Positions 1 to 64,000 of a stretch of 64,000 nucleotides of DNA are shown piece by piece. The number at the start of each line of letters is the position of its first letter. Within the stretch, counting starts at the first letter, position 1. Position numbers and translations under genes: made by a program. The notes beneath the pieces were generated by a model. That model ran no database searches, was not told the origin of the DNA, and saw only the letters and a list, made by a program, of their open reading frames with translations. Source of the stretch: Thermoproteota archaeon. GTDB taxonomy: Archaea > Korarchaeota > JAOZGF01 > JAOZFZ01. The stretch covers positions 1 through 64,000 of the forward strand of contig JAOZFT010000001.1 of the NCBI GenBank assembly GCA_027492035.1, written 5' to 3'.

Positions 1-98
1 ACTACTGCATTACCTACTTTGCCGGGATGCCTTGAAGCACCTATCACTGCCACACTTGATGGATTAAAGAGTTTTTGTACAGCATCCTCTGAAGCCAT
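1..98 (-). CDS. Acyl-CoA synthetase (ADP-forming) CoA-binding subunit, 5' end only
   Basis: Only the first 32 codons are inside the window; the gene runs off the left edge. Translating the minus strand from the ATG at 98 gives a short leader and then LFNPSSVAVIGASRHPGKVG, which is the start of the Rossmann-type CoA-binding domain of ADP-forming acetyl-CoA synthetases and related acyl-CoA synthetases. In archaea these enzymes convert acyl-CoA, ADP and phosphate into acid, CoA and ATP. Whether this is a separate alpha subunit or an alpha-beta fusion cannot be told from this fragment. No strong Shine-Dalgarno site is seen. Confidence 0.85.
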   Translation of the reverse strand, partial: MASEDAVQKLFNPSSVAVIGASRHPGKVGNAV

Positions 99-815
99 GT
101 TTCCAACCCTTCTTTTTTGTAAGTGAACACATAGAAAAGACAAGGAAAGAATATTTATTCTTAAATTTTTACTGAATTTTAAAACTTTCCTTTCTGACTA
201 ATTTTTAAACAATTAAACCAACCTGTTAAGTTATGTTTTTTTAATTTTATTTCTGAAAGCTCCTCCTTCAAGTTTTAGGAAGGTAAGAGTTTGTGTAAGC
301 TACTTTAAACATACATGCCGTAAAAAAAAGGATCAGTTTTCATGTGAGTTAAAAATTAAAAGAAATAATTTCATCTTTTGCAGAGCCAAAGTGAAAGATA
401 ATCAAGTAAACGTAGAATTGAGAGAATATTTTTGGTTCCATAAATGTAGACTTTAAGATAAAGGTAAAAGAAACCTTTTTCCAGTTTAAGAAAAAATTGC
501 TATGTTTCGTAAAAGCTGTGTTTGGAGAGTAAATCAATTATTCACAACTTAGGTTTCAGTGAAAAATATAAGGAATTACAGAGAGAGTTTACTGGAGCAA
601 ACTGTTGCAAAAAATCTGTTAAAAACAATAATGTTTAAGCATTTTCTTTTAATTTACTGGTTGAACCAAGTATTTAAGTTTAAGGAGGGGTCCAAGGTTT
701 CTGCTGCCCATTATAGGAAATGTGGAAGAAAGACTCATTTAAAGATTGGCCACAAGGTTTTAACTGTTTTAAAGAAAAATTTAAGAGAAATTCTTTAGGT
801 AAAAATTTTAAAAAT
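99..815. other. Long stretch without a supported gene
   Basis: About 700 bases of very AT-rich DNA between the minus-strand acyl-CoA synthetase start and the end of the MoaD-like gene. The only open frame of any length is a GTG-started 79-codon frame at 559-798 (+). It has no Shine-Dalgarno site at its start and no recognisable motif; its second half is rich in Lys and Arg. I do not call it a gene. No tRNA-like cloverleaf or repeat was seen. Confidence 0.5.
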
Positions 816-1103
816 TCAGCCTCCACCTATTAACGGCATAAAAACTATTTTGCTTCCGTTTTTAAGTTTCAATTTTTCTCCTCCTTTTAAAGATGAGCCG
901 TCGATTAAAACAATGATATTCCTTTTCACTTTCCCTTTTTTAATAACTGCTTTGCATAACTCTTTATTTCCAATTTTTTCCAGGAGAGAAGCGAGGCTGA
1001 CTTTGTTCCTTGTTTTAAATGACATTTTTCCGCAGCCTGTAACTTGGGTAAGGAAACCAAGAAATCTAAGCTCAACCTCTACATACTTCTCAGCTTCACT
1101 CAC
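816..1103 (-). CDS. MoaD/ThiS-family ubiquitin-like sulfur carrier (SAMP-like)
   Basis: A 95-residue protein ending in IGGG. A C-terminal di-glycine tail on a small beta-grasp protein marks MoaD, ThiS and the archaeal small modifier proteins (SAMPs). Such proteins are adenylated by an E1-like enzyme and then carry sulfur for molybdopterin or tRNA thiolation, or are conjugated to lysines. The central region (VIVLIDGSSLKGGEKLKLKNG-like) fits the family, where a hydrophobic strand precedes the tail. No E1, MoaE or other partner is in the window, so sulfur carrier and protein modifier remain equally possible. It stands alone, with more than 250 bases on each side free of genes. Confidence 0.75.
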   Translation of the reverse strand: MSEAEKYVEVELRFLGFLTQVTGCGKMSFKTRNKVSLASLLEKIGNKELCKAVIKKGKVKRNIIVLIDGSSLKGGEKLKLKNGSKIVFMPLIGGG

Positions 1104-1365
1104 TTAAAACACCTTTATTGTTAATTTTTTAGTTAATTCCTTACTTTTTTATATACGTCACCAGGTTTCCTAATTTTTTTGCTTATTCCCCAGTTCTTTC
1201 TTTACTTTGATACAGGGCTCTTCTAAAATTTTTTGCAAGTTTGTGTTAAAAAAACTTTTTAAATGGTTCTTTTTATGCATAAAGAGTATTAAACCTTTTT
1301 CAAGTAACCTTACTCCAGCCTCTTTTCACGCTTGGATGTTGTTTAATTAAAAAAAAGGGAAATGT

Positions 1366-2922
1366 ATGAGGCGGAGAAATGAATTTAAGGAAATGAATGA
1401 AAATATATACAGTGAAGTAACTGTTGAAATGAAAGGAATAACCAAAACCTTTACTGGTGTAGTTGCTAATTATAAAGTAGATTTTAAAGCTGAAGCAGGG
1501 AAAATTCATGCTGTTTTAGGTGAAAACGGAGCTGGAAAAACAACTTTAATGAATATCCTTTACGGCATTTACCAACCTGATGAAGGTGAAATTTTTGTTA
1601 AAGGAAGGAGGGTAAAATTAAAATCACCCAGAGACGCCATAAATTTAGGAATCGGAATGGTTCATCAACACTTCATGTTGATTCCCCCCCACTCTGTTGC
1701 TGAAAACATTGTTTTAGGTTTAAAGGGAAGCAGTTTCTTTTACCCTGCTGAAAAAATAAAAAAGAAACTTTTAGAGATTTCCAGTAAATACGGTTTAGAG
1801 ATAAACCCCGACGCTAAAGTATGGCAGCTTTCAGTTGGTGAGCAACAAAGAGTTGAAATACTTAAAACTTTGTTCAGAGGATCTGACATATTGATCCTGG
1901 ATGAACCTACTTCTGTCCTTACTCCTCCTGAAACCAAAAACCTCTTTAAAACCTTGAAAAAAATGGCTGATGAAGGAAAAACAATAATTTTTATCACACA
2001 TAAATTAGAGGAGGTAATGAATGTAAGCGACGAAGTAACAGTGTTAAGGGAAGGAAAAGTAGTTTTTACAAGTGAAACTTCAAAAACAAACAAAAAGGAG
2101 TTAGCTAAAGAAATGGTTGGTAGAGAAATTCTGTTTAATTCAGAGCTTGGAAACGGTAAATTTGTGAAAGACAGGGTTTCTTTGGAAGTTGAAAAAATTT
2201 CTGTTTTAAACGATAAAGGGCTACTTGCCTTAAAAAATGTGTCTTTCACTGTTTCTGAAGGAGAAATACTTGGAGTAGCTGGTGTAGCCGGTAATGGACA
2301 GAAAGAACTTGTTGAAGCCATTACTGGATTAAGAAAAGTTTTAAAGGGAAAAATAAAGATTTTAGGCAAAGACTTAACTAACAAATCCCCAAGAGAAATC
2401 CATGGCATAGGGGTTTCCCATATTCCTGAAGAAAGAGTCAAGACAGGTATTGTCCCGAACTTAAGTGTAATGGAGAATGTTGTACTTAGGGATTACTATC
2501 ACCCCCCCTTCTCTAACGGGTTCTTTCTAAACTGGAAGTTTATACGGGCTTACACACAGAACTTAGTGGATCAATACAGAATTTTAACTCCAAATCTTAA
2601 CACTCCTGTTAAGCTATTATCTGGAGGAAACATACAAAGAATTATTCTTGCACGTGAAATTTCTCGCCACCCTAAATTAATAATTGCTTCTCATCCCACT
2701 TACGGTTTAGATATAGCAGCAACAGAGCATATTCACAAGTTGTTGCGTGAACAAAAGGGGAAAGGAGCAGCTGTGCTTTTAGTTTCAGAAGATTTGGATG
2801 AAATAATGAGTTTAAGCGACAGAGTAATTGTTTTGTTTAGGGGGGAAATAATAGGGGAATTCAAAGCTTCTGAAGCTAAAATTGAGGAAATAGGTTTAAT
2901 GATGGCTGGAGTAAAAGGGTAA
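1366..2922 (+). CDS. ABC transporter ATP-binding protein, nucleoside/sugar type (double NBD)
   Basis: A 518-residue cytoplasmic ATPase with two tandem nucleotide-binding domains, as in YufO/RbsA-type importers. Domain one has Walker A GENGAGKTT (about residue 52), signature LSVGEQQR and Walker B LILDEPTSVL. Domain two has a degenerate Walker A (GVAGNGQKE), signature LSGGNIQR and ASHPTYGLD in place of a normal Walker B, the usual asymmetry of this class. It is followed at once by two permease genes (stop codon abuts the next ATG) and, further on, by a BmpA-like binding protein, which points to purine nucleoside uptake. The ATG at 1366 has a GGGA site six bases upstream; the internal ATG at 1393 is a less likely start. 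Confidence 0.93.
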   Translation: MRRRNEFKEMNENIYSEVTVEMKGITKTFTGVVANYKVDFKAEAGKIHAVLGENGAGKTTLMNILYGIYQPDEGEIFVKGRRVKLKSPRDAINLGIGMVHQHFMLIPPHSVAENIVLGLKGSSFFYPAEKIKKKLLEISSKYGLEINPDAKVWQLSVGEQQRVEILKTLFRGSDILILDEPTSVLTPPETKNLFKTLKKMADEGKTIIFITHKLEEVMNVSDEVTVLREGKVVFTSETSKTNKKELAKEMVGREILFNSELGNGKFVKDRVSLEVEKISVLNDKGLLALKNVSFTVSEGEILGVAGVAGNGQKELVEAITGLRKVLKGKIKILGKDLTNKSPREIHGIGVSHIPEERVKTGIVPNLSVMENVVLRDYYHPPFSNGFFLNWKFIRAYTQNLVDQYRILTPNLNTPVKLLSGGNIQRIILAREISRHPKLIIASHPTYGLDIAATEHIHKLLREQKGKGAAVLLVSEDLDEIMSLSDRVIVLFRGEIIGEFKASEAKIEEIGLMMAGVKG

Positions 2923-3981
2923 ATGAAGATTAAAATTGAAAAAACCAGTTTCCCATCTAAAACAAAATCTTTAACAGTTACCCTTTTTTCAGTAATTACT
3001 GCTTTACTTACAGCTGCAGCTATTTTCCAATTTTACGGTGTCAACCCTTTAAGTGCATATGAAAAAATTCTTTATGGAGCATTCGGAACTCCTTATGCAT
3101 GGTCTGAAACAATAGTCAAAACAATACCTCTCCTTCTTTGCAGCATAGGTTTAGGTGTTGCTTTCAAAGCAGTCATTTGGAACATAGGCGCTGAGGGTCA
3201 GCTTTTAATAGGGGCAATAACAGCCACATGTGTAGCGCTTAATTTCCCAAACCTGCCGTCTATTTCACTTTTACCTTTAATGTTTATTTCAGGTTTCATA
3301 GGGGGGGCTGTTTGGGGGTTAATACCTGGTTTCTTAAAAGCTGAATTTGAAGCTGATGAAATAATAACCACGTTAATGCTTAACTATATAGCTGAAAACT
3401 TACTTAAATACCTTGTTTACGGCCCTTGGAAAGGATCTGAAGAATGGGGCTTCCCCTACACAAACAAATTCTCGGTTTCAGCTCAATTGCCAAGGATTCC
3501 AAACACAAGGATACATTATCCAACCTTACTAATAGGTTTGATCTTAACTGTTCTTCTGTACATTTTAATGACTAAAACCAAGTTAGGATATGAAATAAGG
3601 GTGGTTGGGGAAAGCAGAGAAGCTTCAAAGTATGCAGGAATAAATTTCAAAAAGATTATTTTGATAGTAATGATTATAAGTGGAGGATTAGCTGGTTTAG
3701 CTGGCGTAGGAGAGGTAGCAGGGATACATCACCGTTTAAAAGTGGGTATATCTCCAGGGTACGGTTACACAGCCATAATAATTGCTTGGCTTGGGAAATT
3801 AAATCCTTTAGGTATATTAATAGCTTCTGTGTTGTTTGGAGGGTTAATGGTTGGGGGAGATATGATTCAGGTTTCGCTGGGATTGCCCTTCTCTGTTATA
3901 AACATGTTTAATGGGTTAATTCTTTTCTTTGTGGTTAGTGGAGAGTTCCTTATGAGGTATAAAATAAAAATAAAGCGGTGA
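2923..3981 (+). CDS. ABC transporter permease, nucleoside-type (first permease)
   Basis: A 352-residue membrane protein of the BPD_transp_2 family with about ten hydrophobic segments. It begins directly after the ATPase stop codon. The conserved stretch around IWNIGAEGQLLIGA (residues about 86-100) and the later RVVGESREASKYAGIN loop match the larger of the two permeases in YufP/YufQ nucleoside importers. It would form the membrane channel with the next gene product. Its end overlaps the following permease by four bases, so translation is probably coupled. Confidence 0.92.
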   Translation: MKIKIEKTSFPSKTKSLTVTLFSVITALLTAAAIFQFYGVNPLSAYEKILYGAFGTPYAWSETIVKTIPLLLCSIGLGVAFKAVIWNIGAEGQLLIGAITATCVALNFPNLPSISLLPLMFISGFIGGAVWGLIPGFLKAEFEADEIITTLMLNYIAENLLKYLVYGPWKGSEEWGFPYTNKFSVSAQLPRIPNTRIHYPTLLIGLILTVLLYILMTKTKLGYEIRVVGESREASKYAGINFKKIILIVMIISGGLAGLAGVGEVAGIHHRLKVGISPGYGYTAIIIAWLGKLNPLGILIASVLFGGLMVGGDMIQVSLGLPFSVINMFNGLILFFVVSGEFLMRYKIKIKR

Positions 3982-4913
3982 AAAACCGGATGGAAGTAGA
4001 ACTTATAATTTCTGTTCTGAAATTAACGATGGAGGCAGGGACTCCTTTATTACTAGGAACCTTAGGTGAAATTTACGCTGAAAGATCAGGAGTTTTAAAC
4101 TTAGGAGTTGAGGGAATGATGATCATGGGTGCTGTAACAGCTTTTGCTTCAACAATATATACCGGGAATCCTTGGGTTGGGGTAGCTGCAGCAGCTGCAG
4201 TTGGTGGTTTAATGTCTCTTATTCATTCCTTTATAAGCATAACTTTGAAAGGAAACCAAATTGTTTCAGGTTTAGCTTTAACAATGTTTGGTTTAGGGTT
4301 AAGCGGCTTAATAGGGAAAAACTATATAGGTTTAACAGTGAGAAGAATAAATGAATTCTCCATCCCTGCACTTTCAAAAATTCCTTTTTTAGGACCTATT
4401 ATTTTTCAACATGACCTCTTAGTTTATTTATCCCTTGCCCTTGTACCAATTATGTGGTTCATCCTTTTCAAAACAAGAATTGGGATAAACATCAGGTCAG
4501 TAGGTGAAAACCCGGCAGCTGCCGACACATTAGGAGTAAATGTGGTTTTGACAAGGTACCTCTGCGTATTTACAGGTGGAGTGTTAGCAGGTGTTGCAGG
4601 AGCTTATCTCTCTTTGGTTTATACTCCAGAATGGATAGAAGGAATGACAGCTGGGAAAGGATGGATTGTTATTGCTTTAACAATTTTCTCAACATGGAAC
4701 CCCTTAAATGCCCTCGTTGGAGCGTATCTGTTTGGGGGAATTGACGCTATACAGTTTAACCTTCAGCCTTTAGGCATACCTGTCAACGTTCTAAAAATGC
4801 TGCCTTACCTTATGACAATTATTGTTTTGCTAATGGTGACGCGAAAAACAATCAGAAAAAAGATAGGTGCACCTGCAGCATTAGGGATACCTTACTCAAG
4901 AGAAGAAAAATGA
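3978..4913 (+). CDS. ABC transporter permease, nucleoside-type (second permease)
   Basis: A 311-residue membrane protein, the smaller partner permease of the importer. The motif ERSGVLNLGVEGMMIMGA near residue 33 and RSVGENPAAADTLGVN near residue 175 are typical of YufQ/RbsC-like permeases. It starts with a GTG that overlaps the stop of the previous permease. The known family members transport purine nucleosides or ribose; the BmpA-like lipoprotein and the PRTase-domain regulator next door favour nucleosides. Confidence 0.92.
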   Translation: MKNRMEVELIISVLKLTMEAGTPLLLGTLGEIYAERSGVLNLGVEGMMIMGAVTAFASTIYTGNPWVGVAAAAAVGGLMSLIHSFISITLKGNQIVSGLALTMFGLGLSGLIGKNYIGLTVRRINEFSIPALSKIPFLGPIIFQHDLLVYLSLALVPIMWFILFKTRIGINIRSVGENPAAADTLGVNVVLTRYLCVFTGGVLAGVAGAYLSLVYTPEWIEGMTAGKGWIVIALTIFSTWNPLNALVGAYLFGGIDAIQFNLQPLGIPVNVLKMLPYLMTIIVLLMVTRKTIRKKIGAPAALGIPYSREEK

Positions 4914-5318
4914 AAAATATGTATTTTCCCAGATTTTCACTTAAAAGGGGGGTTTATGAAGCAGTTTCTTTTTCAGGAAACTGAATCAAACCAAAACCAA
5001 AAACATGTACTGTACTCCTATAAGTTTTTGAAAAGAATTAGGGGTTCATTTTTCAATTCCTGTAAACATGTTTTTTAAGTCACCCTTGTCAATTATATCC
5101 GTTTTATAAGCTCTGCTAACCTTCCCTGAAACTGAAAAATATTGTTTCAAACAGATACGTTTTGTTTTCTTCTCTTTTCTTTCTCTGTTTGAAAGGAAAG
5201 GAAAGACTCCACTATGCTCTATCTCTCTCAAACACTGATTCGGAAAAGAAATTTCTTTTGAAACAATTCAAGTTTCTGAAAAATATTTTTATAATTCCTT
5301 TATTTTATCAAAAGAAAC
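4914..5318 (+). other. Intergenic leader before regulator; possible 40-codon ORF
   Basis: This 405-base gap separates the permease from the HTH-PRTase regulator. A 40-codon frame at 4956-5078 (+) starts with ATG three bases after AAGGGGGG, so it might be translated, but its sequence has no family signature. The gap also has a perfect 7-base inverted repeat at 4962-4983. Just before the regulator start, 5252-5285 contains several GTTTC/GAAAC half-sites, which could be autoregulatory operators. Confidence 0.35.
4962..4983 (+). repeat. Inverted repeat CAGTTTC-8-GAAACTG
   Basis: CAGTTTC at 4962-4968 and GAAACTG at 4977-4983 are perfect reverse complements with an 8-base spacer. Related GTTTC and GAAAC half-sites recur upstream of the PRTase regulator near 5255-5285. 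It could be a binding site for that regulator or a weak terminator hairpin for the permease transcript; there is no long U-run directly after it. Confidence 0.35.
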
Positions 5319-6023
5319 ATGGATAAATTAAGCGAAATCAAAAATAAAATTTTTGCGGTAGAGATTCTTCAGACTCTTAAAAAGAGTTACTCTTACAACG
5401 AGATTTCAAACATGTTCCAGTTACCTATACCTACATTAAGTAGATACATTAACGGCCATGTTTTGCCTAATATGGAAAGAGCTGCGGAAATAATTAATTT
5501 TTTCAAGGAAAAAGAACTTATTGGATTGGTGAAGAAAAAAACAAAACGTCAAGGTAATGTGGTTGATGATTCACGGGTTCTCTGCAATATTTCTCTTCTA
5601 GATAAAATCGCTAAAGTTGTTTGTTACGAGTTCAGGAATACACAAATCGATAAAATAATGACTAAAGAAACCGATGGTGTACCATTGGCTGTTTTAACAG
5701 GTAAAAATTTAGGAGTTGATGTTTTAGTTGTTAAGAAAAGGAAAGATGTTGCGGTAAGCGATTTTATAGAAGCGAAAATAAGTTACCCCAGCGGCCTTTA
5801 CAGTTACATTTATCTTCCTTCAGGTGAAATTAAGAAAAACGAAAAAATCTTGCTGATAGATGACATAATAAGGACAGGGTCAACCATTAGAGGGTTATAT
5901 GTTCTATGTAAGAAAGTAGGCGCCCAAGTAGCCGGTGTATATACCATTTTTTCTCTAGGCACTTTAACTGAAAAGTTGGAAAAGGAATTAAAAGTCCCTG
6001 TAAAATGTCTTGTTCATTTATGA
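5319..6023 (+). CDS. HTH-phosphoribosyltransferase transcription regulator (GfcR/PyrE-like family)
   Basis: A 234-residue protein with an N-terminal helix-turn-helix (about residues 20-50, YNEISNMFQLPIPTLSRYIN) and a C-terminal type I phosphoribosyltransferase fold. The PRPP-binding motif LLIDDIIRTGST lies near residue 180. This is the layout of the archaeal orotate-PRTase-like regulators (COG0856; GfcR in haloarchaea), which are thought to sense a nucleotide or PRPP. Its place between the importer membrane genes and the BmpA-like gene suggests that it controls this nucleoside uptake cluster. That role is inferred. Catalytic PRTase activity cannot be excluded from sequence. Confidence 0.85.
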   Translation: MDKLSEIKNKIFAVEILQTLKKSYSYNEISNMFQLPIPTLSRYINGHVLPNMERAAEIINFFKEKELIGLVKKKTKRQGNVVDDSRVLCNISLLDKIAKVVCYEFRNTQIDKIMTKETDGVPLAVLTGKNLGVDVLVVKKRKDVAVSDFIEAKISYPSGLYSYIYLPSGEIKKNEKILLIDDIIRTGSTIRGLYVLCKKVGAQVAGVYTIFSLGTLTEKLEKELKVPVKCLVHL

Positions 6024-6559
6024 ATAACATCTATAACCCTTTCTTAATCCTTCTTTAAAAAAGAATAGCATTAAAAAAATAATTGAGTGATTTTCGGTAT
6101 CCGAAACTTATCTTTACATCTCTGCTGCTTCCTCGTACACCTTTATCAACTCTAAATCCGAGGAGAAACCTCACTAAAAAATTTTTTGGAAAATAAAAGG
6201 TTAAGCGGCTTTTTCCTCTTTCAATTATTTTCCTTAAATTAAAATCTTCCTCACCCTCATTTAGGGAAAAATGTTGATTCTGCATTGATTTTATCAAGTG
6301 ATTTCGGGTTAAGTTGCTTCACATTACCCTTCTTAACTTATAAACTGCATTTTATTCAGTTCTGCTTAATTCAACTGCATTAGTAGGTTTTAAGTTGCCC
6401 AAGAAAGATGCAGGTAGTGTCTCTTAAGCTATAAATAACTTCTTTCTTTATTTGCAAAAATATGTTAAAAAAGATTTAAAAAGAGCATTATTTTATACAT
6501 ATCCAATACTTCTGTATTACAGATTTAATAGAGAATCATGAGGAGGTATGTAGTAAAAA
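6024..6559. other. Long intergenic region upstream of the binding-protein gene
   Basis: A 536-base gap with no supported gene. It has a short palindrome TTTCGG-TAT-CCGAAA at 6092-6106 and two copies of AACTGCATT (near 6344 and 6374), all candidate regulatory sites. The AT-rich sequence close to 6470-6500 (TTTAAAAAG and TTTTATACAT) can supply a TATA box for the lipoprotein gene. The separate, long upstream region suggests the binding protein has its own, probably stronger, promoter. Confidence 0.4.
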
Positions 6560-7813
6560 ATGAAATCTAAATATGGAATAATTGGTTTAGCGTGGTTTCT
6601 ACTTCTTTTGTTGATAGCAGGCTGTGTAGGACAGCCACCTTCTCCATCACCTAAACCTACAACAGTTACACCGACACCAACCTCAACTCCCACACCTAGC
6701 TCTGTTTCTGAAAAGAAAATAAAGGCTGCGTTCATTTACGTAGGCCCAATAGGTGACTATGGTTGGACGCATGCTCACGACAAAGCCCGAAAATATGTTG
6801 ACAACTTGTTTCCATGGCTTAAAACCTCTTACGCAGAATCTGTAGCTGAAGGAGATGCTGACAGGTACATTGATAGATTCATTCATGAAGGATACGACGT
6901 AGTTTTCACAACAAGCTTTGGTTACATGGATTCCACTATCGAAGCTGGTAAAAAATACCCTGACAAAATATTTTTCCATTGTTCAGGGTATAAAAGGTAC
7001 AAAAACGTTGGAACCTATTTTGCAGAGTTTTATCAACTTTACTACTTAAACGGTTTAATGGCTGGTGCATTAACGAAATCCAACAAAATAGGGTACGTAG
7101 GTGCTTATCCAACACCTGAAGTTGTTAGACACATTAACGCTTTTGCTTTAGGAATCAAGGAAGTTAACTCTGAAGCAAAAGTTTACGTTAGATGGCTTTT
7201 CTCTTGGTACGACCCAAGCAAGGCTAAAGAAGCAGCTGAATCATTAATAGCTGAAGGAGTAGACACTTTAGCATTTACTGAGGATTCCCCCACAGTTGTT
7301 GAAGTAGGCCAGGAACATACAGAGAAAGGGCAACAAATTTACACATTTGCTCATTACAGTCCCATGTTAAAATTTGGTCCAGATACTGTTGTAAGCGGGC
7401 AATTGGTTCATTGGGAGAAAATATATGAGGATATTCTTTCAAAAATTTACACTGGCATTTACAACTCAACTAACCTTGAAAACGTAGATTACTGGTGGAT
7501 GCTTAAGGAGCATGCTGTAGAACTAGGAGTAGACTATGGCACCCCTATTAATCCAAAATTCATCAACCAGTTGAAAGCTGTGAAAGTGAAAGAAAAAGTT
7601 ACTGGGCAGGAAATGAGTGTTTACGATTTAGTGATGTTGCGTTTGAAACAAATGAGTGAAGAAGTACCTACTTTTGACCCTTATACTGGACCTATTTATG
7701 ACCAGAACGGAAAACTCAGGGCTAAACCTGGGGAAAGATTAGGGCATGATCCACTTTGGACTATGGATTGGTTTGTAAGCAATGTCGTCGGAGAAGTACC
7801 TAAACCTTCCTAA
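6560..7813 (+). CDS. BmpA-family substrate-binding lipoprotein
   Basis: A 417-residue secreted lipoprotein. Residues 7-22 form a hydrophobic signal ending in LIAGC, with Cys22 as the likely lipid anchor. Residues 24-50 are a Pro/Thr/Ser spacer, usual for archaeal surface lipoproteins. The rest is a periplasmic-binding fold with the BmpA/PnrA family pattern (AFIYVGPIGDYGWTHAHD; NKIGYVGAYPTPEVVRHINA). BmpA/PnrA proteins bind purine nucleosides. It would deliver substrate to the ABC importer encoded upstream. The start is fixed because the nearer ATG at 6548 is followed at once by a stop; the AGGAGGT site sits 13 bases upstream, which is unusually far. Confidence 0.93.
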   Translation: MKSKYGIIGLAWFLLLLLIAGCVGQPPSPSPKPTTVTPTPTSTPTPSSVSEKKIKAAFIYVGPIGDYGWTHAHDKARKYVDNLFPWLKTSYAESVAEGDADRYIDRFIHEGYDVVFTTSFGYMDSTIEAGKKYPDKIFFHCSGYKRYKNVGTYFAEFYQLYYLNGLMAGALTKSNKIGYVGAYPTPEVVRHINAFALGIKEVNSEAKVYVRWLFSWYDPSKAKEAAESLIAEGVDTLAFTEDSPTVVEVGQEHTEKGQQIYTFAHYSPMLKFGPDTVVSGQLVHWEKIYEDILSKIYTGIYNSTNLENVDYWWMLKEHAVELGVDYGTPINPKFINQLKAVKVKEKVTGQEMSVYDLVMLRLKQMSEEVPTFDPYTGPIYDQNGKLRAKPGERLGHDPLWTMDWFVSNVVGEVPKPS

Positions 7814-7861
7814 TCTAGGCTTTCATTTTTCTTTTCCTTTTTTCTTTTTTTGGGAGGTGGG

Positions 7862-8596
7862 TTAATCCATGTATCTTCCGCCATTTATGTTGATTGTTTC
7901 GCCTGTTATGTAATCGTTACTTAACAGAAAAATAATTGTTTCAGCTACTTCTTCAGGTTTTGCTATCCTGCCTAATGGACATAACTTTTTCAGTTTCTCC
8001 TTCATTTCTTTTGAAATCATTTCAGTGTCCACTGGACCTGGAGCTACTGCGTTAACTGTTATATTGTAAGGGGCTAACTCCCTCGCTAAAGCCATAGTTA
8101 AACCTATTACCCCTGCCTTTGAAGCTGCGTATGCAACTCCAACTGTTCCTCCGTTTTTTCCAGCTATCGAAGAAACATTAATTATTTTTCCTCCTCCCTG
8201 TTTTATCATGTACTTTGCTGCTTCCTTGGCGCAATTAAAGACTCCTTTCAAATTTACATTAATTATTTCATCCCATTCCTCTTCATTTATTTCTGTTATT
8301 TTATAGTGTTTAGGCAGTATTCCAGCGTTGTTCACTAAAATATCTATTCTTCCAAACACTTCCATTATTTTTTTAAACATTAATTTACAATCTTTAGTTT
8401 TTGAAACATCAGCTTCTACAGCTATTGCGTTCATCCCTTTACTTTTTATTTCTTTAACTGTTTCTTCTGCTTTCTTCTTGTTTTTAACGTAATTAATTAT
8501 TACATCCGCCCCTAACTCAGCTAAAGCTAAAGCTGTGGCTTTACCTATTCCTCTACTTGAACCAGTCACTAAAGCAACTTTCCCTTTCAAATTCAC
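7862..8596 (-). CDS. SDR-family oxidoreductase (FabG-like)
   Basis: A short-chain dehydrogenase of about 244 residues. It shows the cofactor motif TGSSRGIG near the N-terminus, NNAG near residue 90, and the catalytic Ser and YAASK motif near residues 143-160. The closest named relatives are 3-oxoacyl-ACP reductases, but many archaeal members act on other alcohols or ketones, so the substrate is unknown. A longer frame opens with TTG at 8623, but the GTG at 8596 has AAGGTGGT nine bases upstream and gives the normal N-terminus just before the first beta strand, so I use it. It is divergent from the EndoIII-like gene. Confidence 0.9.
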   Translation of the reverse strand: MNLKGKVALVTGSSRGIGKATALALAELGADVIINYVKNKKKAEETVKEIKSKGMNAIAVEADVSKTKDCKLMFKKIMEVFGRIDILVNNAGILPKHYKITEINEEEWDEIINVNLKGVFNCAKEAAKYMIKQGGGKIINVSSIAGKNGGTVGVAYAASKAGVIGLTMALARELAPYNITVNAVAPGPVDTEMISKEMKEKLKKLCPLGRIAKPEEVAETIIFLLSNDYITGETININGGRYMD

Positions 8597-8735
8597 TTTT
8601 TCTACACCACCTTGTTTTTCCAAGTTTTCTTAATTGTTCCTTGACTAGGTTTACTTTTTAAGACAAAACATTTACTTTTTTGTACCCATATTTCTTTTAT
8701 ATTTTCTTCTGAAGCTTTTAATTTTTCAAGTTGAG

Positions 8736-9464
8736 ATGAAATTGACTTTTACAAACAAGGACTTAGTTAAAGAACTTTTGAAAAATTTTGGAGTTAAATA
8801 CTCCACTATAATCGGGGTAAATCTCTCAAATGGGGAGTCTCAAGAAGTTTTTAAATGGTTTATAGCCTCTATTCTTTTTGGTGCCCCCTTGTCTGAAACT
8901 ATTGTTTTTAAGACTTACCGCGAATTCGAAAAAGAAAAACTTTTAACTCCGGAAAAAATACTAAACGCTGGTTGGGATAAATTAGTTGAAGTGTTGGATC
9001 AAGGATCATATGTGAGGCTCGACTTCAAAACAGCAACTAAACTTTTAAATGTAATAAATAATTTGGTTAGTAATTATCAAGGCGACTTAAACCTTCTCCA
9101 TAAAAAAGCTTTAAACTTTGAAGACTTAGAAAAACGCTTGAAAGAACTTGGTAAAGGTATAGGGAATGTAACAGTTAGTATATTCCTTAGAGAATTAAGA
9201 GGCATCTGGGTTAAAGCGGATCCAAAGCCAACTTATTTCACAATCTTAGCAGCAGAAAATTTAGGAATCGTAACTACAAAAGAACCAGGAAAAGCTTTAA
9301 TTCAACTTAAAAATTTTTGGAGAAACAATGAAGTTTCAGGAATGGATTTCATAAACTTTGAAACAGCATTAACTAGGCTTGGAAAAAACCTCTGCAGGAA
9401 GAATAAATGCAAGAGATGCCAATTTGTAAAGACTTGTAGGTTTTTTAATTCATCTTGGAAGTAG
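8736..9464 (+). CDS. Endonuclease III-like HhH protein with Fe-S type C-terminus
   Basis: A 242-residue protein related to the HhH-GPD DNA glycosylases. A helix-hairpin-helix-like stretch (LGKGIGNVTVSIFLRELRG, about residues 138-157) is followed by a conserved-looking Asp in WVKADP. The C-terminus has four cysteines in a C-x4-C-x2-C-x5-C pattern, close to the EndoIII [4Fe-4S] loop. The catalytic Lys of EndoIII, which would follow the hairpin glycines, is Val or Asn here, so it may be a lyase-deficient glycosylase or a structural homologue. This is my reading of a by-eye alignment. The base it recognises is unknown. Confidence 0.75.
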   Translation: MKLTFTNKDLVKELLKNFGVKYSTIIGVNLSNGESQEVFKWFIASILFGAPLSETIVFKTYREFEKEKLLTPEKILNAGWDKLVEVLDQGSYVRLDFKTATKLLNVINNLVSNYQGDLNLLHKKALNFEDLEKRLKELGKGIGNVTVSIFLRELRGIWVKADPKPTYFTILAAENLGIVTTKEPGKALIQLKNFWRNNEVSGMDFINFETALTRLGKNLCRKNKCKRCQFVKTCRFFNSSWK

Positions 9465-9490
9465 AAGTCTTAATGCTTAGTAGGAAGGAG

Positions 9491-9502
9491 TTAAATATAT
9501 AA
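9491..9502 (+). promoter_or_regulatory. TATA-box candidate for the beta-helix surface protein
   Basis: TTAAATATATAA matches an archaeal TATA box. It lies about 28-50 bases before the possible GTG/ATG starts at 9530-9542, so the transcript would be leaderless or have a very short leader, consistent with the lack of a Shine-Dalgarno site there. Confidence 0.5.
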
Positions 9503-9529
9503 TTTTTAAGAATTTAAATTTTCTTAAAA

Positions 9530-11329
9530 GTGGAAAAAGTGATGCCTATGCTTCTTCTGAAAAAGAAAAAAGTTGTTAATTCTTTATTAACAATAACAAT
9601 TGTTTTCTCTGTTTACTTCTTTGTCTTTGCTGCATCTCCTGTGGCTTCACAAAACAGCAAAATTTATTATGTGTCCCCAACAGGCAATAATTCCAACCCA
9701 GGTACAAGAGATAAACCGTGGGCTACTCCTGGCTACGCCTGTAGACAATTGAAACCAGGTGACACTTTAATAATACTAGGAGGAAAATATCATTTAAGCC
9801 AATATCCCGACGACATATTGATGCCTCCATCAGGAACAGAAAACGCCTGGGTAACCATAAAGGGGGAGGAAGGAAATAGGCCTGTTCTTGCCGGTAGCGA
9901 AAACCTTTTGACAGCTATTGATATTTCAGGTAAAAGCTACATAAGAATAGAGAATCTCGAAATAACAAGTGATAACGGAGCCCAATTTAGAGATGGAATA
10001 GAAGCTCTCGGCGGCCCAGTAAACCATATTATACTGAAGAATCTTTATATTCACCATATAGATGAAATGGGGATAAACATAGGCGACGCTAATGACTTAC
10101 AAATAATTAACTGTTCAATCACTTATTGCGGATTCGGTTCAATAGGAGGACCTGCAGGGAAACATGGAGGCTGGAGAAACGTAGTTATAAGACATTGCTA
10201 CTTAGCATATGCAGGTCATTATTATCAAGGAGGGCCAGGGCCCTCAATTTATGAAAGACCTGACGGTTTCGGAATAGAACCGTCTACAGGGCCTATTGAA
10301 ATTTCTTACACAGTTTCTGAACATAATAGGGGCGACGGCCTTGACTCAAAAGCAGAGAACACCCATATCTATAACTGCATAGTTGCAAACAATAAATGCG
10401 ATGGCGTTAAGTTATGGGGAAGTGGAAGTAAAGTGGAAAACACCCTCATATACGGCAGAGGGGACGGTGACACCCAAACCACGCCGTGGTCACCAATAGT
10501 AATCAGCACTGAAAAAAGTAACGCCAAATTTGAAATTGTGAGTGTAACTGTGGATGATTTTGTTGGCAATAATTACATAATGCATGCACAATATGACCAT
10601 CCGGAAATACCTATAACTCTTACAATAAAAAACTCTATTTTTTGCGGTAGAGGACCTGACTCCCCTATCTTTTTATCTGCATCCGTTAAACTTGCTTTAG
10701 AAAACAATTTATTTTATTTTCCTAAGAGCCCTTTCGTGTTAGCTTACGGCGATAAAACTTACGACCCTTCTCAAATTTCTCAATTAGGTTCAGGAAACAT
10801 TTACGGGAACCCCCTTTTTGTTTCCCCAGCATTTGGGACAGTTGGGGATTACCACTTAAAACCTGAAAGCCCTGCAATAGATGTTGGTGCATCTACTGTT
10901 CCTAACTTTGATTTAGATGGGGGAAAAAGACCGGTGGGTTCAGGGTATGACATAGGGGCGTATGAATACGGTTCAAAACCAGGAGAAATAACCCCTCCCC
11001 CTGTTTCCCTTCCCCCAAGCCCAACTCAAACCCGTCCATCACCCACTGTTTCACCTGTTTCTGTAACACCTTCAACCCCTACTTCACCCACCCCTTCTCC
11101 AGCTGCAACTGTTTCCTCTTTCCCAACATTAGCTGTAGTTGTTTTGGTGGTTGTAGCAGCTGCGGCGGCAATATTTTTCCTGAAAACTAGGGGTGAAAAG
11201 TATCAGCCACCCGCCAAAGAAACTCCTCCAGCTATTTCTAGTGAAACCTTCAAATACTGCCCCTTCTGCGGTGCACCTGTTAAACCAGGGGACATTTACT
11301 GTACAAACTGCGGCAGAAAACTGAAATAA
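9530..11329 (+). CDS. Secreted right-handed beta-helix protein with C-terminal membrane anchor and zinc ribbon
   Basis: A 599-residue surface protein. A basic N-terminus and hydrophobic signal (about residues 13-40) precede YYVSPTGNNSNPGTRDKPWAT, the DUF1565-type start of parallel beta-helix proteins. Residues about 80-430 hold beta-helix repeats. Residues 485-530 are a Pro/Ser/Thr linker, 533-552 a membrane helix, and the last 27 residues a zinc ribbon with CPFC and CTNC pairs. The ribbon should face the cytoplasm. The family includes polysaccharide lyases, but I cannot name a substrate or confirm enzyme activity. The same layout recurs in the metalloprotease at 54.5-56.6 kb. Starts at 9530 (GTG), 9539 (GTG) or 9542 (ATG) are possible. 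Confidence 0.85.
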   Translation: MEKVMPMLLLKKKKVVNSLLTITIVFSVYFFVFAASPVASQNSKIYYVSPTGNNSNPGTRDKPWATPGYACRQLKPGDTLIILGGKYHLSQYPDDILMPPSGTENAWVTIKGEEGNRPVLAGSENLLTAIDISGKSYIRIENLEITSDNGAQFRDGIEALGGPVNHIILKNLYIHHIDEMGINIGDANDLQIINCSITYCGFGSIGGPAGKHGGWRNVVIRHCYLAYAGHYYQGGPGPSIYERPDGFGIEPSTGPIEISYTVSEHNRGDGLDSKAENTHIYNCIVANNKCDGVKLWGSGSKVENTLIYGRGDGDTQTTPWSPIVISTEKSNAKFEIVSVTVDDFVGNNYIMHAQYDHPEIPITLTIKNSIFCGRGPDSPIFLSASVKLALENNLFYFPKSPFVLAYGDKTYDPSQISQLGSGNIYGNPLFVSPAFGTVGDYHLKPESPAIDVGASTVPNFDLDGGKRPVGSGYDIGAYEYGSKPGEITPPPVSLPPSPTQTRPSPTVSPVSVTPSTPTSPTPSPAATVSSFPTLAVVVLVVVAAAAAIFFLKTRGEKYQPPAKETPPAISSETFKYCPFCGAPVKPGDIYCTNCGRKLK

Positions 11330-11678
11330 CCCTTCTTCCTCTTTTTTCTTAAACTTTCTACTTTGTTTTAAACTTGTTCCTTCCTCACTTCACTACTAAC
11401 CCTATTTAATAAAAGCCTTCACCAGTTTTCTTTTTTTATTTATAGTCCCTTTTGTTTGAGTAGTCTTTCTACTTAGAAAACAGGCTTGATATTTCGGTAA
11501 AGCAAACCCGTTCTCTTCCTTTTTCGCTTGTTTTACTGTTTAAAATTAAAAAATAAAAAGGAGCATCCCTTTCTTCGAGGTTTTCATTTCATATTTTTAA
11601 AAATTTTTTAAAAGAGTTAAATGTGAAAAAAGTTTTCATAGGTTAGTAAAAAAGTGAAGTAAAAGGTGGACAGCAAAA
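11330..11678. other. Intergenic region upstream of DUF4438 gene
   Basis: A 349-base gap. No gene is supported. AT-rich sequence at about 11590-11612 (ATATTTTTAAAAATTTTTTAAAAG) provides a TATA-like element about 75-85 bases before the next start. A small AGTAG-TCTTT-CTACT hairpin lies near 11460-11475. Nothing else stands out. Confidence 0.4.
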
Positions 11679-12554
11679 ATGAAATTTAACGAGGATAAAT
11701 TAGTGAAGGTAGCTGTTTTAGGAACAGTTTCTCACCCAGCACTTGCAGAACCTCCCTACAAAGTAAACCCTGAAGGGGAAATAATTATTTCTCCTTCAGT
11801 AGGAGGAATAAGGTATAACTTTAGAGTGGGGGATTTGGCAACTGGTTTAGTGGCAGACCATGTTGAACCAGGTGTAAGCATAAAAAACTTCGACAAAAGA
11901 CAAGAACATAACAATGCATTAAATATTTTATCTTGCGTAGGGAACAAAGCAAAAATTGTTTCTGGTGAAGCTAAAGGATCTGAGGGAGTAGTTACTGGTA
12001 AACACGGAGGAATTGAACATGTACTTGTAGACTTTAACCCTGAAACCCTTGAAAAAATAGTTATAGGGGATAAAGTTCAAGTAAAGGCTTTTGGGCAGGG
12101 ATTAAAAATACTTGACTACCCAGAGGTCAAAGTAATGAACATTGACCCGGGAGCCTTTAAAAAATTAGGCATAAAAGAAGAGGGAGAGAATTTAGTTGTT
12201 CCGGTAACGCATCAAATACCTGCTAAAATAATGGGTTCAGGCTTGGGACGTGTCCATGTTTACCGTGGAGACTACGACATCCAATTGTTCGATGAAGGAA
12301 TAAAAAGGAAATATAACCTTGGAAATTTAAGGATAGGGGACTTAGTAGCTATAATAAACGCTGACCATAGTTTTGGAAGAATATACAAGGAAGGGGCAAT
12401 ATCTGTAGGAGTTGTTGTTCACAGTGACTGCGTCTTAGCTGGTCACGGTCCAGGAGTAATGACCATACTTACCTCAAAGAAGGGAAAAATAAAACCTGTA
12501 CTAGATGAAAAGGCGAATATAGCGATAAAGCTAGGGATAAGAAAAGACATCTAA
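11679..12554 (+). CDS. DUF4438 domain protein
   Basis: A 291-residue protein that I recognise as a DUF4438 member from features such as VSHPALAEPPYKVNPEGE near the start, GSEGVVTGKHGGIEHVLVDF in the middle and SDCVLAGHGPGVMTILTS near the end. The family is conserved in archaea and some bacteria and has no assigned function. The glycine-rich beta-strand pattern suggests a cytoplasmic all-beta protein. There is no signal peptide or membrane segment. Start ATG has GGTGG nine bases upstream. It is followed by a hairpin and U-run and appears to be a single-gene transcript. Confidence 0.85.
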   Translation: MKFNEDKLVKVAVLGTVSHPALAEPPYKVNPEGEIIISPSVGGIRYNFRVGDLATGLVADHVEPGVSIKNFDKRQEHNNALNILSCVGNKAKIVSGEAKGSEGVVTGKHGGIEHVLVDFNPETLEKIVIGDKVQVKAFGQGLKILDYPEVKVMNIDPGAFKKLGIKEEGENLVVPVTHQIPAKIMGSGLGRVHVYRGDYDIQLFDEGIKRKYNLGNLRIGDLVAIINADHSFGRIYKEGAISVGVVVHSDCVLAGHGPGVMTILTSKKGKIKPVLDEKANIAIKLGIRKDI

Positions 12555-12591
12555 AGCTTCACCATTCTAGAGATTCCCTGATGCCGACGAC

Positions 12592-12613
12592 CGAAAGTCT
12601 TTCGCCTTTTTTT
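12592..12613 (+). terminator. Terminator candidate after the DUF4438 gene
   Basis: CGAAA-GTC-TTTCG forms a five-pair hairpin, followed by CC and seven Ts (12607-12613). It sits 38 bases after the DUF4438 stop codon on the same strand. Archaeal termination relies mainly on the U-run; the stem may be incidental. Confidence 0.55.
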
Positions 12614-12720
12614 CTTGAGTAATGTTTCAACTCTTATTGAAATTATTAACTTCGTTGCTCCTTTAGAAGCTTCCTGTAAACTCTGGAATCACCTTTGCTA
12701 CCCTTAAGGTTGAGGCGTTT

Positions 12721-12735
12721 TATAAGTTACTTATA
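12721..12735. promoter_or_regulatory. Palindrome TATAAGT-T-ACTTATA upstream of thiamine genes
   Basis: A perfect 7-base inverted repeat around one central T. It lies about 140 bases before the permease start and shares the AAGT/ACTT core with the inverted repeat at 12778-12806. Both are candidate operators for a thiamine regulator such as the HTH-ThiN protein ThiR described in other archaea, which is not in this window. Confidence 0.5.
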
Positions 12736-12777
12736 TTTTTCTAAAAATTTTTAATATAAATATTTTACACTTTTCCG

Positions 12778-12806
12778 AAGTAAGTTCCTTAAAAGATAAC
12801 TTACTT
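12778..12806. promoter_or_regulatory. 9-base inverted repeat in leader of thiamine operon
   Basis: AAGTAAGTT (12778-12786) and AACTTACTT (12798-12806) are perfect reverse complements separated by 11 bases. In DNA this could be a dimer-binding operator; in RNA it would be a 9-pair hairpin in the leader. No TPP riboswitch consensus (CUGAGA, ACCUGAUCUGG) is visible between 12555 and 12873. Confidence 0.5.
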
Positions 12807-12873
12807 AACTTTCCCCTCAAAAAAGGGGGGGATATGTTGGAAAAAGTTGGATAAAGGGAAGGAGGCTGCTTAC

Positions 12874-14169
12874 ATGGTTTTAAAAATAAAAAAGCCGCAG
12901 GAATGGGGAATTAATCCTGTACCTGAAGAAAAGAAAACCCTGAATTCCCTTGATTTTTTTGTTCTTTGGTCGAGTTTAGGGGTTGGGTTACTTGTCTTAT
13001 TAGCAGGTTCACTGCTTGTTCCAGGTTTAGGTTTCGTTATGGCTGCAGTTTCAATTTTAGTTGGTTCAGCTATAGGTTGTTTACTTCTGGCTTTAACCGG
13101 TGTGATAGGCAGTGAAAACAGTGTTCCAACTATGGTTTTGCTACGTCCCTCTTTGGGGATAAGAGGGTCTTATCTTCCCTCGGTACTGAACATTATTCAA
13201 TTGATAGGATGGACTGCTTTCGAGTTCACAATAATGGCTGAAGCTGCAAACCATATTTCAAGTGTTTACTTAAATTTTTCAAATTATTACCTTTGGCTGG
13301 TGTTCTTCACTGTTTGGTGTGTATTACTTGCATTGGGGGGGCCTTTGGTTGTAGTTAGGCAGTGGATTGAAAAATTCGCTATATGGCTTGTTTTCGGTGC
13401 AACAGTTTGGATAACTTACTTTTTGTTGACAAGTTTCCCAGGGGACATTTTATCTTTTAGAGGGACGGGGGAACTGCCTTTCTCTTTAGCTGTGGATTTA
13501 GTTGTTGCAATGCCTATTTCCTGGCTTCCTTTAGTTGCTGACTACAACAGATTCGGGAAGGATTCTAAATCCTCATTTACAGGAACATTCACCGGTTACT
13601 TTTTAGCTAATGTTTGGTTTTATGTCTTGGGCGCCATCTCTATTTTAGCAATTAAAACACAGGACCTTATTTCAGCCATTCTTTCCATCACTTTGGGAGG
13701 GTTTGCTTTAGTAGCTATTCTCGTGGATGAAACAGACAACGCCTTTGCTGACATTTACTCTTCAGCAGTATCTCTTCAAAACGTAATTGCGAAAGTTAAG
13801 CAGTGGAAACTTGTTTTAATTGTAGGGACCATAAGTTTCTTTTTAGCAGCTACTGTTCAAATAGCTCAATATGAATGGTTCCTTCTTTGGATAGGGTCAG
13901 TTTTTGTTCCATTGTTCGGTGTAGTAGCTGGAGATTATTTCCTTCTCAGAAAAAGAAAGTATTTAACTGAAGAACTTTACCGTTTAAGGGGGAGGTACTG
14001 GTACTGGAAAGGAGTAAACTTGATAGCTTTATTTTCATGGTTAACAGGTGTAATTGTTTACTACGTAATTGTTTCCTTTATTGCTTGGTTAGGTGCATCA
14101 ATTCCAAGCTTTCTTGTTTCATTAGTAATTTACTTTGCAGTTTCTAAAATAAAGGAGGTGAAAGGTTGA
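12874..14169 (+). CDS. cytX: NCS1-family permease, probable hydroxymethylpyrimidine transporter (CytX-like)
   Basis: A membrane protein of about 431 residues with roughly 12 hydrophobic segments, of the cytosine/purine/thiamine/allantoin permease family. The N-terminal cytoplasmic part ([20 protein letters not shown]) and the first membrane helix resemble CytX. It is followed immediately by thiD-thiN and thiW, so uptake of the thiamine pyrimidine (HMP) is the best guess. The open frame extends upstream to a TTG at 12847, but GGAAGGAGG eight bases before the ATG at 12874 marks that as the start. The stop overlaps the thiD-thiN start (TGATG). Confidence 0.85.
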
Positions 14170-15539
14170 TGAAGAACTCCATACCTAAAGCTTTAACTAT
14201 TGCTGGTTCAGATTCAGGTGGTGGAGCCGGTATCCAAGCTGATCTAAAAACTTTCGCGGCTTTAAAAGTACATGGAATGGCTGCAGTTACTTCAATAACT
14301 GCTCAAAACACTTTCGAAGTAATTGGAGTTTATGACGTCTCTCCTCAAATGATTCAGAAACAAATAGATGCTGTAGTTAGAGATTTAGGTGTGGACGCAG
14401 CTAAGACAGGTATGCTCCACACTCAAGAAATAATAAGGGCGGTAAGTGAGAAAATAGAAGAATACAAGTTCCCTGTTGTAGTGGATCCTGTGATGGTGGC
14501 TAAAAGTGGAGCTAAACTCCTTAAACCTGATGCGTTAGAGGCTTTAACTAAATATTTAATTCCTTTAGCGAAAATCGTAACCCCAAACGCCATGGAAGCT
14601 TCTGTTTTAACTGAACTGAAAATAACCAATGTGGAAGAAGCAAAAAAAGCAGCCTTAAAAATAATAGATCTAGGCCCTGAAGCAGTAGTGGTTAAAGGCA
14701 GCCATTTAAAAGCTGAAAAAAAATCAATTGACGTGTTATACTTTGACGGAGAATTTCATCTTTTTGAAACTGAAAGAATAAACACAAACACAAACCACGG
14801 CACAGGATGCAGCTTCTCAGCAGCTATAGCTGCCGAACTTGCAAAAAAGAGGGGGGTGGTGGAAGCTGTAAATACAGCTAAAAAACTCGTAACTGCAGCC
14901 ATCAGGTTCGGTTTAGAAATAGGGCATGGCCATGGCCCAGTAAACCCTTTAGTTCACCTTTACAAGGAAGCAGAGAAATATAAAATTTGGAGACTTGTTA
15001 AGGAATCTGTCAAAATACTTGAAAAACACCCCGAAATAAGTTCTTTCGTCCCTGAAGTGGGTTTAAACCTGGCAATGGCTTTAGAGTATTCAGAAAACTC
15101 GTCAGACATAGTTGCTGTACCTGGTAGGTTAAGGGATGTGGAAGGAGAAATTAAAGCAGCTGCATGTCCAGAATTCAAAACTTCAAAGCATTTATCTAAC
15201 TACATCCTTACAGCTAGGGAACATGATGAAAAAGTAAGGGCAGCTGTAAACATTAAGTATTCACAGGAGATCTTGTCTGCCTTGGAAAAACTAGGTTTAA
15301 AAATTTCATGTTACGACAGATCGAAGGAACCTGAGGAGGTGAAAAACAAAGAGGGAATGTCTGTTCCATGGGGGGTTAAACAAATAATTAAGGAAACAGG
15401 GGGGGTGCCAGATGTTATCTACCATAAAGGGGACATAGGTAAAGAACCAATGATTGTGTTGTTAGGGAGAAACCCTGTTGAACTGGTTGAAAAACTATTG
15501 GCAGCCTCTAAAGTTTTGGTGGGTGGAAGTGAAAACTGA
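14169..15539 (+). CDS. thiD: Bifunctional HMP/HMP-phosphate kinase and thiamine-phosphate synthase (ThiD-ThiN fusion)
   Basis: A protein of about 456 residues with two domains. Residues 1-260 are Thi[19 protein letters not shown] at the N-terminus, [11 protein letters not shown] in the middle and the anion-hole region [12 protein letters not shown] near residue 214. Residues about 280-455 are ThiN, with the family pattern [15 protein letters not shown] and [13 protein letters not shown]. ThiD phosphorylates HMP twice; ThiN joins HMP-PP with thiazole phosphate and replaces ThiE in many archaea. The ATG at 14169 overlaps the permease stop and has GGAGGTG seven bases upstream; the TTG at 14166 is less well placed. 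Confidence 0.95.
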
Positions 15540-16062
15540 AAGGAAGCCATCAATTAAACAATTATCTTTTTCAATAATTTTAACAGCTTTAGGTGTGGTT
15601 TTGGCCTCTTTCCTCTGGTTTCCTTTCTTTACAACAAAATGTTTCCCGGGTCAACACTTAATAAACGCTCTTTCGGGGGTTTTACTTGGTCCAGTATGGG
15701 CTCTAATAATTTCTTTACTTATAGGGTTAATAAGGATGGGTTTAGGTGTAGGGACAATTTACTCAATACCGGGAGGTGTGCCAGGGGGTTTAGTAGTTAG
15801 TTTCTTTTACTACTTGTTAAAGAAAACAGGAACAAAACACTTGGAAATAGCAGCCTTCACTGAACCAATAGGAACTGTGCTTATAGGTGGAACGCTTACT
15901 GTTTATTTATTTGCTCCATTGATAGGAGACATGAGAATAATTGGTGCATTGCTGCCTATCTGGCTTGCTTTCGCAGTTAGTTCAATACCTGGAAGCATTA
16001 TCGGCTTCATTGTCTTGGAGGCTCTTAAACGTGAAAAAATCACTAGAGAAACCTTTAAGTGA
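15529..16062 (+). CDS. thiW: ThiW, thiazole-specific ECF transporter substrate component
   Basis: A membrane protein of about 177 residues with five to six hydrophobic segments, matching ThiW, the S-component thought to bind the thiazole precursor of thiamine. Typical features are FFTTKCFPGQHLINALSGVL and the glycine-rich IPGGVPGGL. A longer frame begins at 15478 inside thiN, but GGTGGG just upstream of the GTG at 15529 and the normal family start favour 15529, giving an 11-base overlap with thiD-thiN. The shared EcfA/EcfT energising module is not in this window. Confidence 0.9.
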   Translation: MKTERKPSIKQLSFSIILTALGVVLASFLWFPFFTTKCFPGQHLINALSGVLLGPVWALIISLLIGLIRMGLGVGTIYSIPGGVPGGLVVSFFYYLLKKTGTKHLEIAAFTEPIGTVLIGGTLTVYLFAPLIGDMRIIGALLPIWLAFAVSSIPGSIIGFIVLEALKREKITRETFK

Positions 16063-16633
16063 ACTCTTAACCAGCATCAGTTTTTTTTTAGGTAAAAAAA
16101 CCCTTATTACAGGTGAAGTGGGGACTGGCAAAACTAAATTGACAGCTGACTTAACAAAAAAACTCGTTGAACTCGGTCTATCAAGAAAAATAACGGTTAT
16201 AGATATTGCCCCAGACACTTTTGAAAAGGATGGTGTAAAGGTAGGAGGTAAATTAAGGCAATACCTTAAGGAAATAACTAATGTGAGGACTTTAATCCCG
16301 AAAAAAGTTTATGCGCCTAGATTAACAGCTAAAAACAAGAAAGAATTAATAAAAATGGTGGAAAAGAATAAGGAGTTGATTAAGCCTGTTCTTAACAAGT
16401 TCCTGCTTAAACCTACTGAAATATTGATAATTAACGATTTATCTATTTATCTCCAAACAGGAGACTTTGAAACAGTTGAAAAAATTGTCTTTGAACCTAA
16501 AACGTTCATAGCGAACGCTTACTTAGGTGAATACCTGAACAAAGATTTCAGTTCAGGAATTTCAAGACTTGAAAGGAAGTTAGTGAATAAGTTAATGGAG
16601 AAAGTTGATATACACTTATCATTAAACCCTTGA
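16031..16633 (+). CDS. P-loop NTPase of unknown function in the thiamine operon
   Basis: About 200 residues. A clear Walker A (GEVGTGKTKL, around residue 28) is followed by VIDIAPDTF and a possible Walker B near ILIINDLSIYL. There is no ABC signature, so it is not an EcfA ATPase. The GTG at 16031 has GGAGG nine bases upstream and overlaps the end of thiW by 32 bases; the longer frame from 15941 lies inside thiW and is discarded. Close coupling to thiW suggests a link to thiamine precursor uptake or metabolism, but no function can be assigned. Confidence 0.75.
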   Translation: MKKSLEKPLSELLTSISFFLGKKTLITGEVGTGKTKLTADLTKKLVELGLSRKITVIDIAPDTFEKDGVKVGGKLRQYLKEITNVRTLIPKKVYAPRLTAKNKKELIKMVEKNKELIKPVLNKFLLKPTEILIINDLSIYLQTGDFETVEKIVFEPKTFIANAYLGEYLNKDFSSGISRLERKLVNKLMEKVDIHLSLNP

Positions 16634-16714
16634 AAAAAAAGTTTACATCTAAGCATGAAAGGTAGAGCTGTCAAAACCTCTTTTCCAACAATTAACGAAG
16701 ACACAGTCTCTTAC

Positions 16715-19174
16715 CTACTTTCCTCTTTGTTGAATTTCCAGTTTACTGTTTCCTCCTTCCTTAAACACTTTTACATGGGTTTGAAACAAGGGGTTATTTT
16801 CAATATCCTCTAAGTGGGAAATAACCAAAACTTTTTCATACTGGTCACTTATTTCTTTCAAGGCTGCCAGAACACTTTCCCTGAATTCTCTGCTTAAAGG
16901 ACCGAAGCCTTCATCTATTATCAGGAACTTCGGCGGATTTATCCCTTTCAGAAGCGACAAAGTATTTATTATCCCTAACCTTAAAGCAAACCCTATAAGT
17001 ACTGTTTCACCCCCTGAATAGGTGGTTATGTCCCTTGCGTAAGTTTGGTCGATAACCAGGATCTTAACATTTCCGTTTTCATCTATTTCTATCTTTAGGT
17101 CTTTGTCGTCAAGAAACTGTGTCAAGTATTTCCTCGAATAAGTTTCAACATGAGAAAGATAAGTTTTTAACAAGTGGAGAGGCAGTCCCTTGTCGTGAAA
17201 AATTTGTCTGTACAGAATTTTGTATGCTTCCTTTTCCTTTTCCAACTTTAAAAACTTTTTTTTCTCTTTCAAAAGCTGCGTTTCAAGTTCATTTATTTTT
17301 TGCATTTCCTTCTGTAAACTGTTTTTCTTCTCTTGCAGAGTTTTTATTTCTCCATATATTTCTTTATTCTTCTCTGTTAACTCTTCCTCCTCCCTCCTTA
17401 TTTTTTCAAGTTCCTCCTTTAAAGTAGACAACTTCTTTTCTTCCCCTCTAACTTTTTCTTCGTCGACCTTTTTTGAAAGGGTTTCTATTGCTTGATTAAG
17501 TCTTTCAATGTTTTTTTGTAAAGCTCTTAATTCGCCTTCTGCTTTGTTTATTTCCTCATTTCTTTTCCGGAAATTGATTAGTTTTTCATTTAATTCGTTT
17601 ATTTCTTGCTTTATCTCTTGAAGAGAGACTTCCTTGTGAAGAAGTTGCCTTTTCAATTCATTTATTTCCGAGACCAGTTTCTCTGTTTCTTCTTTAACCC
17701 TTTTGATTTCCTCTTCTCTGCCTTTAATTTCTTCTTCCTCCTCTTTTAATTTAGTGAATTCGAAACTTATTTTTTCAATTTCTGAAAAACGTTCCTTTAA
17801 CACCTTTAATTCTCTTTTTGATTTTTCCAGTTTATTTTTTAGCACCGCCTCCTCTTTCTTACATTTCTCCATTTCCCTCACAATACCTGTTTTAATTTCT
17901 TCTCCCTTCTCTTTTGGAAGGTGGGAACCGCATAAAGGGCATTTTCTTGTTTCTTCTGATTCTTCAAGCAATTTTAGGTTTTGTTCTAGTTGTAAAACAA
18001 ATCCTCGTAACTCGTTAATTTTTTCTTGAATTCTTTCTTTTTCCTCTTCCTTTTCAGAAATTTTTTCTTTTATTTCCTTCTCTTTCTTTATTTCTTCTTT
18101 TATTCCTTTTATTTTACGTTTAATTGTTTCTAATTTGTTTTTTTCTTTTTCAAAAGTTTCAAGCAATTTCTGGTTGGCTTTCATAATTTCTTCTTTACTT
18201 TTTAATTCAGTAATTGCCCCATACTGTTTATTTAGTTTCTTTTCCCTTTCTTCTAAAGCTTTAATCTCAGTTTTCACTTTTTCTCTTTGTTCTAACACAT
18301 TTTTCAATTCTTTAATTCGTTTTTCCAGTTCATTCCTTTCTTTTTCGTTCTTTTCTAATTGGTTAAGCAGGTTTTTCAAGTTATGAACTTCTGAACTTAG
18401 TTTTTCATATTTAGTTTGTTTATCTAAGACTTCTTCCCTTTTCTTAGCTAATTCCTTTTCAATTTCCTTGATTTCAAACAATTTAGTATGTAGTTTCTGT
18501 TTCAGTTTCTTCATTTCTTCTTCAATTTCACTTTTCTTTCCTATTTCTTCCTCCATTTCTTTTATTTTCTTTTCTTTTTCCTGTAACGTGTTTTGGAGTG
18601 ACTTAAACCTGTCCCCAGCTTCCTCTTTTTCTTTCTTGAAAGATATTCCGAAAACTCTAAGGAATATATCCCTTCTTTCACTTGGTTGAAAATCTTTACT
18701 TATTAGTTCAGCTACTTCTCCTTGTCTCACAATGTTTGTCTGTTTAAAGGATCGGAAATCTAACCCTGTTATTTTCTCTATTTCTTTATCTACTGCTTTG
18801 ACGGAGTCAGCTACCAGTTTCAATCTGCCTGTATCCTTTATTTCGAAAAGCTGAGCTGTTGAAGGTTTATTTTTTATGCTGTAAATCTTTCTAACTACTT
18901 TATACCTTCTCTTGTTTACTTCGAAGTAAAGGTCAACCTTCGTTGCAACTTGGTTTGGAGGTATTAATTCCTTAGCGAAACTTTTGTCAAGTTGGCCGTA
19001 GGCTCTTCCAAACAATGCAAAGGTTACAGCGTCTATGAAGAAGGTTGTTTTACCGGCGCCTGTGGGCCCCTGAATAAAGACAGTTTTACCCACATTTTCT
19101 AAGTTAAATTCCTCCCTTTTAAACGTTGCTAAGTTCTCAACCCCTATTTTTTCAATAAACATCTCATAATTCAT
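16715..19174 (-). CDS. rad50: DNA double-strand break repair ATPase Rad50
   Basis: An 819-residue SMC-like ATPase. The N-terminal lobe has Walker A QGPTGAGKTTF (about residue 36). A very long Lys/Glu-rich coiled coil is broken near residue 410 by CPLC, the zinc hook through which two Rad50 molecules join. The C-terminal lobe has the signature TYSGGETVLIGFALRLG and Walker B FLIIDEGFGPLS. With Mre11 it forms the complex that tethers and opens DNA ends. The start overlaps the mre11 stop by 11 bases. It is the last gene of the nurA-herA-mre11-rad50 cluster. Confidence 0.98.
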   Translation of the reverse strand: MNYEMFIEKIGVENLATFKREEFNLENVGKTVFIQGPTGAGKTTFFIDAVTFALFGRAYGQLDKSFAKELIPPNQVATKVDLYFEVNKRRYKVVRKIYSIKNKPSTAQLFEIKDTGRLKLVADSVKAVDKEIEKITGLDFRSFKQTNIVRQGEVAELISKDFQPSERRDIFLRVFGISFKKEKEEAGDRFKSLQNTLQEKEKKIKEMEEEIGKKSEIEEEMKKLKQKLHTKLFEIKEIEKELAKKREEVLDKQTKYEKLSSEVHNLKNLLNQLEKNEKERNELEKRIKELKNVLEQREKVKTEIKALEEREKKLNKQYGAITELKSKEEIMKANQKLLETFEKEKNKLETIKRKIKGIKEEIKKEKEIKEKISEKEEEKERIQEKINELRGFVLQLEQNLKLLEESEETRKCPLCGSHLPKEKGEEIKTGIVREMEKCKKEEAVLKNKLEKSKRELKVLKERFSEIEKISFEFTKLKEEEEEIKGREEEIKRVKEETEKLVSEINELKRQLLHKEVSLQEIKQEINELNEKLINFRKRNEEINKAEGELRALQKNIERLNQAIETLSKKVDEEKVRGEEKKLSTLKEELEKIRREEEELTEKNKEIYGEIKTLQEKKNSLQKEMQKINELETQLLKEKKKFLKLEKEKEAYKILYRQIFHDKGLPLHLLKTYLSHVETYSRKYLTQFLDDKDLKIEIDENGNVKILVIDQTYARDITTYSGGETVLIGFALRLGIINTLSLLKGINPPKFLIIDEGFGPLSREFRESVLAALKEISDQYEKVLVISHLEDIENNPLFQTHVKVFKEGGNSKLEIQQRGK

Positions 19175-20390
19175 CCCCTACATGCCTAACTTTATCAATT
19201 ATTTCCTTTCCCTTCTTTATCACTAACTCAATCACTTCAGGGTTTGCTTTTCCTGACAGAGTTTTTTTGACATAGTCTTCAAAGGTTACTTCTATTTTCT
19301 CAGGTTCAGGAGAGGACTCTAATTTTTCAGGGGAAAGATATTCCCTTTTAATGAACCAGTAAAAGATGTTTTTCTCCGTCATTGCCTTATTTATTTCTCG
19401 AAGATTAAGCATTTGACCAGGTCCAAGTAAACATTTTAACCTTACAATTGATCCTTCCGTTACTTTTCTTCGACTCATTGTTTGAATTAATGCTTTAGAA
19501 GGATTGATGGAGTTATGTAGTTGAAAGTAACTTCCTTCTCCCTTACTTGGAAGAGTTAGCATCGGTCTACAGTTAAGTTTTTGAAACTTTAAAGCCAATT
19601 CTCCGTTTTGTTCAGTGAGGGAAATGAACCCCTTTTCCTCCTTTTCTTCACTGAAATCAATTCTTTCTACTGAACCAGGATAAACTGTCTTTTCTGACAG
19701 TTTCTGGCAGGCATGTATGTGTCCCATAGCTACATAATCTACATCGGCTTTCTCAAAAATTCCCCTGTTAAGTTTAACATCTTTCATAAACATTATTTTT
19801 TGTTCAGCTCCAGGCCTGGCTCCCTCAACCAAGAAATGTGCAACCACGACTACGTAGTCGGCTTCCCCTTTTTCAAGGTATTGTTTAACCCTTTCCTCAA
19901 TTGTTTTCCTATATTCTCTTTCATCCCTAAACTCAACAGGTGAGACATAAGGCAAAGCTATGAATTTAACTTTCCTATTTCTTTCCCTGTTTTCGAGAGT
20001 TACATAGCCTGATTTCCTGAAAAAGAAAAAATTCGGTGGTTTTGCTTGTTTCAAAGCCTCTAAGTATGTTTTTGTATAAGTTTTTGTTTTTGGTTGGTCG
20101 TGGTTCCCAGCTACAGCTACAGTCTTTACTTTGTTTTCACCTAATGTAGAAATTGTTTCTGCGAAGGCTGACAAGACATATCCTGAAGGCCTTAAGTTGT
20201 GGAAAATGTCGCCGGAAATTATTAAGTAATCAACTTTCTCCCTTATAGCGAAATCCCTTATTCTTTTCAAGTTTGACAAGAAGTCATCTACCCTTGCTTT
20301 TCTTTTCTCCCAATTTAAGAAAGGGGTTTCTAACAGAGTGGCTCCCAAGTGAAGATCAGCCGTGTGAACAATCTTTATGGACAAAGGCAT
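19164..20390 (-). CDS. mre11: DNA double-strand break repair nuclease Mre11
   Basis: A 408-residue metallophosphoesterase. Motifs are TADLHLGA (residue about 10), SGDIFHN, GNHDQP, VVVAHFLVEGA and MGHIHACQ, which bind the two manganese ions. The C-terminal third is the capping and Rad50-binding region. Mre11 is a single-strand endonuclease and 3'-5' exonuclease acting with Rad50, and NurA-HerA then resects the 5' strand. AAGGTGGG directly abuts the ATG at 20390, so the TTG six bases further in (20384) may be the true start; the difference is two residues. Confidence 0.97.
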   Translation of the reverse strand: MPLSIKIVHTADLHLGATLLETPFLNWEKRKARVDDFLSNLKRIRDFAIREKVDYLIISGDIFHNLRPSGYVLSAFAETISTLGENKVKTVAVAGNHDQPKTKTYTKTYLEALKQAKPPNFFFFRKSGYVTLENRERNRKVKFIALPYVSPVEFRDEREYRKTIEERVKQYLEKGEADYVVVVAHFLVEGARPGAEQKIMFMKDVKLNRGIFEKADVDYVAMGHIHACQKLSEKTVYPGSVERIDFSEEKEEKGFISLTEQNGELALKFQKLNCRPMLTLPSKGEGSYFQLHNSINPSKALIQTMSRRKVTEGSIVRLKCLLGPGQMLNLREINKAMTEKNIFYWFIKREYLSPEKLESSPEPEKIEVTFEDYVKKTLSGKANPEVIELVIKKGKEIIDKVRHVGDEL

Positions 20391-20422
20391 CCCACCTTAA
20401 TGCAACCTGTAAAAGGAAGGGT

Positions 20423-22102
20423 TTAATAATCTGGTGGTTCAATTTCTTCTTTTCTCCTTCTTTCACTGAACTCTTGTAGACAACTTTTTATCCCTTCTTT
20501 GTAGTTAAGTATTTCTAAAACAGCAGGTATGGTTATTGATTCACCGAAGACAAGCACTTCTTTCCTTTTAAGCCATTCAATTATTGGTTGAAACATTCTT
20601 TGAAACCTTAAACCTCTTGTACAGGCTTGAATGTCTGCTTCATCTGTTAGATTCATGATGAAAGAGTTCCAAAGCATTCCTCTAACGTCTTCATCTATTT
20701 GGGAAGGCCTTTGGTCAATTATGCACAGTACAACTCCTCTCTTTCTCAGCTCCCTCGCTATGTCCCCAAAGGGGGTCATGTAAAAGGTTTTAGGTCCTAA
20801 AAATTTATGAGCCTCCTCCAAAAAAATCACTAACCTATAAAAGGTTTTTTTACCCTTAAGCGACAACTCAACATATTTCTCCCACAATCTTCTAGCTACC
20901 ATGTTCGCTATCAACATATAAGCTATTTTGTTGTCTCCATACCTCCCGAAACTAACAATTACGCTTCTTCTCCCCTTCAAAATTTCATTAATTATTTCTT
21001 CGATTGAATCCTTCCCTTCAGTCCAGTCGATGAAATCCAGTTTCTTAAGTTTCCCTAGACGGGTTTTGCCTGCCTTAAATGATTGGTAGGCACCTATCCC
21101 CAACTTACCCTGTATCTTTGTAGCTATCTCCTCTTCTTCACTCGGGGAAGTTTCAGTTTTTCCACATAAGACCTCAAGCCAATTTTTACCGGTTACCTCC
21201 TGTATTATTCTTTTAAAACTTGTTAAATAAGCTAGGAAGGCAGGTGTTAAACCTAATGTTTCAGAAATTATTTCTATGTCTTCAACACATATTTTTCCAG
21301 GGTTCACCTTTAAAGTTTCCAGGTTCCGAGTTTCAGCTGTTTCTTTGTCAGGTGTTAAAATAAAGAATTGGTCCCTGAACACTTGGCCAACTCCCTTTGC
21401 GTAATCTCTCCCAACTTGATCCTTCAGCATTAAACCGTATTCACTATGCATGTCAAAAATTAAAAGTTTCAGTTTTCCCCCTTCACTTAACGACTTATTC
21501 GTTAAAATAATGAAGAAAGCTAATAAGTTGCCTAGAAAAGTTTTACCAGCTCCGCTTTTGCCAAAGATACCGAAAGATCCTCTAACCAATGTTTCAACGT
21601 TTAAGGGAATATATACCTTCTCCTCTTTCTCTATTAGTGGAAGTTTAGGTTTACCTAGAGGCCAACTGGTTAAATAATTAGGTTTCCCGTAGAAGAGATT
21701 TATTTCTTCCTGGAAAGGATAAATTACTGGTGCACAGTAGTCAGGGATAGAGTCAACTTGCTCCACTTCGCCTCTGTAAACAGCTAAAGGAGCAATATGT
21801 AAAACAGTGGGTAATGAACCACTGCTTCTTAACCCTTTCTCTGTCCTCTCCCTTATTTCAGAGGCCACTCTGTCCTTGTTTGTTTCCTTCCCTATAAAAG
21901 ATTCTAGAACGTTTGACCCCTTAAGTTCAATGTCTGAAACAACACCTAAAAACTTCGTCTCCTTCCTCACTCCCTTAATTAAAACCACAGACCCTACCTT
22001 TATTTCCTCAGCTGAAAAGTCCTTCAAAAGCCTACCTTGCAACCCCTTAGTTAAGTTCCCGCTCACTATCCTTGCAAAAAGGGTTTTAACTTCCCCACTC
22101 AT
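20423..22102 (-). CDS. herA: HerA hexameric DNA translocase
   Basis: About 559 residues. An N-terminal HAS-barrel (residues 1-75, with FARIVSGN and VGSVVLIKGV) precedes a FtsK/HerA-type RecA domain. Walker A is GKSGAGKTFLG near residue 183, and Walker B is VIFLEEAHKF near residue 425. LRKRGV and DQRPSQI follow as sensor and arginine-finger regions. HerA pumps DNA and works with the NurA nuclease to create 3' overhangs. The open frame extends to 22222, but the ATG at 22102 has TTGGAGG eight bases upstream and lies just after the previous gene's stop, so I use it. Confidence 0.96.
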   Translation of the reverse strand: MSGEVKTLFARIVSGNLTKGLQGRLLKDFSAEEIKVGSVVLIKGVRKETKFLGVVSDIELKGSNVLESFIGKETNKDRVASEIRERTEKGLRSSGSLPTVLHIAPLAVYRGEVEQVDSIPDYCAPVIYPFQEEINLFYGKPNYLTSWPLGKPKLPLIEKEEKVYIPLNVETLVRGSFGIFGKSGAGKTFLGNLLAFFIILTNKSLSEGGKLKLLIFDMHSEYGLMLKDQVGRDYAKGVGQVFRDQFFILTPDKETAETRNLETLKVNPGKICVEDIEIISETLGLTPAFLAYLTSFKRIIQEVTGKNWLEVLCGKTETSPSEEEEIATKIQGKLGIGAYQSFKAGKTRLGKLKKLDFIDWTEGKDSIEEIINEILKGRRSVIVSFGRYGDNKIAYMLIANMVARRLWEKYVELSLKGKKTFYRLVIFLEEAHKFLGPKTFYMTPFGDIARELRKRGVVLCIIDQRPSQIDEDVRGMLWNSFIMNLTDEADIQACTRGLRFQRMFQPIIEWLKRKEVLVFGESITIPAVLEILNYKEGIKSCLQEFSERRRKEEIEPPDY

Positions 22103-22130
22103 TATTAATTTTCCTCCAACACTTAAGCCT

Positions 22131-22781
22131 TCACCCAGAAACAATGTTCTCAATTGTTGACAGCACTTCCTGAAGCTTTTCTTCCCCATACCTTTCAGAA
22201 ACAATTTCTGTGATTCTTTCATAAATCTCCATTTTATAACCTAAACCTAATGACTCAGTTAAGTAAGGAAAGAAGGTTTCAAGGAAAGAAGTTACTTCGC
22301 TTGAGTTTAAGGAATTAATTAATAAAGGCAAGTAATTGATTTCAAGTTTTCCATTCCTGAAATGGAACTGTTTCACAAACTCTTTTGAAGGAATATAAGC
22401 TAAGTCATGAATTAAAGGTTTACGTCGCGGCAGCTTCTGGAAAAATGTTCCTTTCTCGAAGTAACCTACTGAAACACAGAAATAAATATCTATAAACCTG
22501 TCTTCTAAATCCGGGTACCTTTGAATTATTTCTTTCCTTGTAGCTTTCAAAGGAGTTGGAACAGAAGGTAAACCAGGTGAAGGAACCATTTCTGTCCCTG
22601 TAACGGCACCTACCACAATAAAGGATTCACAATTAACTACTATGAAGGAACCGTACTCAGGGGTAGTGTTAATTTTGTAGGATTGGACACTAAATGTTTT
22701 ATGGGTTGAAGAAACAACTTCTCCAAAAGCTTTTTGGTTGCCGCTGTACACCTGAACCCAGTCAAACTCGCTACTCTCCAT
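22131..22781 (-). CDS. Uncharacterised HerA-NurA operon protein, possible HAS-barrel
   Basis: A 216-residue protein between nurA and herA. I do not recognise a named family. The first half is beta-rich (FGEVVSSTHKTFSVQSYK, then YGSFIVVNCESFIVVGAVTG), which resembles the HAS-barrel found at the HerA N-terminus: two short strands, a PEYGSFIVV-type strand and a turn containing V-G-x-V. The second half is helical and charged. There is no nuclease or ATPase motif. Because HerA here already has its own barrel, this would be a second, free-standing one. Spacing of 26-28 bases to both neighbours supports one transcript and a role in the same machine. Confidence 0.7.
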   Translation of the reverse strand: MESSEFDWVQVYSGNQKAFGEVVSSTHKTFSVQSYKINTTPEYGSFIVVNCESFIVVGAVTGTEMVPSPGLPSVPTPLKATRKEIIQRYPDLEDRFIDIYFCVSVGYFEKGTFFQKLPRRKPLIHDLAYIPSKEFVKQFHFRNGKLEINYLPLLINSLNSSEVTSFLETFFPYLTESLGLGYKMEIYERITEIVSERYGEEKLQEVLSTIENIVSG

Positions 22782-22807
22782 TCCCCCCTAACCTCTTACA
22801 AAAAACT

Positions 22808-24025
22808 TTAAACTACCCCCTTAATTTTCTTTTCCTGTTTCTTTGAAAAAAGCAACCTCAAATTATATTTTTCATTCAGTAATTTGTTTACGTAACTTAA
22901 AACCCACCGTCTCTCTGCATTTTTTATTAAAGCCTGCTCATGAGCCCTCTCCAACAAGTAAGGGTAACCCCCACCTAAACCAGCCTGTCCAGCTACCACC
23001 GAATAAATTTGTTGGACATTAGCCGCCGCCCAAAGAGGGAACTCAACCCTGAAAACGTTTCTTTCCCCAGCTTTAAAATAAAAACCTGCAACTTCTAAGC
23101 TGTTCTCAGTTACAATCTTGTTCACGACTTTAAAAAGGGAACTTCTCCAGCTGTTACTTAATAAATAATTGAAAAGCAGTTTATCCTCTATTAACAATTT
23201 TTCGCACTCTAATTTCCTTTTTTCTTTCATGCACACGCTGCAAGATTTCTTTTCTTCACAAACAACTGCTCTTATTAAAGAAGCTGAAACAGCTGATGAA
23301 TTTGTGTAGAAAACACCTACAGGTATTATTTTTTTGTTCTTCATTTCTGTCCATGCTTTTTTCATGGCTTCAACAGTTTCCTTCCTTTCTTTTTCAGTTT
23401 TTGAAGCTAAATAGTTAACAGAGAAGCTTTCATCGAATAAAACATAGATTTCACTGCTTAACTCTTCCCTCAACTTGAATAAACTATTTTTTATTGTCTC
23501 TAATTCGCTTTCAACCCTTTTCCTCTGAATATTCCATAAGTAGTTTTCAGTTTCCCCTTCTCCAACAAAGTAAAAATAAGGCTCACTTTTCTCTATATGC
23601 CGCAATTTATCGCCGTAACTTATGAAAGTTAACCCTACATTAATTAAAAGAAAAGGAGGAGAGAAATGGACAGAAGGAGTTATTTCGCTAGTGTCAACAC
23701 CAGCTACACAGTAATTCTGCAAAACTTTTAAAGGCCATTTAACACCTTTCAAGGAGTAATTCTGCATGTCTGGCCTAGACCTGCAGAAAATCTTATTTTC
23801 CAGAAAAATTACGGTTTCACGGAATCTTGCTCTCCAACATGAGGAGTCTTTTTCTAAAACGTTATTTAAGGGTTTAAGATCCTCTACTTCAATTAAGTAG
23901 TTGAAAAGTTCCTGTAAAGAATCCTTTGAAGCTTTAACTTTACTTGCTAAAGAAACAATTCTTTCTAATATAATTTTTTGAACAAGTGGAACATTAAGCA
24001 ATTTAAAAAACCTCACTTTAAACAC
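22808..24025 (-). CDS. nurA: NurA 5'-3' nuclease
   Basis: A 405-residue protein with the NurA RNase H-like nuclease core. VAGVDTSEI (about residue 110) carries the first metal-binding Asp, and YVLFDESF (about residue 198) another acidic site. The C-terminal GGYPYLLERAHEQALI segment is typical, where family members have a conserved YP...A/D...A motif. NurA degrades the 5' strand during end resection together with HerA. A CxxC-rich stretch (CEEKKSCSVCMKEKRKLEC, around residue 255) could bind a metal; I am not aware of it as a standard NurA feature. It is the first gene of the minus-strand repair cluster. Confidence 0.92.
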   Translation of the reverse strand: MFKVRFFKLLNVPLVQKIILERIVSLASKVKASKDSLQELFNYLIEVEDLKPLNNVLEKDSSCWRARFRETVIFLENKIFCRSRPDMQNYSLKGVKWPLKVLQNYCVAGVDTSEITPSVHFSPPFLLINVGLTFISYGDKLRHIEKSEPYFYFVGEGETENYLWNIQRKRVESELETIKNSLFKLREELSSEIYVLFDESFSVNYLASKTEKERKETVEAMKKAWTEMKNKKIIPVGVFYTNSSAVSASLIRAVVCEEKKSCSVCMKEKRKLECEKLLIEDKLLFNYLLSNSWRSSLFKVVNKIVTENSLEVAGFYFKAGERNVFRVEFPLWAAANVQQIYSVVAGQAGLGGGYPYLLERAHEQALIKNAERRWVLSYVNKLLNEKYNLRLLFSKKQEKKIKGVV

Positions 24026-24383
24026 TCTTTAATTGCCTTATTAATTTTTCCCACCTTTAAAACCCACCTTAAAGGGAGGAAAGATTTATTTTTGTTCCTG
24101 TCCTTGCTGGTTAAAAGAGCAGATAATGGGGTTTCCGCTGCAAAAAATTTTAATTAACAAGGGTTTCTTGAAGAAAATGTTGAAAGAATAACTTTGTAGT
24201 TAAGAAAAACAGAAAAATTTTTAAAGGGAGCCGTTGAATAACTCTTCACGGCCTTTTTCTAAGGTAGCGACTTTCAAAAACCTTTTCTTTGATAATTCCT
24301 CAAAAAGAGTTGTTCATTGGTTTCCTTTATTCTTCTCTTACCTGTGAAAAAGGCTTAAACCGTGTTTAGAGGTGAAAGGTAAG
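24026..24383. other. Divergent intergenic region between nurA and csp
   Basis: 358 bases without a gene. It should hold the promoters of the repair cluster (minus) and of csp (plus). A TATA-like AAATTTTTAAAG lies at about 24215-24226, immediately before a strong hairpin at 24230-24252 followed by five Ts. Confidence 0.5.
24230..24258 (+). terminator. Bulged hairpin plus U-run upstream of csp (terminator, attenuator or sRNA end)
   Basis: GCCG(T)TGAA-TAACTC-TTCACGGC makes an eight-pair stem with one bulged T, followed by C and five Ts. No plus-strand gene precedes it for more than 7 kb. It may end a small RNA or act in the csp leader, about 125 bases before the csp start. Which one depends on where the transcript begins. 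Confidence 0.45.
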
Positions 24384-24584
24384 TTGACAACAGGCACCGT
24401 AAAGTTCTTCAACAGACGCAGAGGCTTCGGTTTCATTGTGCGAGACGACGGTGGAAGAGACGTATACGTCAACATAGTTGACGTTCAAGGAAGAACTCCT
24501 TTAAATGAAGGAGATAAAGTTCAGTTTGACATAGTAGAAGAGGAACGTGGACCTAGAGCTAAAAATGTTGTACTTGTGGAGTGA
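24384..24584 (+). CDS. Cold-shock domain protein (CspA family)
   Basis: A cold-shock domain protein of about 66 residues. It shows TGTVKFFNRRRGFGFIV, with the RNP-1 motif GFGFI, and the RNP-2-like VYVNI. Such small OB-fold proteins bind single-stranded RNA or DNA and melt RNA structure. The frame extends back to a GTG at 24372, but that GTG is itself part of GAGGTG, which lies nine bases before the TTG at 24384. The TTG start gives the usual short N-terminus. RNP-2 normally reads V/D-x-F-V-H; here the aromatic-His end is replaced by VYVNI. A hairpin terminator follows. Confidence 0.9.
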   Translation: MTTGTVKFFNRRRGFGFIVRDDGGRDVYVNIVDVQGRTPLNEGDKVQFDIVEEERGPRAKNVVLVE

Positions 24585-24622
24585 AGAAAACAAGGAAAAA
24601 TACTAAGAATTAATTAAAACCC

Positions 24623-24649
24623 GCCTTCTTTATTGAAGGCTTGTTTTTT
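24623..24649 (+). terminator. Terminator of csp
   Basis: GCCTTC-TTTATT-GAAGGC forms a perfect six-pair stem, followed by TTGTTTTTT. It lies 38 bases after the csp stop codon, so csp is probably a single-gene transcript. Confidence 0.75.
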
Positions 24650-24739
24650 ACTTGTCCCTATCTACTTTTCTATTTTTTTCTTTTTGAAGATGTTAATTTC
24701 TTTAGCAGCGGCACCTCCTTCCTACATCCTCAGTAGTTT

Positions 24740-24855
24740 TTATTGCTCCAATAACACATAAACTGTTTCCCTATCCTTCACAAAACCATCATAATCCATG
24801 TTTTACAAAATTGACAGCGTCTTTAGGCTTCAATCATATCTTCTACATAATTCTA
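24740..24855 (-). pseudogene. HEPN (HepT/DUF86) toxin remnant
   Basis: Reading the minus strand in shifting frames gives YVEDMIEA followed by a break and then MDYDGFVKDRETVYV, ending in a stop. This matches the pattern of HepT/DUF86 proteins (a YLEDI-x-EAI segment, then a Y-E-E-F-x-x-D stretch). There are in-frame stops and at least two frame changes, so it is dead. It lies directly downstream of the nucleotidyltransferase remnant, the usual order of MntA-HepT modules. Confidence 0.6.
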
Positions 24856-24868
24856 AAAATTCCTTTTT

Positions 24869-25130
24869 TATAGGTTTACAATTTCCTTCAGGATAATTTT
24901 CTCTACCCTTAGTTTTAAGATGCTCCTTTCAACTAAGCCTACCTTTAACACCTAGCTTTTCACTTAAGTAATTCCCTAAACCGGTGAAATCTAAAAGACT
25001 TAAACTTGCTGATTCCTTAAATTCAGCTAAGGCATCCAAGTCATTCCCCTTTTTCTCCTCGCCTCTAGTATAGGAGCCAAAGATGCCGATTGGTTCAACT
25101 TTAAACCTCTCTCTTAATAAGGTTTTTCAA
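24869..25130 (-). pseudogene. MNT nucleotidyltransferase (MntA-like) antitoxin remnant
   Basis: The minus strand encodes KVEPIGIFGSYTRGEEKKG and then NDLDALAEF. This is the GSxxRGE...(S/N)DxD signature of minimal nucleotidyltransferases, which AMPylate HEPN toxins. A TTG preceded by GAGGGGAG at 25130 looks like the old start, but a frame change follows within ten codons. Another frame change after YLSEKLGV gives a stop, after which EKIILKEIVNL continues in a further frame to its own stop near 24869. The module has decayed but is still recognisable. Confidence 0.65.
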
Positions 25131-25469
25131 CTCCCCTCAATTTCCCTTTTACTTCTTCTCCGTAATCTCTTTAATTTGCTGATGACTTTTCAATTTGTTG
25201 CCTCATTGTTTCTAGGAACTCTAAGACCCTCTCTTTCTCTGTAAGCCTCGTTATACTTATTGCTGAGCTACGGAAAAACTTGCGAAGTACTTGGCAAAGG
25301 AAAGAAGGAAACTGTCTAAGTAAAGGAAGAGTTTATTCAAAAATAAAAAGCTTATAAAAGTAAATGTTAAATTTTTTGGAACATTTTTTAGGTTATTGGA
25401 AACTTCTTGGAAAGCTGTGAAATTTTAAATACCTGTTGAAGTTATCATTAATTATTTGGTGAGTTCTTT
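25131..25469. other. Gene-free stretch upstream of the MNT remnant
   Basis: The minus strand reads ITRLTEKERVLEFLETMRQQ in one frame near 25185-25250, but this is closed by stops and has no recognisable start, so it may be another decayed fragment. AT-rich DNA at 25370-25440 could hold the promoter of the small gene at 25470. Confidence 0.4.
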
Positions 25470-25586
25470 ATGAGTTCGAAACATGTTTCAAAACAGGCTT
25501 TTAACCAAACAGTTAAGTTAAAGTTTAGGAGAAGGGTAGGTAGAGTTAAACGTGGGAAGAAATTGGGTGTAATCAGGAGTAAGTGA
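25470..25586 (+). CDS. Small, very basic 38-residue protein, unknown
   Basis: ATG at 25470 has GGTGAG six bases upstream. The product has 13 Lys/Arg residues out of 38 (KLKFRRRVGRVKRGKKLG in the middle) and no acidic residue, so it is a strong candidate nucleic-acid binder. Its TGA stop overlaps the GTG start of the next gene (GTGA), which argues that it is translated. I do not recognise it; it resembles neither a ribosomal protein nor a known antitoxin well enough to name. Confidence 0.6.
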   Translation: MSSKHVSKQAFNQTVKLKFRRRVGRVKRGKKLGVIRSK

Positions 25587-26011
25587 GTTTTTTTATGCCT
25601 GTTAGAGTGAAGGTAAAGCTAGAAAGCGTGAAAAGCAAAGTTGAAACTGCAGCTCTCCTCAACACTGGATTCACAAGCATGGAACCTGAAATTCTTTTGC
25701 CAAGAAAGTTAGCTGAAAAAATGAGTTTATGGCCTCCACCGGAAAATTCCACACTTGAAACCCTTGACACAGCAGGAGGGGAAGTTTTGAGTTATGTAAT
25801 CCCTAAATCTGTTGAGGTAGCTGTTGAAACAAGGAATGGTTTCTCTAAAAGCGTTAAATGTAACGTGATAGTTTCAACTCATGAGAAAGAAGTGCTTTTA
25901 AGCGATGCTTTAATGGAGGAGTTAGGGATAGAAATAATTTCACCTAAGACCGGGGTGTGGAGAGTTAAGGGAGGGAAGGAAGAGGGAAGCATTGAACCGG
26001 AGTACTGGTGA
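25583..26011 (+). CDS. Retropepsin-like (clan AA aspartic protease fold) protein
   Basis: A 142-residue protein of the archaeal aspartic-protease-like family: ALLNTGFTSMEPEILLPRKL near residue 30 matches the D-T-G loop region, and KEVLLSDALMEELGIEI the flap-distal part. The usual catalytic Asp is Asn here (LLNTGF rather than LVDTGF). Asn may be normal in some archaeal relatives, but it would remove classical protease activity. The GTG start overlaps the stop of the basic 38-residue gene; ATG at 25595 is an alternative. Function unknown. Confidence 0.75.
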   Translation: MSFFMPVRVKVKLESVKSKVETAALLNTGFTSMEPEILLPRKLAEKMSLWPPPENSTLETLDTAGGEVLSYVIPKSVEVAVETRNGFSKSVKCNVIVSTHEKEVLLSDALMEELGIEIISPKTGVWRVKGGKEEGSIEPEYW

Positions 26012-26603
26012 AAGGGTGACAAATGTTTCGGTTCAATTCCTAAAAGTTTTTGATTAAACTTGTTAAATGTCGAAAACAGAAGTTTGAGGAGAATTTCTGG
26101 GAAGTGAAGAACAGTACTATTTGAAAATGTAAAACGGGGATTTAGCTGAAACAATTATTTTGAACTAGTTAGAGTACCGTAGAGTCTTAAACATGTCCTC
26201 CACTGAAGAAATGATGGATAAGTTGAGCAAAATAAACAATGAAATAAAGTTTATAGTTAAAGAAAGGTGGAGGGAGCTTCTTTAACAGATTCAGCAACAA
26301 AGGAAATGATTTAAGTGAAAAGGTTACATATTGAAGAGTTAGGTTGAAAGCGTTAATACAGTGGGTTATGGAAACGTATTCATAAGTTTTCTTGCAGCTG
26401 CAAAACCGTTAATTTAAGCGGTGAAGAAGCTTTGAAGCTGGGGTGTGCAGCAAGAGTTTTTAGGACAACAATAAAGGAAACAAGAGGAAACCCGACATTA
26501 AAGGAACTGAAAATATTTCTTCAAATGTTACCGAAAAAAAGAACAATATTAATTTTTCTTGTTTCCAACAGTTTCACGGGAAAAAAGTGAATTACGGAGG
26601 TAA
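26012..26603. other. Decayed coding stretch
   Basis: A 592-base stretch with only fragments. A 30-codon frame at 26193-26285 (+) reads MSSTEEMMDKLSKINNEIKF and on to ERWRELL. Further on, one frame reads NLSGEEALKLGCAARVF and on to a stop at about 26589. These pieces are amphipathic and protein-like but interrupted by stops, so they look like a dead gene or genes. I cannot name a family. No repeat ends or transposase fragments were seen. Confidence 0.4.
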
Positions 26604-27140
26604 ATGTCTCAAATGGGTTTTGAAGATTTTAAGGAAGGAAAAGAAAATAAGGAGGGGGGCAAAGTTAAGCACCCATTCAAAACCATTTGTTGTGGAGGCA
26701 CATTCGACCCTTTCCACATAGGACATAAAAAATTTTTAGAAGAAGCTTACTCGCTTGGGGAAAAGGTGGTTATTGGCTTAACGTGTGATGAAATGACACA
26801 TGGAAAAGAAGTAAGTTCTAAAATTAAACCATTCAAGGAAAGGAAGAAAAATTTAGAGAAGTACCTTGAAAGTAAAGGGTGGCTTGAAAGAACAGAAATA
26901 GTTGAAATAAAAAATCCTCTAGGCACTGCAGCTGAAAACAAAAAATTTCAAGCAATAATTGTAACAGAAGAAACCTTAAAAAACGCGTTCAAAATAAACG
27001 AGGAAAGGAAAAAGAGAGGGATGAATGAATTAACAATTATAGTTGTCCCCCTTGTTAAGGACAGCACAGGTGAACCTATTTCATCAACAAGGATAAGGAA
27101 GGGAGAAATAAACGTGAAGGGGGAAATTCTCAGAAAATAA
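26604..27140 (+). CDS. coaD: Archaeal phosphopantetheine adenylyltransferase
   Basis: A 178-residue cytidylyltransferase-fold enzyme of CoA synthesis; it converts 4'-phosphopantetheine and ATP to dephospho-CoA. GGTFDPFHIGHKKF (about residue 32) contains the nucleotide-binding HxGH, and SSTRIRKGEI near the C-terminus is the ISSTxIR motif. The archaeal form lacks similarity to bacterial CoaD outside these motifs. An unusual Lys/Glu-rich extension of about 25 residues precedes the fold. CGGAGG lies three bases before the ATG. Confidence 0.93.
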   Translation: MSQMGFEDFKEGKENKEGGKVKHPFKTICCGGTFDPFHIGHKKFLEEAYSLGEKVVIGLTCDEMTHGKEVSSKIKPFKERKKNLEKYLESKGWLERTEIVEIKNPLGTAAENKKFQAIIVTEETLKNAFKINEERKKRGMNELTIIVVPLVKDSTGEPISSTRIRKGEINVKGEILRK

Positions 27141-27272
27141 TCCCAGAAAATAAAAGATACAAACAAGGAAGTTAGAAAATTAAGGAACAGATGCATATGA
27201 AAAACAAATAGTTCCGACAAAAAAATTTAAAGGGATGCAGAAGGTTACAGGGAAGGAGGGAAGTGAAAAAGG

Positions 27273-28547
27273 TTGAAGATTTTCTTGGATGCACACATTC
27301 ACAGTAAATACTCAAGGGCCACAAGCAAAAACATGGATTTGGAACATTTAGCTGCATTTGCCAAAATGAAAGGGCTAGACATGTTAGGAACAGGAGACGC
27401 ACTTTTTCCGGCCTGGTTTAATGAACTTAAAAAGAAATTAAAACCGTTAAGTGACACAGGAATATACTTATACAAAGGGATATACTGGGTTTTAACAACC
27501 GAAGTAAACACTGTTTATTTACAGGAAGGTAAAGTGCGAAAGGTTCATCACTTAATTTTTATTCCTGATTTTGAAGCTGCCGCCCAAGTAGGAGATGTTT
27601 TAAGTAAGTATGGGGACCTTTCAATAGATGGTAGACCGACCCTTAAAGTTTCATCCCCTGAACTTGTTGAAATTTTAATGGAGGTTTCACGTGAAATCTT
27701 AGTTATTCCAGCCCATGTATGGACGTCATGGTTTGGTGCGTTAGGTGAATTCTCAGGTTTCAACTCCCTTGAAGAGTGTTACCAAGATCAAGTGAAAAAT
27801 GTTTACGCTCTTGAAACAGGAATGAGTTCAGACCCTGCAATGAATTACCGTGTAAGTTCCCTAGACAAGTTTACGCTGGTTAGTTTCTCAGACGCCCATA
27901 GTTTCTGGACATGGAGGCTTGGGCGTGAATGTGTCTGTTTAAATTTGCTAGAGGTAAGTTATAGAGAAATTTTTGAAGCAATAAAAAATAAAGACAAAAA
28001 GAAAATTCTTTTCACCGTAGAAACTCCACCCAGTTATGGTAGATACCATTGGGATGGACACAGGAACTGCAATGTTTCTCTTAGCCCAAGGGAAGCAATT
28101 AAATTGAACAACATTTGCCCTAAATGCGGAAAAAAGTTAACTATTGGTGTTTTGCACAGAGTTGAAGAATTGGCAGATAGACCTGAAGGTTTTACACCTT
28201 CAAAAACCATCCCTTTTAAAACACTTATACCGCTTTACGAGTTGATAGCTCACCAATTCAGAATTAATAAACTTTACTCTGAGAAGGTTATGAAGGAACA
28301 AAATAAAATGATAAATTTTTTCGGAAATGAATTTGAAGTTCTTTTAAACGCTTCAAGGGATGAACTTGAAAAAGTTACTGATCCGGCTGTTGCAGATATT
28401 ATTATCAAAAACAGAGAGGGAAAAATAAACGTGAAACCAGGATTTGACGGAGTCTATGGCATAATTTTAAACAACAAAAGAGAAATTACAAAAGTGAGAA
28501 CTGGTGGTTGGAAAGGGGAAAAGTTAAACTTGGAAAAATTCTTTTAG
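27273..28547 (+). CDS. Endonuclease Q (PHP-domain repair nuclease)
   Basis: A 424-residue protein, the same length as the Pyrococcus enzyme as I recall it. The PHP metal-binding domain shows DAHIHSKYSRAT at the N-terminus, GTGDALFPAW, EVNTVY, PAHVWTSWFG and FSDAHSFWTWRLG. A zinc-binding region follows with WDGHRNC and CPKCGKKLTIGVLHRVEELA, and then a C-terminal domain. EndoQ nicks DNA 5' of uracil, hypoxanthine, xanthine and abasic sites. TTG at 27273 is the only start that keeps the PHP strand intact, with GGAGGG about 12 bases upstream. Confidence 0.93.
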   Translation: MKIFLDAHIHSKYSRATSKNMDLEHLAAFAKMKGLDMLGTGDALFPAWFNELKKKLKPLSDTGIYLYKGIYWVLTTEVNTVYLQEGKVRKVHHLIFIPDFEAAAQVGDVLSKYGDLSIDGRPTLKVSSPELVEILMEVSREILVIPAHVWTSWFGALGEFSGFNSLEECYQDQVKNVYALETGMSSDPAMNYRVSSLDKFTLVSFSDAHSFWTWRLGRECVCLNLLEVSYREIFEAIKNKDKKKILFTVETPPSYGRYHWDGHRNCNVSLSPREAIKLNNICPKCGKKLTIGVLHRVEELADRPEGFTPSKTIPFKTLIPLYELIAHQFRINKLYSEKVMKEQNKMINFFGNEFEVLLNASRDELEKVTDPAVADIIIKNREGKINVKPGFDGVYGIILNNKREITKVRTGGWKGEKLNLEKFF

Positions 28548-28587
28548 ACTCCATTTAAAAACTTTCCTTGAAAAAAGGGAGATGAGA

Positions 28588-29394
28588 GTGTTAAAAATGA
28601 ACAGTAAATGGAGAGAAGTTTTTAAGGAGGATAAAGTAATTATAGGTATGGTTCATTTACCTCCTTTACCGGGGACCCCCCTCTACAACGGTTCAGAAAT
28701 CAACCAAATAATGAATTTCGCAGTTAAAGAAGCAGTAAAACTTGAAAAAGGAGGCATAAACGGGGTTATGGTTGAAAACTTCGGTGACAAACCTTTTAGG
28801 AAATATGTTGGGCCGGAGACAGTGGCAACAATGTCTGTCATCTGTAAGGAAATAACTGGAGAAGTGAATGTGCCAGTTGGTGTAAACGTTTTAAGGAACG
28901 ATTCGAAAGCCGCTTTAGCAATTGCTAAAGCAGCTGACTGCAAATTTATAAGGGCTAATGTTCAAACTGGAGTTTACGTAACAGATCAAGGCTTAATTGA
29001 AGGAAAAGCCTTTGAAACCCACATGTTCAGAAAAATTATTGGGGCGGAAAACGTTTTAATCCTGGCTGATGTTTTCACTAAACATGGGTCTCCCTTGTCA
29101 AAGAGGGGAATAGGGGACGAAGCTTATGATTTAGTGGATAGAGGACTTGCTGACGCAGTAATCGTTACAGGAGCTAGGACAGGTTTACCTCCAAACTTGG
29201 AACTTGTTAAAAACGTCAAAGAAGCTTTAAGGGAAGGTGTAGTTTTAATTGGAAGTGGTTTAAATTCAAAAAACTGCAAAAAATTCTTAGAAATAGCTGA
29301 CGGAGCAATTGTAGGCACATCCTTGAAAAAGAGGGGGGAAATAGATGCTGAAAAAGTTAAAGATTTAATGAGGAAAGTTAAAGGTTTAGTTTGA
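28588..29394 (+). CDS. BtpA/SgcQ-family TIM-barrel protein
   Basis: About 268 residues. The family pattern is clear: VIIGMVHLPPLPGTPLY near the start, GVMVENFGDKPF, PVGVNVLRND, FIRANVQTGVYVTDQG and IVTGARTGLPP. BtpA was linked to photosystem I stability in cyanobacteria, but archaeal members must do something else; many are misnamed as phosphoribosylanthranilate isomerases. The substrate is unknown. AAGGGAG touches the ATG at 28582, whereas the in-frame GTG at 28588 is six bases away, so I prefer GTG. Confidence 0.88.
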   Translation: MLKMNSKWREVFKEDKVIIGMVHLPPLPGTPLYNGSEINQIMNFAVKEAVKLEKGGINGVMVENFGDKPFRKYVGPETVATMSVICKEITGEVNVPVGVNVLRNDSKAALAIAKAADCKFIRANVQTGVYVTDQGLIEGKAFETHMFRKIIGAENVLILADVFTKHGSPLSKRGIGDEAYDLVDRGLADAVIVTGARTGLPPNLELVKNVKEALREGVVLIGSGLNSKNCKKFLEIADGAIVGTSLKKRGEIDAEKVKDLMRKVKGLV

Positions 29395-29503
29395 AAAATC
29401 AACAATAAACGAAATAAGTTAGATTTTTAAACTTAACAAAGGTTGTTCAGAGGAAGTAAATAGGAAAGGATGGAAAGGAAGAAAATGAGCGAAGGTTCTT
29501 AGA

Positions 29504-30313
29504 ATGGATTTTTTAGTGAGGATTTTTCTAGGTTTCATAGTAGTTGGTGCTTTTGGAGCTATTTCCTACTTAAAGAAATTAGTTAATTTTTCAGGGTTGA
29601 TAATGGGTTTCATAGTGGGTTTCACAGTATTTGTTTTTCCTCAACAAGGTTTAGAGCTTTTCCTTTTACTTTTAACCTTTCACTTAACAGCTGGTTTATT
29701 CACCAAGTACAAATACAATGTAAAAAATAGGTTAGGGGTAGCTGAGGAGAAGAAGGGGGCAAGGGCTTGGACAAACGTTTTTGCTAACGGTTTAATTCCC
29801 GCAGCTTTAGCTTTCATGGAGGGAATGAGAAGTGATCCTGTGTTTGTTTACGGTTTTGTTGGCGCTGTAAGTTCAGCTATGGCCGATACCCTTTCAAACG
29901 AGATAGGGGTGTTGTACAAATACAAGCCTCGAATGATCACTAACTTAAAAGAAAAAGTTAACCCTGGAACTTCAGGGGCGATTTCACCTTTAGGTGAAGC
30001 AGTAATTGCTTTAAGTGGTTTGTTAATTGGTTTCATGGCTTACTTAGCCGGATTAGCTCCTTGGTTCATTATTCCTGTTTCCTTGGTTTCAGCCTTTATT
30101 GGAAACACTGTGGACAGTTTCCTTGGAGCCACTGTCCAAGCAATTTATTACTGTGAGAATTGCAGAAAAGAAACTGAAAAGAAGGTTCACAGCTGCGGCT
30201 CAATCACTAAATTAGTTAGGGGAAACGAAAAAATCAATAACCATGTTGTTAACTTCTTCATGAGTTTAACAGGTTGTTTAACAGGTATTCTTCTTTATTA
30301 CTTCTTCATTTAA
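29504..30313 (+). CDS. DUF92 membrane protein (TIGR00297 family)
   Basis: A 269-residue integral membrane protein with about six to seven hydrophobic segments. Family features are the RAWTNVFANGLIPA segment, the AMADTLSNEIG motif and NPGTSGAISPLG. Plant relatives (VTE6) phosphorylate phytyl phosphate, so archaeal members may act on isoprenoid phosphates; this is inference. It has two Cys pairs in a cytoplasmic loop (CENC near residue 212 and a single HSC), perhaps a half metal site. AAGGT lies seven bases before the ATG. Confidence 0.87.
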   Translation: MDFLVRIFLGFIVVGAFGAISYLKKLVNFSGLIMGFIVGFTVFVFPQQGLELFLLLLTFHLTAGLFTKYKYNVKNRLGVAEEKKGARAWTNVFANGLIPAALAFMEGMRSDPVFVYGFVGAVSSAMADTLSNEIGVLYKYKPRMITNLKEKVNPGTSGAISPLGEAVIALSGLLIGFMAYLAGLAPWFIIPVSLVSAFIGNTVDSFLGATVQAIYYCENCRKETEKKVHSCGSITKLVRGNEKINNHVVNFFMSLTGCLTGILLYYFFI

Positions 30314-30350
30314 AACCGTTAAAAAACACAAAAAGTGTAGTGGCAGTTTT

Positions 30351-31619
30351 TCACAGAGTGTAAACGTCACCATTTTTCGGTGCCACAGCGTTTATGTCAA
30401 GAGATTCACTTATTTCCTGTGCAAAAAACCAAATTTTCTTTTTTTCACCGTGAACTGTAAAAACTGTCAAGTCTTTATGGAGGAAATGTTTAATTATCTC
30501 CATCAACTGGGATTTTCCTGCGTGGGAGGAGAAATCAAATTTTTTAATTTTTATTCCTGGTTCAATAAGTTCTTCTCCTACTTGAATAACTTTTTCGTCA
30601 AGTAAACGTCTTCCAGGAGTTCCTTCAATCTGGTAACCGACAAAAAATAAAGCATTCCTTTCGTCCTCTATTAAATGTTTTAAATAATTGCGTACAGGTC
30701 CTCCTTGGAGCATACCCGCGGGTGAAACAATAACTGAAGGCTTAAAGAGGGCTTTCCTCCTCATTTTGTCACCTACTACAAACTTGACATGTCTCAAGGC
30801 TTGCTTGTAGAAGTTAGGGTTTGCAAGAAATTCACTGTAATTCTCAAAAACTTTACTTATTGACCTAGCCATTCCGTCCAAATACACTGGGTAGGAGGAA
30901 GAAACACCGTATTTTTCAAGAACCATCAAAATTTCTTGCGACCTTGAAATAGAAAAAGCAGGAACCAAAACTTTACCTCCCTGATTAAGCACTTCATAAA
31001 CTTCGTCAATGAACTGTTTCTCAAGTTCCTTTCTTTTGGGGTGATCTATGTCGCAGTAAGTGCTCTCTATTATTAAACAGTCAGGTTTAATATTGGGAAG
31101 GTAAGCTCCATTAATTAATTGGGTGTTTATTGTGTTTATGTCTGAAGTGTAAATTAATTTCTTCCCGTTTATGTCTAAAGAAACATAAAAACTTCCGGGG
31201 ATGTGGCCTGAGTCATAGAAGTGAATTCTCCAATCCTTTACCTTAACTTTTTGGTTGTAACTGATTTTTTTGGCAGACTTAAAAACATTCTTCACCTCCT
31301 GCAGACCAAAGTTTAGACTTTCCCTGCTCAACTTTATTTGGTCCCTTATTAAGAAACGGAAAAGCTCAAAACTGACGGCCGTACTTAAGACAGGTCTTGA
31401 CTTGGTTAAGTAAAGGGAAGGAGCTGCACCTGTATGGTCTAAATGTGCATGGGTGAGAACAAGTAAATTGTAATCATTTGGTGACACGTACCCAGGGAAG
31501 TGAGGGTGGTCATTCAGTAATATACCGTAATCAAGAAGCACTCCACTTCTTCTGTTTTCAACAAGGATAGCCGCCCTCCCAACTTCTTCACAACCACCTA
31601 GAAACTCAACTTCAGGCAT
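30351..31619 (-). CDS. Beta-CASP metallo-beta-lactamase ribonuclease (aCPSF2-like)
   Basis: A 422-residue MBL/beta-CASP enzyme. THAHLDHTGA (about residue 57) is the HxHxDH zinc site, DSGHIPGS and YTSDINT follow, and the beta-CASP part has VPAFSISRSQEI, SPAGMLQGGP and FDFSSHAGKSQL with motif B and C histidines; the C-terminal TVHGEKKK is also typical. Without the N-terminal KH domains of aCPSF1 it fits aCPSF2, which trims or cuts RNA. It ends close to and converges with the DUF92 gene. Confidence 0.9.
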   Translation of the reverse strand: MPEVEFLGGCEEVGRAAILVENRRSGVLLDYGILLNDHPHFPGYVSPNDYNLLVLTHAHLDHTGAAPSLYLTKSRPVLSTAVSFELFRFLIRDQIKLSRESLNFGLQEVKNVFKSAKKISYNQKVKVKDWRIHFYDSGHIPGSFYVSLDINGKKLIYTSDINTINTQLINGAYLPNIKPDCLIIESTYCDIDHPKRKELEKQFIDEVYEVLNQGGKVLVPAFSISRSQEILMVLEKYGVSSSYPVYLDGMARSISKVFENYSEFLANPNFYKQALRHVKFVVGDKMRRKALFKPSVIVSPAGMLQGGPVRNYLKHLIEDERNALFFVGYQIEGTPGRRLLDEKVIQVGEELIEPGIKIKKFDFSSHAGKSQLMEIIKHFLHKDLTVFTVHGEKKKIWFFAQEISESLDINAVAPKNGDVYTL

Positions 31620-31692
31620 AAAGAAACCTCTAAAGTTTAAAACTCTTTTTAATAGAACAAATCCTTAAACTTCCCTTTCCTATCTTCACTTT

Positions 31693-32616
31693 TTAATCTT
31701 CAGACCTAGATAATACGTCTTTTTCTTTTTGACGTGCCTCATATCTTTCTCTGACCCTACGTATATCCTTCTTTAATGCTTCACTTAGTTTCTTATATTC
31801 TGAAGAGGGTAAAGTCCCTGTTTTATGCCTTGTTTCAATTTCTTCAAGTTTTAAGTTTAACTCGTTTAATTTGGTTGAAAGCTTTTCCAGTTCATTTTCA
31901 ACCCTAACTCTTTCTTCCCCCATTTTACTTTCTAAACTGGAAACTTTGTTGGTGTACTCCTCTTTTAATTTACTGTAAACAGCTTCGGAAACTTTACCTT
32001 CCTCATGATCTTTTTCAAGTTTGTTTAAAGCATCAGATACTTTCCTGTGTTCCTTAACTAATTTAACCACTTCACTCCTAACTTCAGGAGCCTCCATCCC
32101 CCTAACTCTCCACCTAACCCTTGCAGCCTTAATTTTTAAGTAGAAACCTAGAATTATCAGCAACAAAATAACAAGTGCAAGTAAATAGTAAAAGTCACCA
32201 ACCTCTACCTCAAGCTGCAACTCATTTGAAACTTTCTGTTGATTAGAAATAACAGATAATTTAACAGTGTACTCACCTGGAGGAGTGTAAAAAGGAACAA
32301 CTATTCTTTTCCTGTGAACATCAGTGTCACCAGGTGAAATAACTTGTTTCCAAACATCTTTATAGGAATAAATTGAGAACTTGTAGTTAATTAAGGGGAT
32401 GAGGAGGTAAATTTCAATGTCTATGTAATCGGTACGAAGGTCTTCGTCACCGTGGTTGGAGATATACAGTTTAGCTTCAACATAATCTCCAGGTTTAATT
32501 TTCTTTTCACTTAACACTAGAACTGTGGTTACAGGTTGACATGCACTATGTTGCAGGAAAACAGAGAAAAGTAAAACAAGAAAAATACTTAAAGTTAAAA
32601 TTTTGTTTTGAAACAC
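31693..32616 (-). CDS. Single-pass membrane protein with secreted beta domain and cytoplasmic coiled coil
   Basis: A 307-residue protein. Residues 1-27 are a signal peptide. Residues about 30-142 are a beta-sandwich-like domain (KPGDYVEAKLYISNHGDEDL; YTPPGEYTVKLSVIS) of the COG1361/CARDB type common in archaeal envelopes. Residues 145-167 form a membrane helix, and 185-300 a highly charged coiled coil facing the cytoplasm. GTG at 32616 has GAGGAG about nine bases upstream. It could link the envelope to an intracellular partner through the coiled coil; no function is known. Confidence 0.8.
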   Translation of the reverse strand: MFQNKILTLSIFLVLLFSVFLQHSACQPVTTVLVLSEKKIKPGDYVEAKLYISNHGDEDLRTDYIDIEIYLLIPLINYKFSIYSYKDVWKQVISPGDTDVHRKRIVVPFYTPPGEYTVKLSVISNQQKVSNELQLEVEVGDFYYLLALVILLLIILGFYLKIKAARVRWRVRGMEAPEVRSEVVKLVKEHRKVSDALNKLEKDHEEGKVSEAVYSKLKEEYTNKVSSLESKMGEERVRVENELEKLSTKLNELNLKLEEIETRHKTGTLPSSEYKKLSEALKKDIRRVRERYEARQKEKDVLSRSED

Positions 32617-33132
32617 TCATATTCTCCTCAATAAAAAGGTTTAATGCATCCTTAAAAATAAAACAAGAAAAAAGGCATATTTCTAACAATTTAAAAATTT
32701 GTTGGTTAAACATACCCATCTGAAACACTTTTGGTTTTTATTTGTTAGGAACTGTCTTGAACCGTAAAAATCAGTGTTTCAAGTCATAAGTGTTATTTCA
32801 AGCTAGGTAAGTAATTCAGCAACTTCATCGCTTCTTATCCGGGACAATGAAAAACAAAAAACAAATTCATTTAACAACAAACCTTCCTATAAGCTGCTGA
32901 GCCAAAAAACTTATTTAATCCTTTGATAAATTACTTGTTTCAACTTTTTTCAAGAATCCAAAAAAGGTTTCCTACACCTTTTTTAGCCCCCCTCTCTTCT
33001 TTTTACCTCAAGACCTTTTGAAACCAGCAAAAAATTTTTCTATTCTTGAATACATTACTTTAAAATTTTTTAAAAGAATTAAAAAGGCAGTTTATTAAGA
33101 AAGGATAAGTTAAGCATGTGCAGGAGTAAGAT
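32617..33132. other. Divergent intergenic region with no visible gene
   Basis: A 516-base AT-rich gap between the minus-strand membrane protein and the plus-strand CinA-domain gene. Both promoters must lie here. A TATA-like AAAATTTTTTAAAAG occurs at 33061-33075, about 60 bases before the CinA start. No tRNA, hairpin with U-run or coding frame with a ribosome-binding site was found. Confidence 0.5.
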
Positions 33133-33906
33133 ATGAGCGCCGAAATAATTTCAACAGGTAATGAACTTTTAATGGGGTTAATTGAAAACTCAAACGCTAA
33201 ATGGCTTGCTAGAAAACTGACGGAACTAGGTTTTGAAGTAAAGAGGATAACGGTGGTAAGTGACAAGAAAAGAGATATTTCACAGGCTTTTAAAGAAGCA
33301 ATTGAAAGAGAAACAAACGTAGTAATTTCAACAGGAGGTTTAGGGCCCACGCTTGATGATAAAACATTGGAGGCATTAGCTGAAACCTTGAATTTAAAGA
33401 TTGCAACAAACAAGGAGGCTTTAGAGATGATCAAGTTGAAATGTAAGGTTCACGGTTTAGAATTAAATCAAGCAAGGCTCAAAATGGCTTTGCTTCCTGT
33501 AAACGCTGAACCAATTGAAAACCCTTCAGGTTTAGCTCCTGCAGTGAAAATAAAAACAGGCAAGACCATTATTTACTGTTTACCAGGAGTACCCGTGGAA
33601 ATGAAGAAAATTTTTAGGAAGAAAATCCTGCCTGAGTTAACGCAAAAAAATAAACAATTGCTTTTTAAGGAAAGGAAAGCGAAGCTTGAAGGAGTTTTTG
33701 AATCTGAATTGGTTCCCGTGCTTAAGAAAGTAAGAGAGGAATTCCCTGATGTCTACGTTAAAACAAGGGTGGTTCCAACCAAAGGAATAATTCTTTATTG
33801 CTCAACCAAGGGATTGAAGAAGGAGGCACAAGAAAAACTGAATAAAGTAATAAAAATAGTAGATAGTTACGTCAACTGGTTAAGCAAGGAAAGGGGAAGG
33901 AGGTAA
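33133..33906 (+). CDS. CinA-like molybdopterin-binding domain protein
   Basis: A 257-residue protein with the MoaB/Mog-type fold of the CinA N-terminal domain (COG1058). Key patterns are IISTGNELLMGLIENSN at the start, STGGLGPTLDD near residue 72 and YCLPGVPVEMKKIF. It lacks the C-terminal NMN deamidase domain of full-length CinA. Some archaeal and bacterial relatives have ADP-ribose or NAD-related pyrophosphatase activity; which applies here is unknown. AGGAG precedes the ATG, and korA starts just two bases after its stop. Confidence 0.88.
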   Translation: MSAEIISTGNELLMGLIENSNAKWLARKLTELGFEVKRITVVSDKKRDISQAFKEAIERETNVVISTGGLGPTLDDKTLEALAETLNLKIATNKEALEMIKLKCKVHGLELNQARLKMALLPVNAEPIENPSGLAPAVKIKTGKTIIYCLPGVPVEMKKIFRKKILPELTQKNKQLLFKERKAKLEGVFESELVPVLKKVREEFPDVYVKTRVVPTKGIILYCSTKGLKKEAQEKLNKVIKIVDSYVNWLSKERGRR

Positions 33907-33908
33907 AG

Positions 33909-35057
33909 GTGAAAATTAAACCTGGAAAATATTTCCTTCAAGGAAACATAGCCTTAGCTGAAGCAGCTATAAAAGCAGGTTGCCTGTTCTATGCAGGTTA
34001 CCCAATAACTCCCGCAAGTGAAATAATGGAACATATGGCTAAAAGGTTACCAGAGGAGAAAGGAGTGTTCATTCAAATGGAGGATGAAATAGCTTCAATA
34101 GCCGCTTGCATAGGGGCAAGCTGGGCTGGGGTTAAAGCAATGACAGCGACTTCAGGTCCAGGTTTTAGTTTAATGCAAGAAAACATAGGGTTAGCTGTGA
34201 TGACAGAAACTCCCTTAGTAATTGTGGATGTGCAAAGAACAGGGCCTAGCACAGGACAAGCAACAAAAGCGGCACAGGGAGATATTATGCAAACTAGGTG
34301 GGGGAGACATGGAGACCAGGAAGTGATTGTTTTAGCTCCAAACTCTGTTCAAGAAATGTTTAACTTAACAATTAAAGCTTTTAATTTAACTGAAAAATAT
34401 AGAACCCCGGTTATTGTGTTAGCTGACGAAGCAATTGCACATTTACATGAAAACTTGACAGTGAAGGAGGGTATAGAAGTATTTAATCGTGAGAAACCTA
34501 GAAAAAAAGAAAAAAGGTTTTTTGGGTGTGAAAAAAAGGATTGTGTCCCGCCGATGCCTTCAGTAGGCGAAGGATTTGATGTTTTAGTTACTGGTTCAAG
34601 CCATGACGAATACGGCGTAAGGTTTACAGCAAACCCTCAAGTTCATGAAAAACTCGTGAATAGACTTGTGAACAAAATAAGGTTGAGAAGGAAAGAAATA
34701 ATTGAAGCTGAAACATATATGGTTGATGAGTGTGAAATAGGGGTTGTAAGTATAGGTTGCGTCTCAAGAGCTGTTTATGAAGCTGTTGAATTAGCTGAAA
34801 AAGAAGGGTTTAGAGTAGGTTTCGTAAGACCTAAAACTGTTTGGCCTTTCCCTGAAGAACAAGTGGAGAAACTAGCCTCCAATGCAAACTTCATCTTGGT
34901 GCCTGAATTAAACACGGGGCAATTGATTAAAGAAGTTGAAAGGGTAACCGTAACCAAGAAAAAGGAGAAAGTGATACCTTTCAACAAAATAGGTGGGGGA
35001 AGAATGATTTCACCCACTGAAATATTGAAAGAAATAAAGAGGTTAAGCAGAAACTGA
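33909..35057 (+). CDS. korA: 2-oxoacid:ferredoxin oxidoreductase alpha subunit (first set)
   Basis: A 382-residue subunit with the pyrimidine and transketolase-like domains. GNIALAEAAIKAGCLFYAGYPITPASEI at the N-terminus, MEDEIASIAACIGASWAG and TATSGPGFSLM are the conserved KorA/PorA motifs. With beta, gamma and delta subunits encoded just downstream it oxidises a 2-oxoacid with CoA, reducing ferredoxin; 2-oxoglutarate is the likeliest substrate. GTG start with AGGAGGT seven bases upstream. A vapBC pair separates it from korB. Confidence 0.93.
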   Translation: MKIKPGKYFLQGNIALAEAAIKAGCLFYAGYPITPASEIMEHMAKRLPEEKGVFIQMEDEIASIAACIGASWAGVKAMTATSGPGFSLMQENIGLAVMTETPLVIVDVQRTGPSTGQATKAAQGDIMQTRWGRHGDQEVIVLAPNSVQEMFNLTIKAFNLTEKYRTPVIVLADEAIAHLHENLTVKEGIEVFNREKPRKKEKRFFGCEKKDCVPPMPSVGEGFDVLVTGSSHDEYGVRFTANPQVHEKLVNRLVNKIRLRRKEIIEAETYMVDECEIGVVSIGCVSRAVYEAVELAEKEGFRVGFVRPKTVWPFPEEQVEKLASNANFILVPELNTGQLIKEVERVTVTKKKEKVIPFNKIGGGRMISPTEILKEIKRLSRN

Positions 35058-35186
35058 AAAAGAAAAGTGAAGAGAACCCTTAACAACCTTATAAACTAAG
35101 TTAAAGCAGCATCTATAACAACTCCTTGAATTAAATAGTAACTTTAAATACTGTAAATATTGTTTTGTTATATAGGCTGAAGTACT

Positions 35187-35363
35187 ATGTCATTAACTAA
35201 AGTAACTCGAAACTATCAGGTGACTCTTCCTGCAGAAGTTAGGAGGACACTTGGCATCAAAGAAGGGGATTGCTTAGAGGTAAAAGTAGAAGATGGAAAC
35301 ATCGTTACGAGTAAATTGGAGAGAAAAAGGAAAAGGATTAAACTTGGAAAAAACTTACGTTAG
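35187..35363 (+). CDS. vapB: AbrB-type VapB antitoxin with frameshifted C-terminus
   Basis: ATG at 35187 gives a 58-residue product with a complete AbrB/SpoVT DNA-binding fold (VTLPAEVRRTLGIKEGDCLEV). After KLGK the frame ends in NLR-stop, but the next frame continues as KLTLEEIEKEIERGFTECMQ to a stop at 35411-35413 that overlaps the vapC ATG, which is the normal VapB C-terminus and gene junction. The break lies in a run of six As at 35348-35353; one more A would restore the frame. The lost part is the toxin-binding tail, so either neutralisation fails or slippage restores it. Confidence 0.75.
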   Translation: MSLTKVTRNYQVTLPAEVRRTLGIKEGDCLEVKVEDGNIVTSKLERKRKRIKLGKNLR

Positions 35364-35400
35364 AGGAGATTGAAAAAGAAATTGAAAGAGGGTTTACTGA

Positions 35401-35820
35401 ATGTATGCAGTGATAGACACCAACATTTTAATCTATGACACCTTTGAAAACTCAGAAAAACATGAACCCGCTGAAAAACTACTGAATTCTTTGAGTAAGT
35501 GGCTGATTCCAGTTATGCCACTTTGCGAGTATATTTGGTTCTTTAAAAGGCAGAAGCTTGACACTTACGAAGTTAAAGGCCTTGTTGAAGGCTACATATT
35601 AGATCCTCACTGCAAAATTCATGTAGACAACGGAACTCGCTTAAAAAACGCTTTCGAAACTGTAGCATCTCAAAAACTCCCCTTAACACAGATCAAGGAC
35701 ATGGTGATACTTTCACATGCGAAACTTAGCAAAGCACCCTGGCAATCTTTGATTGGAAACTTAGGAGAAAAGCCATGGAACATAGGGTTAGAACAATACT
35801 TTAAGATGAAGCAAAACTAA
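35401..35820 (+). CDS. vapC: PIN-domain toxin VapC
   Basis: A 139-residue PIN-domain ribonuclease. Acidic residues in AVIDTNILIYD (Asp6), LCEYIWF (Glu near 44) and QIKDMVILSHAK (Asp near 100) match the metal-binding triad. VapC toxins cut tRNA or rRNA unless held by VapB. The pair lies inside the 2-oxoacid oxidoreductase gene cluster, between the alpha and beta subunits, and on the same strand. The frame is intact. Confidence 0.88.
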   Translation: MYAVIDTNILIYDTFENSEKHEPAEKLLNSLSKWLIPVMPLCEYIWFFKRQKLDTYEVKGLVEGYILDPHCKIHVDNGTRLKNAFETVASQKLPLTQIKDMVILSHAKLSKAPWQSLIGNLGEKPWNIGLEQYFKMKQN

Positions 35821-35852
35821 GGTTTTTGACAACTGGAAAAGGAAATGTGGAG

Positions 35853-36686
35853 ATGAAGGGGAGATATTACTTAAGGAAGTTTTTAAGGGAGGAGCATTTA
35901 CCCACAAAATTCTGTCCAGGCTGCGGATTAGGCATTGTAATGAACCTATTCCTTAAAGCAGTTGATGAATCAGGGTATAAAGAGTTAAGTGGAAAGTTTG
36001 TTTTTGTTTCAGGAATTGGGTGTTCAGCCTGGATTCCGTCTCCATATTTTAAAGCGGACTCAATCCATGTTACACATGGACGAAGCATCCCTGTTGCAAC
36101 AGGTATAAAACTTGCTAAACCTGAATTGAAAGTTGTTGTTTTCGGTGGAGACGGAGACTTAGCTGGGATAGGTTTACATCACTTAATTTTTGCAGCACAT
36201 AGAAATGTTGAATTAACTGTTATAATGTGTAACAACATGACTTACGCCATGACAGGTGGACAAGCTGCACCCACAACTCCTTATGGAGTAAAAACGGTTA
36301 CCACCCCTTACGGAAAAATATCGAAAGAACTGGATATTTCAAAAATATTGGTGGATGCAGGTTCATCCTATGTTGCCAGGTGGACAACAGCCCACCCTAT
36401 CCAGTTAAAGAAATCCTTCAAAAAGGCTTTAGAAATAAACGGTTTCTCATTTGTAGAAGTTTATTCACAGTGTCCTACCCGTTTTGGGAAAGAACTAAAC
36501 ATGTTTAAACCTGTAGAAATGATGGAGTGGTTTAAAAGAAACAGTAAAGTTTTGAAGAAGGGGGAGACAATTGAAAATGGAGAAATGAAACTTGTTTTGG
36601 GTGAATTTGTCGAAAGAAAAAGACATGGATACTGTGAACTTTACTACAGAAATATTTTAGGGGAGGAGTTGGAAAAATGGAGATAA
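35853..36686 (+). CDS. korB: 2-oxoacid:ferredoxin oxidoreductase beta subunit (first set)
   Basis: About 277 residues; this subunit binds thiamine diphosphate. FCPGCGLGIVMN near the N-terminus holds a CxxC, and GGDGDLAGIGLHHL followed by CNNMTYAMTGGQ is the GDGD...NN ThDP-magnesium motif. The open frame reaches back to a TTG at 35826, but the ATG at 35853 with AAAGGA about nine bases before it gives the usual N-terminus. It overlaps korC by ten bases. It lies directly after vapC, 32 bases away. Confidence 0.93.
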   Translation: MKGRYYLRKFLREEHLPTKFCPGCGLGIVMNLFLKAVDESGYKELSGKFVFVSGIGCSAWIPSPYFKADSIHVTHGRSIPVATGIKLAKPELKVVVFGGDGDLAGIGLHHLIFAAHRNVELTVIMCNNMTYAMTGGQAAPTTPYGVKTVTTPYGKISKELDISKILVDAGSSYVARWTTAHPIQLKKSFKKALEINGFSFVEVYSQCPTRFGKELNMFKPVEMMEWFKRNSKVLKKGETIENGEMKLVLGEFVERKRHGYCELYYRNILGEELEKWR

Positions 36687-37249
36687 AGGATAAAATCCAA
36701 ATTGTAATTGAAGGAGTTGGAGGGCAAGGGATAATTTTTGCAGGTTATGTTTTAGCTTATTCAGCCTTCAAGTCAGGCTACTTTGTTGCCCAGTCAAAGG
36801 AATACGGTTCAGAATCGAGGGGCACAAGAGTAAAAAGTAAAGTAGTTGTTTCTAAAAAGGAAGTAAAGCATCCCTTCGTTGAACAATGCAACGTGTTAGC
36901 GGCGTTAACGGATCCCTCCATCGAAACCCTTAAAACTTTAACTCCAGAATCAAAAATCTTCTTAAACTCTTCCTTGATAAAGAAACAGTTACTTACAAAA
37001 TTTTCTGAAAAGACGGAAATTTATTTGATTCCAGCCACTGAACTTTCAAACAAAAAATTCTTAACCCCCCTATTTGCAAACATTATTTTGCTAGGTTACC
37101 TAATTAAAGGAACTGGTTTTTTAAGGTTTGAAACAGTGAAAAATGTTTTAAGAGAGGAGATAGGTGGGACTAGAAGTGAAGAAAACATTTCAGCCCTTGA
37201 AACCGGTTACTTTTATGAAGAAGAAAAGTTTGAGAGAGTTAAGGAATGA
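36677..37249 (+). CDS. korC: 2-oxoacid:ferredoxin oxidoreductase gamma subunit (first set)
   Basis: A 190-residue gamma subunit. GVGGQGIIFAGYVLAYSAF near the N-terminus is the diagnostic GxGGQG motif, and YGSESRGTRVKSKVV follows. It completes the core of the complex with korA, korB and korD. It overlaps korB by ten bases and korD by four (ATGA), so all three are probably translated together. Confidence 0.92.
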   Translation: MEIKDKIQIVIEGVGGQGIIFAGYVLAYSAFKSGYFVAQSKEYGSESRGTRVKSKVVVSKKEVKHPFVEQCNVLAALTDPSIETLKTLTPESKIFLNSSLIKKQLLTKFSEKTEIYLIPATELSNKKFLTPLFANIILLGYLIKGTGFLRFETVKNVLREEIGGTRSEENISALETGYFYEEEKFERVKE

Positions 37250-37491
37250 TTAAGAATTACAGGGTTAATTCAGGGAAGGGGAAAAGAACTATTTCCATCG
37301 ATGAAACCCTTTGCAAAGGATGCGGGATCTGTGTTTGGGTTTGCCCAAAAAAAGTTTTCACTTTCTCAAATAACCTCACTTCTCAAGGCTTCTATGTTGC
37401 TAAGGTACTTAACAAAAGGGAATGTTTAGGGTGCAGACTTTGTGAAATACAATGTCCAGACTTTTGCATAAATGTTTCTGAGTTATCATAA
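37246..37491 (+). CDS. korD: 2-oxoacid:ferredoxin oxidoreductase delta subunit, 2x[4Fe-4S] ferredoxin (first set)
   Basis: An 81-residue ferredoxin-like subunit with two CxxCxxCxxxCP clusters: CKGCGICVWVCPKK and CLGCRLCEIQCPDF. It passes electrons from the ThDP site to free ferredoxin. It is the last gene in the set, overlapping korC by four bases. Confidence 0.93.
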   Translation: MIKNYRVNSGKGKRTISIDETLCKGCGICVWVCPKKVFTFSNNLTSQGFYVAKVLNKRECLGCRLCEIQCPDFCINVSELS

Positions 37492-37583
37492 AAAGGGTTT
37501 TTCAGTAAGGAACTTTTCCTAAACCCTCAAAAAGTTTTTGTAGGGGTAATTTTTGCGACGCAACCTTCCTTTTAATGAAAAAA

Positions 37584-38180
37584 TCAAAACCCTTTATTTT
37601 CCAGCTTAAAAACATTTCTCCTAAGTAGTTCCTTATAAATTTTTAGGAAGAGTTTTTTCATTTTCTTGGCTGAAACCTTTATTTTCTTTTTTCCTTTTAA
37701 AGTTTTTGGGATGTTCCTTTCTTGTAGAAAGTTTACCAAGATTTTTTTGTTTTTGTTTTCCAAGTTAAGATGCTTTAATGCTTCTTCAGCTAATTGTTCC
37801 TCTGAGTAACCGCAGTACTGAAGCTCTTTCTCTGAATGTGTCAAGGTATAGTTTTCAACAAGTTCAAAAAAGATTTGTGTAAATACTTGGTTCGGTTCTA
37901 TTTTTCCGTAATAGTTTTTTAAGGCTGTAAATAAATCTTTTTTCGTTTTAAACCCATCTATTTTAGCGTCTTCATCCGTTATTTCATGTAAAGTTTTTGT
38001 CTTAACCTTTTTAATCTTTACTTTACCGATGAGTTTTCCATTGCAGTGAATATAGAGCACAGATCCCCTTTCCACTTTGATTTTTCCAAGTCTTAAGGTT
38101 GATTTCTTCTCCCCCGAAAGGATTTGCTGTTCGAAAACTTTGTCAAAGAATAAATGTTTAATTCTTTTCTTTTTATTCAT
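37584..38180 (-). CDS. ASCH-domain protein
   Basis: About 198 residues. The N-terminal 100 residues match an ASCH (PUA-like) domain: FDKVFEQQILSGEKKSTLRLG and VKIKKVKTKTLHEITDEDA. ASCH domains bind RNA and some cut it or act as amidohydrolases. The C-terminal half is Lys-rich and unassigned. The ATG at 38180 has CGGAGG six bases upstream inside the end of tmcA, so the genes overlap by eight bases; the longer frame starting at 38201 is rejected. Coupling to tmcA suggests a role in tRNA modification or RNA binding. Confidence 0.82.
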   Translation of the reverse strand: MNKKKRIKHLFFDKVFEQQILSGEKKSTLRLGKIKVERGSVLYIHCNGKLIGKVKIKKVKTKTLHEITDEDAKIDGFKTKKDLFTALKNYYGKIEPNQVFTQIFFELVENYTLTHSEKELQYCGYSEEQLAEEALKHLNLENKNKKILVNFLQERNIPKTLKGKKKIKVSAKKMKKLFLKIYKELLRRNVFKLENKGF

Positions 38181-40548
38181 CCCTTTCCTCCGTTTTTCCA
38201 TAGTAATAAGTGAACAATTTATTCAAAGATTCTTTTGAAATGTTTATTGTTTGCTTCTTGTTTAAACCAAGTGTTTTACTTGCTTTAATCCATCCTCTGC
38301 ATTGGAGAAACTTCACAATTAATGTTTTCTCTTCTAAACTTGTCAATCTAGGTTTTTCAGGTTCAAGGAAGTACTTAACAGCTAATGTTCTAGCTACATC
38401 GCTTACATACTCAAAAAAGATTACGTCACTTAAGTAGTTTCTTAACCTTAAAATTTCTTCTTCCGTTAAATTGATTGAGTAAGTTTGATTTTTTATTTTA
38501 AGTGTTGAGTGTAAGAGGTGCTGAGCCACGTCAGGGTTCATGTCGTAAAGTATTCCTGCAAGCCAACCCATGAACCTTTTCTTAAAATCTACACTTGAAA
38601 CCTGTATTATTTCTTTCATTTCATCCGTTAAGGGTTTAATTAGGCAAACTGAGTATTCCCCACTTATTGGGTTCTTTACAAGGGTTACATGTACAGGTTC
38701 GAATTTATTTTTCATCCAAAACTTCATCAACTCAGCTGACGCCCCGAATACTGAACCAATCCAGGACAACCCTTTCTCTTTAGCATGCTCCGTTATTTTT
38801 TTAAGTGCAAAACTCCCTATTCCTTTGTTCATTACTGCAGGGTGTGTAGCTATCCTGATTACCCTTAACCCTTTCTTAAAGGGGAAGATATAGCTTCTAT
38901 GATATTTCACCATTAAAGTAGGGATTATATGGCCTTGAGGGTCTTTCCCTCTCTTTATTTCTTCAATCATTCCATTGTTGAACTCTCCTTCGTAAGCAAC
39001 CTGTAAAGCGTTCACTATTTTATTGGTTTTCGTTTTAACGTACCATGCTTCATGGTGTGGAGCATCTGCCAAGAGAGCCGCATCACTTGGCCTGTTCCTG
39101 TAGTGGGCATAAACGTATATACCTATAAATTTTCTCAATTCCTTTTCTTTCACCAGAAACCATTTTTCTAGGTCTGCCTTTTCAAAAATTAATTCCCCTT
39201 TTTCTATACATTCTAAGTCCTTTTTTGTTATTTCGTCAGGTTCAGCATCTAAAAGGAGGGTGTCATAGAGCCATTTCTCAACCGGGTCGTTTCCACTGTA
39301 CCTTACAGGTTCCTTTAATTTAATTTCCTTCAAAGTTAAGTTCTTCGATTCCTTCAGTTTTTTTAGCAGCCTTATCGAGAATCCTCTACCTGCTCCTTCA
39401 TAGCCGTGAGTGGTGGAGGCTAAAACTACAAACTCACCCTTCCCTATTAATTCGTAAAGGATTGGTAAAGGAATCCCTGCAGCCTCGTCCACGACCAAAA
39501 TATCTGTTTTTGTTTTTATTTTTGGTGGAGGCAGGAAAGTTGCTTGTAAATTGCAACAGGAAATTTCCGTGATGCCTTCAGCCTCAGCACTTTTATTTAC
39601 TTCTTTGTACAGCCTCTTTAAACCAACTTCTAAAAATTTCATCAATATACTTGCATTTGATAATTCAGGAGCAGTTACAACTATTTCTCTCCTTTTTTTG
39701 TTTTTTATCAAGTAATCAATTAAACCGGCTAAGCTTAAACCTACAGCTGCGGATTTACCTCTTCCCCTGTCCGCTATAACAACTAATATTTTTTTGTTTC
39801 TGCTTTTACTCCTGAAAAGTTTATCTATGCTTTCAACAACTTTAACTTGGTCTTGGGTTAGACACAAAGTATAAATTCTCCTTGCAAAAACTATGTCGGT
39901 TGGAACCTTCACCCTCTTTTTTTCCCTTTTTTTTGAAAAACCCAATTCAAAGTCTTTAATTATTACTCCCCTATCAACGTCAACAATCATCACCCCCTTG
40001 TGTTCATGTAGTTTATTTATTACCCTTTTTTCGAACAAGGTTTTTACTTGTTCTAAAGTGTAGGGGTAGGTTACAAGTTTTTTATGGAATTTGTTTCTGT
40101 GGTTTTCCCATTTCTTGTAAGGTGGAGCCAAGAAAATAATTAATCCACCACCTCTTACAGTGCCTATTATCCTTCCTAAGTCGTCAGGGTTTGAGTTATG
40201 TACCAAGTTAATTATCAGTATATCTATTGTTTTACCCATGATTTTGAAGGTTTCAGGGAATGTTACAGGTTCAAAGTCGATTTTTTTAGTTGAAACAAGT
40301 TCTTTGAGAAACAGTTTGCAGTCTAGGTTTTCCGCTGGTTTTCCGGTTGAGGAGGTTACATAGAAAATTTTAACCTTTTTCTCTTCCCCCATTATTTTAA
40401 CAGCTTCAGCTGTTACTTTTCCAGCTAATTCTGCATTGACCCAGTTTTTACCGCATAAAACAATAAGTCTCCTATGGTTTGCTTCCTTTCCCGACTTAGA
40501 AGTTTTACGGATTCTTGAAAGCACAGTTTCAACCAGCTCCTCCTCCAA
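38173..40548 (-). CDS. tmcA: tRNA(Met) cytidine acetyltransferase TmcA
   Basis: A 791-residue enzyme that makes N4-acetylcytidine in RNA using acetyl-CoA and ATP. The N-terminal DUF1726-type domain is followed by a RecD-like helicase domain with Walker A ADRGRGKSAAVGL (about residue 258) and Walker B LVVDEAAGIPLP. The GNAT domain has VIRIATHPAVMNKGIGSFAL (about residue 563), followed by a C-terminal tRNA-binding domain. In archaea such enzymes also acetylate rRNA and other RNAs. It overlaps the ASCH-domain gene downstream. Confidence 0.96.
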   Translation of the reverse strand: MEEELVETVLSRIRKTSKSGKEANHRRLIVLCGKNWVNAELAGKVTAEAVKIMGEEKKVKIFYVTSSTGKPAENLDCKLFLKELVSTKKIDFEPVTFPETFKIMGKTIDILIINLVHNSNPDDLGRIIGTVRGGGLIIFLAPPYKKWENHRNKFHKKLVTYPYTLEQVKTLFEKRVINKLHEHKGVMIVDVDRGVIIKDFELGFSKKREKKRVKVPTDIVFARRIYTLCLTQDQVKVVESIDKLFRSKSRNKKILVVIADRGRGKSAAVGLSLAGLIDYLIKNKKRREIVVTAPELSNASILMKFLEVGLKRLYKEVNKSAEAEGITEISCCNLQATFLPPPKIKTKTDILVVDEAAGIPLPILYELIGKGEFVVLASTTHGYEGAGRGFSIRLLKKLKESKNLTLKEIKLKEPVRYSGNDPVEKWLYDTLLLDAEPDEITKKDLECIEKGELIFEKADLEKWFLVKEKELRKFIGIYVYAHYRNRPSDAALLADAPHHEAWYVKTKTNKIVNALQVAYEGEFNNGMIEEIKRGKDPQGHIIPTLMVKYHRSYIFPFKKGLRVIRIATHPAVMNKGIGSFALKKITEHAKEKGLSWIGSVFGASAELMKFWMKNKFEPVHVTLVKNPISGEYSVCLIKPLTDEMKEIIQVSSVDFKKRFMGWLAGILYDMNPDVAQHLLHSTLKIKNQTYSINLTEEEILRLRNYLSDVIFFEYVSDVARTLAVKYFLEPEKPRLTSLEEKTLIVKFLQCRGWIKASKTLGLNKKQTINISKESLNKLFTYYYGKTEERDE

Positions 40549-40623
40549 AAAAGGTTCACCTTTTCCTTGAGAAGAAAAATTGAAGAATTAAAGGTTTTAA
40601 GAATTTTAAAAGGCTTTAAGAGC

Positions 40624-41502
40624 TTAGGGGAGGTATAAATAAGCTGCGTTTTCACCTACGTTGATTTTTAACGATTCAGCCACAGGTTTACATTTAGCTT
40701 TTAGAAGATAAAGGATTGGTTTGTTTATTTTCAGTTCAGGTAGGGTTTCGTAGTTAGCCATCCCTTTCGAAATTACCAGGTCTGATTCGTTAATTTCTTT
40801 CTTTAACTCGTTTAACTCGTTAAGGTTCATTATGCTGGAGAAGTCTTTATTTACTGGAAGAACCTTATTAACCACTTCCCCAAACCCCAACTTTCTTAAT
40901 TCATTAACTGTTACGTCGTTTTGGTAGGGGTTGAATTTAGCCACAGCCACTGTCTCCACATCAAAAATTTTCTTTATCTCCTTTAAAACTAATTTGTCAA
41001 ACACAGCCTCCCCTGCGTTATCAAGTAAATAAACAATTTTTTTGGATTTACTTAAAAGGTTGAAGGCTTTGTTTAAATCATTGATTCCGAAATTTTCCTT
41101 TTCCAGCTCCTTTTCAAGTTTCTTGAAACTGAAAGAGTAACCGGCGACGCCTGGATCTAAAGAATTGGCGTTTACAGAGTAAATAATTAATTTCTTCAGT
41201 TTTTCAATTGGTTTTTCATTTTCTAATTCGCTTTCTACTTTTCCAGCCAGGATTGAAGCTGCCTTATTTACTTCTTCTTTCATTTCACGGTAGGGGTCAC
41301 TGTCACCAAGCAACTCCTTAACCCTTTTAAAAACTATGCTTGCTACGTAAGTAACGGTTGTTTCTGTGTTTGAAAGTTCCAAAACCATACGGGAAATTTC
41401 TTTAACAGCAACGAACTTCTCTTTTTCCGGCAAATTTGAATTTAAAATTTCTTTTGTCCTAACTGAAATTAAACAAGGGATGCACCATGGCTTCAGTTTC
41501 AT
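40624..41502 (-). CDS. DUF89 damage-control phosphatase
   Basis: A 292-residue protein of the DUF89/ARMT1 family (COG1578). A CIPC motif lies at the N-terminus; YLLDNAGEAVFDKLVLKEI (about residue 158) and SKGMANYETLPEL (about residue 247) carry the metal-binding and phosphate-binding residues. Such enzymes hydrolyse damaged sugar phosphates and related metabolites in a metal-dependent way. The physiological substrate is unknown. It is divergent from a small zinc-ribbon gene. Confidence 0.9.
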   Translation of the reverse strand: MKLKPWCIPCLISVRTKEILNSNLPEKEKFVAVKEISRMVLELSNTETTVTYVASIVFKRVKELLGDSDPYREMKEEVNKAASILAGKVESELENEKPIEKLKKLIIYSVNANSLDPGVAGYSFSFKKLEKELEKENFGINDLNKAFNLLSKSKKIVYLLDNAGEAVFDKLVLKEIKKIFDVETVAVAKFNPYQNDVTVNELRKLGFGEVVNKVLPVNKDFSSIMNLNELNELKKEINESDLVISKGMANYETLPELKINKPILYLLKAKCKPVAESLKINVGENAAYLYLP

Positions 41503-41565
41503 TTTTCAATCAACCTACACGTATCAATTCTAAAAACTTTCCCCTTTCCCCAAACAATTAAAAAA

Positions 41566-41575
41566 GATATAAAAA
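41566..41575 (+). promoter_or_regulatory. TATA-box candidate for the zinc-ribbon gene
   Basis: GATATAAAAA preceded by an A-rich BRE-like stretch. It lies 48-57 bases before the ATG at 41623, predicting a start of transcription near 41600 and a short leader that contains the GGAGG site. Confidence 0.5.
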
Positions 41576-41622
41576 ATGAAAAACTTAAGAAAGATTTTTT
41601 TAATGCATCGGAGGAAGTTAAG

Positions 41623-41775
41623 ATGGATTTCAAAAGTAAGTGTCCACGCTGCGGAGCTAAAGCGGCTAAGCTTGGAAACCCAATCATTGCGGTGGGTAAG
41701 ACAAGAGGGTTAAGAATTAATGTTTTCAGATGTCCAGAGTGTAATCTAGTGTTTTATGAAGGTTTTGAAGAATAA
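41623..41775 (+). CDS. Small zinc-ribbon protein, 50 residues
   Basis: ATG at 41623 has GGAGG eight bases upstream. The 50-residue product has two CxxC pairs, CPRCGAKAAK at residues 7-10 and CPECNLVFYE at residues 37-40, spaced as in a classical zinc ribbon. The middle, GNPIIAVGKTRGLRINVFR, is basic. It could be a small RNA- or DNA-binding protein. No family name can be given. It has a clear TATA-like element upstream. Confidence 0.8.
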   Translation: MDFKSKCPRCGAKAAKLGNPIIAVGKTRGLRINVFRCPECNLVFYEGFEE

Positions 41776-41866
41776 CTGAACCCCCTTTCCAACACCCCTT
41801 TTCTTTTTATTTCACATTTTTAATTTTTTATCCCCCTCTACTTTCCCTGTCTTTCTTCCGAAGAAC

Positions 41867-44752
41867 TTATATTTTAGTGAAGGAAAATTCCACTTTATCA
41901 TTCTCAAACTTTATGTTACCTGTTATTTCCCCTTTTAGTATGCCAAACTCTATTTTTTCAGCACTTACGTCACGTTTAAAGTCTTCAATGAGTTTCTTTA
42001 ACCCCTTCTCTAAGTCACTGGTTGTTTTAATCGTTAAGAGTATTTTGTCAAGCACTTTGAAACCATGTTTCTTTCTTGTAAGCTGGATTCTGCGTGTGAG
42101 TTCCCTATAAACCCTCTCACTTAAAATTTTATCGTCAACCGTTAAGTCAATAAACACCTCACCAAAAGAGAATTTCTCAGAAACAAAGCTTCCTTTAATT
42201 CTTTCTTTTCTAAACTCCACATCTTTTGCGTTGCTCATTTTGAGAAACACTTGCTTAAACCTGTTCAATGTTTTTTCCACTTGTTTTGACTCAGAAACCA
42301 CCACTACCTTTTTGACAGGCCACCTAAGTTTAACCTTTGCTTTCTGTCTAGCTGAGGAAACAGCTTCAATTATTTCCCTTAAAACCTCCATTTCCTCCTC
42401 TAATTCCTTATTTATGTGTTCTTTCTCCGGTTCAGGAATTAAGAGGAAATGAATCGACTCTTCTTCACAAACTTTACCTCTGAGTAGTTTTTGGTAGAGT
42501 TCTTCAGCCGTGAAGGGAGCAAATGGAGCCAGCAGCTTCAGTGTTTCTTCTGTTGTTTTGAGTAAGGTGTAGAAGGCTGCTTTTTTATCTTTTCCTTGAT
42601 AAAGAGGCCAAACTCTGTCTCTGACAGCTTTGATGTACCATCGAGATAAGTCGTTTAGGATGAAGTCCATGAGGAGTTTTGCTGCTTTAAAGTGGTTATA
42701 TTTTAAACAAGCTTCTCTGTATTCTTTAATTGTTGAATAAAGTTTAGAAAGCAACCATTTATCTTCAGGGAGCAAATCAACTTTTTCAGGAGGCTTCTCT
42801 GTTACATACATTTCTATAAAGTGGAAAGTATTCTTTAAAACATTAAATTGTCTACTGACTTCTTTAACTTCATCCATGTTGAAAAAGAAATTGTTCCAAG
42901 GGGCACTGGATAAAAGATAAAACCTTAAAATGTCTCTACCATATTTTTGAGTTACGTCTTCAGGTAAGATGACATTCCCCCTTTTCTTAGCCATTTTTAC
43001 TCCGTGTGCATCCAAAATGAAACCGTGAAACATTATTGTTCCAAAGGGGCTTCTTCCAAACGTTAACACACTGGTTATTAACTGAGAATTCCACCACCCC
43101 CTTATTTGGTCAGGGCCTTCAGTTTCGAAATCTGTAGGCCAAAGTTTCTTCCACAAGTCTTTCCTTTTAGGGTAACCTAGTGAGGCCCATGAAGCCACTC
43201 CTGAATCAAACCACACATCCAATACGTCAGGTATCCTGTACATAGTTCCTCCACATTTTGGACATTTCAGTTTCACCTGGTCGATGTAAGGCCTGTGAAG
43301 GTCTTTAAGCTCAACTCCCAATTCATCTGCAGACCCTACAACTTTTACTTCACCGCATTTTTCACAGATCCAAATGGGTAAAGGGATACCCCAATATCTT
43401 TGTCTTGAAATAGGCCAATCTCCTAGGTTTTCAATCCAGTTAAGGAATCTTTCTCCAGCCCATTTAGGAACCCAATTAACTTTTTTGCTTTCTTCAATTA
43501 ATTTATCCTTTATTTCTGTTACTTTAAAGAACCATTGAGGCATAGAAATTAAGAGGAGAGGGGATTCGCATCTCCAACAGTGAGGATACTCATGTTCAAT
43601 TTCCTCTTCTAAAAGCAAAAGCTTCCTTGACTTCAATTCATTAATTATTAACTTATCAGCTTCTTTAACGTACATGCCTGCAAATTTACCGCAAGATTCA
43701 TCGAAAACCCCGCTTATTTTAACAGGGGAAACAACTGGTAAACCTGTTTCTAAACCTACCTTGTAGTCTTCTTGGCCGTGTCCAGGTGCACTATGAACTA
43801 AGCCTGTACCTTCAGTTAAGGTAACGAATTGTTCAGATAAAACAACTCTATGAGCGTTTTTCAGTTTCTTTTGGAAAGGGAATAGGTCAGCTAAGGGGTG
43901 TTCATACCTTAACCCCCCTAAATCCCAGCCTTTAACTGTCCCTAACACTTCATAATTGTTGAAACCAAGTTTATCCAAAACAAAGCCAGCTAAAGCCTTG
44001 GCTAGAATAAAAACTTCACCTGTGGGAACTTTTACTTTAACGTATTCAGCACTTGGCTTCACCATTACGCCGGTGTTCCCAGGCAGAGTCCATGGAGTAG
44101 TTGTCCAAATGACTAAGAAAACATTTTTCTCTCCCTCAACTTTAAATTTGACATAAATAGCTGGATCTTTAACTGTTTTGTATTCTATTTCGTTGTAAGC
44201 GACAGCTGTTTCACAGCGGGGGCAAACATGAACTGGGTAGCTTCCTTTGAAAAGGTATCCTTTCTCATATGCAGCCTTAAAAGTTGTCCAGGCTCCTTCA
44301 ATGTAGTTATTGGTTAAAGTCAGGTAAGGATTATCCCAATCCATCCAAACCCCTAAGTTTTTGAACTGCTGCGTCATAACGTCAATGTATTGAGTTGCAA
44401 ATTTTCTGCATTCCTGAATAAAATTTTCAACACCGAATTTTTCAATGTCGCTTTTTACTTTGAAGTTAAGTTTCTTTTCAACTTTGTTCTCAATAGGTAA
44501 ACCGTGGCAATCATATCCTGGTTGATCCCAGACGTCGTAGTCCAGCATTCTGTGGAAGCGAATATAAAAATCTTTCAGGATCTTGTTTAAGGCTGTTCCT
44601 AAATGTATGGCTCCTGTTGCGTATGGAGGCCCGTCCATGAAAAACCATTTCTTTTTTCCTTTACGTAACTTTCTTGCTTTACTTAGGATGCTGTTCTCCT
44701 CCCAGAAATTCAGTATTCTTTCCTCCATTTTAGGTTGAGGCTCAAATTCCAT
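41867..44752 (-). CDS. ileS: Isoleucyl-tRNA synthetase
   Basis: About 961 residues, class I synthetase charging tRNA(Ile). The HIGH region is PPYATGAIHLGTALNK near residue 47; the CP1 editing domain contains WTTTPWTLPGNTG; and HGLPIENKVEKKL and the C-terminal anticodon-binding region are typical. Zinc-binding Cys pairs occur near CEKCGEV and CPKCGGT. The KMSKS loop reads KMAKKRGN (about residue 588), an unusual variant. A longer frame begins with TTG at 44773, but ATG at 44752 with AAAGG upstream is the better start. Confidence 0.97.
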   Translation of the reverse strand: MEFEPQPKMEERILNFWEENSILSKARKLRKGKKKWFFMDGPPYATGAIHLGTALNKILKDFYIRFHRMLDYDVWDQPGYDCHGLPIENKVEKKLNFKVKSDIEKFGVENFIQECRKFATQYIDVMTQQFKNLGVWMDWDNPYLTLTNNYIEGAWTTFKAAYEKGYLFKGSYPVHVCPRCETAVAYNEIEYKTVKDPAIYVKFKVEGEKNVFLVIWTTTPWTLPGNTGVMVKPSAEYVKVKVPTGEVFILAKALAGFVLDKLGFNNYEVLGTVKGWDLGGLRYEHPLADLFPFQKKLKNAHRVVLSEQFVTLTEGTGLVHSAPGHGQEDYKVGLETGLPVVSPVKISGVFDESCGKFAGMYVKEADKLIINELKSRKLLLLEEEIEHEYPHCWRCESPLLLISMPQWFFKVTEIKDKLIEESKKVNWVPKWAGERFLNWIENLGDWPISRQRYWGIPLPIWICEKCGEVKVVGSADELGVELKDLHRPYIDQVKLKCPKCGGTMYRIPDVLDVWFDSGVASWASLGYPKRKDLWKKLWPTDFETEGPDQIRGWWNSQLITSVLTFGRSPFGTIMFHGFILDAHGVKMAKKRGNVILPEDVTQKYGRDILRFYLLSSAPWNNFFFNMDEVKEVSRQFNVLKNTFHFIEMYVTEKPPEKVDLLPEDKWLLSKLYSTIKEYREACLKYNHFKAAKLLMDFILNDLSRWYIKAVRDRVWPLYQGKDKKAAFYTLLKTTEETLKLLAPFAPFTAEELYQKLLRGKVCEEESIHFLLIPEPEKEHINKELEEEMEVLREIIEAVSSARQKAKVKLRWPVKKVVVVSESKQVEKTLNRFKQVFLKMSNAKDVEFRKERIKGSFVSEKFSFGEVFIDLTVDDKILSERVYRELTRRIQLTRKKHGFKVLDKILLTIKTTSDLEKGLKKLIEDFKRDVSAEKIEFGILKGEITGNIKFENDKVEFSFTKI

Positions 44753-45403
44753 GTAACCCGCCTTTCTTCCCAACTGTTGGTTTCCTTAAAAGATGTAGGA
44801 AGGGTGTAAAAGGAACCTTTCCCTTATTTTAAGAAATTTTTAAAGAATTTTTTAATGCAAAGATGTTTTGGATGGTTTCTTTATGTCCTGACTCTTTATT
44901 AAAAATTTAACTTTTTCGATAGGAGAAGATGCGAAGTTCTTTTGCAGAGGAAGTCTACAAGAGTTTAACAACTCATTAACAGCAAAGTTGTTTAAGAGTT
45001 AAGGAAAGAAAGTTAATTCCTTAATTGAAGGCCTCAAATAGAGCCTTTTGCTTAACGTTCAATAACCTTTTTAGCAAAAATATGAAACTTAGTTTTCTTT
45101 GCCATCGAGTTCTTCCTTGTCTCTATAACACTCCAAACAAGCGCAAGCAAGTTTTTACGCTTAAAAATTCATCAGTCTTTTTTATCAATAACTCTTAAAC
45201 CTAAAAAATGGTGAAACCTTTATTGAAGAGTTAAACTGAGGGAGATCCGGTCTAAAGAAAAACTGAGAGGATAGTAGTACAAAACTTTTCTTGTTTCTAT
45301 TTCTAATAAAGTTTTCTTACTTCTAAAAAACTTTATAGGGTGCTGAATTAGGAAAACAATAAATTTTCTAAGCTACAAAAATAAAGGTTTAGAGATGAAT
45401 TTT
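44753..45403. other. Long gap with no supported gene
   Basis: About 650 AT-rich bases between the ileS start and the end of the second oxidoreductase set, both on the minus strand. A plus-strand ATG at 44928 with AGGAG upstream opens only 16 codons. An imperfect AAGGCCTC/GAGCCTT hairpin lies near 45027-45048. I see no tRNA, repeat array or convincing coding frame; it may contain decayed sequence. Confidence 0.45.
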
Positions 45404-45991
45404 TCAGTGCTTCTTTATTTTTTCGCCTATTTTATAACCTACATTGAAAGCTTTAAGGTTTAACTCTTTGAAATCAACGGGGGTATTCTTTATTATTGCC
45501 TTTTCAACTGCTTCTTTATTTATTAAAGGGAAGAGTTTTGTGAAGACACCTAGAAGTAAAGTGTTAGCTACAAGTTTGTTTCCGAGTTCTTCAGCCAATT
45601 TAGTTGCATGAACAGGAACTTTTTCCACGTCACTCCTTTCTCCTTGATTAATTTGGACAAGGTCAGGGTCGTAAATTAGCACTCCGCCTTTCTTCAGTTT
45701 TGGCAAATACTTTTCATAGGCGAGTTTAGATAGAGCAATTAAAACATCTGACTCTGCTACTTTGACGAAATTTATTTCTTTCTCTGAAATGATTACTTCT
45801 GAGCTGGTGACTCCTCCACGTGAAGCTGGGCCGTATGATTGAGTTTGAACAGCTTCCTTCCCTCCATAAAGTGATGCAGCCATTCCTAGGATGATTCCCA
45901 TTTTCACTATTCCTTGACCGCCTAAGCCTGCAATTCTTATTCTAAATTCACTGACCCCCTTAGTGGTTCCTCCACTGTTTCGTTTATTCAT
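45404..45991 (-). CDS. 2-oxoacid:ferredoxin oxidoreductase gamma subunit (second set)
   Basis: About 195 residues with RIAGLGGQGIVKMGIILG, the GxGGQG motif of gamma subunits, and YGPASRGGVTSSEVIIS. The frame extends to a TTG at 46027, but ATG at 45991 has GGGGA eight bases upstream. It is last in a delta-alpha-beta-gamma cluster, the korDABC order also found in methanogens. Its partner set duplicates the one at 33.9-37.5 kb. Confidence 0.92.
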   Translation of the reverse strand: MNKRNSGGTTKGVSEFRIRIAGLGGQGIVKMGIILGMAASLYGGKEAVQTQSYGPASRGGVTSSEVIISEKEINFVKVAESDVLIALSKLAYEKYLPKLKKGGVLIYDPDLVQINQGERSDVEKVPVHATKLAEELGNKLVANTLLLGVFTKLFPLINKEAVEKAIIKNTPVDFKELNLKAFNVGYKIGEKIKKH

Positions 45992-46097
45992 TTTTAACAG
46001 TCCCCGAACAACTATACCTCTCTTCAACTTTCTTTACCATTTTTCAAAATAGGGAAAAATTTAACATTTCTCACGGAATAAACAGTATAACCAAGTT

Positions 46098-46961
46098 TTA
46101 TTCTTTGTGATAGGTCCGTTCCACTTTACCAATCTTTCCCCAAATTAGGTCAGTGTATTCAGGCTTCTCTTTATCCACAAACTCCCCCACAACTATTATG
46201 TTTTGAGTAATTTCAGCCTTTATGGGGTCTATCTTATTTTGGATTATTGACGCTTGTTTCAGCCACTTCATCATCTCAACAGCGTTCATGTGTTTAGTAT
46301 GTCTTCCATAGATTTCTGGACAGGGGGAAATGACCTCAATGAAACTGAACCCCTTTTTTAAAAGGGCCTTCTTTATGGAGTCAACTAAGTTTCTGACATG
46401 GTAGGCTGTCCACCGGGCAACATAAGTTGCTCCTGAACCTGCAGCTAAATAAACAGCATTAAACGGGTGTTCAACGTTTCCGTAGGGAGAAGTTGTTGTT
46501 ACAGCGTTTAAAGGAGTTGTGGGGCCACATTGACCCCCAGTCATTCCATAATTGAAATTGTTTGAGAGTATAACTGTTAATTCAATGTTTCTTCTCGCCG
46601 CCTGAATTAAATGGTTTGCACCTATGGCTAAAAGGTCTCCGTCTCCACCGAAAACAACAACTTTCAATTCAGGTTTAGCAAGTTTAACACCTAAAGCAAA
46701 AGGTATTGCCCTTCCGTGGGTGGTGTGGAACGCGTCAGCGTTTATGTAGCCTGAAATCCTACCCATGCAACCTATACCCGAAACAACGACTAAGTTGTCC
46801 AAGTTAAAGTGCAGTTCCTTCAATGCCTGAAGGAAGCAGTTAAGGATTACTCCGTTTCCGCACCCTGGGCACCAGATGTGGGGAATCATCCCTTTTCTTA
46901 AGTAACTGTCCAAAGGATGTTTCCTTTCATGGTTAGTTAAATGTTTAATTGATTCTTTCAT
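46098..46961 (-). CDS. 2-oxoacid:ferredoxin oxidoreductase beta subunit (second set)
   Basis: A 287-residue ThDP-binding subunit. WCPGCGNGVILN holds the CxxC, and GGDGDLLAIGANHL with SNNFNYGMTGGQ is the ThDP-magnesium motif. Compared with the first set it has a distinct N-terminal NHERKHPLDSYLRKG segment, a pattern frequent in 2-oxoglutarate enzymes. ATG at 46961 has GGGGGA five bases upstream and follows the alpha gene by ten bases. Confidence 0.92.
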   Translation of the reverse strand: MKESIKHLTNHERKHPLDSYLRKGMIPHIWCPGCGNGVILNCFLQALKELHFNLDNLVVVSGIGCMGRISGYINADAFHTTHGRAIPFALGVKLAKPELKVVVFGGDGDLLAIGANHLIQAARRNIELTVILSNNFNYGMTGGQCGPTTPLNAVTTTSPYGNVEHPFNAVYLAAGSGATYVARWTAYHVRNLVDSIKKALLKKGFSFIEVISPCPEIYGRHTKHMNAVEMMKWLKQASIIQNKIDPIKAEITQNIIVVGEFVDKEKPEYTDLIWGKIGKVERTYHKE

Positions 46962-46971
46962 TTTTTCCCCC

Positions 46972-48120
46972 TTAACTGGTGTTTTTCTCTATTATTTTCA
47001 GTATTTCGTTAGGGGTAGGTGGCTCTTCACCAACTTTAGGGAATGAAATTATTGGTGCGGTTGAAGAAGCTGCCTTCACCTCCCTAATTATTTGTCCTTG
47101 ATTCATTTCTGGTACAATTATCAGTTTTGCTTCAGAAACAATTTTCGCCACCTCCTCCTCTGGAAAAGGCCAAACTGTTATTAATCTTAACAGTCCCACT
47201 TTTAATCCTTTTTCACGGCCTATTTTAACTGTTTCTTTGGCAGCTCTTGCAGGTGTACCGAAAGCTATTATTACAGTTTCAGCGTCGTCTAAAAAGTATT
47301 TTTCAACTGTTATTATTTCTTTTTTATTTTTCCTTATTTTTTCACAGAGTCTACTGGTTAATTCCCTTTGTGTTTTGGCTGACATGTCTGGGTGACCTGA
47401 TTCATCGTGTGTTAAGCCTGTGGCGTAGAATCTGTACCCTTCACCAAAACAAGACATTGGTGGAACAAGATCTTCATCCGGTTTAAAAGGTAAGTACTCT
47501 TCCGGCGGAACTTTCGGCTTCTTCCTATCCACTGTTTTTATTTTTTCAGGTTCCGGAATGACTAGTTTTTCTCTTGTGTGCGCAATTATTTCATCGGCTA
47601 AAATGAAACATGGAACCCTGAATTTCTCCGCTAGGTTGAATGCTTTAATTGTTAAATCAAACATTTCCTGAACAGAGTAAGGAGCTAAAGTTATTATTTC
47701 GTAGTCTCCATGAGCAGCCCACCTGACCTGCAAAACATCTTGTTGACTTGGTTTCGTAGGTTGCCCTGTACTTGGGCCTCCTCTCATCATGTCAGCTATT
47801 ACACAAGGGGTTTCTGTCATTATAGCTAACCCTATGCTTTCAACCATTAAGCTTAATCCTGGACCTGAAGTCGCTGTCATTGCTTTAACCCCAGCCCAGC
47901 TTGCCCCTATGACTGACATCAGGGACGAAATTTCATCTTCAAGCTGAATAAATATTCCCCCAACTTGAGGCATTCTCAAAGCCATCCTTTCAGCTATGCT
48001 GCTTGCAGGGGTTATGGGGTAAGCGGAGTAGAACCTACAACCTGCAGCTATTGCCCCTTCAGCTAAAGCGAAGTTTCCTTGGACAAAGTATTCCCCTGTT
48101 AAAACATCTGGTTTTTTCAA
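46972..48120 (-). CDS. 2-oxoacid:ferredoxin oxidoreductase alpha subunit (second set)
   Basis: A 382-residue alpha subunit, exactly the length of its paralogue in the first set. [26 protein letters not shown] and [16 protein letters not shown] are the family motifs; [18 protein letters not shown] differs from the first set's GPSTGQATKAAQGDIMQ. TTG start overlaps the delta stop (TTGA). The two sets probably use different 2-oxoacids, but the substrates cannot be read from the sequence alone. Confidence 0.92.
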
Positions 48121-48359
48121 GACACCTCAACCTTTTCAGTTTCTTCTAAATAAATTGCGAAATCTGGACAGATGTTTTGACAGAATTTACAACCTATACA
48201 GTTATTTATGTATTTAGGTATGGGGTAATGGTTTCCGCGTTCATTAAAGTTCTCAGAAAAAACTAAAACTTTTCTTGGACAAAATTCTATGCAGTAACCG
48301 CATCCCTTACACCTTTCAGGAATAACGATAACGTTTCTAATTATTTTTAAGCGGCTCAT
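48117..48359 (-). CDS. 2-oxoacid:ferredoxin oxidoreductase delta subunit, ferredoxin (second set)
   Basis: An 80-residue subunit with two [4Fe-4S] motifs: [14 protein letters not shown] and [14 protein letters not shown]. It is first in its cluster, unlike the first set, where delta is last. AAGGAG lies nine bases before the ATG. It is divergent from an HD-domain gene. Confidence 0.93.
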
Positions 48360-48495
48360 ATTTTAAACTCCTTGTTTTTGTTTTCACCCTTTAAAGAGTG
48401 CACGGAGCTAAAAACAACTTCTTCCTTTAAGAAAAAATATTATTTAAAAGATTATCTTTACCTTCTTTTTCAGTGGTTTTTGGAGGAGAAGAGCA

Positions 48496-49053
48496 GTGGC
48501 GCTGCCAAGTAGAGATGAAGCTTTTGATTTTTTGAGACGGTACGTGAAGAGTGACAAGTTAATAAAGCATTGTTTAGCTGTGGAAGCTATAATGAAAGAA
48601 TTAGCAAAGTATTTAGGTGAAAATGTTGAAGTTTGGGGTTTAACAGGCTTACTTCATGACATAGATTACGAAACAGTTAGGGATATGAGTAGACATGGGT
48701 TAGTTGGGGCTGGGATACTGGAAAAGGAGAACTACCCTAGTGAAATGATTGAAGCCGTTAAAAGGCACAATTACTTGGTTTCAGGACCTCCAACTAACAA
48801 GTTAGAGAGATGTTTAGTTGCTGCTGATTCAGTTTCAGGCTTAATAATTGCCGCCGGTTTAATGATGCCTGACAAAAGACTGAAAACAGTGACTGTGAAA
48901 ACAATTAAGAAGAAGTTTAAGGATAAGTCATTTGCTAGAGGCTGTAACCGGGAAGAAATAAAAGAGATATTAAAAGTGGGCCTTACTTTGGATGAATTCT
49001 TCGGAATAAGTCTAAAGGCTTTACAGAAAATTTCTTCCGAACTAGAGCTTTAA
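48496..49053 (+). CDS. HD-domain phosphohydrolase
   Basis: A 185-residue HD-superfamily protein. HCLAVEAIM (His near residue 25), LTGLLHDIDYE (His-Asp near residue 55) and AVKRHNYLVSG supply the metal ligands. Related archaeal proteins hydrolyse nucleotides or other phosphate esters. The substrate is unknown. GTG start with GGAGAAGAG upstream. It is a single-gene unit between the oxidoreductase set and a Cys-rich small protein. Confidence 0.82.
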   Translation: MALPSRDEAFDFLRRYVKSDKLIKHCLAVEAIMKELAKYLGENVEVWGLTGLLHDIDYETVRDMSRHGLVGAGILEKENYPSEMIEAVKRHNYLVSGPPTNKLERCLVAADSVSGLIIAAGLMMPDKRLKTVTVKTIKKKFKDKSFARGCNREEIKEILKVGLTLDEFFGISLKALQKISSELEL

Positions 49054-49088
49054 CATGTTTCTATGTTAAACAGGATCAAAATAAATGA

Positions 49089-49223
49089 TTAGGGACCGTG
49101 CTGTTCTCCCCAGCATGGAGATAAATTGTAGTATTTATCACAAAAATCTTCAAAGATGCACTTTTTACCGTTAGCAATTGGACATTTCCCTTTAGTTTCT
49201 TCTTCAATTTCTTTTTCAAACAT
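49089..49223 (-). CDS. Cys-rich 44-residue protein, unknown
   Basis: A 44-residue product starting at the ATG at 49223, with GAGGTGA eight bases upstream; a longer frame to 49289 lacks such a site. It has Cys residues at about 14, 22, 28 and 38 (KGKCPIANGKKC, FEDFCDKYY, LSPCWGEQH) and many acidic residues at the N-terminus. The four cysteines could bind zinc or an Fe-S cluster. The name of the family is not known to me. Confidence 0.65.
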   Translation of the reverse strand: MFEKEIEEETKGKCPIANGKKCIFEDFCDKYYNLSPCWGEQHGP

Positions 49224-49322
49224 CAATAAAATCACCTCTTCCCTTTTAAAATGAGGAGAGAAATAAGCAAATGTCTGAAGGAAATACACTTTATTTTTTG
49301 GAAAATAGATGAAGGAAAGAAC

Positions 49323-49450
49323 ATGCCCTTATGTAGTTTTAGGGATGGAGAGGTTGAGGTAGAGGTTACACAAGATGAAGAGATAAACTGAGATATGACC
49401 CCCCTGAAACAATTCATTATTGTGTTACAGGTAAACGAGGCTGTGGATGA
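49323..49450 (+). pseudogene. Small frameshifted ORF
   Basis: ATG at 49323 has AAGGA six bases upstream and opens MPLCSFRDGEVEVEVTQDEE, stopping at 49391. The next frame continues as DKLRYDPPETIHYCVTGKRG and closes at 49450. One inserted base near 49381 would give a single small Cys-containing protein of about 42 residues. No family recognised. The rest of the 49224-49686 gap shows nothing else. Confidence 0.35.
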
Positions 49451-49686
49451 TTCTGTTTTTTTGCCTATATGTGTATTATGGCAATGGCAAAACTTTAACA
49501 CCTTTCATGCAGAGAACCTCTACTTTTTTCATTTTTTCAATCATTTTATTGGATGAAGCCCAATAAAGTATGTTTTCCTTTAAAAATTTTACGTTTTTGT
49601 ATTTTTTGAGCAGTTTAGTATTAATGTTGAAAAATTTAAAGAGGATCTCTCTTTTCCCATTCGCTAAAAAGGAAGGAAAATAAATT

Positions 49687-50433
49687 TTATTTCTTTTTAA
49701 TAAATGCTTCAGTTCTTTCTCTGTATTCTTTGGTTTGCGAAAGGAGAACTAAGTCTTTAATTGCTTCTTTAAACCTCTTATTTTTCCTTTTCCTGTTCAA
49801 CCAAATTTTTATTAGTTTTAGGGAGTATTCGGGCAAGTTAGCTATTTCTTCAGCTATTTTTTTGGTTTCTTGAAAGAATTTATTTTCCGGAAAGAAGTCA
49901 TTAATTAACCCTATTTCTTTAGCTTCTTTAGCTGAGATTCTTTCCCCTGTAAAAATTAAGTAAGCTGCTCTTTTGTAACCTATTAAATCTGGGAGCAGGG
50001 AAGTAGCTATCGGGGGAAAAGCGCCTATTTTGATTTCAGGCACTGCAAAAAAAGCTTTTTCAGAAGCGAAAGCTAAATCACAAAGTAAAGTTATTTCACA
50101 ACCTCCCCCTACAGCTAAGCCGTTAACCGCTGCTATACTTATTTTTTCAAGCTTTAAGAAGGCTTCTAAGGAGGGATAAACAATTTGAAGAAAGAAATCC
50201 CAGGATTGACGGAAAGTCTCAGCTTTAAACATTTCATATATATCATCACCTGCTGAGAAAGCTCTCCCTTCCCCTGTCAAAACAACAACTTTAACTTCCT
50301 CGTCTAAATTGACTTCTTCCAGCTTCTTTTTAATTCCAATCCACATTTCCTTGTTTAAAGCATTCAGTTTTTCAGGCCTTTTCAACGTAACAAAGGCTAC
50401 TTTACCCTTCATTTCAAGTTCTACAGAACCCAA
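49687..50433 (-). CDS. Enoyl-CoA hydratase/isomerase family protein
   Basis: About 248 residues of crotonase fold. LKRPEKLNALNKEMW at the N-terminus, GRAFSAGDDIYEM (oxyanion-hole region), NGLAVGGGCEITLLCDLAFA and the Glu in FFAVPEIKIGAFPP are typical. Members hydrate enoyl-CoA or isomerise, cleave or dehalogenate acyl-CoA. The exact reaction is unknown. The longer frame to 50499 has a poor N-terminus; TTG at 50433 sits just after a G-rich GGGGGGTGG site and gives the standard length. Confidence 0.9.
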   Translation of the reverse strand: MGSVELEMKGKVAFVTLKRPEKLNALNKEMWIGIKKKLEEVNLDEEVKVVVLTGEGRAFSAGDDIYEMFKAETFRQSWDFFLQIVYPSLEAFLKLEKISIAAVNGLAVGGGCEITLLCDLAFASEKAFFAVPEIKIGAFPPIATSLLPDLIGYKRAAYLIFTGERISAKEAKEIGLINDFFPENKFFQETKKIAEEIANLPEYSLKLIKIWLNRKRKNKRFKEAIKDLVLLSQTKEYRERTEAFIKKK

Positions 50434-50576
50434 TAAACCACCCCCCTTTCTTCCCCCAAAAAAATCAGGTGAGAATTTAAAAAATATTTTTAGAATCAAT
50501 GAAAAAAAGGAAGTTTTAAAAGTTGCCCTTTATCGAGAGACAGAAAAACATAAAGCTTTTTTAGAGGGGATTTTGT

Positions 50577-51527
50577 TTGCAGCAATTAGTAAGTTACGAC
50601 AGGGGCTTATTTTTTCATCCTTTAAAGATATGGCTGGATGCAAGAGGCAAAAAGCCCTTTTCTTTTGTTTCTCATGCTCACATTGACCATTTAGGAAACC
50701 ATAGGAAAGTTTTCCTCAACATGGAAACCGCCCCCTTCTACCTTAGAAGAACAGGAAAAAGGAACTTCTTGGTCAGAGAATTTAATAAACCTTTTTACAT
50801 AAATGATTACAAAGTCGAGTTGTTTCCTTCAGGCCACATGCTTGGGTCAGCTCAAATAATTTTTGAGAAGGATTTAAAAATTGTTTACACAGGTGATTTT
50901 AAGCTTAAAAAGGGGTTAACTTCAGAAAAAATTCAAATAAAGAAATGCGACGTATTAATAATGGAAGCTACCTATGGAAACCAGGAATTTTGCTTTCCTA
51001 AGAGGGAAGAAGTTATAGGGGAGTTAGTTGATTATGTAGATGAAGTTTTGGTGAATGAAGAAGTACCTGTTATTTACGCCTACCCCCTAGGTAAAGCTCA
51101 AGAGGTAATAAAGATACTTACCTCTAAAGGGTTCCAGGTGAGGGTCCATAAATCCATTTTCTTCAACTCAAAAATCTATGAAAAATTAAGTGTTAACTTG
51201 GGACATTACACAATTTTTGATGGAGGAGAAACAAGGAGTGAGGTAATTATTTTGCCTACTTCCACAAGAGGGAGGAGAAACATTAAAATTAAGAAAAAAA
51301 GAGAGATAATTGTTACTGGATGGGTTGCATCAGAAAAAATGAAGAAGAAGTTTAGAGAAGTGAAAGGTTTCCCTTTAAGTGATCATGCTGATTTCCCTGA
51401 CTTACTCAATTACGTAAAGAAGGCAGATCCAGAAATTGTTTACGTAATAAAAAGTTACAGCCCCTTCACAATAGATAATTTTCTGAAACAACTTTCAAAA
51501 CAGGGATTTAATGCTTTACCGCTTTAA
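50577..51527 (+). CDS. Metallo-beta-lactamase fold nuclease (YSH1/COG1236-like)
   Basis: A 316-residue protein with the MBL zinc site SHAHIDHLGNH (about residue 31), FPSGHMLGSAQIIFE, YTGDFKLKKG and a late FPLSDHADFPDL. It resembles the short exonucleases related to mRNA 3'-end processing factors or ligase-associated exonucleases, with a reduced beta-CASP-like region. RNA or DNA substrate is not determined. TTG start at 50577 has AGAGGGG eight bases upstream. It is divergent from the enoyl-CoA hydratase gene. Confidence 0.83.
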   Translation: MQQLVSYDRGLFFHPLKIWLDARGKKPFSFVSHAHIDHLGNHRKVFLNMETAPFYLRRTGKRNFLVREFNKPFYINDYKVELFPSGHMLGSAQIIFEKDLKIVYTGDFKLKKGLTSEKIQIKKCDVLIMEATYGNQEFCFPKREEVIGELVDYVDEVLVNEEVPVIYAYPLGKAQEVIKILTSKGFQVRVHKSIFFNSKIYEKLSVNLGHYTIFDGGETRSEVIILPTSTRGRRNIKIKKKREIIVTGWVASEKMKKKFREVKGFPLSDHADFPDLLNYVKKADPEIVYVIKSYSPFTIDNFLKQLSKQGFNALPL

Positions 51528-51706
51528 CCTTTCCCCCCCAGTTCTTTAAACCTTAAAAACACTTAACGTAAATGCTGGATTTCTTGGATATGAAGTGAAG
51601 GAAACTTGTAACTGAAAATATAATGTCAACGCTATGTGTCGCAAATTTAAGTTTTTCGTTGCAAAAATACGTTGCAGATAATACTGAAAAACTTCAAGAG
51701 AATGCA

Positions 51707-51750
51707 GTGACTTGGTGTAAGTTACTTGTCACCAGCACCAAAATTTTTTT
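51707..51750 (+). terminator. Hairpin and U-run in convergent intergenic region
   Basis: GTGAC (51707) pairs with GTCAC (51728), or TGGTG with CACCA, around AAGTTACTT (51719-51727), followed by seven Ts at 51744-51750. It is a plausible terminator for plus-strand transcription, although it sits 180 bases after the stop codon. Two CGTTGCA direct repeats lie near 51657 and 51670. Confidence 0.35.
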
Positions 51751-51777
51751 AAGAAGAATTTAGCGGTTAAAAAAATT

Positions 51778-52461
51778 TCACTCTAAACTTTTCATTAATT
51801 TCTTAGCTTGAAAATGGGCAAGTCTCAGCGGTTCAGGTGTCCTGTGCTTTATTAGAGAAGTAACTATTTTTAGTGAAGTTTCAAGTGAAACCTTGTGGCC
51901 TGGACTCACATAAATTGGTTTCCTTTTTCCTCCAAGAGTTATTTCGTAACCCACTAGTTCACCCTTGTAGATTACTCCTTTAACGTTTCTGATGCCTAAA
52001 TCACGAAGGTTTCCGCATAAAAGATTTTTTGCTACGCCTATGGTTGGAATGTTAAAGTAAACCCCAATCAATGTTGCTTCTCCTGCCTTAAATGGATGCA
52101 ATAAGCCGTTGCCATCTATTAATAATAGGTCAGGCTTGTTTTCTAATTTTTTAATTACAGAGATTATGGGTGAAGCTTCCCTGAAGAAAAGAAAGGTTGG
52201 GACATACGGAAATTTAACGTTGGTTATTGATTTTTGAACTTCTAAAATTTCCAGATGGGGAAATTTAATCGATACAGCAGCTGAGAAAGCCTTGTCCCCT
52301 TTATAGGACACATCGACACCAGTTACTACATTTATTGTTGAAGGTAAGTTGTTTTTGAAAACAGCTTTATTTGCAAGTAATTTCTGGGCTTTACGTGCTT
52401 TTTCGAAGTTGAATTTTTCAATTGTGGTTTTCAAAAAGAAACCCCTCATCGAAAAAAACAT
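51778..52461 (-). CDS. nfi: Endonuclease V
   Basis: About 227 residues. Motifs are TGVDVSYKGDKAFSAA (catalytic Asp), FPYVPTFLFFREASPII with the strand-separating PYVP wedge, LLIDGNGLLHP, IGVAKNLLCG and YVSPGHKVSLETSL. EndoV cuts the second phosphodiester bond 3' of deoxyinosine, and in some lineages RNA inosine. The frame extends to a TTG at 52482; I use the ATG at 52461, as no start has a strong ribosome site. It complements EndoQ elsewhere in the window. Confidence 0.95.
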   Translation of the reverse strand: MFFSMRGFFLKTTIEKFNFEKARKAQKLLANKAVFKNNLPSTINVVTGVDVSYKGDKAFSAAVSIKFPHLEILEVQKSITNVKFPYVPTFLFFREASPIISVIKKLENKPDLLLIDGNGLLHPFKAGEATLIGVYFNIPTIGVAKNLLCGNLRDLGIRNVKGVIYKGELVGYEITLGGKRKPIYVSPGHKVSLETSLKIVTSLIKHRTPEPLRLAHFQAKKLMKSLE

Positions 52462-52648
52462 GTTTTCTCTTTGCCTTTCCAAAAGGTCTTTACTTTATTA
52501 AAACTTCTTTTCTTTTCTTCCCTTCTCTCCTTTCACCATTCTTCTTTTTTCCTGATTTAAAAATGAAATAGAAAAAGCTTAAAAAAGGTTACTTGTTAAA
52601 AAATTAGGGAAAAAAGAAAAAGCAGTTTAAAGGATAGGAGAGAGTGAA

Positions 52649-52918
52649 ATGTCAGCAATTAAAGTTGTTAAGGAATTAGGTGCAAGAATAATAGCTATGA
52701 AAGACGATGGCACACCTAGGCAGATACTGAAAGGGTACATAAAAGAGGGAAGGTATGGAAAATTTATTTCTATAGAGAAACATTGGGTGCAGACTGACTT
52801 AGAGGAATTTACTGATTCAAAATGGGCTAGATGGTCCATCTCAATACCTTACGACAGAGATAAAGCCATAGCTCTAATTGAAAATATGAAGGAACTGGTT
52901 GAGGAAGCTTTCAAATAA
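52649..52918 (+). CDS. Conserved-looking 89-residue protein, unknown
   Basis: ATG at 52649 has AGGAGAGAG seven to nine bases upstream. The product is mixed alpha-beta with a basic first half (KVVKELGARIIAMKDDG; ILKGYIKEGRYGKF) and ends in an amphipathic helix (KAIALIENMKELVEEAFK). It has no signal peptide, membrane segment or Cys. I do not recognise a family. Good ribosome site and composition argue that it is real. Confidence 0.7.
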   Translation: MSAIKVVKELGARIIAMKDDGTPRQILKGYIKEGRYGKFISIEKHWVQTDLEEFTDSKWARWSISIPYDRDKAIALIENMKELVEEAFK

Positions 52919-53123
52919 AATTGTTAATTTTCAAGAATTTGAAGTGTTTAAGGGAGAAATACCGGGAAACATACTTAATAACTTGAATCAATCACAGCTT
53001 GAAGAGGAAATTCTTTAAGGAATCTGTAAGTGAAGGCAAAAACTCAATAAGGTAGACATTGCCCCAATCTTTTATTAATTTTCCTTTAATAAGGTTTTTC
53101 AACTGTTAAGGAAAGGGGTACAA

Positions 53124-54392
53124 ATGAAAATGAGCAAAGAAGAAGTCAGTGACAGGGAAATTGAAAAAGTAAGCCTTAAACTTTCTAAGAGTCTTTTTTT
53201 AGTTGCTGGTTTCTCTTCTTTTTCAGTCAGCTTATTTAACCCTTTCCTAAATTTTTACGCTGTTTTCATTGGAGCCTCATTTACTGAACTTGGTTGGTTA
53301 ACTTCTGCGAAAAACTTGTTTCTAAACGTTTTCCAACTTTTTTGGGGTTATTTAAGTGACTTAAAGGGTAAAAGAATTTTTTTGGGGGTTGGTTATTTAT
53401 TTACGGGTTTATTGGTTTTAACTGTTTGTTGGGTTAACTCAAGCTTGGTCTTAATAGGTTTAGTTACACTTCTTTATTTTCTTTACTCAATGACTTTGCC
53501 TTCATGGACTTCTTTACTTGGCGATTACAGTGAAGAATCTACTAGAGGGAAAGTTTTAGGCATTGTTGGTTTTGTCTCCCAATTTGCAAGTGTAACAGCT
53601 TACTTAGTTGTTGTCACACTCACTTTCAACTCAAAGTTAAGTAATGAGTTCCTGATAAAGATACCTTTCATATTGGCGGGTTTTACGTCTTTAACAGCAT
53701 CTTTTTTCGTTCTCCCATTGAAAGAAAAGAGAAACAACCAAATTAGAAAAATAGCTGAAAGTTTCACTGGAAGTTTTAAAGTGGGAAATTATAGACGTTT
53801 CCTTTACCTATCAAGCTTTAATGCTTTCTCAATGTCTCTTGTTTGGCCTATTTTTTCATATTTAACCGTCTTATTAACAAATAATACTGTTTGGGAAATG
53901 GCTTTGATTTGGGGGGCTTGGAGCATTTCTAATTCATTAGGTCAAAGATTTCTAGGTAAACTCATTGATTTATATGGCAGGAAACCTTTTCTCATAATCA
54001 GTAAGTTTTCTTTATTCGTGGTTCCCTTAGGTTACATCCTTTCCAACCTTTCCAGTTCATGGGTTGAATTGTTTGTTGTTATGTTAACTGCTGGGGTTTT
54101 TATGTCCCTTTCAATAGTTTCAGAAACAGCTTATATTTTGGATTGTGCAGAGGAAGGAGAAAGAGCTTCCTTCACAGCAATGTTTAACTTTCTTACAGGT
54201 ATTTTCTCATTTACGGGTTCAATGGTAGGAGGCTTTCTTACAGATTTGTTTAAATTCTCATTCACAACTTCAACCTCCCTTAATTTGGTGTTGCTTGTTT
54301 CTTTAGTACTAAGGGTAGTTTCAGGTCTCTCCTATAAAACTTTGAAAGAAGTACATGTTCCAATAAGGCAGCAATCCAGCTTTTCTTCGTAA
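53124..54392 (+). CDS. MFS transporter
   Basis: A 422-residue membrane protein with about 12 hydrophobic segments in two halves. The loop between helices 2 and 3 reads FWGYLSDLKGKRIFLG, a good match to the MFS signature G-x3-D-x2-G-R/K-x-R/K, and the second half has LGKLIDLYGRKPFLIIS at the equivalent place. The substrate cannot be predicted. GGGG lies five bases before the ATG. No regulator or enzyme gene is next to it. Confidence 0.88.
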   Translation: MKMSKEEVSDREIEKVSLKLSKSLFLVAGFSSFSVSLFNPFLNFYAVFIGASFTELGWLTSAKNLFLNVFQLFWGYLSDLKGKRIFLGVGYLFTGLLVLTVCWVNSSLVLIGLVTLLYFLYSMTLPSWTSLLGDYSEESTRGKVLGIVGFVSQFASVTAYLVVVTLTFNSKLSNEFLIKIPFILAGFTSLTASFFVLPLKEKRNNQIRKIAESFTGSFKVGNYRRFLYLSSFNAFSMSLVWPIFSYLTVLLTNNTVWEMALIWGAWSISNSLGQRFLGKLIDLYGRKPFLIISKFSLFVVPLGYILSNLSSSWVELFVVMLTAGVFMSLSIVSETAYILDCAEEGERASFTAMFNFLTGIFSFTGSMVGGFLTDLFKFSFTTSTSLNLVLLVSLVLRVVSGLSYKTLKEVHVPIRQQSSFSS

Positions 54393-54509
54393 AGGGGACT
54401 TCATTTTGAACTTTAAAGTATTTCTGAACAAGGCAAGATCCCAGTTGGAAATTCAGAGAAGGTTTATTTCAGTTTTCTTCCGCAATTAGTGCAATAAATG
54501 CCATCTGGG

Positions 54510-56570
54510 TTAACAAGTGCACTGCAGAAGGGACAGTAACCCTGCTGCTTTCTTTTGAGCAGGTGGTGGGTAAGTGGAGGAAATAGGTGTTTGAGGCTTA
54601 AAACCTCTCTTACGCAAAAGATATACAGCAATAATAACAGCTACTACCCCAACTATAAGAATTAATGTGAATGAAGGTGCTTCGTAAGGGGATGGTGAAG
54701 GTGAAGCAGTAAAGGAGGGTTTTGGGCTTTGATAAGTGGGGGTTGAAGTTGGCGTGGGAAATGATGGTGGAGAGGGGGAAGGGACTGAAGGGGATGGAGT
54801 TAAAGTTGGGGTAGGAGAGGGAGTTGGTGAAGGAGATGAAACCGGTACTGCAGTTTCTGGGTAAGTGTATACTTCCGTTAACTGGTCGTTAGATGATACT
54901 TCATCATCTCCATCAACATCTTCCCATTCAACCACCAAATACTGGGCTGGTTTAGGATTTTGGGCAAGTTTCCAAAAGTTATTCCTTAGATATTGGAGGG
55001 CTGCATCTGTACCTTGTTTAGTTATCCCCTCGATTAAAATAGAGGGGCTGTCGGATTTAACTTGAGCAGTGAATGCAATTATGCCATAATCCCTTTTTCC
55101 AACTTGGGAAGGATTTATTGAACCTCGAAATTCACCAATTTTAATTGTGTCACTTGTTAGGGTGATATTAAATATTTTGTTCAGTTTTGCTGTGGCAGGG
55201 TTATTTGAGGGGTTACCGATCACGTAACTATTAGGTTCCGGTTTATCCGTATATTTAACAGTTCCCTTAATTTTGTTTGCGAAGTCTAAAGCTTGTTTTT
55301 TGTTTGGGGAATTTACACCTATGATTATCGTGGGTTGTGGTTTAAGGTTTCCTAATGATTTAGAGTCAACAGAGTGCCATTTATTCAATGTTTTTTCTGC
55401 CTCGCTTAAGCATTCACTCCATTTACCGTTCAGGTAAAGGTTTTCAACTGAGGAAACAGCGCTTGAAACCCAGTTCAAATTCAACTTATTACTTCTTTCC
55501 TTAAGTAAGTCTAGAGCTGAAAGAGCTTCACCTCTTTCAGGGTCTATTTTACTAAGCATTTCTTTCCAGTTTGAAGATGATAAGGCAAGATTCCTTAATT
55601 CATCAAAGGCTTGGTAAATGTCAAACCCCTTTTCCTGTCTCAGTTCTTCATAGATTTCGTAGATGGTTTTTTGCGGAGGAGCCTCTAAAATAAGTTTCCA
55701 AAAGGTTTGAAGGATGCCTCTACCATATTTCTTGTCAATATAGTAAAGGAGGGTGTAACCGACAGAGTAAATGTCTAAAGCTGCGCCTTTGTAGTAAAAG
55801 TTGTGAAGGTAATGTTTGGGATATGTCTCAAACCAGTACTGTGAATTGTAGTCTACATTTATTGTTTCACCACTTGCTTTCTTGTAGTAAGAGTTGGGGT
55901 TTCGGAACATTTGGTAAGCCAGTTTAAAGTGTTCTTCTTCAGGGTTGATGCCGCATTTAACTTGTACCTCATCATCCTGAAAGAAAAGGTCGCATCTTAT
56001 CGCTTTCTCAAATTGATTTGTTTCCCTTAAAAGGTTTAGTGAGACATACTCCGCAGAGGCTTCATCAACCCATAAACCAGTCCAGAAATTCTGCTGACTC
56101 CAAAGGGTAGTATCATAAAAATAGGAGTGAACTGCTTCATGAAGAACAGTTTGCTGATGATCAAGGAAAAGTTCATAGTTATGTAAAACGATGTTTTTCT
56201 CTGCGGAGCGGATAGTATAAGCACCGCCTACAAGCCAATAAGTGCCAATTGATTCGAAAACAACCTGAACTTCACCTCTGTACCTAGGAGGAGTACCGAT
56301 AAAGTCTTTCATGTAAGGAAACAATTGATTCAAGAAATTAGTGTAGTTTTCGCCTTGAGCCCGCATATTCACAGGAAAGTGTAGATATGGTTCAAGTTCA
56401 GGATGATATTTCTTAATCCATTCCCTACATGCAACAATAGACGAGGCAGTTTGAGGGAATTTATTAACAAAGATGATTTCAGGATTTTGGGCATGTATTG
56501 AGGGAACAGGAGTAATTAACAGGATCAACAATATTGTAAATGTATAGGGAAAAATTTTTCTTCTTTCCAT
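54510..56570 (-). CDS. Secreted gluzincin-type metalloprotease, C-terminal zinc ribbon lost by frameshift
   Basis: About 686 residues in the present frame. A signal peptide (residues about 5-27) precedes a protease-like domain with HEAVHSYFYD (HExxH) and, about 20 residues later, DEASAEYVS (third ligand Glu), as in M1/M4-type gluzincins. A Pro/Ser/Thr linker and membrane helix follow. The frame then ends in LLSLLQCTC, but the next frame reads GYCPFCSALVNPDGIYCTNC and GRKLK to a stop at 54464, nearly the same ribbon that ends the beta-helix protein at 11.3 kb. A 1-base shift near 54545 separates them. ATG at 56570 is preferred to the TTG at 56588. Confidence 0.85.
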   Translation of the reverse strand: MERRKIFPYTFTILLILLITPVPSIHAQNPEIIFVNKFPQTASSIVACREWIKKYHPELEPYLHFPVNMRAQGENYTNFLNQLFPYMKDFIGTPPRYRGEVQVVFESIGTYWLVGGAYTIRSAEKNIVLHNYELFLDHQQTVLHEAVHSYFYDTTLWSQQNFWTGLWVDEASAEYVSLNLLRETNQFEKAIRCDLFFQDDEVQVKCGINPEEEHFKLAYQMFRNPNSYYKKASGETINVDYNSQYWFETYPKHYLHNFYYKGAALDIYSVGYTLLYYIDKKYGRGILQTFWKLILEAPPQKTIYEIYEELRQEKGFDIYQAFDELRNLALSSSNWKEMLSKIDPERGEALSALDLLKERSNKLNLNWVSSAVSSVENLYLNGKWSECLSEAEKTLNKWHSVDSKSLGNLKPQPTIIIGVNSPNKKQALDFANKIKGTVKYTDKPEPNSYVIGNPSNNPATAKLNKIFNITLTSDTIKIGEFRGSINPSQVGKRDYGIIAFTAQVKSDSPSILIEGITKQGTDAALQYLRNNFWKLAQNPKPAQYLVVEWEDVDGDDEVSSNDQLTEVYTYPETAVPVSSPSPTPSPTPTLTPSPSVPSPSPPSFPTPTSTPTYQSPKPSFTASPSPSPYEAPSFTLILIVGVVAVIIAVYLLRKRGFKPQTPISSTYPPPAQKKAAGLLSLLQCTC

Positions 56571-56869
56571 TTTTTTTCCATCTTTCAAAACAAGTACATA
56601 GACTGCAAAAATTTAGGGAAGATTTTGTAATTTTTAAACTTTTTGTTAAAAATTTTTCTTGAAATTGTAAATGAAGTTGAGGTTTAAATAATGGAAAGGC
56701 TAGTTTTTAAAACATGAAATATAAAGGTGAAAGTATGTTACAGTTCCCCTATAACATCCTCTCGTTTTTCCTTTAAAAATACGTTTTGTACAGGTTGAAT
56801 TTATTCCCTTTTTTACTCCTTCCCAAATAAGAAACTGCCTCCTCAAAAAAAACCTTTTTTTAGAGTTTT
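56571..56869. other. AT-rich gap next to the Cdc6 gene
   Basis: About 300 very AT-rich bases between the end of cdc6 and the metalloprotease start. It might be part of a replication origin, since archaeal origins often sit beside orc1/cdc6 genes, but they usually lie upstream of the gene and I do not see clear repeated origin recognition boxes. A short GTTA...TAAC inverted motif occurs near 56740. Confidence 0.25.
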
Positions 56870-58048
56870 TCAAATAACGGTTTCCATCACTTTGTTTATT
56901 TTCATGATTAACCCGTTAAGGAAAGCGTTTAGCTCTGCTGTTTCAACTCCACTTACCCCTATTTTTGTTAATCCCTTGATTTCTATTAATCCCTTATCGG
57001 CTAGGTTTTGAAGTTGTTCATCTATCTCTTTCCTTTTCCTTTGTTTTAATTCTTCACAAACAACTTTGTAAACTTCCTTTATTTTATTGTAGGGTACATA
57101 AGGTTCTTCTTTCCGTTGCAGTGCACGGGCTACACTTAAAAGAACAACTTTTTCTTGGAAAGGTAGATTTAATATTTCGTCTGTGGTGATTAAGTAGGAT
57201 TTTTCTTTGAAAACGCTCCTAACGTGTTCGGGCATTATTTTCCTAAAACCTTGCGCTTCAGCCAGTGTCCCTGCATAGAGTAAAAGATCTAAAGCTGCCC
57301 TTGCGTCACCATTTATTGGAGGTTTAGAACAGAGGTCTGAAATAAATTCAACAAGGTCTTCACTCACCACTCCAGGTTTGAAAGATTCGTTAACTCGAAG
57401 CAATAAGATGTCTTTCAGCTGTTTGTGATTGTATGATTGAAATCTTATGTAGTTCCTTCCTAGAGTGCTTAATTCAGCTGGTTCAAGTTTTTCATGAAAC
57501 TTCTTAGACCTAGCAATGAATATTTCTCCTAGGAAGTTTAAAGGTTCACCTGGGCTTAATTCGCTGAGCCTGGTCAACTCATAAACTAATTTTTCCCTGC
57601 TATAATTTACGAAGTAGTCTATCTCATCAAAAACAGCTATTAAGTAGGTTTTTTTCTTTTTTAAATAATTTATTAATTCATTAAGCATTTCAAGAGCACT
57701 TAAGTTTTGAGAAAAAATTTCAGGTGCTGCCTTTAAAACCATTGTGCGGTAAAGAACTACTTTGCTTGTACCCAGCAGCCTTAAATTCAAATAAACTGAC
57801 TTAATCCTTAATTTTTTCTTTAAAGCTTCTTTTTCAAATTCTTTAGTGAAAAGGATAGCTGTACATGTTTTCCCTGAACCTGTTACGCCGATTAATTGAG
57901 CTATTTTCAAAAATTTTTCAGAGGGTTTTTCCAATGAATCAAAAAACAAAAGTTTAAGCTGATTTAACTGCTTCCCTCTATGGGGGAGAGAGTTAGGTAT
58001 GTAAGTGGGTAGGAGTTTATTTTTATCTTTAAAAATTAGACTTCGCAA
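56870..58048 (-). CDS. cdc6: Orc1/Cdc6 family replication initiator, divergent
   Basis: A 392-residue AAA+ protein. Walker A GVTGSGKTCT (about residue 54), Walker B AVFDEIDYF (about residue 138) and sensor 2 NGDARAALDLL are intact, followed by a winged-helix C-terminus (residues about 300-390). The sensor 1 position, usually an I-S-N, reads FIARSKKF, so the conserved Asn is missing. It may be a paralogue with altered ATP control instead of the main initiator. TTG start with AGAGG seven bases upstream. It lies next to the biotin carboxylase operon on the same strand. Confidence 0.9.
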   Translation of the reverse strand: MRSLIFKDKNKLLPTYIPNSLPHRGKQLNQLKLLFFDSLEKPSEKFLKIAQLIGVTGSGKTCTAILFTKEFEKEALKKKLRIKSVYLNLRLLGTSKVVLYRTMVLKAAPEIFSQNLSALEMLNELINYLKKKKTYLIAVFDEIDYFVNYSREKLVYELTRLSELSPGEPLNFLGEIFIARSKKFHEKLEPAELSTLGRNYIRFQSYNHKQLKDILLLRVNESFKPGVVSEDLVEFISDLCSKPPINGDARAALDLLLYAGTLAEAQGFRKIMPEHVRSVFKEKSYLITTDEILNLPFQEKVVLLSVARALQRKEEPYVPYNKIKEVYKVVCEELKQRKRKEIDEQLQNLADKGLIEIKGLTKIGVSGVETAELNAFLNGLIMKINKVMETVI

Positions 58049-58095
58049 GGAAAACCTCTCAACACATTAAAAGGTCTTTCTTCATAGAAATCTTC

Positions 58096-58608
58096 TTAAG
58101 TAAAAGATTGAGAAATTTTAATCAATACATCATCTTGGTTGACGAATGCACCTTCCCTCACCATTACTTCGGTAATCACTCCCTCAACCGGGGAACGAAT
58201 TTCATTTTCCATTTTCATTGATTCAATAATCAAAAGCAGTTCACCCCGAGCTACTTTTCCTCTATTCTTCACTTTTAAAGAAACAACTTTACCAGCCATT
58301 GGAGCCTTAACAATCACTTCCCCCTTTTCTCCCCTCTTCCCAATCTTTAATTCCTTAACTGAAACAAGATGTTTAACCCCGTACTCTTCTACTAAATACA
58401 CTCCTTCCTCTATTTCTTTAACGTTTACATAAAAGGGTTTGTTCTTTTGAGCAGTCTTAACTTGGACGTAGTTTCTGTTTTGCGGAGAAATTTGAAACCT
58501 TTCTTCTTTTTCGTTAATTACCAGCTTCACCGAATCTTCTAGGCTTAAATTTTCCTTTTTCACCCTGAACTTTTTCCCATCCACTGTGACTTCGAATTCC
58601 TTAACCAT
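58096..58608 (-). CDS. Biotin carboxyl carrier protein
   Basis: A 170-residue carrier. The last 75 residues form the biotinyl domain with the attachment motif ESMKMEN (biotinyl Lys near residue 130). The first 90 residues are an extended region (VDGKKFRVKKENLSLEDS) that may bind the carboxylase or transferase. It accepts CO2 from biotin carboxylase and passes it to the transferase. Its ATG at 58608 lies 49 bases inside the end of accC. Confidence 0.93.
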   Translation of the reverse strand: MVKEFEVTVDGKKFRVKKENLSLEDSVKLVINEKEERFQISPQNRNYVQVKTAQKNKPFYVNVKEIEEGVYLVEEYGVKHLVSVKELKIGKRGEKGEVIVKAPMAGKVVSLKVKNRGKVARGELLLIIESMKMENEIRSPVEGVITEVMVREGAFVNQDDVLIKISQSFT

Positions 58609-60131
58609 TTAATCACCGAAAAGTGTTGATTAGCGTTAATTAATTCCCTCCTTCCCTGAATCAACCATCCATTGGAAGCCTTCGTTTCTCCTATCAAGTA
58701 TTCGGTTTTAGTTTTTCTACCTGTTCTTAAATGGTAGTTTAGTGCTGCCGCTATTAATGGGGAGCATTCGTCAATTCTTTTTTTAAAGAGGCTGCTTTTG
58801 TTTTCGTTTATGAATTGAGTATGGGTTTCTCCCTTGATAAATTTTTTATTTCTGACTAGGTTTCTAAAGAAAGGAATATTGGTTTTGACACCCGTGATTT
58901 CGAATTCTTCCAAGGCGTTACGCATTCTTTTAATTGTTTCCTCCCTGTTTCTTCCCCAAGTGATCAATTTAACTAATAAAGCGTCATAAAATGGAGAAAC
59001 TGTGAAGCCTGGGTAAACTGCACTCTCAATTCTCAACCATCCCCCGCATGGAAACCTTAAACTTTCAATTTTTCCAGATGAAGGAGCAAAATCCCTTTCA
59101 GGATCTTCGGCGTAGATTCTGCATTCCATAGCATGCCCATTTAGTATCAATTTTTCTTGTTTTAAGTTTATTTCCTCTCCATAAGCTATTTTTATTTGTT
59201 CCTTAACTATATCTACGCCTGTAACCATTTCAGTGATAGGGTGTTCAACTTGTATACGGGTATTTGCTTCTAAAAAATAGAAGCTGCCCTCTTCATCTCT
59301 TAAAAACTCTATCGTGCAGACGTTATCATAATTTGCCTCTTTAACAAGTTTCACAGCATCTGAACAGATTTTTCTCCTCACTTCATCATCAACAACTGGT
59401 GAGGGGGTTTCCTCCAATAGTTTCTGATGCCTTCTTTGAATAGAACACTCCCTTTCAAACAAATGAATAACGTTACCGTGTTTATCGCTTAAAATCTGAA
59501 CTTCGACGTGTCTGGGCCTACTTAGTTTTTTTTCAAGGTATAAGGTGGAGTTTCCAAAGGCTTTCAAAGCTTCCATTTTAGCTGATTCAAAAACATTAGC
59601 CAGTTCCCTTTTGTTTTTAATTAACCTCATACCTCTCCCGCCTCCTCCTCCTGAAGCTTTAAGGAGCACTGGATACCCTATTTTATCTGCCTCCTCCACT
59701 GCCTCGCTTAATTCCTTCACTGGTTTAAGGCTTCCAGGAATAATTGACCCCCCAATTTTTTCCATCATTTGTCTGGCGTTTATTTTATCCCCTAACTTTT
59801 CTAAGGCTTCAGGGTTTGAACCAATAAACGTTATCCCTTCTTCTTCACATCTTTTTGCAAAGAAGGCGTTTTCAGCCAAGAAGCCGTAACCGGGGTGAAT
59901 AGCTTCTGAACCTGTCTCTTTACAAACTTTAATTATTTTTTCAATGTTGAGGTAGCTTTCGCTGGGTTTAGCTTCCCCAATTAAGTACGCTTCATCTGCA
60001 AATTTCACATGTAGAGAGTTCAGGTCCACTGTAGAGTAAATGGCAACTGTTTTTATTCCTAATTCTTTACAGGCTCTAATCACTCTTAGAGCTATTTCCC
60101 CTCTATTAGCAACTAAAACTTTCTTAAACAA
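58560..60131 (-). CDS. accC: Biotin carboxylase
   Basis: About 523 residues, ATP-grasp enzyme that carboxylates biotin on the carrier. FKKVLVANRGEIALRVIRAC at the start, GYGFLAENAFFAK, KASGGGGGRGMRLIK (ATP-binding Gly loop), RECSIQRRHQKLLEE and EANTRIQVEHPITE are the family motifs. TTG at 60131 has AAGGTG nine bases upstream and yields the classical N-terminus; GTG at 60143 is the alternative. The C-terminus (after residue 450) is longer than in bacterial AccC and overlaps the carrier gene. Confidence 0.95.
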   Translation of the reverse strand: MFKKVLVANRGEIALRVIRACKELGIKTVAIYSTVDLNSLHVKFADEAYLIGEAKPSESYLNIEKIIKVCKETGSEAIHPGYGFLAENAFFAKRCEEEGITFIGSNPEALEKLGDKINARQMMEKIGGSIIPGSLKPVKELSEAVEEADKIGYPVLLKASGGGGGRGMRLIKNKRELANVFESAKMEALKAFGNSTLYLEKKLSRPRHVEVQILSDKHGNVIHLFERECSIQRRHQKLLEETPSPVVDDEVRRKICSDAVKLVKEANYDNVCTIEFLRDEEGSFYFLEANTRIQVEHPITEMVTGVDIVKEQIKIAYGEEINLKQEKLILNGHAMECRIYAEDPERDFAPSSGKIESLRFPCGGWLRIESAVYPGFTVSPFYDALLVKLITWGRNREETIKRMRNALEEFEITGVKTNIPFFRNLVRNKKFIKGETHTQFINENKSSLFKKRIDECSPLIAAALNYHLRTGRKTKTEYLIGETKASNGWLIQGRRELINANQHFSVIKWLRNSKSQWMGKSSG

Positions 60132-60154
60132 GGAGCAACACACCTTGAAACAGT

Positions 60155-61702
60155 TTAAAGGGGAATATTACAGTGTTTTTTAGGGGGCCTTCTCTCCCTT
60201 TTATTCCTTAAAATTTCGAGGAATTTGATCAAAGCAGGCCTTGTTTCAGCTGGGTCTATTACGTCATCAATATACCCTAACCTGGCTGCCACGTAAGGGT
60301 TAGCGAATTCTTTCCTGTACTCTGAAAGAAGTTTCTCCCTGTATGTTTCAGGGTCAGAAGCTTTAGCTAATTCTTTTCTGAAAATAATGTTTATAGCTCC
60401 ACTTGGACCCATTACTGCTATTTCTGCACTTGGCCAAGCCAGGTTAATATCTGCACCTACATGTTTACTGTTTAAGACATCGTAAGCTCCGCCATATGCC
60501 TTTCTCACAATAACAGTCATTCGAGGCACTGTTGCTTCGCAGAAAGCAAATAAAAGCTTTGAACCATGTTTAATTATTCCTCCATGTTCCTGCGCCGTAC
60601 CTGGAAGGAAACCTGGAACATCAACAAACACAATGAGAGGGATATTAAATGCGTCACAGAACCTTACAAACCTAGCTCCCTTTATTGAAGCATTTATGTC
60701 CAATGCACCAGCCAGGTGGTTAGGTTGATTTGCAACTATCCCTACAGAGTAACCGTTTAACCGAGCAAACCCTGTAATTATGTTTTTAGCCCAGTGTTTA
60801 TGAACTTCCAAAAACTTGCCTTCATCAATTACCCTCCTAATTATTTCTTTCATGTCATAAGGTTTATAAGGGTCTTCAGGCACAATCACTCTTAATTCTT
60901 CGTCTCTTCTAGCAGGGTTATCTTTAGGTTTAGCCCTTGGCGGGTCTTCCATGTTGTTGTTGGGAATGTAACTTAGTAACTCCCTCACTATTCTAAAAGC
61001 CTCTTCTTCATTTTCGGCCAAGAAATGGGCAACACCACTTTTCACATTATGAACTTCAGCTCCCCCTAATTCTTCAAAAGTTATTTCTTCACCTGTTACT
61101 GCTTTAATAACGTTAGGGCCTGTTATAAACATATAACTTGTTCCTTTCACCATTATGATGAAATCTGTAAGTGCAGGTGAATAAACAGCTCCACCGGCAC
61201 ATGGTCCAAGCACAACAGATATTTGAGGAATAACCCCGGAAGCCAAGGTATTCCTGAAGAAAATATAAGCATAACCAGCTAAACTTAAAACCCCCTCCTG
61301 TATCCTCGCACCCCCTGAATCATTTAGACCAATAAAGGGTGCACCCACCTTCATAGCTAAATCCATAACTTTACAGATTTTCTTAGCATGCATTTCACCC
61401 AGTGACCCACCGAAAACGGTGAAGTCTTGGGAAAAAAGAAAAACAAGTCTTCCACTTATTTTACCGTAACCTGTAACTACACCGTCTCCAAAAATTTTCT
61501 TCTCTCCCATCCCAAATTCTGATATTCTGTGCGTAACGAAAGGGTCAATCTCTGTAAATGTCCCTTCATCAACTAAAAGGTTTATTCTTTCACGTGCAGT
61601 TAACTTCCCCCTTTTATGTTGCTCTTCAATTTTCTTTTTCCCTCCTCCAAGTTTTGCCTTCTCTTTCAGCTGTTTTAATTCTTCAATTTTGTCCTTTTCC
61701 AT
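60155..61702 (-). CDS. Acyl-CoA carboxyltransferase (PccB/MmdA type)
   Basis: About 515 residues of crotonase-like carboxyltransferase. [73 protein letters not shown] and [15 protein letters not shown] identify it. Such subunits serve acetyl/propionyl-CoA carboxylase or sodium-pumping methylmalonyl-CoA decarboxylase; the adjacent biotin carboxylase favours a carboxylase. ATG at 61702 overlaps birA by 20 bases. Confidence 0.94.
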
Positions 61703-62495
61703 TAACAATCGACCCCTCAAATACTTCAACAACTTCTCCATTCAATTTTTTAATCAATAAACCACCTTTTGGACTTAAAGTTAAAGCTAAGCCTTCAATT
61801 ACTTCCCTGTTACGAATTTTTACTTTTCTCCCAAAGACAGGAGAGAGTTCTCTATAAAGCTTTAATAATTTATCCTTCCCCCCCTTTTCTAGACTAAAGT
61901 AAAGAGAATCGATCTTTTCTAAGAGTTTTTTACATAGATTAAAAAAATCAATTTCGTGTTTTAATTCACTATAAAGAGTTGTTGCGGTTTTTCTTAAAAT
62001 ATGAGGGAAAGACTCGACAGGAAAGTTTATGTTTAAACCTATTCCTCCAATTGCAGCTTCCAAAATGTTTCCTGAGAATTTATTTTCAACTAGGACACCA
62101 CAAACCTTCTTTTCTTCAATTAGGACGTCATTAGGCCATTTAATGGCTGTTTTTACGCCTAAAAACTCCTTTAAAACCAGGGATACAGCAATGCAAAGTA
62201 GATATTGGATAAAGTAAATTGTTTCAGGGTTACGGGGGGAGAAGATAATGGAAAGCCATAACCCCCCCTTCGGAGAAAAAAAATTTTTTCCTTTCCTCCC
62301 CCTCCCTTGGGTTTGAGTATCAGCCAAAACAACTAGCCCCTCCTTAAACCCTTTCTTTAATAGAAAGTAGGCCACGTCATTGGTTGAAGAAACTTTTTCA
62401 AACCAAAAAATATTTGACCCTACAAATTTTGTTTTCAACAATTTTTTCAACTTACTTCCTCTAACAAAGGCTTCATTAAATGAAGGCTTAAACAT
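61683..62495 (-). CDS. birA: Biotin-protein ligase BirA
   Basis: A 270-residue ligase that activates biotin with ATP and attaches it to the carrier encoded downstream. [37 protein letters not shown] (biotinyl-AMP loop GRGRKG), [19 protein letters not shown] and [12 protein letters not shown] are the catalytic signatures. There is no N-terminal DNA-binding domain, so it is not a repressor. It is the first of four genes birA, carboxyltransferase, accC and carrier, with overlaps or short gaps. Confidence 0.95.
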
Positions 62496-62540
62496 TCCTA
62501 ATTAAACCCTCCAAAAGTGAAATTACTTGATAAAATTGGT

Positions 62541-63368
62541 TTAAGAGAAGAATATAAGTGGAATGAATAAAATCAGCCAAAACAAAGTAGGTAATGGGAG
62601 GCCAGGCATTACTCCTTTCTTTTCAGCTTCTTTCCTTAAAAGAGCAAGCCCTACATAAAAAGATATTAACGGAAGCGGAGCGAGTGGAAGCTGCAGATAT
62701 CTAAATGGAAGGGAAGCCATTAAAGAGTACGAAATAATGTCACCCATCCCTATTTGAACCTCACCTAGATTTACAAGGAACAAATTAAGATACCCCCTTT
62801 CACTCCTCTCGGATTCCTCACCCAATTTTCCTGCACTTAAAAACTTCTTTAATGGACCTTTATAGACAGACCACAAATCATAAACAGCAAGTAAAACAAC
62901 GAAGATTAAGGGAAAGAAGCTGCCGAAAGTTATAATTAAAGCCGCTGAAAAACCTCCCCCACAAATTATTTTCAAAAGATTAGAATAGAAACCTTTAACC
63001 ATCAAGAAAGTAATAAAAGCAGCCGCTGAAAACATAGGAAGGAGAAGATTTAAGGAAAAAACTATATCGCTGTAGATTAGAAGGGAGAGGGTAGCGAAAT
63101 TCATAAAGAAGAGACCGAGCACCCCCATTGCTTTTATTAGAAGTGCCAGTTTCCACTTTGCAAGAAAAAGAATTAAATAAGTGACTAAGGTTATTCCAAT
63201 GATTAAGGTAATGGAGTAAGAAAAGGATTCAGTTGTAGATAAAGGCAGAATGTATTCTTCTCTGTATCTTAACAGGGAAAAAATGGAGACAAGCTGCGAA
63301 ATAGCTATTAAAAAGGATTCTTTCAAGAAATTTTTCAAAGAAAAACACCTTCCAATATTTCTCACCAA
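62541..63368 (-). CDS. Presenilin/signal peptide peptidase-like intramembrane aspartyl protease
   Basis: A 275-residue membrane protein with about eight to nine hydrophobic segments. The two catalytic Asp motifs of A22 proteases are present: AVYDLWSVYKGP (YD, about residue 155) and LGEVQIGMGDIISYS (GxGD, about residue 202). The third motif, normally PAL, reads PGLPLPTLF. It would cut membrane-spanning peptides within the bilayer. Between the two Asp helices is a charged loop rich in Glu, Ser and Arg. It lies between birA and adk on the same strand. Confidence 0.9.
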   Translation of the reverse strand: MVRNIGRCFSLKNFLKESFLIAISQLVSIFSLLRYREEYILPLSTTESFSYSITLIIGITLVTYLILFLAKWKLALLIKAMGVLGLFFMNFATLSLLIYSDIVFSLNLLLPMFSAAAFITFLMVKGFYSNLLKIICGGGFSAALIITFGSFFPLIFVVLLAVYDLWSVYKGPLKKFLSAGKLGEESERSERGYLNLFLVNLGEVQIGMGDIISYSLMASLPFRYLQLPLAPLPLISFYVGLALLRKEAEKKGVMPGLPLPTLFWLILFIPLIFFS

Positions 63369-63461
63369 CTTTTTAAAGTTAACTTGTGGAAAAGGGAAAA
63401 AGTTTGGGAAGAAAGTTGAAGAGAGACTATTTTCACGAAAATAATTTCACACATATAATTT

Positions 63462-64000
63462 TCACTGCATCCACTTTTTAACAATTGCGACAGTTTCTCT
63501 AAACACTTCATCTATTGATTTGTTGCCATCTACAATTTCTAGAATGCCCTTTTCTCGGTAGTAGTTAATTAGAGGCTCTGTTTTTTTCCTGTACTCCATA
63601 ATTCTTTTTTTAACTATCTCCTCTTTATCATCTTCCCTTTGAAAAAGTTTACTCCCGCACTTGTTGCAGATTTCATCCTTTTTAGGTGGATTAAAAAGTA
63701 AATGATAAACCATTCCACATTTAGGACATTGTCTTCGATAACTTATCCTTTTAATTATTTCTTTTTCGTCAACGTTCAAGTAAATAGCCAAATCAAGTTT
63801 TTCAGGTTTAAGAATTTCCTCTAAAGCCTCAGCTTGAACAGTTGTCCTTGGATACCCATCTAAAATGAACCCTTCACAATCCCTTCTCCTCAATTTCTTT
63901 TTTAGAAGTTCAATAACTATTTTATTTGGCACAAGCAAGCCTTTGTTAAGGTAACTTTTAACTTTATTGCCTAGTTCACTTTCTTCTCTTGAAACCTCCC
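63462..64000 (-). CDS. adk: Adenylate kinase, 5' part cut by window edge
   Basis: The open frame continues past the right edge; upstream of the TTG-like codon at 63938 the same frame reads EVSRESELGNKVKSYLNKG-like sequence (EESELGNKVKSYLNKGLLVP), typical of Adk. FILDGYPRTTVQAEALEEIL contains the AMP-binding region, and the LID holds a zinc site CPKCGMVYHL and CNKCGSKL. The P-loop lies outside the window. It interconverts ATP, ADP and AMP. Confidence 0.95.
   Translation of the reverse strand, partial: EVSREESELGNKVKSYLNKGLLVPNKIVIELLKKKLRRRDCEGFILDGYPRTTVQAEALEEILKPEKLDLAIYLNVDEKEIIKRISYRRQCPKCGMVYHLLFNPPKKDEICNKCGSKLFQREDDKEEIVKKRIMEYRKKTEPLINYYREKGILEIVDGNKSIDEVFRETVAIVKKWMQ

Follow-up and report, generated by a model that had tools for sequence, protein, structure and literature searches.

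The window analyzed here, the first 64,000 nucleotides of contig JAOZFT010000001.1 of a Thermoproteota archaeon, carries an unnamed gene, here called X, between the genes for the NurA nuclease and the HerA ATPase, and the question is what a third protein contributes at this position. HerA-NurA is the presumed end-resection engine of archaea, and its making of 3' overhangs is disputed. A first-pass annotation made from the sequence alone had placed an unnamed 216-residue product inside a NurA-HerA-Mre11-Rad50 cluster. The gene is a real open reading frame (ATG start, 216 codons, minus strand) and its neighbors were identified by Pfam or by relatives. The order of the genes on the minus strand is NurA, X, HerA, Mre11, and Rad50, as follows.

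22808 to 24025, minus strand: NurA nuclease, directly upstream of X (Pfam PF09376, E 2.8e-12)
22131 to 22781, minus strand: gene X, a free-standing HAS-barrel protein of 216 aa without ATPase domain
20423 to 22102, minus strand: HerA ATPase, 559 aa, directly downstream of X (Pfam DUF87, E 7.6e-19)
19164 to 20390, minus strand: Mre11 (Pfam Metallophos, E 2.3e-16, and a match to the corresponding gene of relatives)
16715 to 19174, minus strand: Rad50 (position and matches to the corresponding genes of relatives)

The spacing of under 30 bases to both neighbors was confirmed, X being separated from nurA by 26 bp and from herA, which starts at 22102, by 28 bp. A longer HerA frame from 22222, which would overlap X, was dropped in favor of the ATG at 22102 (MSGEVKTLF...), because only the latter fits the N termini of HerA homologs. 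The X protein matched none of the Pfam, NCBIfam, and PADLOC models, and nothing was found among PDB sequences with a seven-member X profile; the gene is unnamed in databases, and public records label it a hypothetical protein. It is more than a chance open reading frame, since homologs occur in several phyla and dN/dS is 0.02 to 0.11 in unsaturated close pairs. Elsewhere in the window, two sets of genes resembling 2-oxoacid:ferredoxin oxidoreductases lie on opposite strands (33909 to 37249 and 45404 to 48120).

The fold of X was analyzed in an AlphaFold2 model built from a seven-sequence alignment (pLDDT 88.2, pTM 0.85). The best 50 PDB matches of the model in Foldseek were all HerA-type proteins (best E 4.5e-7), with moderate TM-scores of 0.35 to 0.45 computed over the whole query, tail included. 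The N-terminal domain of the window HerA, modeled likewise (pLDDT 74), matched the same PDB structures and showed the same order of strands and helices. The earlier guess of a HAS-barrel was thus upheld, the model being anything but an unrelated fold, and HerA here does have a barrel of its own, as had been supposed. Three parts of X were delimited.

22332 to 22730, minus strand: HAS-barrel module, residues 18 to 150 (models; 131 columns in hhalign)
22497 to 22544, minus strand: alpha1 segment, residues 80 to 95 (model; family-wide Pro90-Asp91)
22134 to 22331, minus strand: C-terminal helical tail, residues 151 to 216, in place of the ATPase domain

The barrel module consists of four strands, helix alpha1, strands beta5 to beta7, and helix alpha3, and corresponds to the pre-ATPase region of HerA. 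Four helices form the tail in the model (151 to 156, 160 to 178, 180 to 197, and 200 to 215). Family members are about 150 to 250 aa long, and no Walker A pattern was present in any of 51 of them. X is therefore not a HerA, the RecA-like ATPase domain with its Walker A motif being absent.

Descent was examined by profile comparison, with a 129-aa HerA fragment (L086) excluded from the X family profile. A 44-member X profile aligned with 13 HerA N-terminal domains over 131 columns at a probability of 95.8% (hhalign, E 6.8e-9), and the controls, comprising the reversed HerA profile, 30 column shuffles, the HerA ATPase half, NurA, Mre11, and Rad50, gave a best E of 0.11. When 394 archaeal genomes were searched blind with a 26-member X profile, the top matches were nine true members (E < 1e-33); below them came 19 weak matches (E 1e-6 to 4e-4), 18 of which were HerA N termini and one a short fragment. 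From the profile comparison and the blind search together, it follows that X and the HerA N-terminal domain have a common origin. By sequence comparison, X appears as a diverged paralog of that domain, with the motor absent and a helical tail in its stead. The short beta patterns shared with HerA, on which the first-pass annotation had drawn, were real and highly significant once the whole family and the structure were considered, but they were not significant from this locus alone, as seven X sequences against seven HerAs gave one in-register barrel match (E 0.0067, probability 5.7%). The threshold of Pfam PF09378 was not reached; the window X gave no match and the best member scanned scored 20.1 bits (E 0.00068) against a cutoff of 25.2. 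By Pfam's own threshold X thus falls outside PF09378, its HAS-barrel fold and descent notwithstanding. The window HerA itself fell below the Pfam HAS-barrel cutoff (E 0.022).

Some 50 archaeal loci were found to carry X, among them loci of Baldrarchaeota, Culexarchaeota, and Methanomethylicota and others on haloarchaeal plasmids. Among 61 genomes searched, two others carried it, one in the arrangement NurA-X-HerA and one as X-HerA-Mre11-Rad50. A first, three-member profile gave weak matches (E 0.007 to 0.2), among which G224 was genuine, and stepwise extension of the profile revealed numerous further X-bearing genomes from several archaeal families. Carriers named by the genome scan include Baldrarchaeota, Culexmicrobium profundum, two Thermoproteota archaea, and a member of the Methanomethylicota; in Baldrarchaeum yapensis all five genes occur in the order seen in the window, NurA-X-HerA-Mre11-Rad50. 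Family f12, which we take to be Archaeoglobaceae (Ferroglobus, Geoglobus), commonly has a shorter X of about 160 aa; a profile-profile comparison (154 columns, E 9.5e-21) unites this form with the 216-aa one in a single protein family. Within the phylum of the window, X was absent from the sampled genomes of family f3, although NurA was present in 27 of 29 genomes of the phylum. Some f3 relatives (L031, L032, L039, L043, and L046) carry a nurA-herA pair without X, head-to-head with a gene resembling acyl-CoA synthetase/CoA-binding proteins.

Selection on X was strong and purifying, with dN/dS of 0.019 to 0.108 in unsaturated close pairs and the lowest values where X stands alone. Because X is related to the HerA N-terminal domain yet diverged from it, it might be taken for a functionless relic of a partial herA duplication; this is very improbable and was rejected on the selection data and on retention, as X is kept even where the operon is broken up and persists in distant archaeal groups.

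Absence of the gene from the locus in all relatives, which would have spoken against the first-pass reading, was not seen. NurA lies directly upstream of X on the same strand in 36 of 47 loci, HerA directly downstream in 34, and both in 27; X adjoins NurA and/or HerA in 43 of the 47 loci, to which annotated haloarchaeal plasmids can be added. The remaining four loci, with neither neighbor, all come from one genus. Stop/start overlaps of 4 bp with nurA and herA are frequent among X loci, suggesting translational coupling. In 12 genomes checked that lack the X-herA link, nurA and herA were kept in all, and in a genus where X, nurA, and herA are all dispersed, all three were retained. In genus g291 (L101, L102, L104, and L107), nurA and herA are located away from X, which lies near an FtsZ/tubulin-like gene; purifying selection on X is nevertheless very strong there (dN/dS about 0.02).

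The HerAs encoded at X-bearing loci formed two groups in a 73-member HerA tree, and the label "has X" required 3 changes compared to a mean of 24.7 after shuffling. Second HerA paralogs of X-bearing genomes, including that of the window genome (contig C21), lay outside these groups and were without X. Two more NurA-type genes are present in the window genome (C21:102539-103114 and C31:66375-66740), and the C21 copy lies beside the second HerA, again with no X. The partnership of X with NurA-HerA is well supported. Since X accompanies a particular type of HerA across distant archaea, it is probably a missing third part of that NurA-HerA machine. Our preferred reading, which we consider reasonably probable, is that X is a stand-alone HAS-barrel and a dedicated, noncatalytic third component of NurA-HerA in two archaeal HerA clades, with a plausible role, as the first-pass annotation had suggested, as an adaptor between NurA and HerA.

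The same linkage could be read in terms of regulation, X acting as a HAS-barrel decoy that competes with the HerA barrels for NurA, or for neighbors in the ring, thereby holding the nuclease inactive, or the ring open, for as long as no DNA end is present. The domain of X is the same as the NurA-binding part of HerA, and in eight loci X has stayed beside nurA with herA located apart, both in keeping with competition. The frequent 4-bp overlaps with both neighbors suggest instead a matched dosage of all three proteins, as for subunits, and we regard a decoy as rather unlikely.

As a third subunit, X may sit at the junction of the HerA HAS barrels with NurA, on the exit side of the ring, and act there as a noncatalytic adaptor or collar. 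In a report on Thermococcus kodakarensis (PMC12977600), the HAS domains of HerA form a crown that binds NurA, and alpha1 of this domain with its preceding loop contacts NurA through Trp76, Leu77, Asp91, and Tyr95; a Deinococcus radiodurans study (PMC9960219) likewise describes NurA bound through the HerA HAS barrel. The alpha1 segment of X, between beta4 and beta5, stands in place of the NurA-contacting helix and loop of T. kodakarensis HerA, and docking of X on NurA through alpha1 is proposed. At the end of this segment, Pro90 is conserved in 97% and Asp91 in 79% of the family, which ranks both among its most conserved positions, and the conserved residues of the segment differ from the NurA-contacting residues of Thermococcus HerA. 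Other conserved marks are Gly44, Phe139-His140, Gly144, and Tyr150, and the strongest signature (His140, Gly144, and Tyr150) lies outside alpha1. On HerA, X could dock barrel-to-barrel, and from there it might adjust how the six-fold HerA motor holds, loads, or gates the two-fold NurA nuclease.

A further step, which we advance only tentatively, is that two large archaeal groups use a three-protein end-processing machine in which the free HAS-barrel makes a collar of its own or replaces part of the HerA crown. X would in that case sit between the six-fold motor and the NurA dimer as a separate adaptor matching motor to nuclease, one absent from the two-protein model systems, a placement that we likewise put forward as possible. 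Such a subunit is no general requirement, as Thermococcus and Deinococcus HerA-NurA needs no X-like protein for activity.

The tail raises the alternative that the barrel only plugs X into the HerA crown and that the helices link NurA-HerA to Mre11-Rad50 or to a single-strand-binding protein. The tail is a separate helical part, and Mre11 or Rad50 is also present in many X clusters; on the other hand, the tail is the least conserved part of X after the N-terminal extension, and neither Mre11 nor Rad50 is adjacent in some X loci. Such a linker is unlikely, and more so than a decoy.

Compared to the HAS-barrel domain of HerA (PF09378; T. kodakarensis 9x1l/9x1m and Sulfolobus solfataricus 4d2i), X shares the fold, the order of elements, and the operon, and its profile is significantly homologous for most of the stretch that precedes the ATPase. 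It differs in being free-standing, without ATPase or helix-bundle domain, in its own helical C-terminal tail, and in its signature of Pro-Asp after alpha1 and Phe-His, Gly, and Tyr after alpha3. The NurA-HerA complexes of T. kodakarensis, with two NurA on six HerA, and of D. radiodurans rest on the same nurA-herA gene pair, often accompanied by mre11-rad50. These described complexes consist of two proteins, whereas X loci encode a third, HAS-barrel-only protein between them. The HerA-Sir2 and HerA-DUF4297 anti-phage complexes, in which HerA rings join partner enzymes, were among the best structural matches of the X model; the matching chains are full-length HerAs with a built-in barrel, unlike the free-standing X. 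In the passages and papers covered, which did not include the 2004 HerA superfamily survey by Iyer and co-workers, no mention of a conserved free-standing HAS-barrel partner was found. X is built from known kinds, the HAS barrel and NurA-HerA, and whether it has been described before is uncertain. If X, made of the same domain by which HerA grips NurA, is a conserved third subunit in many archaea, reconstitutions that omit it would fall short of the complete machine of those lineages, and the choice of strand or the loading step could hinge on X. A gene called hypothetical protein in public records would gain a testable identity.

No relatives of X were found in viral contigs and phage records. 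In haloarchaeal plasmids, X, annotated as a hypothetical protein, belongs to a metallophosphoesterase-SMC-NurA-X-HerA cassette, which resembles a mobile island for end processing, possibly with a defensive role. A DEAD/DEAH helicase or PLD-family gene precedes the cassettes of three plasmid loci (L196, L198, and L200), the last of which is on the Natrinema zhouii plasmid NZ_CP084885.1 (176829 to 190958); Natrinema adds a TerB-N protein and an ATP-binding protein.
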